A DNA stretch of 27,154 bases from positions 1 through 27,154 of IMG/VR virus record IMGVR_UViG_3300037207_000054; one strand, 5' to 3'. How positions within the stretch are numbered: the first letter of the stretch is position 1; each line of letters starts with the position of its first letter. Shown one piece after another: positions 1 to 27,154 of this stretch. The notes beneath the pieces were generated by a model, which saw only the letters and a program-made list of their open reading frames with translations, was not told where the DNA came from and ran no database searches. Made by a program: the position numbers and the translations under genes. This DNA comes from a virus.

Positions 1-114
1 CGTCGCGCCCTCTCCATAGGCGGAGAAAACGTTGAACAGCTCTTTGATGACCGCTTCGTGTTCGGCGAGGCGCCGCTCCAGCTCTCGCAGCATTTGTTTG
101 TCAATGACGCTCAC
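1..114 (-). CDS. Hypothetical protein, N-terminal part only (cut by window edge)
   Basis: The first 38 codons are seen, starting at GTG (114-112) and running off the window. The start overlaps the stop of the upstream gene as GTGA, so the two are translationally coupled. The visible peptide (VSVIDKQMLRELERRLAEHE...) is charged and helical, perhaps a coiled coil. No family is recognised. Confidence 0.6.
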   Translation of the reverse strand, partial: MSVIDKQMLRELERRLAEHEAVIKELFNVFSAYGEGAT

Positions 115-380
115 GATCTCAATCCTTCTTGTCGAGCCACGACGACCAAATCGGACGTGTGGAAAATGTTGAACCTTGGGACAGGGTATCTCTGAAGAAT
201 TATTTCCTTGCCATCCTTAGAGAGGCGGCTCGGATCGACGCCAATCCATCTGCACGTGGCGAAGCCTGCCGTGACACTGACAACGTCCATCGTTGGTGTA
301 TGGGCTCGGCCCGCGACTAGGACGCGAGAAACGACCTGATCGCCGGGCTTGATGTCCGATGGCTCCATGAAGCTAGTCAT
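111..380 (-). CDS. Small DUF2158/YodC-like protein
   Basis: 89 residues. The pattern KPGDQVV near residue 12, then PTMDVVSV and CRWI around 29-45, resembles the compact beta domain of DUF2158 (YodC-like), where a GDxV start is followed by a PxMxV strand and CxW. Function in that family is unknown. A second, shorter relative is encoded at 10288-10464. The gene lies inside the left-going operon and its stop overlaps the next start (GTGA). A start five codons later (Met5) is equally possible. The family call rests on motif likeness only. Confidence 0.6.
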   Translation of the reverse strand: MTSFMEPSDIKPGDQVVSRVLVAGRAHTPTMDVVSVTAGFATCRWIGVDPSRLSKDGKEIILQRYPVPRFNIFHTSDLVVVARQEGLRS

Positions 381-395
381 ACTTCGACTTACCGG

Positions 396-578
396 TCATC
401 GCTGCCTCGTGACGGTGATCTTGAACGTGTCGATCTGGCCGCCCTCGGTGAACGGCTCGCGTGTTGTCAGGTGGATCGTCTCGGTGCCGACCATCGTCTG
501 CTCGTGCTCGACGATCGCGCTGCTCCGCAGGTTGAGCAGAGGGTTCGTGATGGTCTGCGCTACCTCGGAAGTTTTCAT
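396..578 (-). CDS. Hypothetical small protein
   Basis: 60 residues (MKTSEVAQTITNPLLNLRSS...). I chose the ATG at 578 because AGAGGA sits just upstream and the ATG overlaps the TGA of the preceding gene (ATGA). An upstream in-frame ATG at 626 would overlap that gene by 52 nt and has no better ribosome site. The chain is polar and threonine-rich with a predicted beta C-terminal half. No family is recognised. Confidence 0.6.
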   Translation of the reverse strand: MKTSEVAQTITNPLLNLRSSAIVEHEQTMVGTETIHLTTREPFTEGGQIDTFKITVTRQR

Positions 579-757
579 TTTGTCCTCTCGATTTCCTCGG
601 CCGTCATGGCGCGAGTGAAAAAGCAATCCTTGCAGCTCATTCGCAGCGACTTCGGCCGGAGGCTATACATCTCGGTATGCGGGCAGTTCTCGATACGCTG
701 GGCCATCGCTCTGATCCAGCGCTCCGTTTGTTCGTAGTGGTAAGCGTCAATCGTCAT
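575..757 (-). CDS. Small Cys/His protein, possible zinc-binding
   Basis: 60 residues starting MTIDAYHYEQTERWIRAMAQ. The open frame extends upstream to 943, but that part is the shadow of the neighbouring gene; the ATG at 757 overlaps that gene's stop by 11 nt. Cys26-Pro-His28 and Cys44-x2-Cys47 could bind one zinc ion. The stop overlaps the next start. Function unknown. Confidence 0.55.
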   Translation of the reverse strand: MTIDAYHYEQTERWIRAMAQRIENCPHTEMYSLRPKSLRMSCKDCFFTRAMTAEEIERTK

Positions 758-1220
758 CGGAGCACGCCACGCACTTGCCGTCGAGCCCGGGCATGCAGAC
801 GACATCTTTGTCGCCGCACGTTTTCTCGCTGATATGCTTGCGGCCAACCTTGCCATGCGGGTACAGCTTGGGGGCCGGTCGGCAATCATCCCAGCGCACC
901 GCGTGCGACGGCGCGAGCTTCGAGATTTCCCACGTCTTGCCATTGTCGAGCGAGATTTCGCCGGGGCTGAGTACGACCGGGATTGACTTGTTGATTACGA
1001 AATTGCGCATATCGTATCCGAGGCTTTCGGCCTTCGCATAGAGCGAGGGCGAGAGGAACGTCGCGCAGACGCCGGTCCGCCGCCGACAGAATTCGTGCTT
1101 CTCGCGGTCGGTCTTCGGATCGTCGTCGCTCCAGCGCGTGCCGTCGAAATGTGCCGGCGGCAAATCGCCGTGCGTCTCGTTGGTGATCCACGGCGTCAGG
1201 GATTTTTCACGATGGGACAT
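747..1220 (-). CDS. Hypothetical Cys-rich protein
   Basis: About 157 residues (MSHREKSLTPWITNETHGDL...). The GGAG at 1227-1230 is well spaced for the ATG at 1220; ATGs at 1223 and 1241 are alternatives. The C-terminal third has several cysteines (CGDKDVVC and CVAC), which may form a metal site. The segment LYAKAESLGYDM resembles LYDRAKAEGYEM in the gene at 1470-1706, so the two may share a small domain. The start overlaps the upstream gene. Function unknown. Confidence 0.6.
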   Translation of the reverse strand: MSHREKSLTPWITNETHGDLPPAHFDGTRWSDDDPKTDREKHEFCRRRTGVCATFLSPSLYAKAESLGYDMRNFVINKSIPVVLSPGEISLDNGKTWEISKLAPSHAVRWDDCRPAPKLYPHGKVGRKHISEKTCGDKDVVCMPGLDGKCVACSDDD

Positions 1221-1470
1221 CATCTGCTCCGGGTGATCCACTTCTAGTGAAGCGTCGCGCCCGTTGGGCTGCGCGCTTCGCGGCTTCGGCGGTGCCAGCC
1301 TCGGTCAGGTGCCAACAGTCGCGTCCGTATTTGTGACGCCGCTGAAATCGAGCGAGCCCGCGCTGTTGCAGAGCAATCATGGTGCGATCCCGCTGCCCGT
1401 CATATCCGATCCCGTTCGAACAGTACATCGCTTCGAGCGCGTATCGCTGGGTGAGGGAGAGCGCCGCCAT
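1207..1470 (-). CDS. Putative winged-helix protein
   Basis: 87 residues. The series LTQRYALEAMY, then TMIALQQRGLARFQ and CWHLTEAGTAEAA has the helix-helix-wing rhythm of small phage winged-helix DNA-binding proteins, in which an LTxAG turn precedes the wing. The Arg/Lys-rich C-terminus (KRAAQRARRFTRSG) would suit nucleic-acid contact. The ATG overlaps the TAA of the preceding gene (TAATG). A regulatory role is inferred only. Confidence 0.6.
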   Translation of the reverse strand: MAALSLTQRYALEAMYCSNGIGYDGQRDRTMIALQQRGLARFQRRHKYGRDCWHLTEAGTAEAAKRAAQRARRFTRSGSPGADDVPS

Positions 1471-1706
1471 TAGCGTGGTCCATGACTTGCGGAGGCGGGC
1501 ACGACATAGCGGTTGCTGCGATCCGGCGCGTGCGACGCGCAGCCGCCGGAGAAGTAGTTGGTTCGCTGCCAGCCTCTCACGTAGCCAGCCATCTCGTAGC
1601 CTTCGGCCTTGGCGCGATCGTACAGCTCTTCCGACAGCTTCGTCGGGTACGTCCCGTCGAACGCGGCGCGGAGATCGTTGAGAGTGAAAATGGTTTTGCG
1701 CATCAT
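1470..1706 (-). CDS. Hypothetical protein
   Basis: 78 residues from the ATG at 1706, which forms ATGA with the stop of the upstream membrane peptide; the next codon (1703) is also ATG, and an ATG at 1715 lies further upstream. The segment LSEELYDRAKAEGYEMAGYV resembles part of the gene at 747-1220. Basic, with two cysteines (GGCASH). Not recognised. Confidence 0.55.
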   Translation of the reverse strand: MMRKTIFTLNDLRAAFDGTYPTKLSEELYDRAKAEGYEMAGYVRGWQRTNYFSGGCASHAPDRSNRYVVPASASHGPR

Positions 1707-1813
1707 GACGTGCATCCGGTTGCGATCTTGAAGATCGCGTAGTAGAGCACGACGTTGCAGCCCATGCCCGTGATGATGAATGTCCAGATGAGGACGCGTT
1801 CGAGTTTACTCAT
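1703..1813 (-). CDS. Single-pass membrane peptide, 36 residues
   Basis: A 36-codon ORF (MSKLERVLIWTFIITGMGCN then a Tyr-Tyr and IFKIATGCTS end) read from the sequence. GGAG lies 6 nt before the ATG; the start overlaps the stop of the gene upstream and the stop overlaps the gene downstream (ATGA). Residues 7-29 form one hydrophobic helix. Small phage membrane peptides of this kind often modify the host envelope, but no function can be assigned. Confidence 0.6.
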   Translation of the reverse strand: MSKLERVLIWTFIITGMGCNVVLYYAIFKIATGCTS

Positions 1814-2321
1814 GGTTTGCTCCGGGGATCATCCACTCGCACGCGCTCGGCTGCGCGTGGCTCTTGAGCCACAAAAAGAAATCATCGGAGACCGCTGCGA
1901 TGGGCGCCATCGGTTTGTGAAAACCGGTGTAGCCAACCATCGCGTACTGATCGTCGTCGTCGCCGATGCTCATGAACTTCGAAACTGTGCTCACGCGTTG
2001 ACCCTCCCGTCGATTATCCCACTGCTCGCTGTCCGCGTCGGTTGGCTTCTCAAGCCATGTCTCGACGGTCGTCGTCGTGATCTTGCGAAAGTGCTTCATC
2101 GGAAACGACGCCTCGCCGGATGCGTGCGCGTAGAACTTCACGACCGGGTTCACGAGCCCCGCAAGAAGGATGCGCGGCACGTCCCGGGACACAGGACAGA
2201 CGTTGCGCACGATGTAGCGCCGGCCGACGACGGGGGTCGCGCAATGCCAGAACCGTTCGTTGCGCAGATGCCAGATGCGGCTCATGTCCTTGATGCATTC
2301 GACTTCGTCACCGGGTCTCAT
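1806..2321 (-). CDS. Hypothetical protein with GDxV beta-barrel-like start
   Basis: 171 residues. The beginning MRPGDEVECIKD...W, followed by PVVGRRYIVRNV, matches the layout of small phage SH3/KOW-like proteins (GDxVxC, then G..Y.VR). The remaining 130 residues are not recognised; they are rich in Thr (TTTTVETW) and Asp (GDDDDQYAMVGY). The ATG forms ATGA with the upstream stop. No function is assigned. Confidence 0.6.
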   Translation of the reverse strand: MRPGDEVECIKDMSRIWHLRNERFWHCATPVVGRRYIVRNVCPVSRDVPRILLAGLVNPVVKFYAHASGEASFPMKHFRKITTTTVETWLEKPTDADSEQWDNRREGQRVSTVSKFMSIGDDDDQYAMVGYTGFHKPMAPIAAVSDDFFLWLKSHAQPSACEWMIPGANHE

Positions 2322-2566
2322 CGCGGGCCATCCTTGAACGCCTGTCCACGATAACGGTTCATCGCGCGCACTTGGGCGCCGGAGCCGCTGAGCCGCATGT
2401 TGCCGAGACCGTCGTCAGGCCAGAGCCCTTCGTCGCGAACCTCGGGTGTGTGATCGCCGACGATGACATGCGTCTCGCGAGCGAGGCTCGCGCGGACGCG
2501 GCTCGCGAAAACCTCGCGCTGGAAATTGAGTTCGGTGTGATAGCGGTCGTCGCATGCAACGGTCAT
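2318..2566 (-). CDS. Hypothetical protein
   Basis: 82 residues (MTVACDDRYHTELNFQREVF...), coupled to the nuclease gene upstream by ATGA and to the next gene by ATGA. Mixed charged composition with no membrane segment, repeat or metal motif. A competing frame at 2359-2559 is a shadow. Not recognised. Confidence 0.55.
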   Translation of the reverse strand: MTVACDDRYHTELNFQREVFASRVRASLARETHVIVGDHTPEVRDEGLWPDDGLGNMRLSGSGAQVRAMNRYRGQAFKDGPR

Positions 2567-3165
2567 CGTGGTCTCCGTAGGTAGTCGAGAGCGCGCTGCA
2601 CTCCCGCGATGTCATCCCCTAGCCGACCAATGCCTGCATTGCAAGCGTAACAAATCCATCCTCGGAAAGTTTCGCTGCCCGGGAAGCCGAGAATTTCGAG
2701 CTTATGGTCGTGATCGATGACGAGCTTCGCGGGTTTGCCGCAGCATTCGCACTTGCTGTCTTCCGGTTGCAGCGGAACGCTGAGCCCGTGCTTCTCGTGG
2801 TGCTCGTACTTTCGCCGGGGCCTGCCGTCGCCGCGCTGAGTGACAGCGGCCTTCGTGCAGTGGACACATCCGCCTGACGACGTGTATCGTTCGGTGCTTG
2901 TGCACGTTCGACACGGCGGCCCGATGTATGTCTTCTCTTCAGCCGCGAGCGCGGCACCGCGTGCGCTGTCTTCGCTCGGCCTGTAGCGCGTCAGTGCGGA
3001 GCCACCACGTTGGGTCGATCGGGCTTTTGTGCATGTGATGCACGCCCCGGACGAAGTATATCGTTCGACGGTTTCGCAACGGAGACACGGGCGCCCGACA
3101 TACGTGGTCAGGTTGTCCGCGAGAGCGGCGGTGCGAGCCGGATCATTTTTGAACGTGAGTGCCAT
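2563..3165 (-). CDS. Recombination endonuclease VII-like (HNH/His-Me) with two zinc ribbons
   Basis: 200 residues, first gene of the left-going operon. The C-terminal part has the endonuclease VII core: CxCC near 139-142, DHDH at 151-154 (metal/catalytic), then RGWICYACNAGIG at 168-180 with the second CxxC pair and Asn176. Family members cut branched DNA during phage packaging and recombination. The N-terminal half holds two nearly identical zinc-ribbon repeats (Cys27/30/42/45 and Cys85/88/100/103), each with ERYTSSG and CTKA...TQRG. The ATG lies 6 nt after a likely -10 box, so the mRNA may be leaderless; no Shine-Dalgarno is seen. Confidence 0.85.
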   Translation of the reverse strand: MALTFKNDPARTAALADNLTTYVGRPCLRCETVERYTSSGACITCTKARSTQRGGSALTRYRPSEDSARGAALAAEEKTYIGPPCRTCTSTERYTSSGGCVHCTKAAVTQRGDGRPRRKYEHHEKHGLSVPLQPEDSKCECCGKPAKLVIDHDHKLEILGFPGSETFRGWICYACNAGIGRLGDDIAGVQRALDYLRRPR

Positions 3166-3171
3166 GCTTGT

Positions 3172-3200
3172 CGTCTAGTAGAAAACCGGAATTGTGTCAA
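3172..3200 (-). promoter_or_regulatory. Promoter of the left-going operon (proximal)
   Basis: On the minus strand: TTGACA (3200-3195), 17 bp, then TAGACG (3177-3172). The same -10 hexamer recurs at the same spacing before the tRNA-Gly and primase-helicase units. Predicted transcription starts at or next to the ATG at 3165. Confidence 0.6.
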
Positions 3201-3340
3201 CCCTAAATTTTTCTCCGGGATATTTTTATTTTTCTGGCGGGTTTAATCTCAAAATCGGGGAAGTGTGAATGCACAAGGGGGCATAGGCATCCTGCCGATC
3301 CGTCGAAATTTGGGGCCTACCCCGTAGTTCCCCGGCGCGC

Positions 3341-3369
3341 AGGGTACCACACCAACCTTGGTAGGTCAA
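3341..3369 (-). promoter_or_regulatory. Second, distal promoter for the left-going operon
   Basis: Minus-strand TTGACC (3369-3364), 17 bp, TACCCT (3346-3341). Transcripts from here would carry a leader of about 170 nt ahead of the endonuclease VII gene. Motif-only prediction. Confidence 0.35.
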
Positions 3370-3404
3370 CGCGATCACAGGTTGTACTGCATGATATGGT
3401 GTAC

Positions 3405-3760
3405 TATTAAGGTTAATGCATCGCATGTGGCTGCGCGCGCGCGTAGGGGATCGTTAACCTTAATAGTTAAGGTTAATACCACATAGCCTATAGGCTGCAC
3501 CCTACAAGGCAGGCTGCGGTTAACCTGAATAGTTAAGGTTAATACCAATAGGTAGTATAGTGTGGTTGACAGCCCCCCTGACCCTGTGTGCTCGCGCGTA
3601 GGGGAGGGTTAACCTTAATTAGTAGGGTTAAGGGTGCCCTATACAGGGGTTAAGTGGTTGATTATTAACGTTAATAAGCGATAAGGTGTGCCATTATGGC
3701 GCACAATTAAGGTTAACCACGCATGCGCGTAGTTAAGGTTAACTGGTAAGGTTAACGCGC
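3405..3760. repeat. Cluster of TTAAGGTTAA / TTAACCTTAA elements
   Basis: About ten copies in both orientations: 3407-3416, an inverted pair 3454-3463/3467-3476 with a 3-nt gap, the same pair again at 3520-3529/3533-3542 (one mismatch; 66 bp away), 3609-3618, 3707-3716, 3733-3742 and a degenerate copy near 3747-3755. Beside some lies a repeated CGCGCGTAGGGGA (about 3438 and 3592). Also present are a perfect 16-bp palindrome TTATTAACGTTAATAA (3662-3677) and a hairpin at 3686-3704. This suits iterons of an origin or operators for a cooperative DNA-binding protein. Confidence 0.8.
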
Positions 3761-3784
3761 CCATTGAGGCAGTTAATCTAAACT

Positions 3785-3880
3785 AGTGCTTGACATGGTC
3801 AGTATGGCAGCGCAGCCATAGGCCCCTGAGGGTTGGGTCGCGATTTGAGCATCGCTAAAGGCCTTGACTGATCAAGCACT
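3785..3880. repeat. 9-bp inverted repeat enclosing small hairpins
   Basis: AGTGCTTGA at 3785-3793 is the exact inverse of TCAAGCACT at 3872-3880. Between them a 6-bp stem TATGGC/GCCATA (3804-3821) closes a 6-nt loop. It could be a structured RNA, a terminator-like element or a protein site. Nothing else is recognised between here and 4160. Confidence 0.4.
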
Positions 3881-4162
3881 TACCGGACACTCTCTTACTG
3901 TGCTGTTATGATTTCCCTTACCAGCCTTTCCACATACAGCATATATAGGGCTCTTCCGAGGGGCTGATACATGGACTTCTATAGCTGGAGTTTATGAGAC
4001 CTAATGAGTGGATGAGTTAATACAAGACAAGTTGTTGATTTGACAAATGGAAAACCTTTCAGCGGCCACTGAGTTCTGAGTGTGCGTCACTGAGTAGCCG
4101 CCCAGCGACAAACGTTGAAACCATTGAACAATCCCCCGGCGAGCCGTCCCAGAGCGCCCAAC

Positions 4163-4190
4163 TTGACATCGGCCCGAGCCTTGTGATAAC
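4163..4190 (+). promoter_or_regulatory. Candidate promoter of the right-going operon
   Basis: TTGACA (4163-4168), 16 bp, GATAAC (4185-4190), about 45 nt before the first gene of the operon. The -35 matches consensus exactly; the -10 matches in 4 of 6 positions. Confidence 0.45.
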
Positions 4191-4235
4191 GCACATCAAA
4201 CACCGCGAAAATGACCCCTCAAAAAGGATGGAAAA

Positions 4236-4649
4236 GTGCCCCAAGTTCGCCGACCGCTCATCCGCTCGTATGCCGAGATTGCCGCCGCTCAGGGCATGAC
4301 CAAGCCTTTCAATGGCCGACCTAGCCGGGTCAACCGAATGTACTTGTCCCGTGCAGAGCGAGCCGTTGTTGACGCCGGGCCACCGACGCGTCGGGCTCTT
4401 ACCGTGGAAGAGCTGGCAACCAAGAATGAGAAATACGTGCTCAGTCTGCTCCGGCGCGGGCGGCCCGGGTACGAGACCGAAAGAGCCACAAAAGCTGCCG
4501 GCCACCTTGCGACTGCGGCCAACCTGAGAGCTGCCACGGACGCCCCTGAGACGCCCTATGCCATCATGGATCGGCTGGAGCTGACCGAGGCCGAGCGCGC
4601 CCAGCTCGGCAACTTCGAGGGCGTCATCACGTGGTCGCGCATCTCTTGA
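4236..4649 (+). CDS. Hypothetical basic protein, first gene of the right-going operon
   Basis: 137 residues starting at GTG (4236) with AAGGA 5-9 nt upstream. The N-terminal half is strongly basic (VRRPLIRSYAEIAAAQ...RPSRVNRMYLSRAERAVV), the rest helical and mixed-charge, which suits a nucleic-acid-binding protein. As the first gene after the divergent repeat region it could be an early regulator, but no known domain is recognised. Frames of 256 and 319 residues on the opposite strand are shadows. Confidence 0.6.
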   Translation: MPQVRRPLIRSYAEIAAAQGMTKPFNGRPSRVNRMYLSRAERAVVDAGPPTRRALTVEELATKNEKYVLSLLRRGRPGYETERATKAAGHLATAANLRAATDAPETPYAIMDRLELTEAERAQLGNFEGVITWSRIS

Positions 4650-4684
4650 CAATGGCTTCGCGAGCGTGCAATTGATGAAAACAT

Positions 4685-5353
4685 ATGCTGAGCGATGCGA
4701 TGGCCCGAGCGGCTGGATGGGATGATAAAGTGGCAACGCCGAAGACGAGCAGGATCGAAACTCACGAGACCAAGACGCCACTGAGCGGCGAGCCCAACTT
4801 GCGATCGGTCGCCGTCCTCTACGTGACAAAAGAGGAAGCCATCGCCGTCGCCGAGCTGGCGCGGCTCATGCAGAACGCCCGGGGCAGCAGCAGCAGCGCC
4901 AATCAGTTCATGATCCGCGTCAATCAGCCACTCTTTTGCAGCAACGGTCACCCGGTCAATGAGGGCGAACTGTGCACGACGTGCGAGCGCGAACACCGGA
5001 AGGCCCAAAATGCAGCCCGCGTCGCCAACGCCTCTCTCGACAGCCCCGGCTCGACCGGCGGCCCCACCGGTCCGCTGTATATCACCGAGCAGCCTCTCGT
5101 TGGAATGATCTTCGAGGTCATGCCCCCTCGTTGGTCCGTGGAAGCCAATCCGAACGACCAACGCGTCTATCTGTGTGATCAGACACGCCGCGTGCGGGCC
5201 GAGATCACGCGCTTCAGTGACACGTCGTGGAGGGTGCTCGATGTTGACCGTTACCCGAGTTGGACCCTCCCAACAGCAAAACCTATAGAGCCTCCGACAC
5301 CAAAGCCTGTCGGTGACGCGGCTCGCTTCGCAGGGATTGACTTCGATGACTAA
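4685..5353 (+). CDS. Hypothetical protein with CxxC zinc-knuckle and acidic tail
   Basis: 222 residues. A motif FCSNGHPVNEGELCTTCERE (about residues 79-98) offers Cys, His, Cys, Cys for one zinc. The middle is low complexity (SPGSTGGPTGP), followed by a possible beta domain and a Pro-rich stretch (PIEPPTPKPVGD), ending in the acidic tail FAGIDFDD. The ribosome site is poor; Met6 (4700) is an alternative start. Function unknown. Confidence 0.55.
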   Translation: MLSDAMARAAGWDDKVATPKTSRIETHETKTPLSGEPNLRSVAVLYVTKEEAIAVAELARLMQNARGSSSSANQFMIRVNQPLFCSNGHPVNEGELCTTCEREHRKAQNAARVANASLDSPGSTGGPTGPLYITEQPLVGMIFEVMPPRWSVEANPNDQRVYLCDQTRRVRAEITRFSDTSWRVLDVDRYPSWTLPTAKPIEPPTPKPVGDAARFAGIDFDD

Positions 5354-5389
5354 GATGAAGGAGCGCGAGAGTGGTCTCGTGGATATCAG

Positions 5390-6214
5390 ATGAGCAACAA
5401 ACGACGCAGAGCTGCGAAGAACAACGAACGCAAAAAGATGGTCACGCTCGACTTCGAGAGCCGATCGACCCATCAGATGTCCAACCCTGCGGACTTTGGC
5501 ACGTGGGTCCATCAACAGATCGAAGAGGCGATCAAGGAAAATGGCAATGAGCCGCTGACCAATGCGGCGCTCAATGCGCTGACGCTGCGCCTGTCACCAC
5601 TTACCCCAGAGAAAATCCTGACCGAGAACAACCCGGGCTCCGGCTTCTACGATCGGTATTGGCTCGCTCGCTTCTATCGGGACGACAGCTTCGCAACGAA
5701 CTGGCGCGAGCGCATCAACCCGCACCCGGGAGCACAGACGAACGCGATGGACGAACCCTATTCAGCGACAGGCCGCGATCCGACGAAGCACACGCTGATC
5801 GTGGGTGACACGCACATCGGCATGTATAACAGCGTTGCCGAGCACACGGCGGCGATGGCGAAAAGCACAGAGCAATTGCGTGCCTATGCTGCGATGGTTT
5901 CGAAAGCCGAAGTGCTCGTGGTCATGGGCGGTGATCCCATGTATCCGCTCACGGCGGCCGAGCGCGAGCGCGTGCGCGCTGGCCACGACGCAATGATGAT
6001 CGACAAGAACGGCGATCCGCATTGGGTGGACTACAAAATGAGGTCTGACGTTCTTAACCGTTTCGACTATTCGCAGATGGAGCAGCGTGCACTCGGCCAT
6101 ATGGAGCTTGACACGCTTCGAGACCTCACGGTAAAGACAACCGAGGACGCGGTCTACGGTCGCGGTCCCAAGAAGCGGGACTGGGAACAGCGCAGCAAGA
6201 AGCGACGCAAATGA
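5390..6214 (+). CDS. Hypothetical protein, 274 residues
   Basis: Basic N-terminus (MSNKRRRAAKNNERKK) and basic C-terminus (RGPKKRDWEQRSKKRRK) flank a central, mostly helical region. A stretch IVGDTHIGMYN near residue 138 followed by VVMGGDPMY about 40 residues later recalls GDxH...GD of metallophosphatases, but the remaining motifs (GNHE, GHxH) are missing, so that assignment is not made. The stop forms ATGA with the next gene. Confidence 0.6.
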   Translation: MSNKRRRAAKNNERKKMVTLDFESRSTHQMSNPADFGTWVHQQIEEAIKENGNEPLTNAALNALTLRLSPLTPEKILTENNPGSGFYDRYWLARFYRDDSFATNWRERINPHPGAQTNAMDEPYSATGRDPTKHTLIVGDTHIGMYNSVAEHTAAMAKSTEQLRAYAAMVSKAEVLVVMGGDPMYPLTAAERERVRAGHDAMMIDKNGDPHWVDYKMRSDVLNRFDYSQMEQRALGHMELDTLRDLTVKTTEDAVYGRGPKKRDWEQRSKKRRK

Positions 6215-6378
6215 AACCAAAATCTAAAGATCGGCCGGACTGGAAAGTCAGGGGAGACGTGGCTCTTCGGCCAACAACACAAGACCGGAGCCAAGAGAGG
6301 CCTCTTGACCCGAGACGCAACCCGTGGACAGGGCAGATCGTGCCCGTGTTCATTGATGAGGACCAAAACAATGATTGA
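6211..6378 (+). CDS. Hypothetical 55-residue protein
   Basis: Read from the sequence: MKPKSKDRPDWKVRGDVALR to the C-terminus VFIDEDQNND. The ATG overlaps the upstream stop (ATGA), and the stop at 6376-6378 lies just inside the next gene, which is the spacing seen across this operon. Basic N-terminal half and acidic end. Not recognised. Confidence 0.5.
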   Translation: MKPKSKDRPDWKVRGDVALRPTTQDRSQERPLDPRRNPWTGQIVPVFIDEDQNND

Positions 6379-6796
6379 GACAAGTGCCATCAACCGGATC
6401 AAGCGCGTCATCGCGACGATCGCGGCCAACACCGAGGCGACCTCGCCCGGCCCGTGGTATATGAGCCATGGCCACGTCATCTCGCCCGGCAAGAATAAGA
6501 AGGGCGGCGCCGACTTCGATGTGTGCAAGCAGCCGTGGAACGAAAAGGATCACACGGTCTATGGGATCAACGCCGGCATGAGTGGCCGCAATGACATGCG
6601 CCACATCGCAACGTGCGAGCCGACCACGATGAAGGGCCTTGTCAAAGACGTGACCCGGCTTCTCGAAGAGCGTGATGACGTGCCCTCGCTCGCGAAGCAG
6701 ATCGAAGAGTTGCTGGCCTATTCGGTCGGGCGCGAGCAACCGGACAAAGACAGGAAGCTTCTTGAGGCCGTCGAGGCCTATCTGACAACGGAGTGA
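6371..6796 (+). CDS. Ead/Ea22-like protein
   Basis: 141 residues (MIETSAINRIKRVIATIAAN...). The ATSPGPWYM block at about 28-36, then HIATCEPTTMKGLVKDVTRLLEE (about 77-99), fits the plan of Ead/Ea22-like phage proteins: an A-T-P-G-P-W element followed by an HIA..P..M..L... helix. Their role is poorly known; they lie in early accessory regions of many phages. The start at 6371 has GAGGA upstream and overlaps the 55-residue gene; the longer open frame from 6305 is less likely. Confidence 0.6.
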   Translation: MIETSAINRIKRVIATIAANTEATSPGPWYMSHGHVISPGKNKKGGADFDVCKQPWNEKDHTVYGINAGMSGRNDMRHIATCEPTTMKGLVKDVTRLLEERDDVPSLAKQIEELLAYSVGREQPDKDRKLLEAVEAYLTTE

Positions 6797-6799
6797 ACC

Positions 6800-6904
6800 A
6801 TGGGCTATTATATCAATCCGACGAATGGCACCAAAGAAGCGTGGCTCAATCAATACGGCATGCCGATCACCCGAAGGGTTAACCATCCCGAGGGTTTTAG
6901 ATAG
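6800..6904 (+). CDS. MGYYINP-family small protein, probably truncated
   Basis: 34 residues: MGYYINPTNGTKEAWLNQYG, then 14 more, ending in TAG. The start matches a widespread phage family of about 90-110 residues, from memory, in which an MGYYI...KE.WL..G start is followed by a conserved VDNGxFxAA block. That block is absent here, so this is likely a shortened or decaying copy. The 45 nt after the stop carry no obvious remnant. Confidence 0.45.
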   Translation: MGYYINPTNGTKEAWLNQYGMPITRRVNHPEGFR

Positions 6905-6949
6905 ACACTGCCCCGGCGGCATGCGAAGCCACTGGGACAGGAGGCCAAC

Positions 6950-7180
6950 ATGGCAAGCAGCAAGACGCGTGAGATCGAACAATACCTAGCCGACCTAGCC
7001 GAAAGCGTCGGCGCTCAAATCAACGTCGTTCACGGTGGACGGCACCCGAAAGTGTACTTCGTATTTCGGGAGAAGTCTCGCTTCATCGTGATCGGCAATA
7101 CCCCGAGCGATCATCGGGCAGAACGCAACGTGATGGCGCTGGCGAAGCGCACACTTCGAGAGCTGGGAGCCGCAATATGA
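6950..7180 (+). CDS. HicA/dsRBD-like small protein
   Basis: 76 residues with a strong AGGAGG 5 nt before the ATG. The order helix (REIEQYLADLAESVGAQ), HPKVYFVFREKSRFIVIGNTPSDHRAERN and a final helix matches the small dsRBD-like fold used by HicA-type mRNA interferases and by many lone phage proteins with a TPSDHR motif. No antitoxin gene follows, so a toxin role is not claimed. It is coupled to the membrane peptide downstream by ATGA. Confidence 0.55.
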   Translation: MASSKTREIEQYLADLAESVGAQINVVHGGRHPKVYFVFREKSRFIVIGNTPSDHRAERNVMALAKRTLRELGAAI

Positions 7181-7326
7181 AACGCAGCTTGTTAGCGTCC
7201 TTGCTGATGGTCGTCGCGATCATGGCGGCTTGGATCGTCGTGGACAGCGCGGCAGTGTACGTGATGAAACAGGGAACAGTCGGTCTCATGGACCGGCTAG
7301 AGAAGCTGGAGAGGGCTTTCCGATGA
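7177..7326 (+). CDS. Single-pass membrane peptide, 49 residues
   Basis: MKRSLLASLLMVVAIMAAWI begins a basic start plus a hydrophobic helix (residues 5-23), followed by a short charged tail (MDRLEKLERAFR). It could be an inner-membrane anchor or an uncleaved signal. ATGA overlaps at both ends. It is followed by another membrane peptide, an arrangement seen in lysis or superinfection modules, but neither can be named. Confidence 0.6.
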   Translation: MKRSLLASLLMVVAIMAAWIVVDSAAVYVMKQGTVGLMDRLEKLERAFR

Positions 7327-7445
7327 GCTATCTGCAAGCGATGCTGGCGGTGATCGGCGGTTTCGTCGTGACGTTCTTGGTGCTGCCGTGGATTATGCTC
7401 GGCTATCCCTACTACCTCGATTGGGTGCATGGATTTTTCCGATGA
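7323..7445 (+). CDS. Membrane peptide, 40 residues
   Basis: MSYLQAMLAVIGGFVVTFLV continues into LPWIMLGYPYYLDWVHGFFR: one long hydrophobic helix followed by an aromatic amphipathic end. The start at 7323 forms ATGA with the upstream stop; the longer open frame from 7230 is a shadow of the upstream gene. Function unknown. Confidence 0.6.
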   Translation: MSYLQAMLAVIGGFVVTFLVLPWIMLGYPYYLDWVHGFFR

Positions 7446-7636
7446 GCTTCTATAAAGAGCGCCAGCGTGAGTTTCTGTATCGGGAGCTTGACAGGCTCCG
7501 AAACGAATATCATACGCGTGCTGAGCCGTACATCAAGGCTCTCGCCGCGCTGGCTGCGACCGATCCACCGCCGCCCATCATTCTGCCTGATGGCACCACG
7601 ATCCGATACATTGGCCCGGGGCATGCAGATGCGTAA
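7442..7636 (+). CDS. Hypothetical protein, 64 residues
   Basis: MSFYKERQREFLYRELDRLR starts a long charged helix (coiled-coil-like, residues 3-40), followed by a Pro-rich hinge (DPPPPIILPDG) and a short C-terminal strand. Coupled upstream by ATGA and overlapped by the next gene. Not recognised. Confidence 0.55.
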   Translation: MSFYKERQREFLYRELDRLRNEYHTRAEPYIKALAALAATDPPPPIILPDGTTIRYIGPGHADA

Positions 7637-7850
7637 GTTTGACCCAAACTTTCGTCGGCCGGCGATGCGCGTTGACATGGAGGCGCTGCGCCAGCAACAG
7701 TGGCGCGGTGAGAAGCTCTTCACGGAGATGCGCCGCTACGCCGAGCAGATTGGTTGCACGTTCGGCACGGGTGCGTGCTGCGATGAAGTCATGTGCACCG
7801 GCGCGCAAGCCCGACTGCTCGCCAAGTGGTGGACGGAGCATACGTCATGA
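7629..7850 (+). CDS. Hypothetical Cys-containing protein
   Basis: 73 residues (MRKFDPNFRRPAMRVDMEAL...). The ATG at 7629 is preferred for ribosome spacing from CGGGG; ATG at 7623 adds two residues. A helical first half ends in GCTFGTGACCDEVMCTGAQA, whose cysteines may bind metal. It overlaps both neighbours. Not recognised. Confidence 0.55.
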   Translation: MRKFDPNFRRPAMRVDMEALRQQQWRGEKLFTEMRRYAEQIGCTFGTGACCDEVMCTGAQARLLAKWWTEHTS

Positions 7851-8056
7851 CCGAAGCTGTAGTCTTCACCGACCCTGATGACGAGAACGATGAGGGCTGC
7901 GATCAGCGTCGGTGCGTTGTGGCTACGCCGAACAACGTGGGCGAGATTGCGCTGAGCGTCCTCGGATCGGATCAGGACGCGACCGAGTTTCTCACTCAGG
8001 ATCAGTGGTCTGAGTTTGTGCGCGCGGTCAACACCATGATGGGATGGATGCCATGA
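7847..8056 (+). CDS. Hypothetical acidic protein
   Basis: 69 residues (MTEAVVFTDPDDENDEGCDQ...), acidic N-terminus, then VVATPNNVGEIALSVL and WSEFVRAVNTMMGWMP. The start forms ATGA with the upstream stop. No domain recognised. Confidence 0.55.
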   Translation: MTEAVVFTDPDDENDEGCDQRRCVVATPNNVGEIALSVLGSDQDATEFLTQDQWSEFVRAVNTMMGWMP

Positions 8057-8352
8057 AGCTGCGAATGACTGACTACACCAACACATTGAAGCCCTGCCGC
8101 GAGTGCAAATGGTTTTCTCGTGGAGGCGACGACGGCAACACGTGCACCAATGTTCTATACCGCAAGTTCGATGTCGTTGACGGCTGGTATGCGCAACAGG
8201 CCCGGACTGTCCGGGAGGCCGAAGAGATGTGCGGGACCACGGGCGAGGGCTGGGAGCCGCGCGTCGAGAAGCCGGACTACCTTGGATATATCTTCGGCGG
8301 GATTTTCGTGTTGCTGATCGTCGCATGGGTAGCGAAGGCCTATATCCCATGA
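8053..8352 (+). CDS. Zinc-knuckle protein with C-terminal membrane helix
   Basis: 99 residues. CRECKWF at about 16-22 and TCTN about 12 residues on, plus MCGTTGEGWEP near 70, provide four cysteines in a layout seen in small phage metal-binding proteins. Residues 81-98 (IFGGIFVLLIVAWVAKAY) form a single membrane helix, so the zinc-knuckle part probably faces the cytoplasm. The start at 8053 (ATGA) is chosen over 8044. Function unknown. Confidence 0.6.
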   Translation: MKLRMTDYTNTLKPCRECKWFSRGGDDGNTCTNVLYRKFDVVDGWYAQQARTVREAEEMCGTTGEGWEPRVEKPDYLGYIFGGIFVLLIVAWVAKAYIP

Positions 8353-8726
8353 GGATGATCAAGAACACCAAGCTCCATGACTGCGGCGTCTGCGCCGTGG
8401 CCAATCTGCTCGACATCTCGTGGAGAGCTGCCGCTCATCGCATATGGGGCAACGCGCACTACAACAGGCTCAGGTTCAACACCCGGACAAAACAGGTTGC
8501 AACCGCGATCGACATCACGAAGCCAAAGCTGATCCGCGTCAAGAGCTGGCACGACATTCCACCCGAGCGCGCGATCGTCAAGGTGATCCCTCCTGAGTGC
8601 GAGGGCGGCTACGACTGGCATTGGGTCGTCTGGCGCGACGGAAAAGTTTGGGATAGCTGCTTGACACGCGCCAGCAAGCCGGAGCACTATGAGTGCCGGC
8701 TTGTTTCATACCTTGGGGGTGCATGA
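8349..8726 (+). CDS. Papain-like / C39-type cysteine peptidase fold
   Basis: 125 residues. DCGVCAVANLLDISW at 11-25 matches the catalytic Cys-Gly helix of C39/papain-like peptidases (Cys12 as nucleophile). DWHWVVWRDGKVWDSC at 89-104 supplies the His (His91) and the Asp (Asp102) in the usual HW.V..DG.V.D order. Such domains cut leader peptides or act as host-directed proteases; no substrate is evident here. Start by ATGA overlap with the previous gene. Confidence 0.65.
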   Translation: MRMIKNTKLHDCGVCAVANLLDISWRAAAHRIWGNAHYNRLRFNTRTKQVATAIDITKPKLIRVKSWHDIPPERAIVKVIPPECEGGYDWHWVVWRDGKVWDSCLTRASKPEHYECRLVSYLGGA

Positions 8727-8986
8727 TGGGCGAATACGTTACATTGATGGGCGCCGAGGATGTTCTCCGCGCCGGCCGCACGATATCCAGCGCGGCTGAT
8801 CTGATGCTGCGCGCAGGCGATACCGTCAGCGGTTCGGCCGATCTGATGCTGCGCGCAGCGGACAATATCGAAGGGGCGTTTCGACAGCACCAAAACTTCA
8901 TGGGCGATTGGCTCCAGCGGTTCGAGGCGATCGTAGCGCGCGGGTCATCCGATCTTCGTTGTGCAGCTTGCAAATCAGAGGATTAG
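8726..8986 (+). CDS. Protein with 14-residue repeats
   Basis: About 86 residues (ATG at 8723 is an alternative). Three 14-residue units occupy residues 10-50: DVLRAGRTISSA, then two units beginning ADLMLRA. The last two are also repeated in DNA (42-bp period). They predict an amphipathic helical bundle. The C-terminus has CAAC. Function unknown. Confidence 0.55.
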   Translation: MGEYVTLMGAEDVLRAGRTISSAADLMLRAGDTVSGSADLMLRAADNIEGAFRQHQNFMGDWLQRFEAIVARGSSDLRCAACKSED

Positions 8987-8989
8987 GGA

Positions 8990-9172
8990 ATGCGTGAGTT
9001 TCGCACTCAGGACGGAACGATCATCCATCTGCCCGATACGGTGCAGCGTTCGGGGATGGATACAATCCCACTGGAGCCGTGCGACTGTCACGTGCGACTG
9101 GGCAACGATTTCTATTTCCTGCCAACCGGTTCGTGCCTGCGAAAAGACGGAAAGTGCAACGAAGATGAGTGA
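8990..9172 (+). CDS. Hypothetical Cys-rich protein, 60 residues
   Basis: MREFRTQDGTIIHLPDTVQR and a Cys-rich second half (PCDCHVRLGNDFYF, GSCLRKDGKC). TTAGGGA precedes the ATG. Probably a small beta protein, perhaps metal- or disulfide-stabilised. Not recognised. Confidence 0.55.
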   Translation: MREFRTQDGTIIHLPDTVQRSGMDTIPLEPCDCHVRLGNDFYFLPTGSCLRKDGKCNEDE

Positions 9173-9371
9173 CCCGATCAGCAAGCAGTTTTCGCCCGAG
9201 CTTTTGGACGCGGGCGCCGACGAAGCGATGCGCCGGGCCGGGATCGAACTCTGCGATGGACATCATGTCCGGGCCTTGGACCTGCAAAAGCGCGCTGACA
9301 CGTTTCGGCGAGCGGCGCGTGAGCGAGACCGTGAATTGGACCGTGAATTGGATGAAGCGAGGGCGCGGTGA
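9165..9371 (+). CDS. Hypothetical helical protein
   Basis: 68 residues (MSDPISKQFSPELLDAGADE...) ending in the charged repeat RDRELDRELDEARAR, probably a coiled coil. It overlaps the preceding gene by 8 nt. Not recognised. Confidence 0.5.
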   Translation: MSDPISKQFSPELLDAGADEAMRRAGIELCDGHHVRALDLQKRADTFRRAARERDRELDRELDEARAR

Positions 9372-9838
9372 TGGCCGACTTATCCGAGGACGAACTCTAT
9401 GCCATGGAGCGGGCGCATCGCGCCGACGAGACCGAACGTTGCGCGCTGCTCTGCGAAATGCGCGCGGATATCAGCATCGTCAGTGCCGATCGTGTTCGCA
9501 AGGAGGGCACGTTCACTGCCCGGGCGATCTGGCCCCCGTTCAAGAAGACCACGCATGTCGCGCCCAAGTGGGAGTACAACGCCCATTTACTCGAAGAGGT
9601 CGCCAAGGCGTTCCGCGTCGTCGCCAATTGCATCCGCAAGGGATATGATCCGCGCGAATTGAAGCGCGATCCGAACGAACAGATCAGGGTCCACGCGGCC
9701 CCAACGAACGAAGCCGAGAGGCTCGACGCGATCCGCGCTGCGCACGGGCTGGAGCCGGACGCGTGGGTCCCGTGTTCTCGTTGCATTGAGCCAGCGGACT
9801 GCGCGTCGTGGCAGGCGTGCGAGAAGGGCATCACCTAA
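9371..9838 (+). CDS. Hypothetical protein with C-terminal Cys cluster
   Basis: 155 residues from ATG 9371; a GTG at 9368 also forms a GTGA overlap. ADETERCALLCEMRAD is followed by a helical middle and a tail VPCSRCIEPADCASWQACEKG with four cysteines (C-x2-C-x5-C-x5-C), a possible metal site. No family recognised. Confidence 0.55.
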   Translation: MADLSEDELYAMERAHRADETERCALLCEMRADISIVSADRVRKEGTFTARAIWPPFKKTTHVAPKWEYNAHLLEEVAKAFRVVANCIRKGYDPRELKRDPNEQIRVHAAPTNEAERLDAIRAAHGLEPDAWVPCSRCIEPADCASWQACEKGIT

Positions 9839-9839
9839 A

Positions 9840-10265
9840 ATGGGCGAGCACGGGCCGAGCAAGCTGTCGATCAATCAGCAAGTCCTCGCGATCACGCCGG
9901 CCTATAGCGATCGGCGCGTCGCCGAACTGCTCGCGGCGAAGTGTCTGGAGCTGACTGAGAGGCCTTTCCGGTTCGCGATCAATCATGATATCCGGCCGCC
10001 GAAGAACCTCGCCTGTCCCCTGCACTTCGACTGGGCCAAGAAGGACCGCGTCGGCGTCGAGATGCTCGACAAAGAGCGCATGAGAAAATGGCTTGTCAGT
10101 GCCGCGCTCAAGGGGTATACGATCCAGTACGTCGGGGCCGACAAAGAAATGCTCGGCTTCCCGCACAGTATGGCAATCGCCCGGCGCCGTGCTGAGAACC
10201 ATCAAGCAGCCGAGGCTCGCAAAGCCTCGGGATATGTGGATAATGGCGATGACATTCCCTTCTGA
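9840..10265 (+). CDS. Hypothetical protein with SSB-like C-terminal tip (DDIPF)
   Basis: 141 residues. The last residues, NGDDIPF, are the same as the tip of bacterial single-stranded DNA-binding protein, which docks partner proteins. The body (MGEHGPSKLSINQQVLAITP..., WAKKDRVGVEMLDKERMRKW) is not an obvious OB fold, so this is not called SSB. Upstream of an exonuclease gene, a DNA-metabolism role is plausible. The start at 9840 follows the preceding TAA by one base. Confidence 0.6.
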   Translation: MGEHGPSKLSINQQVLAITPAYSDRRVAELLAAKCLELTERPFRFAINHDIRPPKNLACPLHFDWAKKDRVGVEMLDKERMRKWLVSAALKGYTIQYVGADKEMLGFPHSMAIARRRAENHQAAEARKASGYVDNGDDIPF

Positions 10266-10287
10266 CCGGACCCATAGGGGGGCTTAC

Positions 10288-10464
10288 GTGGCCCGATCTC
10301 ATGAAGTTCGCGACGGCTCGGTCGTGCGTCTGTCCGGCTGCAACCAAGAGATGGTCGTCAAGAAAATCGAGGGCGAGTTTGCCCGGTGCATTTGGTTCGA
10401 CCTCAACATGAAGCCAAACGAATATCCCTTCCAACTTACAACTCTGGAGCGTGTGTCATGGTGA
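10288..10464 (+). CDS. Small DUF2158/YodC-like protein
   Basis: 58 residues from GTG 10288 with AGGGGGG upstream (VARSHEVRDGSVVRLSGCNQ...). RDGSVVRLSG, then EMVVKKI and ARCIWFD has the DUF2158 order. It resembles the protein at 111-380. The open frame to 10093 belongs to another gene's shadow. The stop overlaps the next start (ATGGTGA). Function unknown. Confidence 0.55.
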   Translation: MARSHEVRDGSVVRLSGCNQEMVVKKIEGEFARCIWFDLNMKPNEYPFQLTTLERVSW

Positions 10465-11183
10465 CGACCCAATACGACGCGGTGATCGATGATGACCCGG
10501 TCGGCGTTACACTGATCAAGTGCGCGGAGAATGACCCGGGATCGTGTGCGTATATCCGCGACGCTACGCCCGAGCAGCGCGAGGCATTTGATCGCGGCCT
10601 GACGGAAGAGCTGTTTGATCACGTGATGATCGATATCGAAACCATGTCGCTGCACCCGAACAACGCGCTGATCCTGTCGATCGGCCTGATCGAGTTCACG
10701 CCGGAGCCGATCGAGGGTCTGCGCATCGGTAAGCGCAAGCTGATCATCCCCAGTATCGAGCAACAGCTCATCCTCGGACGCGAAGTCAGTGCCAGCACTC
10801 AGAAGTGGTGGATGGCGCAGTCGAAGGAAGCGCGGGCGCACTGGGCAGAATACGTGGGCGAGCGGCGCTCAATGGCCGGCACGCTCAAGGATGTTCGGGA
10901 CTTCTGTCGGAACGCATCACGCGTCTGGGCCAATGGCACACAGTTCGATTTGTCTAATCTTGTCGGCCTCAACATGCAGATGGGCGCCTATGGCCAGTCG
11001 AACGACCGGGATGAGCCCGAGCTTTGGCACTATCAGGCACCGCGCGACATGCGGTCATTTTGCCGTGAGACGCCGCCGACGCGGATCATCCCGCCCTCTA
11101 TGAAGATCGACGGTGTTCCACACGACCCAGTCTACGATTGCATCGTGCAGGCCCATAAGGTCTGGGGACACTGGGCTTTATGA
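10458..11183 (+). CDS. DexA-like 3'-5' exonuclease (DEDD, Rv2179c/DUF5051 type)
   Basis: 241 residues. The DEDD active site is visible: IDIETM with Asp59 and Glu61, WANGTQFDLSNL with Asp164, and PHDPVYDCIVQA with His222 and Asp227. The TQKWWM segment near 114-119 and the overall order match the 3'-5' exonuclease family of T4 DexA and Rv2179c, which degrade single-stranded DNA or RNA ends. The start at 10458 overlaps the DUF2158-like gene; the frame to 10386 adds a non-homologous extension. All key residues are present. Confidence 0.85.
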   Translation: MVTTQYDAVIDDDPVGVTLIKCAENDPGSCAYIRDATPEQREAFDRGLTEELFDHVMIDIETMSLHPNNALILSIGLIEFTPEPIEGLRIGKRKLIIPSIEQQLILGREVSASTQKWWMAQSKEARAHWAEYVGERRSMAGTLKDVRDFCRNASRVWANGTQFDLSNLVGLNMQMGAYGQSNDRDEPELWHYQAPRDMRSFCRETPPTRIIPPSMKIDGVPHDPVYDCIVQAHKVWGHWAL

Positions 11184-11299
11184 GGTTTGCACTGGGCATG
11201 TTGACAGCCATCGCAGCACTCGCTATAGCGACGGCCATCAATCCGTTCTGGAGTGCGCACGTTTGGTGCGCGGTCACGCAAAGCGAAAGGTGCTTCTGA
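11180..11299 (+). CDS. Membrane or secreted peptide, 39 residues
   Basis: MRFALGMLTAIAALAIATAI opens a signal-like hydrophobic stretch (2-20), followed by NPFWSAHVWC and AVTQSERCF with two cysteines. It may be a signal-anchored peptide or an exported peptide with a disulfide. ATGA with the exonuclease stop. Confidence 0.5.
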   Translation: MRFALGMLTAIAALAIATAINPFWSAHVWCAVTQSERCF

Positions 11300-11300
11300 C

Positions 11301-11426
11301 ATGATGCTCATCGGCTCACTCGCTATCATCGCGTTCGTCGTGTCCTGCGTCGGCGCGGTAGCCACCGGAGAATGGCGGCTGTTGCTCATCACGGCCGCGT
11401 GCTATCTGATCTTGAGGGGCAAATGA
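11301..11426 (+). CDS. Two-helix membrane peptide, 41 residues
   Basis: MMLIGSLAIIAFVVSCVGAV and a second hydrophobic stretch (WRLLLITAACYLIL) separated by ATGE. The start follows the preceding TGA by one base, and the stop forms ATGA with the next gene. A small holin-like outline, but too short and too isolated for that call. Confidence 0.5.
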   Translation: MMLIGSLAIIAFVVSCVGAVATGEWRLLLITAACYLILRGK

Positions 11427-11671
11427 TCCCACGCTTCAACATCAAGGCTCAGGTCAAGAAGCTCGGCGCCGACAGCCTCCTGCCGCCCAAGAAGCTGACC
11501 ACGGCGGAAGCCCGCAAGTTCAACAAACTCGTGGACGGCGTCGGCTCGCGTGATCAGTTGGAGCGCATCACATCGCGGCTCGCGCTCACTCGGTTCGTCA
11601 AGGAGCAAGGCAAAGAAGCGTGCGACGCCGCATTTGACGCCGAGAATAAACGTCGGGCCAAACGCAAATGA
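11423..11671 (+). CDS. Hypothetical basic protein
   Basis: 82 residues (MIPRFNIKAQVKKLGADSLL... to NKRRAKRK). Mostly helical and basic, suited to nucleic-acid contact. ATGA overlaps at both ends. Not recognised. Confidence 0.55.
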   Translation: MIPRFNIKAQVKKLGADSLLPPKKLTTAEARKFNKLVDGVGSRDQLERITSRLALTRFVKEQGKEACDAAFDAENKRRAKRK

Positions 11672-11892
11672 GCTATGTCTACGAGCACACGATCCAGCAC
11701 TATATCGAGGAAGAGCGCGAGCGATGCGCTGGGCTCGTTAAGGCATTGGTGCCGGCGTCGTCTGAGGTCGGCACCGAGCAAGCGTTTCTTCTTTGGTGCA
11801 TCAACGCGCCAGTGTACCCCAGCGAGATCGAAGATCAGCGCAAGCGGTTCAATGAGCTTCAGCCGGTGGATGAGTTTGAGGACTTGATGTGA
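11668..11892 (+). CDS. Hypothetical acidic protein
   Basis: 74 residues (MSYVYEHTIQHYIEEERERC...), helical, ending in the acidic VDEFEDLM. ATGA with the upstream gene, GTGA with the downstream one. Not recognised. Confidence 0.55.
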   Translation: MSYVYEHTIQHYIEEERERCAGLVKALVPASSEVGTEQAFLLWCINAPVYPSEIEDQRKRFNELQPVDEFEDLM

Positions 11893-12281
11893 TCAAGCAC
11901 AAATTAGTTTGGTGCAGCGACGATTGGCTTCCGTATCACTTCGCGTTCTGTCCCAGCGCGCGAGCGTGGGGAGAGGCCGACAAGCGATATCATCTTGACC
12001 GGGCCTATCCGGATCACGACGCGTGCAGTATCCATTTCATAGATCGTGAGGGCGTGTCCACAACGCTCGTCTGTGTCGGGGAGCACGTCAAGTCCAAGCG
12101 GAAGGTCGTGGGCTATCTTGTCCACGAGGGAAGCCATGTCTGGCGCCAGATGCGGGAGGCGATGGGCGAATTAACCCCGTCCTCGGAATTTGAGGCGTAC
12201 TCGTTACAGGCTATTGTCGAACGGCTGATCATCGCGTATGAGGCAAGCCGTGGTCCATTACTAATCGGAGGAAAGCGATGA
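11889..12281 (+). CDS. Zincin-like (HExxH) protein
   Basis: 130 residues from GTG 11889. VHEGSHVW at 78-85 has His79-Glu80-x2-His83, and SSEFEAYSLQAI at 98-109 offers Glu102 as third zinc ligand, the spacing of minimal gluzincin-like phage proteins. Four to five residues around each motif match a common phage hypothetical family (HEAVH...SPSSEFEAY), from memory. It may be a metallopeptidase that cuts a host protein; substrate unknown. Confidence 0.6.
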   Translation: MIKHKLVWCSDDWLPYHFAFCPSARAWGEADKRYHLDRAYPDHDACSIHFIDREGVSTTLVCVGEHVKSKRKVVGYLVHEGSHVWRQMREAMGELTPSSEFEAYSLQAIVERLIIAYEASRGPLLIGGKR

Positions 12282-12709
12282 GCTATCGGAGAGACGTTCA
12301 CGAGGCGGAGGGCAACTTCTATTGGTCGCTCCCCAAAATCTTTTTCGCAACCATCATCGGGCTGTTCGTGCTGGGCTCCGCGCTCGGCATCGGCAGTCTG
12401 ATCTTGCAGCCCGGGCGCATCGTCAACAAGACGCTCGACGCCGACAACGTCATCACGAATTACGAATGGTTCCATGACGCGAACGGCAACTATCTGGCGC
12501 GCGTCGCTCAGGTCAAGCAGTTCAAGGGCTTGCTCGGCGCCGAGACCGATGCTCAGGAGAAGAGCAGGCTCCGCATCGATATGGCGGCCATTCAGCAGTC
12601 CTGCCGCGATCTCTCGCGTCGGTACAATGCCAATTCCGAGAAGATGAACCGGGGCATCTTCCGGTCGCACGACCTCCCCGATCAGCTCAACTCAGGAGAA
12701 TGTGAGTGA
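12278..12709 (+). CDS. Single-pass membrane protein
   Basis: 143 residues. A charged N-terminus (MSYRRDVHEAEGNFYW) precedes one membrane helix (about 19-43, PKIFFATIIGLFVLGSALGI...), then a periplasmic helical domain ending SCRDLSRRYNANSEKMNRG and LNSGECE. The layout recalls phage LafA-type or holin-associated anchors, but no family is certain. It is directly upstream of a lipoprotein gene (GTGA), suggesting a joint envelope role. Confidence 0.6.
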   Translation: MSYRRDVHEAEGNFYWSLPKIFFATIIGLFVLGSALGIGSLILQPGRIVNKTLDADNVITNYEWFHDANGNYLARVAQVKQFKGLLGAETDAQEKSRLRIDMAAIQQSCRDLSRRYNANSEKMNRGIFRSHDLPDQLNSGECE

Positions 12710-13212
12710 AGACTATCTCTGCTATCTTTGCGGCCCTCGCGTGCGTGATGCTCGCCGGCTGCGATGTGGACCCGCCGACCAACAAGCAGGTCCAGACTAA
12801 CAAGGCGGCCGAGGCCGCCAAGTCAATCAACTTCGAGGACAATGCCGAGATCGACAATATCAAGCATCGCCTCCAGTTGACGGCGGACCCGGGCAAGCTC
12901 GGCTTCATCGTTCTGCTCAATCAGGCAGGCCAGCCGATCCTGTACGAAGGCGTCAAGGGTAAGGTGACGAGCGGCGGCAAGCGCCTTACGCCGCCCGATC
13001 GCGCCTCGTCAGGCTGGGGCGGCGGTGGCACGAACACCATCGCCCGGGCCGCAGCCTCCGACGAAGGAACGTGGGGCTCGTCGGGCGAATACATCTACTA
13101 CTGGAACACGGACGGCGTCTATCGTCAGTGGGGTCAGGGATCGTACCTCTACAGCGATCAGCCGATCCGGCTCCGCATCCAGCCGCTCATCGTCGGCACC
13201 GCCGATCACTGA
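12706..13212 (+). CDS. Phage lipoprotein
   Basis: 168 residues from GTG 12706. The signal MKTISAIFAALACVMLAGC ends in the lipobox LAGC with Cys19, so it is exported and lipid-modified. The mature part contains VLLNQAGQPILYEGVKGKV and SDEGTWGSSGEYIYYWNTDG, conserved-looking blocks with GTWGSSGEYI and YSDQPIRL that I recall from phage and prophage lipoproteins. A glycine run (GWGGGG) links the two halves. Envelope alteration or superinfection exclusion is a guess. Confidence 0.7.
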   Translation: MKTISAIFAALACVMLAGCDVDPPTNKQVQTNKAAEAAKSINFEDNAEIDNIKHRLQLTADPGKLGFIVLLNQAGQPILYEGVKGKVTSGGKRLTPPDRASSGWGGGGTNTIARAAASDEGTWGSSGEYIYYWNTDGVYRQWGQGSYLYSDQPIRLRIQPLIVGTADH

Positions 13213-13230
13213 GATCAACTTCTAGCGTAG

Positions 13231-13252
13231 CGGAGCCGGGCGACCGGCTCCG
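13231..13252 (+). terminator. Strong GC hairpin inside the operon
   Basis: CGGAGCCGG (13231-13239), GCGA tetraloop, CCGGCTCCG (13244-13252): nine pairs with a GNRA loop. Only a short TTCT follows, so it may protect or pause the transcript rather than end it. Confidence 0.5.
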
Positions 13253-13271
13253 TTCTCATGAGGGACATGCT

Positions 13272-13469
13272 ATGGGGTATCCCAAGAAATTCGGCTGGGC
13301 CAACTACGAAATTCGCACGGGAGAAGATGGCAAGGTCGGCATCTATACCCGGGACTATAACTGCCGGCTGGCGACGTTCAACGCGAACACGCATGCTCTT
13401 CAACAAGACCTTGCGCGGCTGTTCGATCGGAGCTATAAGGCGAAGCTCAAAGCAAAAGGAAAATCGTGA
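13272..13469 (+). CDS. Hypothetical protein, 65 residues
   Basis: MGYPKKFGWANYEIRTGEDG..., with GAGGG upstream of the ATG at 13272. It follows the hairpin. Predicted beta strands (YEIRTGEDGKVGIYTRDYNC) then a helix and a basic tail (KAKLKAKGKS). Not recognised. Confidence 0.55.
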   Translation: MGYPKKFGWANYEIRTGEDGKVGIYTRDYNCRLATFNANTHALQQDLARLFDRSYKAKLKAKGKS

Positions 13470-13759
13470 TGCGTGGACGTGCAGGAGTTTGTGTCAGCCC
13501 GAAGGTAGCCGGTCAGGGGGCGTGGCTGGAGCCGATGCGTGATGGCATGACGAAACATCGCCGGTTCGTCTGGCAGAAGCGCGGCGGCAACAGCAAGACT
13601 TCCGGGTCTGGCCCGAGCGGTCGGAAAGCCACTCCCCGGGCTCTTCTGGCGCGTGCGCTGGCCGAGCGCACCGGTGTCTCCCTCGTGGTGACCGCACGAC
13701 AGGCGGCGTCCGTAGCGGCCAAGGCAACGCCCCGGAAGATCATCTATGGCACGATGTGA
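13469..13759 (+). CDS. Hypothetical basic protein
   Basis: 96 residues from ATG 13469 (GTG 13466 also possible), AAGGA upstream. Very basic (KHRRFVWQKRGGNSKTSGSG, GRKATPRALLARALAERTG), with a likely DNA- or RNA-binding role from charge only. No domain recognised. Confidence 0.5.
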   Translation: MRGRAGVCVSPKVAGQGAWLEPMRDGMTKHRRFVWQKRGGNSKTSGSGPSGRKATPRALLARALAERTGVSLVVTARQAASVAAKATPRKIIYGTM

Positions 13760-13946
13760 CGTTCATCGGTTGGCATTGCTGGAGCACGGCTCTGTCTATA
13801 CGCGGTGCGGCATTCGGCTGAGCGACACCGACACGTCGCGCGGCTACTATGACGAGCCGATCAAGACCACGCATTTCGATGTCCGGACAACGTGCCCGGA
13901 CTGCCGACGCAAGATAAAGTTTCCCGATTTGAGGGTGGTCAAGTGA
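13746..13946 (+). CDS. Small zinc-ribbon-like protein
   Basis: 66 residues: CDVHRLALLE at 4-13, YTRCG near 19-22, and TCPDCRRK at 49-56 give Cys/His pairs of a zinc ribbon. It overlaps the preceding gene by 14 nt. Function unknown. Confidence 0.55.
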   Translation: MARCDVHRLALLEHGSVYTRCGIRLSDTDTSRGYYDEPIKTTHFDVRTTCPDCRRKIKFPDLRVVK

Positions 13947-14200
13947 GCAACGCCGAACGCGCCTATCTGCTCATGGCGAGCGAACAGCTCCCGATCGACG
14001 GTCATCAACTGTTCAAGAGTGACATGGTCGAGCTTGCGTTCCCTGCCCAGATCGGGGGCGAGAAGATGGTCGAAGGCTACATGCGCCGCGAGCCGATGAT
14101 GACGAGCGAGCAGCAATTCCACAACTGCATCAACTACGGCGTCAACGTCTATCGCATCTATCTCCGCGAAGCCGACTACGAGGTTCATCGGATCAAATGA
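13943..14200 (+). CDS. Hypothetical protein, 85 residues
   Basis: Starts at GTG 13943 (GTGA). VSNAERAYLLMASEQLPIDG and a C-terminal YGVNVYRIYLREADYEVHRI strand. Mixed alpha/beta, not recognised. ATGA with the next gene. Confidence 0.55.
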   Translation: MSNAERAYLLMASEQLPIDGHQLFKSDMVELAFPAQIGGEKMVEGYMRREPMMTSEQQFHNCINYGVNVYRIYLREADYEVHRIK

Positions 14201-14319
14201 TCAGGCTCAACAAGAAACAGCGTAGGGCTCTTCGTCATCTGGCGAAGATGCCGCCGGCCCGCAGCCGCAAGGAGCACGGGCGCCGGATCAGCGTGAGGGT
14301 TGCGCGCCATGCCCGCTAA
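14197..14319 (+). CDS. Very basic 40-residue peptide
   Basis: MIRLNKKQRRALRHLAKMPP continues with 20 residues, more than a third Arg/Lys. ATGA with the preceding stop and overlap with the next gene support it. Likely a nucleic-acid-binding peptide; function unknown. Confidence 0.5.
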   Translation: MIRLNKKQRRALRHLAKMPPARSRKEHGRRISVRVARHAR

Positions 14320-14647
14320 CTTCATGTGCGAGAGCGAAGAGTTCAACGGCCCGACGTGCAAGGTCCAGTGCGCGAGCTGCAAGCCGACCAAACGGAGAAA
14401 GAAGCCTATGCCTGATACCGAACAGTTTTTCATCGTCACGCTCCAGCGCATGATCACGTGCGATGAGGGCGAGATGTCCAGCGGGTGGTCGGCCGTCGTC
14501 GCGGAGAAGGACCTCGCCAACTTCGGCAACCTGAAGGATGCGGCGATCCTCACGAAGATGGAGTTGACCGAGGATAGCCCGTTCACAAACCTGCGGCCGA
14601 TGACCGAGGTCGAGGTCAAGGCGTGGAGGGAGAACGGCAATGAGTGA
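14309..14647 (+). CDS. Hypothetical protein with N-terminal Cys motif
   Basis: 112 residues from ATG 14309. CESEEFNGPTCKVQCASCKP forms a small four-Cys motif, followed by a basic patch and a second domain starting MPDTEQFFIVTLQRM (ATG 14408, GGAG upstream, an alternative start). The start overlaps the basic peptide gene. Not recognised. Confidence 0.5.
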   Translation: MPANFMCESEEFNGPTCKVQCASCKPTKRRKKPMPDTEQFFIVTLQRMITCDEGEMSSGWSAVVAEKDLANFGNLKDAAILTKMELTEDSPFTNLRPMTEVEVKAWRENGNE

Positions 14648-14912
14648 CCTCAAGCGCATCGTCTGCCTCGGCCGAGGCGCCCGCTACGCTCGCGCGATCA
14701 CTGATCTCGACTATCCCAGCACGGCCGCGCGGCGCACACTCATGATCGTCGAGCGCGACGAGGATGTGGAAATCCTGCGCGGATACGATCCCGAGAAGCT
14801 GCGCTATATTGACATGGAGGCCACGCCTCGTCAGCGTCGGTTCCTCGCCAGTCGCGGCCATACCGAGATCAGTCTCGAAGAGGCCAGAGAATGGCTCAAG
14901 TCGCTGGAATGA
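14640..14912 (+). CDS. Hypothetical protein, 90 residues
   Basis: MSDLKRIVCLGRGARYARAI..., alpha/beta alternation, ending in a helix LEEAREWLKSLE. It overlaps the preceding gene by 8 nt and the next by ATGA. Not recognised. Confidence 0.55.
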   Translation: MSDLKRIVCLGRGARYARAITDLDYPSTAARRTLMIVERDEDVEILRGYDPEKLRYIDMEATPRQRRFLASRGHTEISLEEAREWLKSLE

Positions 14913-15091
14913 GCACCCGCCAAGACATCGTTGCTCACGTCAATGAGCTGGAGCGTCGCGCGATCGGCGGCGACACGTTCGCGGTCAAGACTTTGGCTTG
15001 CATGGTTCTGTTGATAGAGGGCTTCGATGACGGTGACCCCGACCCGGGAGAAGAACTCCCCGACAATATCATCCTCTTCCGCGTTGCGTGA
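14909..15091 (+). CDS. Hypothetical acidic protein
   Basis: 60 residues from ATG 14909 (MSTRQDIVAHVNELERRAIG...), helical then acidic (FDDGDPDPGEELPDN). An upstream ATG at 14891 is less likely because 14909 forms ATGA with the preceding stop. Not recognised. Confidence 0.5.
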   Translation: MSTRQDIVAHVNELERRAIGGDTFAVKTLACMVLLIEGFDDGDPDPGEELPDNIILFRVA

Positions 15092-15092
15092 C

Positions 15093-15260
15093 ATGCACGC
15101 CTATGTCTTCACCTACCACGCCGACTGGGAAGCCCCTTGCTATGAGCGAACAGTCCCGGCCGATCGTTGTGGCCTCGCCATTGCATGGCGATGGATCGAA
15201 GCCAGTGGCCGACCCGGCTTCATCAGCGTCGGATGCCTCCCTCCGCACTACTACTATTGA
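15093..15260 (+). CDS. Hypothetical 55-residue protein
   Basis: MHAYVFTYHADWEAPCYERT..., ending GCLPPHYYY. The composition looks protein-like. It overlaps the first 119 nt of the HNH frame, so either that gene starts later or the overlap is real. Confidence 0.5.
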   Translation: MHAYVFTYHADWEAPCYERTVPADRCGLAIAWRWIEASGRPGFISVGCLPPHYYY

Positions 15261-15630
15261 ACACCGCATTTGGCTCGACGTTGAGGCAGGCATTTACGCC
15301 ACGGTCTCATTCGAGGACTATGCGTGGGCGCTTCAGTGGAAGTGGCAGATCACGTGGGACCGGCACAAACGCAAAGCGTATGCGACGCGCTCGACCCATG
15401 CCGGTCCGCGCCGGATCAAGCTCTATCTCCACAAGGAAATCTTGGTCCGCTCAATGAAGCTCCCACCCTGCGGAAAGCACGTCATGGGCGACCACGGCGA
15501 CGGCGACAGCCTGAATTGCCGGCGGGACAACCTCGAATGGGCGACCCCCTCCCAGAATAGGCGTACAGCGCGTTCTCCGGTCCGCCCAGCGCGGTCCAAG
15601 ACGCCGCCCCCAGAAGACATCCCCTTTTAA
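15142..15630 (+). CDS. HNH endonuclease (homing-type) with SSB-like tail
   Basis: 162 residues from ATG 15142. The core is HVMGDHGDGDSLNCRRDNLE (residues 113-132) followed by WATPSQNRRT: Asp117-His118, the conserved Asn-Leu region and Asn139 of HNH nucleases that resemble freestanding phage homing endonucleases. The preceding segment (WLDVEAGIYATVSFEDYAWA) may be a DNA-recognition domain. The tail EDIPF copies the SSB tip. The N-terminal 39 residues overlap another gene, so a later start (for example ATT 15256) is possible. Confidence 0.75.
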   Translation: MSEQSRPIVVASPLHGDGSKPVADPASSASDASLRTTTIEHRIWLDVEAGIYATVSFEDYAWALQWKWQITWDRHKRKAYATRSTHAGPRRIKLYLHKEILVRSMKLPPCGKHVMGDHGDGDSLNCRRDNLEWATPSQNRRTARSPVRPARSKTPPPEDIPF

Positions 15631-15680
15631 TGGGTTGATACCGGGCCACGGCTGCTTGAATGAACCCACTATAAAGCAAA

Positions 15681-15720
15681 ACGCCCCAGCCTTGCGGCTA
15701 GGGCGTCTGGGGTCTTTCTG
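15681..15720. terminator. Bidirectional terminator
   Basis: ACGCCCCAGCC-TTGC-GGCTAGGGCGT (15681-15707), one mismatch. T-rich tracts follow on both strands: CTTTCTG on plus, TTTTGCTTT on minus. It ends the right-going operon and the minus-strand tmRNA. Confidence 0.75.
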
Positions 15721-16101
15721 TTGCTAGGCGACCAACCCCGGAACGTTACGCCGCGAGGCGCTGATCCATGACAAAGTTGTCGTTGTCATTTAGGTGTTTG
15801 ATCCGATCGCGGCAGATCACGCCGAGTTCACTTTCGAGACTTTCCGAGCGTCCATCGATCCTGTGTCGCCCCCATCAGAAGCAGCGCGTGTTCCCCGAGG
15901 GGTGTACGCACATTTAGTGCAAGGCATCCATGCCTCATCGCGCTGCTCGTGGTGGAGGCGCCGGGTACTGCCCCCGGGTCTGACCGCAGTCCGTCTCAAC
16001 ATTCAGAACCATCACGCTCGATTGGTCAACCGCTCGCTACCCATCCCTCTTTGCGCACCTTGGTACGTGAGGGCCAAAGCCTCGTCCGTTGTATCGATCG
16101 C
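15708..16101 (-). ncRNA. ssrA: Circularly permuted two-piece tmRNA
   Basis: Read on the minus strand, the acceptor piece comes first and ends CGCCTCC-ACCA (15960-15950), preceded by a T-arm-like CCGGG-GGCAGTA-CCCGG. A 76-nt spacer follows, then the coding piece starts GGGGGCG (15873-15867). These pair over seven bases with a G-U at the third pair, the alanine identity mark. The coding piece continues ACACAGGATCGATGG, like the tmRNA 5' domain, and then an ORF with codons for NDNDNFVMDQRLAA and TAA (15790-15746). This order (3' end before 5' end) is the alphaproteobacterial permuted form. The resume codon may be CTA (15793-15791) or AAT. The 5' limit is set by the promoter and the 3' limit by the terminator. 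Confidence 0.85.
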
Positions 16102-16107
16102 ACCCGA

Positions 16108-16136
16108 AGACTAGACCGATGTGTGAGGCGTGTCAA
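16108..16136 (-). promoter_or_regulatory. tmRNA promoter
   Basis: Minus-strand TTGACA (16136-16131), 17 bp, TAGTCT (16113-16108), consensus-like. Transcription would begin near 16101, just ahead of the acceptor piece. Confidence 0.65.
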
Positions 16137-16344
16137 GAGGGAGAAATGTGCAGGCGGTTCGCGAGGCCGCAACGTTGGTTCGTCCCCCGATGAATGTGAT
16201 TGAGTGCGTAGAGGTCCGATCTGATCAGCAACCGGGTCGCCGCGTCTCTCGTCACACGTCTTGCCCTCGGGATTAGCGGGGCGCCGGCTGTTCCCCTGTC
16301 CGCGTCTAGAACACTTCGGGGGTTACGTCTTCCGGCCACTGCAC
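16137..16344 (-). ncRNA. Candidate structured RNA upstream of tmRNA
   Basis: About 208 nt between two promoters. A compound hairpin pairs GCCGG (16336-16332) with CCGGC (16287-16283) and CCCC (near 16321) with GGGG (16296-16293). An Arg-rich frame of 68 residues (16133-16339) lacks a ribosome site and looks like chance. Probably a leader or a small RNA; no family recognised. Confidence 0.3.
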
Positions 16345-16350
16345 GTGAGA

Positions 16351-16379
16351 AGCCTACGCACGGGAACGGAAGGTGTCAA
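16351..16379 (-). promoter_or_regulatory. Promoter upstream of the tmRNA region
   Basis: Minus-strand TTGACA (16379-16374), 17 bp, TAGGCT (16356-16351). It lies just after the likely terminator of the ParB-like gene, so it starts a separate unit. Confidence 0.55.
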
Positions 16380-16391
16380 GCACAATAAGAT

Positions 16392-16419
16392 GCGCGCCGA
16401 GGCGGAGACCCCGGCGCGC
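16392..16419 (-). terminator. Likely terminator after the ParB-like gene
   Basis: GCGCGCCG / CGGCGCGC, an 8-bp GC stem with a 12-nt loop, followed on the minus strand by ATCTTATTG. The T-run is imperfect. A smaller hairpin (16468-16484) overlaps the end of the gene itself. Confidence 0.5.
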
Positions 16420-16467
16420 TGTTTAGCCACTCGGTCATTCGCGACCGGCTCCGAGTAGGAGTAGGTA

Positions 16468-17466
16468 TCAGGCCGCTTCGGCCTGAGCTTCCACGAGACA
16501 GGGGAAGAAGGTTTCGATAACCACCTTCTTATGGGACGGCCTGTCAACTGACGCCTCACGGCGGCGCAAGAAGAGGCTGAGCGCCTTGGCTCCGACCTCA
16601 TACCACGTCTCCCGCGACTGTGTCTTGTCGTCGGACGCAGCAAGAACATCGTCGTTGACCATCGTCCACATCTTGATCACGGGGGACTTCGACACGAGAT
16701 CGCTCCCGGCGACGATAATCTCCCCTTCGTACTTGATGACGGTGTCCCAGAACTTGTAGACCTCATCAACGCTCTCGCCATCGCCCCGCTTGTGCGGGGT
16801 TAAACGAGCGCGGTAGAGCGTGAGCAGCACGGCCATCTGAAAGCCGGGATAGGATACGACCCGGCTATTGGCCGGAACGTTATTGTCGGACATGAGCTTA
16901 TCCAAAAGCCGAAGCTCATGAATGAACTCAGTGACCATGGTCTCGGTCCGCCAACAGGCGGAATTGGAAGCCTGACCGAGTAACGCCCGCCATGCGAGAG
17001 CAAGACCGGACGTACCGCGCCCTGACCTGTACATCTTCGACCGCACGCCAACTCCGCAAGCCTTGAATGCAGAAGTCAGCTTGTCCGCTGCGCCCTTGCT
17101 CGAAGAAGTGTTGTCAATGCTGTTATACATTTCCTGAGCTTCCTCCTTCGTTGAGCAAATGTACTTGTCGCCGAGCACTTCTTCGGGGAAGTGCTTGGCG
17201 AAGTCCTTGCGCCGTACCGTCATCTCGGCTTCGTCGAGAGGCATATGGTTCATGACGTGCGCGCGAGTGTTGCCGTTAATCCGGCTCTCTTCGCCGCCTA
17301 CGACCACGGTCGCCCATCCAGTCTTGATGGTTGCGTTCGTCGCATCAAAATCCTTGCGCGCGAGGTACTTCGCAACCCGCTTGTCGGTATCGCGCTGACC
17401 TTCCCACTCCGGGAGGGCGAGCATCTGTTTCTTAGACCACTTGGCCTGAACAACACGTACTGTCAT
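16468..17466 (-). CDS. Hypothetical protein, ParB/Srx-like N-terminus
   Basis: 332 residues. Early residues VAKYLARKDFDATNATIKTG then VVVGGEESRINGNTRAHVMN (about 31-75) resemble the ParB/sulfiredoxin-fold G.xxxxNGNTR nucleotide-site motif found in several phage proteins; the rest, helical with many Lys/Arg, is not recognised. No Shine-Dalgarno precedes the ATG; instead a hairpin (17472-17498) ends 5 nt before it. The promoter carries three palindromic sites. Its expression is thus likely controlled at both transcription and translation. Function is unproven. Confidence 0.55.
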   Translation of the reverse strand: MTVRVVQAKWSKKQMLALPEWEGQRDTDKRVAKYLARKDFDATNATIKTGWATVVVGGEESRINGNTRAHVMNHMPLDEAEMTVRRKDFAKHFPEEVLGDKYICSTKEEAQEMYNSIDNTSSSKGAADKLTSAFKACGVGVRSKMYRSGRGTSGLALAWRALLGQASNSACWRTETMVTEFIHELRLLDKLMSDNNVPANSRVVSYPGFQMAVLLTLYRARLTPHKRGDGESVDEVYKFWDTVIKYEGEIIVAGSDLVSKSPVIKMWTMVNDDVLAASDDKTQSRETWYEVGAKALSLFLRRREASVDRPSHKKVVIETFFPCLVEAQAEAA

Positions 17467-17471
17467 CTTGA

Positions 17472-17498
17472 GGGACTTTCTCTTTTTGAGAGGGTCCC
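17472..17498 (-). promoter_or_regulatory. Hairpin directly upstream of a start codon
   Basis: Minus-strand GGGAC, TCTC, A5 loop, GAGA, GTCCC: two stacked stems that end 5 nt before the ATG at 17466. It replaces a ribosome-binding site and could control translation start. Confidence 0.5.
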
Positions 17499-17528
17499 AC
17501 GTAGGCGTGGGGTTGCCTCATGAGAATA

Positions 17529-17558
17529 CCCATACACGCGTTCGCCGGCGAGCGTCAA
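17529..17558 (-). promoter_or_regulatory. Promoter of the ParB-like gene
   Basis: Minus-strand TTGACG (17558-17553), 18 bp, TATGGG (17534-17529). The first CGCCGGCG palindrome lies between the boxes. Confidence 0.45.
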
Positions 17559-17598
17559 GCGTTATTTTCGCCGGCGAGCGACTTTTTCGCCGGCGGGA
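17541..17598. repeat. Three CGCCGGCG operator-like palindromes
   Basis: CGCCGGCG at 17543-17550, 17569-17576 and 17588-17595, each in the context TTCGCCGGCG(A/G)G. One falls between -35 and -10, two upstream. This layout suits repressor or activator sites for the gene at 16468-17466. Confidence 0.6.
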
Positions 17599-17604
17599 TG
17601 TTAA

Positions 17605-18279
17605 CTATTTGGTCGGCTTCATCCTTCGGGCGGCCTCGATCTGCTCCGGGGTCAGGGCAGTGAACTTCTCGCCTCGCAAGCTGTACTGCCAACGGACTTT
17701 CGCGGATGCGATAGCGTCGGTCGTCCCCTCCGGCGTGAGGTTTTTGTCATTACGGCGGTACACCTTCCGACCATTCTTGACCCAATCTTGATCCGCTACT
17801 GTGCGGGTTCGAAGACGCGGACGGCTGATCGCTACCGGGGTCCAATTAGTTGCTTTGTAGATCGTGCCGGTATGCTTGACGAACCCTACTGAGTTAGGGG
17901 CGCCTTCACCGAGGTCCTGATAAGAGACGAGCGTTGTCGCTTTGCCTTCTCTCTTGAACCATCTGACCATTTGGCCGATCATGATGGACGCCGTATTCGG
18001 TGGCGCGTACATGCTGGCGACAGCCATGCGCCGCAACTCAGTCCAGTCTTGCGGGAGGTTTCGCGCTGAGCAGTTATGCCAGAGTGCAGCCGCCATGAGG
18101 TAGCCGCCCTGATCGAACGCCCCAAACGCGATCTTGAAAGGCCCATCGCAATTGGGCAAACGACTGTGCCACATCTTGATGAACGCACGGGCTTGGGCAA
18201 CGGGGATTTGTTTGATATGGAGCGACCGGGTCGGAATTGCACCGCCATCTTCCCCAGTGGACCCGGGGTGCTCTAACAT
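17605..18279 (-). CDS. Mom-like DNA-modification protein (GNAT fold)
   Basis: The frame is open to an ATG at 18309, but that ATG lies in a promoter and a tRNA-like gene covers 18218-18293, so the start is unsure (ATG 18279, or a rare start near 18220-18237). The pattern ELRRMAV, PPNTASIMIGQMVRWFK, TLVSYQD and HTGTIYKATNW follows phage Mu Mom (ELNRMW, PRNSES, QSFAD, GTVYQA). Mom is a GNAT-fold enzyme that converts adenine in phage DNA to a carbamoylmethyl form, blocking restriction. XF1762-like acetyltransferases are the main alternative. The C-terminal 60 residues are basic, for DNA contact. Confidence 0.6.
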   Translation of the reverse strand: MLEHPGSTGEDGGAIPTRSLHIKQIPVAQARAFIKMWHSRLPNCDGPFKIAFGAFDQGGYLMAAALWHNCSARNLPQDWTELRRMAVASMYAPPNTASIMIGQMVRWFKREGKATTLVSYQDLGEGAPNSVGFVKHTGTIYKATNWTPVAISRPRLRTRTVADQDWVKNGRKVYRRNDKNLTPEGTTDAIASAKVRWQYSLRGEKFTALTPEQIEAARRMKPTK

Positions 18280-18293
18280 TGAGCTACAGTCGC
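18218..18293 (-). tRNA. tRNA-Gly(UCC)-like gene
   Basis: Minus strand, 76 nt: acceptor GCGACTG pairs with CGGTCGC over seven bases (one G-U), then U73 and encoded CCA. D-arm TA-GCTC-AATGTTA-GAGC; anticodon arm CCCCG-GGTCCAC-TGGGG; variable AAGAT; T-arm GGCGG-TGCAATT-CCG(A)CC with one bulged A. G1-C72, C2-G71, C35, C36 and U73 are glycine identity elements. Unlike normal tRNAs, position 33 is G and D-loop G19 is replaced by U, so its decoding ability is doubtful. Confidence 0.7.
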
Positions 18294-18309
18294 GAACTTC
18301 GTCTACCAT

Positions 18310-18338
18310 AGGCAGCTACCTGTTTCAAGCTATATTGT
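18310..18338 (-). promoter_or_regulatory. Promoter of the tRNA-Gly / Mom-like unit
   Basis: Minus strand TTGAAA, 17 bp, TAGACG (ending near 18301), the same -10 hexamer as before the endonuclease VII and primase-helicase genes. The ATG that opens the longest Mom-like frame overlaps the -10 region. Confidence 0.5.
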
Positions 18339-20679
18339 TGGGTTCGCCGAACTCTTCGGTCGCGTCATCGTCGAGAGGCTGGCCCTTGCCCGCCTTCGCC
18401 CTGTCGGTCTCGTAGATCGTGCCGATTGCCTTGGGCGAGAGGTTCTTCAGGATACCTGCTTTGCCGTTGATCGCGTACAGACGCGGACGCTCGCCATCGG
18501 AGAGCGTGGCCTGTCCGACCTCTTCGGCGCCGAACCTCCGCATCAAGATGCCCTTGATGGACGCATGCAGGCGCGGGCTTCGGCCCTCCAGACGTTTTGG
18601 CAAGACCAAGATGATATCGCTGACCGCGACGACCCGACCATTCAACGGGAATTTGTCGCGGTTCTCATCCATCCAATGTTCGAGATCGCTCTGACCGGCC
18701 GTGATCATCGAAGTCTTGGCCGACGTAGCGGGCGCGGCTGCCGCGCCGCTGTACTCGCCGTAGTCCCAGTTCTGGAGCTTGAATGCGACGGCCGCGACGG
18801 CCGCCGGGTCATTGAGCTTCGTGACGTAGAGGTCGGTATAGTATGCGACCGAGGCCGGCGAGCCCTTCCCGTAACGCGGTGTCGCCTTCGTGTTGATGAC
18901 GAGATAGCGCCGGTCCTTGTCGTCGAGATTGAGGGCTGCCTCATGGTTTGACATCGCGAAGATACCGAAACAGTTTTCAACATCGCGCCGGGGCAGGTTC
19001 TTTTCGTTGACGCTGATCATGTCTTGCGTGATCAACGGATGCAGCTTGTTGGCGACCTCGGTCTTATCGATCGCGCGCAGCTCTTCGATGACGAGCAGCT
19101 TCGAGTGCTGAGCCCATCCATTGAAGTCGCCGTGCAAATCGGTCTGATTGATGTTCGAGACGTTGCGCTGGCCGAGGATACGGCCGAGCATCTCGACAAG
19201 AAAACTCTTGCCCGTACCCTGATCATCGCCTTGGATCAGCAACGCGTGCTTTGGCTTGGTCGCCATGTTCTGGAGTAGCCAAGCCATCCAATTGAGGACC
19301 ATCACGCGATCCTCTTCAATCGGGAAGAGGTATTCGAGATGATCATCCCACCACGAGACATCGCCCTCCACCGGGAGCACGTCCGAGGGCAGATAGACGT
19401 TGAAGACCTCGCCGCTGATCCTCTGCCCTAGCCCGGGCTTGTACGCGATCTCTTTGAAGCGGGCGATCGTGCCTTTCTTTTTGCGGAGCAGAACGTCGGA
19501 GATATTTTTGGTGGCCTTCTCGCCGAGAATGTTGTTGTACTGGCTGTTGAAGGCTTCCTTGTCCCAGAGACGCCGGGTGTCTACCTTTTCAATGAACCGC
19601 TTGAGGCCACCGACCCATACCCACTCATTGATGAGTTCGGTCATCTTCAGAAATCGCTCTCGTTGCTCTGGCGTAAGAGCAGCGACCCCCTTTCGCGCGG
19701 CTTCCCGGTTCTCTTTGGCGGTGTCCGGATCGGCACTGGGCTTGAACTCGTATTGCTTGGTCTCGATATTGTAGGTGCCCTTCCGCGTGATTGGCTCGGG
19801 CGCGTCATCGGCGAAGTCGGCCTCGGCGGTTTTGCCGCCGGCCTTCGAGAGGCTGGAGTAGGCGAAGGCGTTCTCAACCTTGCGCTCCAGATCATCGCGA
19901 TCCCACGGCGGCACGCAGCGGGGATTGTAGTATTCGTTCAAGAGATCGACGGACAGCGTCGGCGAGATGCCGAGGTCCTTGAGGTACATCGCGGTCTTCA
20001 GGGTATTGAAGTCGCCGCCCGACCCTTCGATGGCCGGGACTGCATCATCCTGCAAAAAGTCGATTGCGATATCGATGTTCGCTTGCTGATCAAGCTCGAC
20101 AACGACCTCGCCCGCGTCGGTGATACGCGACTTGGTCTTGGAGCTTTTGATGGTGTCGTAAATCCATTCCGGGCACGCGACGGCGTCGGCGTCATTCGTG
20201 GTGTAGCTCGTGCCGTCAGCAAAGCGGCACCCGGGGATCAGCGAGTAGTTCGGGCTATCAATATCTTTGCCGATGCCGTTCTCGCCGAGCGCGAAGATGT
20301 GCGCAGGATGGTTTGCGTCGTCCCAGCCCTCGTAGATCAAATGCCAGCCGCCGGACGGCGTCCCCGTGCGCTCGGTTTCGGGCCAGCCGTACAGCATGTC
20401 GAGATAGGCGAATGTTTCGTCGCCGACCTTACCCTTGGCTTTGTTGGTGTCAACGTCCACGACCATCAAGCGTGACTTGCGGTGCGCTACGCCCCAGTTG
20501 CAGCCGGGAAACTGCTTGGCCCACGCGATGATCTGCTTTGGGTCGTTCGAACAGTTGCCGTCGAGATTGTCTTTGAGGCACGGCGGAAACTTTTTGCCTG
20601 CGGCGATCGGGAAAAGATATCGCGAATACATATGCCGATCAAGGTATGCGAGCGCGAGCGCCAAGCTATCAAAAATCAT
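18325..20679 (-). CDS. Bifunctional primase-polymerase / SF3-type helicase
   Basis: 784 residues. N-terminal prim-pol domain: AAGKKFP near 27-32, NWGVA at 61-65, catalytic VDVD with Asp75 and Asp77, and TPSGGWHLIY with His113. C-terminal DUF5906-type helicase: Walker A GDDQGTGKS at 484-492, Walker B LLVIEE at 528-533, MSNHE at 576-580 and DRRYLV with Arg590-591. It would prime and unwind the origin for replication. An intermediate region (about 320-440) may be the D5-like linker. A minor downstream overlap with the tRNA promoter is seen. The frame on the opposite strand (19663-20475) is a shadow. Confidence 0.9.
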   Translation of the reverse strand: MIFDSLALALAYLDRHMYSRYLFPIAAGKKFPPCLKDNLDGNCSNDPKQIIAWAKQFPGCNWGVAHRKSRLMVVDVDTNKAKGKVGDETFAYLDMLYGWPETERTGTPSGGWHLIYEGWDDANHPAHIFALGENGIGKDIDSPNYSLIPGCRFADGTSYTTNDADAVACPEWIYDTIKSSKTKSRITDAGEVVVELDQQANIDIAIDFLQDDAVPAIEGSGGDFNTLKTAMYLKDLGISPTLSVDLLNEYYNPRCVPPWDRDDLERKVENAFAYSSLSKAGGKTAEADFADDAPEPITRKGTYNIETKQYEFKPSADPDTAKENREAARKGVAALTPEQRERFLKMTELINEWVWVGGLKRFIEKVDTRRLWDKEAFNSQYNNILGEKATKNISDVLLRKKKGTIARFKEIAYKPGLGQRISGEVFNVYLPSDVLPVEGDVSWWDDHLEYLFPIEEDRVMVLNWMAWLLQNMATKPKHALLIQGDDQGTGKSFLVEMLGRILGQRNVSNINQTDLHGDFNGWAQHSKLLVIEELRAIDKTEVANKLHPLITQDMISVNEKNLPRRDVENCFGIFAMSNHEAALNLDDKDRRYLVINTKATPRYGKGSPASVAYYTDLYVTKLNDPAAVAAVAFKLQNWDYGEYSGAAAAPATSAKTSMITAGQSDLEHWMDENRDKFPLNGRVVAVSDIILVLPKRLEGRSPRLHASIKGILMRRFGAEEVGQATLSDGERPRLYAINGKAGILKNLSPKAIGTIYETDRAKAGKGQPLDDDATEEFGEPNNIA

Positions 20680-20714
20680 GTGAAAGTTCTCACGCGGATC
20701 GGGGACAGTCGGCT

Positions 20715-20743
20715 CGTCTACACCCTTTTGTTAACTATGTCCA
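20715..20743 (-). promoter_or_regulatory. Promoter of the primase-helicase gene
   Basis: Minus-strand TGGACA (20743-20738), 17 bp, TAGACG (20720-20715). The spacer contains ATAGTTAACA, related to the repeats at 3405-3760. Confidence 0.55.
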
Positions 20744-20754
20744 GCCCCACGATG

Positions 20755-20782
20755 TTGACAGCGTTCCGAGTTCGTGTACGCT
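20755..20782 (+). promoter_or_regulatory. Promoter of the right-hand operon
   Basis: TTGACA (20755-20760), 16 bp, TACGCT (20777-20782), divergent from the primase-helicase promoter. The transcript starts near 20789. Confidence 0.5.
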
Positions 20783-20816
20783 GCATCTAGCGCATAGACG
20801 CTCAGGAGGTCTCGAC

Positions 20817-20828
20817 ATGACGCTGTAA
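20817..20828 (+). CDS. Three-codon leader ORF (Met-Thr-Leu)
   Basis: ATG ACG CTG TAA with a perfect AGGAGG (20804-20809) spaced 7 nt. It precedes the first real gene of the operon by 43 nt and could load or stall ribosomes. It is too short for any protein and may simply be a decayed start. Confidence 0.3.
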   Translation: MTL

Positions 20829-20871
20829 TCCCGACTTGACAGATGAACAAGAATGGAATAACGGAGAACCC

Positions 20872-21450
20872 ATGCCATACCCGCCGCACGTCAAAGCCAT
20901 CGCCTACGAAATCGATCCCGCATGCTGGAAAAGCTACTCCGGAAAGCCGGTCGAAATCAAGCGGGCTCTTGACGTGCGCCGGACGGCCGCTCTCCGACAA
21001 GCAGAGGCGACCGCTGTCCTCACGGACTGGCGGATCAATTACGCCGGAACGGTCACAGGCCGATGGTCCGCGCGTCAACCCCAACCAACGAGAACTCCCA
21101 TGTCTGAAACATACACGATGGCCGAACTGGCGCGGATGTTGCTCCCGTTCGACCCGCCCCCGAAACGCTACCGCACGCCCCCGATGAAGATCGCGATGAT
21201 GCTGCACTTCGCGACGACCATCTCGCCGTTCGCTCCCGAGGCTCAGCGCACATCGCCGGCCTACACGAAGTTCGTCAAGCAGTTGCTTGCTGACGAGATG
21301 ATCGAGCGGCCGACGCATGCCCAGCGCAACGCGCATCCGGGCTGGGCGTATCGCGCGACCGAGAAGGGCCTCGCCTACGTCGAGGGTCTCAAGGACGTGC
21401 AGTTGCCCGTCCCGCTGGAGACGACGACCACGTGGGGCATCCCGGCGTGA
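20872..21450 (+). CDS. Possible fusion: polymerase-like fragment plus winged helix
   Basis: 192 residues from ATG 20872 (GGAG 6 nt upstream). The first 76 residues include DWRINYAGTVTGRWSARQPQ, which resembles the TGRxS segment of family A DNA polymerases. A second in-frame ATG at 21100 opens a 116-residue winged-helix-like part (MSETYTMAELARMLLPFDPP..., ATEKGLAYVEGL). They may be one fused protein or two genes in the same frame. The polymerase likeness spans only about 20 residues. Confidence 0.5.
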   Translation: MPYPPHVKAIAYEIDPACWKSYSGKPVEIKRALDVRRTAALRQAEATAVLTDWRINYAGTVTGRWSARQPQPTRTPMSETYTMAELARMLLPFDPPPKRYRTPPMKIAMMLHFATTISPFAPEAQRTSPAYTKFVKQLLADEMIERPTHAQRNAHPGWAYRATEKGLAYVEGLKDVQLPVPLETTTTWGIPA

Positions 21451-21683
21451 GGTCGTGCATCATCTGCGAGGCGCCATTCGCGCCTCGCAGAAACTCCAAG
21501 ACATGCTCTCCGAAGTGTAGTGCTGTCCGCACTGCGCGCCGTCAGCGCGCCTACATCAAGGCGCATCCCGAACAAAAACACTTCACGGAAGAACGCTATC
21601 GCGCAAAGGTTCACCGCGAGACGCGAATGTTGAACCGCGCCGTCCGGCTGTTGTTCGATTTAACTTCTACCGGAGAACATTGA
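21447..21683 (+). CDS. Small zinc-finger protein
   Basis: 78 residues from GTG 21447 (GTGA). CIICEAPFAPRRNSKTCSPK supplies two CxxC pairs of a zinc finger, followed by a basic helical region (RTARRQRAYIKAH, ERYRAKVHRETRMLNRAVR). Suited to DNA or RNA contact, perhaps regulatory. No exact family given. Confidence 0.6.
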   Translation: MRSCIICEAPFAPRRNSKTCSPKCSAVRTARRQRAYIKAHPEQKHFTEERYRAKVHRETRMLNRAVRLLFDLTSTGEH

Positions 21684-21703
21684 AAATAAATCATTGACCC
21701 CGC

Positions 21704-21732
21704 TTGACGGCTCCCGGCTTTCGGGATATGAG
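21704..21732 (+). promoter_or_regulatory. Promoter of the Ala-rich protein gene
   Basis: TTGACG (21704-21709), 17 bp, TATGAG (21727-21732). A perfect palindrome ATCGTTAACGAT (21738-21749) lies at the predicted start and may be an operator. Confidence 0.55.
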
Positions 21733-21788
21733 CCATCATCGTTAACGATCTAGTCTCAATGAGACCATCCAACCCGGAGTTGTCCCCC

Positions 21789-22325
<537 letters not shown>

Positions 22326-22342
22326 GCCGCGCACCCAAGTCC

Positions 22343-22376
22343 CGGGCGGCGCAATGGTGCGCCGCCCGACTTTCTT
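22343..22376 (+). terminator. Terminator after the Ala-rich gene
   Basis: CGGGCGGCGCA (22343-22353), ATGG, TGCGCCGCCCG (22358-22368): 11 pairs, followed by ACTTTCTT. It leaves only 12 nt to the next start, so reduced read-through would lower the cupin gene's expression. Confidence 0.7.
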
Positions 22377-22387
22377 CGAGACCGATC

Positions 22388-22981
22388 ATGAAAAACGATC
22401 TGACTTTTCTCAAGCCGCTTGTCGCTACGATCATGCAGGACGATCGCCGGTCTTGGACCGTGCAAGGCTTTGGTTTTCTGCGAACCTACTTCGGGCCGCC
22501 TAACGCGCCCAAGATGTATCGGCTCAACCTCTGGGACCATCACTTCACGGTCCCCAATGTTTCGACCATCCATGATCATCCGTGGGACTTCACGTCGGTC
22601 ATCGTCGCGGGCGAGTTCGCCAATCAGCGATACAACATGACGCGGCACGCGGGCTCATCGTTCGAGCCGACGCACGCATTCACAACGATCAAGACCGGCG
22701 AGGGCGGCGGGCTGGAGAAGTCTGCATATGGTGCTTGCGTGCTGGAGCCGCGCTACGAAGAGCTGTACGAGCCCGGCGATGTCTACGGACAGCGCGCCGA
22801 CGAAATCCACGAGACGAAGTTCGTGGATGGCTCCGTCACGCTCAATCAGCGGACCGGCGACACTGAGCACGCCCGCGTCTTCTGGCCGTGGGGAACTCAC
22901 TGGGTTGACGCCATGCCGCGCCCGGCGACCGCCGAGGAAGTCTCCGCCGCCGTCTCCAACTCTATCCGGAGGTATTTTTGA
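22388..22981 (+). CDS. Cupin-like phage protein
   Basis: 197 residues. HDHPWDFTSVIVAGEFANQR (about 58-77) gives a cupin-like His-x-His and Glu, followed by YEPGDVYGQRADEIHETKFV with a second His, and TEHARVFWPWGTHWVDAMPR. The order suits a small jelly-roll (cupin) protein. The metal site is incomplete, so an enzymatic role is not claimed. Confidence 0.6.
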   Translation: MKNDLTFLKPLVATIMQDDRRSWTVQGFGFLRTYFGPPNAPKMYRLNLWDHHFTVPNVSTIHDHPWDFTSVIVAGEFANQRYNMTRHAGSSFEPTHAFTTIKTGEGGGLEKSAYGACVLEPRYEELYEPGDVYGQRADEIHETKFVDGSVTLNQRTGDTEHARVFWPWGTHWVDAMPRPATAEEVSAAVSNSIRRYF

Positions 22982-23316
22982 TGGCCCTCCAAGAAAGACA
23001 AGCGTCCATAATGGGTTCCAGCTTCTATCCGGGAGCAGGAAACCATATCCCGAGATTGTGGCCCGGCCAGCAATTGCGAGTTGAACGGGAGCCCACGAAC
23101 AAGTACGATCCCAACGCTATCTCGCTCCACATCTTCAATCAAAAACTCGGGCACCTTCCGCGCGGTCTTGCGGCGGAGTTGGCGCCATTGATGGATGCAG
23201 GCGTGACGGTCACCGTGCACAAGTCACGCGACCCGAGGTTTGGAACCTCCGGCGTTGTCGTCGTCCGATGGGAGCCACCCGATGAGCCGCAAGCTGTCGC
23301 AGGAGAGGATCAATGA
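22981..23316 (+). CDS. HIRAN-domain protein
   Basis: 111 residues, GGAGG 8 nt upstream of the ATG. GSSFYPGAGNHIPRLWPGQQ, then VEREPTNKYDPNAISL and KLGHLPRGLAAELAPLMDAG, has the key REPxNxYDPNAI and G.LPR features of HIRAN domains. In known members these bind DNA ends or damaged DNA. It forms a standalone domain, fitting a DNA-handling protein in this replication-rich operon. The stop overlaps the next gene's start region. Confidence 0.75.
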   Translation: MALQERQASIMGSSFYPGAGNHIPRLWPGQQLRVEREPTNKYDPNAISLHIFNQKLGHLPRGLAAELAPLMDAGVTVTVHKSRDPRFGTSGVVVVRWEPPDEPQAVAGEDQ

Positions 23317-23701
23317 GATCGTCAAGCGGCACAGGCCGCGAGGCTGGCGCGTTCGACAGAGCCAGCACCGATGGACTTGGGAAAGCGCAGAGGCCGATAG
23401 CAACAAACGCACCCTTTCCGTTCCTACGCTCAAGGACGACGACAGCCTATTTCTCTACCTTCACGAAGTCGGACACGTCAAGCAGGACCACTTCAAGCTC
23501 AAGCTTCCGAAACATCGCGAAGAGTTTGAGGCAGAGCGTTTCGCGCTTCATTGCTTCCGCAATGAGGGCCTCCCCGTAACGAAGAACATCATGAAGGGCG
23601 TGCGTATGCGCCTTTGCGGATGGATTGACTACGACATCAAACGCGGTATACCTATCCAACACCATATCGCGCGCTGGGCCAAACACAATGGATGCAGTTG
23701 A
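23282..23701 (+). CDS. ImmA/IrrE-like zincin
   Basis: 139 residues from ATG 23282. LYLHEVGHVKQDH at 58-70 has His61-Glu62-x2-His65, and EEFEAERFALHCF provides a downstream Glu ligand, as in ImmA/IrrE-type metallopeptidases. Such enzymes cut repressors in some phages. No repressor gene is next to it. The start overlaps the HIRAN gene by 35 nt. Confidence 0.65.
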   Translation: MSRKLSQERINEIVKRHRPRGWRVRQSQHRWTWESAEADSNKRTLSVPTLKDDDSLFLYLHEVGHVKQDHFKLKLPKHREEFEAERFALHCFRNEGLPVTKNIMKGVRMRLCGWIDYDIKRGIPIQHHIARWAKHNGCS

Positions 23702-24029
23702 AGCAGGAAAGATCATCAACGCTTGCCCCGAGGGCTGGCGTGTCCTCGCCGTTGCAGTCCCCACCCGAGCACTTCGCATCGTCGTGAACGACCTCAACCT
23801 CATTTTCCATGTCGAACAGTTGGACCGCAAGCCCGACCGAACTTACGGGTGGCGTGCTGTCTCGACGCATATCGGCGACGCCAGCTTCGAGAGCTATCCT
23901 CCGGCGATCAAGGACATGCTGGGCAAGCAGGCCCGGCTCAAGGAGAAGATCAAGCTGGCGCAGCACGAAGCGCGCATGGCCCAGATCGCAGCTCAGAACC
24001 CTCTCCCCGTGCCGATGGATCAGTCATGA
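23688..24029 (+). CDS. Hypothetical protein with C-terminal helix
   Basis: 113 residues from ATG 23688 (MDAVEAGKIINACPEGWRVL...). Beta-rich first half and a long charged helix (KQARLKEKIKLAQHEARMAQ) at the end. It overlaps the zincin gene by 14 nt. Not recognised. Confidence 0.55.
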   Translation: MDAVEAGKIINACPEGWRVLAVAVPTRALRIVVNDLNLIFHVEQLDRKPDRTYGWRAVSTHIGDASFESYPPAIKDMLGKQARLKEKIKLAQHEARMAQIAAQNPLPVPMDQS

Positions 24030-24295
24030 CCCTCACTGCCGCCCCCGCAACCGTCCGTCATATCAGCAAAGACCACGTCAGGATCACGCCTGCCCCCGGC
24101 TGGAGCGTCGTGCTATTCAACGTCTCGACGGCGGGCGCCGTCGCGGAAGCTGTCGTGACCTCGGATGACGGCTCCGAAACCATTCGCTTGGGGGTCGCTG
24201 CGCCGAAGGTTGGTCAGTACATGAATGTGAAGGTCGGCGTCGAAGGCAACGAGCGGGGCGTGGACATCGTTTACGGGGCCAAGGTTGATGATTAA
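24026..24295 (+). CDS. Hypothetical beta protein
   Basis: 89 residues from ATG 24026 (ATGA). Alternating strands such as WSVVLFNVSTAGAVAEAVVT and QYMNVKVGVEGNERGVDIVY suggest a small beta sandwich. Not recognised. Confidence 0.5.
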   Translation: MTLTAAPATVRHISKDHVRITPAPGWSVVLFNVSTAGAVAEAVVTSDDGSETIRLGVAAPKVGQYMNVKVGVEGNERGVDIVYGAKVDD

Positions 24296-24581
24296 ATTCG
24301 ATCCGAAGGTCGGCGATCTCGTCTACGTGTTGTGGGAAGACCACTGCACATACGACGGTAAAGGATGGCTCGACATCAAGGAGAAGATTGTCGGGGCGCT
24401 GACGCCTTCGATTTGCGAGACTGTCGGTTTCGTTGTCGAGGTCACGCCGAAGACGATCACGACGGTCGCGCACATCGCGCGCGACTACGAAGACAAGGAA
24501 GACGAAGACGGTAGCCATGTCGCGACCCGGCTGCGCAGTTGTATCCTCAAGGGTCGTATCATCAAGAGGTTTCGAAAATGA
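24288..24581 (+). CDS. Hypothetical SH3-like protein
   Basis: 97 residues from ATG 24288, with AAGG upstream. FDPKVGDLVYVLWEDHCTYD is a beta-barrel-like start; an acidic patch (YEDKEDEDG) lies near 70 and a basic tail ends RIIKRFRK. Not recognised further. Confidence 0.55.
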   Translation: MIKFDPKVGDLVYVLWEDHCTYDGKGWLDIKEKIVGALTPSICETVGFVVEVTPKTITTVAHIARDYEDKEDEDGSHVATRLRSCILKGRIIKRFRK

Positions 24582-24937
24582 GTAGGCTCAGCCAACACGC
24601 CAAGCGCGAACTCCGCGCCGCCGGCCTCTTCGACGCGGACGCCGAATACAACGGCGATGTCGCCGTGCAAGTCACGTCGTTGATGGAGGTCTTCACGGCC
24701 TATGGTCACTCCGGCGGAGGCGCCGAGCAGACGCTCGCGGTCTTCGAGACGCTCGCCCGTGGCATGCCGCTTACGCCACTGACTGGCGAGGATGACGAGT
24801 GGGAGCATCCCGAGGGCGTCGAGGACGATCAGATCAAGGTCAACAAGCGCTACTGTTGCGTCTTCAAGGACGACATGATGGCGTGGGACGTTCGCGTCGG
24901 CCGCAAGCCGATCACGTTCCCCTATACGGTTGCCTGA
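24578..24937 (+). CDS. Hypothetical phage protein
   Basis: 119 residues from ATG 24578 (ATGA). LSQHAKRELRAAGLFDADAE, then VTSLMEVFTAYGHSGGGAEQ and PLTPLTGEDDEW recall a widespread small phage protein of unknown function. The stop lies 3 nt before the tRNA-Cys gene, so the tRNA is probably cut from the same transcript. Confidence 0.6.
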   Translation: MSRLSQHAKRELRAAGLFDADAEYNGDVAVQVTSLMEVFTAYGHSGGGAEQTLAVFETLARGMPLTPLTGEDDEWEHPEGVEDDQIKVNKRYCCVFKDDMMAWDVRVGRKPITFPYTVA

Positions 24938-24940
24938 TTA

Positions 24941-25015
24941 GGGTCGGTGGCGAAACACGAACGCGCGGGTCTGCAAAACTCGTATGAGTGGGGGAAGCAC
25001 CCGCCTGATCCTCCA
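24941..25015 (+). tRNA. tRNA-Cys(GCA), atypical D- and T-loops
   Basis: 75 nt. Acceptor GGGTCGG with CTGATCC (seven pairs, two G-U), U73, encoded CCA. D-arm GCG-AAACACGAA-CGC; anticodon arm CGGGT-CTGCAAA-ACTCG with U33 and anticodon GCA; T-arm GTGGG-GGAAGCA-CCCGC. GCA plus U73 are cysteine identity elements. The D-loop lacks GG and the T-loop lacks TTC, so the usual elbow contacts are missing, and standard searches may score it low. Confidence 0.75.
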
Positions 25016-25025
25016 AACCAAATTT

Positions 25026-25183
25026 GCGCTGGTAGCTCAAACAGACAGAGCGACTTTACGAGGTAGTCAGTAGTCGTCGCCACACAACGCCATCAGGCGA
25101 GACCTGACGGAAGTGGCCGGGACGCCGAGACGAAATCGAAACGTAGAGTATGGATGGAGGGTCCGGTCCTCCCCAGCGCGCCA
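25026..25183 (+). tRNA. tRNA-like gene with an internal insertion of about 80 nt
   Basis: Acceptor GCGCTGG (25026-25032) pairs exactly with CCAGCGC (25173-25179), then G and CCA. D-arm TA-GCTC-AAACAGACA-GAGC. T-arm GGAGG-GTCCGGT-CCTCC. An anticodon stem ACTTT (25053-25057) with AGAGT (25145-25149) encloses 87 nt rather than 7. Alternatively GACTT-TACGAGG-TAGTC (25052-25068) forms a complete arm and the extra sequence is a huge variable region; then the anticodon would be CGA, without U33. Either way it is not a standard tRNA. Confidence 0.6.
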
Positions 25184-25203
25184 ACTTTTTAGAAGGAAAC
25201 GAA

Positions 25204-26514
25204 ATGGCCGGCCACGCAAAGCTATCCCCCTCCGCGTCGCACCGATGGATGAACTGTCCGGGCTCGATCGCCCTAATCGGCGACGAAAGCTCAACGACAG
25301 GCCAAGCCGCGATGCTCGGCACGGCCGCGCACAAGCTCGTCGAGATCATGATCATCGCCGGAGCCGAAGACGCCAGCGAGTACGCAGGCTCAACCTTCCT
25401 CGTGAAGGCGGACGGTGACGAAGAGACCGAGTATTATCCCCCGGGCAAGCCTGCGCTCGATCCCGAGCACGCGCGCCCGGGATGGTTCATGTTCGTCGCC
25501 GATGAGAAGATGGTCGAAGGCGTGCAGCAAACCATTGACGAGGTTGGCCGCATCAAGGCGGCCCGCTTCGCGCCGGAGGTCTACTCCGAGGTCTATCTCG
25601 ACGGCTCGTGGCTAGACCATCGCTTCGGCGGGTCGATCGACGTTCGCGTTGCCGAGCCCTACGGATGGCTCGACATCGTCGATCACAAGAACGGCTACAT
25701 CATCGTCGAGGCGAAGGATAACGATCAGCTCAAGCAGTACGCGGTTCTTGCCGCGCATGAGCATCCCGACTGCGAAGGCGTCACGGTCACGATCTCCCAA
25801 CCGCATGCCCCGCACAAGGAAGGGACCATCCGATCCGAGAGCTATTCGATCGATGAGCTGAAGCTCTACGAGATCAGGATGAAGGAAGCGGCCGACGCGA
25901 CGGACGCGCCGAATGCGCCGCTGCGTGCAGGCGATTGGTGCCTATGGTGCCCGGCCAAGCGCCGCTGTACCGAGTTCGACAGCATGTTGCTTGAAGAGGC
26001 GCAGGCCGACTTCACGGAAGACGAGCCGCCGGCTCAACTGCCGTTGCCGACAAGCACCAAGGAGCTGGCACACAAGGCCGAATGGCTTCCGGTGATCGAA
26101 GCATGGTGCAACAACATCAAGGGCGATATCCAGCGTGAGCTTGAGAATGGCAACGCCGTGGGCGACTGGAAGCTTGTACGTGGGAAGTCGAAGCGGCGTC
26201 TGATCGATCCCGAGGAAACGAAACGGCGCCTGACCGCGTCGGCTGAAGAGCTTGGCCCGGATATCGACTACATCGGGCTCGCGGTCGAAGACCTCTATGT
26301 TGAGCCCAAACTCAAGACGCCCGCGCAGTTGGAGAAGCTCGGCGTCGGCAAGGATCAGCGTAAGCGGGTCAAGAAAGCCATTGGCGAGCTGGCCTTCATG
26401 CCGAACGGGAAATTGACGATCGCGCCCGGCTACGACCCGCGCGAGGCGACAAGCGTGCTCGACGATGCAGTCAACGAGTTCGCCGATGACGATGACGATG
26501 GAGATGACTTTTGA
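25204..26514 (+). CDS. DUF2800 Cas4/AddB-like nuclease with Fe-S cysteines
   Basis: 436 residues from ATG 25204 (AAGGA upstream). PD-(D/E)XK features: GGSIDVRV with Asp146, IVDHKNG with Asp160 and Lys162, and DQLKQYA with Gln175 and Tyr179. The cysteines Cys18 and Cys246-x2-Cys249-x5-Cys255 match the iron-sulfur staple of Cas4/AddB-type nucleases. It would resect or trim DNA ends during recombination. The C-terminus is very acidic (FADDDDDGDDF). The gene starts 20 nt after the tRNA-like gene. Confidence 0.85.
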   Translation: MAGHAKLSPSASHRWMNCPGSIALIGDESSTTGQAAMLGTAAHKLVEIMIIAGAEDASEYAGSTFLVKADGDEETEYYPPGKPALDPEHARPGWFMFVADEKMVEGVQQTIDEVGRIKAARFAPEVYSEVYLDGSWLDHRFGGSIDVRVAEPYGWLDIVDHKNGYIIVEAKDNDQLKQYAVLAAHEHPDCEGVTVTISQPHAPHKEGTIRSESYSIDELKLYEIRMKEAADATDAPNAPLRAGDWCLWCPAKRRCTEFDSMLLEEAQADFTEDEPPAQLPLPTSTKELAHKAEWLPVIEAWCNNIKGDIQRELENGNAVGDWKLVRGKSKRRLIDPEETKRRLTASAEELGPDIDYIGLAVEDLYVEPKLKTPAQLEKLGVGKDQRKRVKKAIGELAFMPNGKLTIAPGYDPREATSVLDDAVNEFADDDDDGDDF

Positions 26515-26801
26515 CCGTGCAACAGGACTTCCGGATGCCCGCGACTGGCGAGGCGTGGAGGCACTATAAGAGCGGCCTCTACACGATCATCGGCATGGCC
26601 CGAGACGATGAAGGCCACGCCGTAGTCGTCTATACGGACTACACGTGGGGAAATGCGCAGCTCGCGCCGATCTACACTCAGCGCCTCATTCGGTTCGTAC
26701 AGGAGGTCGCGAACGGAGTGCCGCGCTTCAAGTACGAGCGGTCACCGAGCGGGCTCAGCCCGTGTCAATACATCAACAGCTCGGCGGGAGTTCTGCGATG
26801 A
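26511..26801 (+). CDS. DUF1653-like protein
   Basis: 96 residues from TTG 26511 (TTGA overlap); GTG 26517 is an alternative. WRHYKSGLYTIIGMARDDEG then VVVYTDYTWGNAQLAPIYTQ and RLIRFVQEV has the DUF1653 order (YxHYKGxxYxVxGxA...VVY...F). Function in the family is unknown. The stop forms ATGA with the next gene. Confidence 0.6.
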   Translation: MTVQQDFRMPATGEAWRHYKSGLYTIIGMARDDEGHAVVVYTDYTWGNAQLAPIYTQRLIRFVQEVANGVPRFKYERSPSGLSPCQYINSSAGVLR

Positions 26802-27097
26802 TCATCGTGACGGTCTACCTTGACAGCGCGATCCATTCCAGCCGGAGCAAAGAGCTTGCTCGGATGCATATCAGCAATATCGATGACGGGAGCGAGCCCG
26901 CCGGACTTCACAACTACGATGTCAAAACGTTGCGCGGCCGGAAGAAAGAAGACCTTGACAAGCGCATCGTAAACCGGCAAGGAAAAGTCAGTCAAGTCCC
27001 CAGCGATGAGCACCATGTTTGGTATCTCGTTGGCGAGGCACTGAAGGCCGTCGAGTATGACAAGCGGCCGAAGAAAAGTCATAGGAGCCCCAAATGA
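26798..27097 (+). CDS. Hypothetical phage protein
   Basis: 99 residues. MIIVTVYLDSAIHSSRSKEL, ARMHISNIDDG, NYDVKTLRGRK and VWYLVGEALKAVEY match a small protein family that is common in phages of Proteobacteria, from memory, with strand-helix order. No known activity. Coupled by ATGA at both ends. Confidence 0.6.
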   Translation: MIIVTVYLDSAIHSSRSKELARMHISNIDDGSEPAGLHNYDVKTLRGRKKEDLDKRIVNRQGKVSQVPSDEHHVWYLVGEALKAVEYDKRPKKSHRSPK

Positions 27098-27154
27098 AGC
27101 CGACAGTCACGCGTGGAGCCACGCATCTATTCGCGAAGCCCGAGAACTGGGATG
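27094..27154 (+). CDS. Hypothetical protein, start only (cut by window edge)
   Basis: The first 20 codons, MKPTVTRGATHLFAKPENWD, are in the window. The ATG overlaps the preceding stop (ATGA). No family can be assigned from so short a piece. Confidence 0.5.
   Translation, partial: MKPTVTRGATHLFAKPENWD

Follow-up and report, generated by a model that had tools for sequence, protein, structure and literature searches.

A phage-borne two-piece tmRNA of the alphaproteobacterial type and the phage-enriched helix in its intervening segment

INTRODUCTION

The viral DNA analysed here, a stretch of 27,154 nt from IMG/VR virus record IMGVR_UViG_3300037207_000054 (the window), offers an intact gene under selection on which to ask why bacteriophages carry tmRNA genes. 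A preliminary description of the window, made from its letters, placed a circularly permuted tmRNA with its own promoter and tag on the minus strand. Passages of earlier papers report tmRNA in 402 of 18,146 phage genomes, with 53 two-piece structures according to ARAGORN, and a two-piece tmRNA in the Methylophilales phage Melnitz (PMC9004378); they also count 79 bacteriophage tmRNA sequences and define the intervening sequence (PMC11915505), and describe tmRNA in Bradyrhizobium elkanii phages (PMC12656738). The maturation of E. coli tmRNA is attributed there to RNase P, plus RNase III or E (PMC3968760). Is the window's gene a working phage tmRNA, and what is the segment between its two halves?

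MATERIALS AND METHODS

Contigs were taken as viral on IMG/VR's call; two of them, L072 and L128, share tags with bacterial genomes and may be host DNA. The viral examples, among the matches listed, were gathered by exact sequence patterns placed in the tmRNA core rather than in the intervening segment. A tmRNA was located by a stricter filter in 206 of 274 non-bacterial loci, a set in which many members may have none; this filter forms the basis of the count of 166 viral segments. The 92 bacterial loci are a non-random sample, composed of the 30 best-scoring loci, 60 from the same Rfam list (among the matches listed) and 2 from another; 30 low-scoring bacterial loci come mostly from small genomes. 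With a relaxed filter, an encoded CCA was located in 89 of the 92 and in 19 of the 30 low-scoring loci, the rest having no CCA or not being found. The phage sequences are related to each other, which grouping into 82 clusters lessens and does not remove. One of the four matching Melnitz records was examined.

RESULTS

Identity and parts of the gene

The Infernal check that the preliminary description had proposed gives a clear match: the alpha_tmRNA model RF01849 aligns over its full length to window positions 16070-15706 on the minus strand, at 120.7 bits (cut-off 50, E 9.9e-33). The tmRNA_permuted model RF04321 likewise matches 16010-15746 (minus strand) over its full length, at 110.7 bits (cut-off 47). 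The parts of the gene are:

15706-16070, minus strand: permuted pre-tmRNA (ssrA), the RF01849 match
15950-15977, minus strand: T arm (15977-15961), acceptor 3' strand CGCCTCC (15960-15954), A73 and the encoded CCA (15953-15950)
15874-15949, minus strand: intervening segment of 76 nt, expected to be missing from the mature two-piece form
15867-15873, minus strand: acceptor 5' strand GGGGGCG, the start of the mRNA-like piece, from the Rfam match and a pattern
15716-15724, minus strand: conserved GCAACAGAA close to the 3' end, from the RF01849 alignment

The acceptor is therefore laid out as originally read, with CGCCTCC-A-CCA (15960-15950) ahead of GGGGGCG (15873-15867) and 76 nt between them, and its strands form 7 pairs that include G3-U70, the G-U third pair. 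The Rfam model alignment also places in the gene the stem that joins the two tmRNA pieces. The two model matches, the acceptor order and this joining helix uphold the assignment to the alphaproteobacterial permuted type. The score of 120.7 bits is lower than those of bacterial genomes, which reach 240-313 bits in the best rows among the matches listed and 143-206 bits in the low-scoring set, indicating that parts of the gene have diverged. Overall, the gene is a real phage tmRNA of a known kind, and very probably a functional one.

Phage context and relatives

The gene had been called phage-borne, and its surroundings agree. In particular, phage genes lie on both sides of it, and the window matches an 84,382-bp IMG/VR contig with 99.86% identity over 14,343 bases and 100% over 12,817, the two pieces resulting from fetching that contig in parts. 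The contig encodes a portal protein, large terminase, head scaffolding protein, DNA polymerase and helicase; the window encodes a primase, a Mom-like protein, an exonuclease and an HNH protein. A megablast search of phage sequences with the window as query returned no match. A primase search led to a 93,824-bp contig (54% identity) in which a tmRNA of 116.7 bits is found downstream of its primase, on the same strand. A pattern in the mRNA-like piece, combined with tmRNA comparison, identified a further contig of 83,932 bp; here the primase shares 63% identity with the window's, and the tmRNA is some 2 kb downstream of that primase, again on the same strand. The tmRNA sits in the replication region of these three related phages. 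The tmRNAs of RcRudolph and RcSimone-Hastad also lie in a region with a primase and a Cas4-type exonuclease, as does that of a 64-kb contig whose primase is 35% identical.

No SmpB gene was found in the five phage records searched, which may be fragments and do not include the G008 relative; the phage tmRNA would therefore depend on host SmpB. The window's T-loop variant is present across many alphaproteobacterial groups among the matches listed, and the host bacterium is probably alphaproteobacterial.

Two other genes of this phage were recorded. An RtcB-type RNA ligase (phrog_1075) is encoded at L239:8658-9938 on the minus strand; a link between RtcB and tmRNA was rejected, RtcB being present in 5 of 30 tmRNA phage records and missing from the G008 relative. 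Between the tmRNA and the primase lies the Mom-like DNA modification gene (window 17605-18309, minus strand), whose frame overlaps a tRNA-Gly(tcc) at 18218-18293.

Transcription unit

Three elements delimit the gene:

16108-16136, minus strand: promoter-like site TTGACA-N17-TAGTCT, ending 37 nt ahead of the Rfam match
15679-15708, minus strand: terminator-like hairpin of 13 pairs by scan, then a T-rich tail
16392-16419, minus strand: terminator-like hairpin past the upstream reading frame, setting that frame apart from the tmRNA unit

The range first proposed for the gene, 15708-16136, thus opens with the TTGACA of the promoter-like site at 16136 and closes at 15708, where the terminator hairpin has its foot; the accompanying claim of an own promoter holds in the form of a promoter-like site accompanied by a terminator-like hairpin. 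The pattern TTGACA-N16-18-TAGNCT occurs twice in the window versus 0.02 times expected from a pattern count, and TTGACA-N17/18-TA(G/T)NCT recurs directly upstream of the tmRNA in both related phages. A generic sigma-70 scan over 15000-17000, with a threshold of 9 of 12 matches, detected no promoter-like site. The same interval contains four terminator-like sites versus a mean of 1.4 in shuffles, and, by inspection, the stem of the tmRNA's terminator-like hairpin is altered on both strands in the two relatives.

A second site, TTGACA-N17-TAGGCT at 16379-16351 (minus strand), lies past the upstream terminator-like hairpin and ahead of the tmRNA's promoter-like site. The roughly 215 nt that follow it have no assigned gene on that strand and perhaps hold another small RNA.

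Selection on the tmRNA

The preliminary description had tied the gene's standing to conserved pairing among related sequences, and such pairing was found, with compensatory changes in three phages. The RNAalifold alignment of the three contains 33 predicted pairs, nine of which are changed on both sides, six of these without any broken pair; acceptor pair 5-68, compensated in a relative, is among the six. Further, the joining stem reads GAGA/TCTC in the window versus ACGA/TCGT in the 94-kb relative, amounting to two double changes. Covariation contributes little to the energy of the three-phage fold (-1.33 of -42.6 kcal/mol). Because an intact gene has been kept with compensatory changes, selection acts on the phage tmRNA.

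These data bear on a different origin, in which a host ssrA fragment was acquired by imprecise excision or integration and is now functionless. ssrA does serve as an attachment site for prophages and islands, according to passages of PMC9004378 and PMC11915505, but an idle fragment is hard to reconcile with compensatory changes, an open tag frame, a promoter-like site and a terminator-like hairpin all kept across three phages with primase identities to the window of 54-63%. The nearest tmRNAs to the window's are, within the set compared, viral. Captured host ssrA, or contamination, was rejected on the phage genes flanking both sides, the 99.9% match to the 84-kb phage contig and the lack of an integrase in the four phage records searched, which may be fragments; we consider capture highly improbable.

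Tag frame and resume codon

15746-15787, minus strand: tag reading frame DNDNFVMDQRLAA-stop, with the likely resume codon GAC at 15787-15785

The reading frame NDNDNFVMDQRLAA-stop of the preliminary description is present in the window. Its suggestion of CTA as the resume codon fares less well than GAC, which is preceded by CTAAAT, with T at -5 and A at -4. A tag was called in 147 of 163 distinct viral tmRNAs among the matches listed; within those 147, T at -5 together with A at -4 precedes the resume codon in 116, and A at -4 alone is found in 132. The window's CTAAAT/GAC AAC GAC AAC TTT lines up with ATAAAT/GCC AAC GAC AAC in RcSimone-Hastad and RcRudolph, CTAAAT/GCA is seen in other viral tmRNAs, and the 94-kb relative reads GTC/GCA AAC AAC GAC at this position. 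Two tag-calling scripts disagreed: one returned GAC and the other CTA (context AAACAC, with A at -4 and no T at -5), the latter scoring CTA and GAC equally and retaining the first found. AAT and CTA were put aside for GAC on upstream context, a judgement from which the tie in the second script departs. From these contexts, GAC is more likely than CTA to be the resume codon.

GAC instead of GCN at the resume position is unusual, and the window seems to stand alone in this respect within the tag-called viral set: by their printed contexts, in the eight viral entries whose first codon is not one for Ala (L013, L188 and six with SNDNV tags), an in-frame GCA stands directly before that codon. Elsewhere, the bacterial entry L353 has GGC as its first tag codon, and the EliS-L02 tag starts with V according to ARAGORN.

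The window's tag is predicted to read A-DNDNFVMDQRLAA. It ends in CTC GCG GCG TAA, which encodes a hydrophobic residue, Ala-Ala and a stop in an intact frame; LAA ends are found in 117 of the 147 tag-called viral tmRNAs among the matches listed. By analogy with known tmRNA biology, the tag would drive degradation by ClpXP, and it could in this way steer proteolysis during infection, as the preliminary description supposed. The frame also informs on whether the RNA is a decoy, binding host SmpB or AlaRS and so inhibiting trans-translation. A precedent is found in mycobacteriophage DS6A, whose tag-less form inhibits endogenous tmRNA in E. coli (in a passage of PMC11915505); however, the DS6A form has no tag frame, whereas the window's frame is intact, with an LAA end and a conserved resume context, making a decoy very unlikely.

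The intervening segment

The structure of the intervening segment went unmentioned in the preliminary description and is the part hardest to match to anything in print. It contains a helix that extends the acceptor stem:

15939-15948, minus strand: 5' strand of the acceptor-extending helix, GAGCAGCGCG
15879-15888, minus strand: 3' strand of the acceptor-extending helix, CGCGCTGCTT
15874-15878, minus strand: linker CTGAT, whose TGAT faces ACCA (A73-U, C74/A mismatch, C75-G, A76-U)

The window precursor folds into the acceptor stem, A73-U, a C/A mismatch, C-G, A-U, a C/C mismatch and ten pairs, with a z of -2.54; 7 of 200 shuffles fold equally well. Relatives keep the helix with other letters (GGACAGCGCGA/TCGCGCTGTCT and GGACAGACAGG/CCTGTCTGTCT). 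The structure line of RF01849 models no pairs in this segment.

The same architecture is common in viral tmRNAs. Among the matches listed, viral segments have a median length of 86 nt and contain TGAT in 114 of 166 cases. In a somewhat narrower selection of the listed matches, 105 of 111 viral segments that reach 40 nt are closed at this place by a stem of six or more Watson-Crick pairs (111 of 120 with the wider filter), versus 1.6% when all viral segments from 16 nt upward are shuffled. In viral segments of 16-39 nt the stem is mostly absent (9 of 38, among the matches listed). The 120 segments fall into 82 clusters; the stem predominates in 75 of these and TGAT in 65 (among the matches listed). 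All eight outer positions are paired in 66 of the 82 cluster representatives, versus a mean of 7.8 and a maximum of 15 when partners are shuffled. Bacterial genomes, among the matches listed, yield 87 distinct segments with a median of 33 nt, TGAT in 5 and a closing stem in 12 of 29 at or above 40 nt; the low-scoring bacterial set yields 17 with a median of 10 nt, TGAT in none and a closing stem in 2 of 2 at that length. Overall, the full signature (at least 40 nt, closing stem, TGAT) is found in 92 of 166 distinct viral versus 3 of 104 bacterial segments among the matches listed (Fisher p 7.6e-22, a value that ignores the relatedness of phage sequences).

Ten of the 11 phage-collection records examined have the helix, with an exact TGAT or not: EliS-L02, Cp1R7A-A1, MD18, DSS3_MAL1, DSS3P8, RpoS-V10, RcXuper, Melnitz, RcRudolph and RcSimone-Hastad. 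The linker varies to TGAC in EliS-L02 and TGCT in RcRudolph, and MT836065 has a 14-nt intervening segment and no helix. Some bacteria also have it, for example an Albidovulum MAG (L253); the helix is phage-enriched, not phage-exclusive.

Comparison of these sequences strongly supports a precursor helix that covaries, joins the tmRNA halves and continues the acceptor stem, and we infer that it is a phage-enriched maturation helix. This segment looks like a new part of the window tmRNA: the titles and abstract openings surveyed on tmRNA make no mention of such a helix, an earlier description being possible, and the words 'intervening', 'hairpin' and 'acceptor' are absent from the main text of PMC9004378.

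The tmRNA may instead work with a helix that has no dedicated processing role, uniting the acceptor strands during folding while the long form is kept by descent. Any closing stem would aid folding, and closing stems are present in both bacterial sets at 40 nt and above, as counted above; against this, TGAT opposite ACCA and a fixed spacing (mostly 0/4 or 1/5 nt) stay constant while the stem sequence varies, and TGAT predominates in 65 of the 82 clusters, which group segments unlike one another. We regard a purely structural helix as possible, at somewhat less than an even chance; it is compatible with the explanation that we favour in everything save the maturation step.

Detection and annotation

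Run on the window, ARAGORN reported only the tRNA-Gly(tcc) and missed the tmRNA. Among the matches listed, it detects 103 of 163 distinct viral two-piece loci versus 38 of 40 pattern-selected bacterial loci. All 20 rechecked examples of the 60 viral tmRNAs that it missed pass the RF01849 cut-off, two of them clipped by a contig end. Published counts based on ARAGORN, such as the 53 two-piece structures of PMC9004378, are probably too low. Among the phage annotation tables examined, a tmRNA is annotated only in the DSS3_MAL1 and Melnitz records.

Several further loci were noted. One 9.6-kb viral contig (L052) has two ARAGORN tmRNA genes, at 8159-8493 and 9090-9481, with tags ANDNFASEDYALAA and ANENFALAA, and the viral tmRNAs of L027, L029, L038 and L044 have a very long ARAGORN-predicted tag (ANDNALSNVTFVDFSAPVTAVNEDFALAA). 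A GOLLD RNA lies a few hundred bases upstream of the tmRNA in MD18, DSS3_MAL1, DSS3P8 and RpoS-V10 (L530-L533). In EliS-L02 (L528 2320-2769), the first gene annotated past the tmRNA encodes a proteasome subunit, and the RcRudolph tmRNA (L002 11924-12259) overlaps the hypothetical protein RCRUDOLPH_61, perhaps a false gene.

DISCUSSION

The window's gene is, with good confidence, a phage-encoded two-piece tmRNA expressed as its own short transcript. In its precursor, the 7-bp acceptor stem would extend via ACCA/UGAU into the 10-bp helix, a total of 20 pairs with a C/A mismatch and, in the window phage, one of C/C. The intervening hairpin would then be removed by RNase P and a host endonuclease, for which RNase III is a first guess, leaving a CCA-ended tRNA-like piece and an mRNA-like piece with a 5' G, joined by base pairs. 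Host AlaRS would charge the tmRNA through G3-U70 and host SmpB would deliver it; stalled ribosomes would be freed and A-DNDNFVMDQRLAA appended, whose LAA end would direct the proteins to ClpXP-type proteases. Ribosome rescue may in this manner be raised or taken over during infection.

Pairing of the CCA within the precursor could slow RNase P. More tentatively, phages of Alphaproteobacteria may possess a precursor design of their own, in which a long helix prolongs the acceptor stem by way of ACCA/UGAU and the CCA stays hidden until a double-strand nuclease cuts; the chance of this we put nearer to one in three than to one in two. If true, a phage-tagged rescue RNA would be matured and supplied by a route unused by most host tmRNAs, and a phage could time its production independently. 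The common intervening helix is a concrete mutational target in existing isolates, such as RcSimone-Hastad and DSS3P8.

The window's tmRNA gene itself is a further member of the already known phage-borne two-piece tmRNAs, among them those of Melnitz and DSS3_MAL1. The ssrA of Caulobacter is reportedly an alphaproteobacterial two-piece tmRNA, in work by Keiler and colleagues from 2000. With the alphaproteobacterial form (RF01849), the window's gene shares the gene order, G3-U70 acceptor, encoded CCA, T arm, stem joining the halves, LAA tag end and GCAACAGAA near the 3' end; in contrast, it resides in a phage, has a longer, closed intervening segment with TGAT and a lower model score, and probably has GAC where others have GCN at the resume position. 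Like the ssrA of Melnitz, it is phage-borne, two-piece and of the alphaproteobacterial type, lies among phage genes and is kept in related phages, and the Melnitz tmRNA has, in the present analysis, the intervening helix with an ATGAT linker. The two differ in their transcription: the Melnitz tmRNA is described, in a passage of PMC9004378, as belonging to one operon together with a glutamine riboswitch and a gene for a coactivator, whereas the window's is served by a promoter-like site and a terminator-like hairpin of its own, and Rfam found no riboswitch at cut-off in the window. Finally, the Roseobacter-type phages DSS3_MAL1, DSS3P8, RpoS-V10, MD18 and RcXuper, together with RcRudolph, RcSimone-Hastad, Mesorhizobium Cp1R7A-A1 and Erythrobacter EliS-L02, likewise have a two-piece tmRNA above the Rfam cut-off with an intervening helix; the window's phage differs from them in its tag and belongs to a different phage group.
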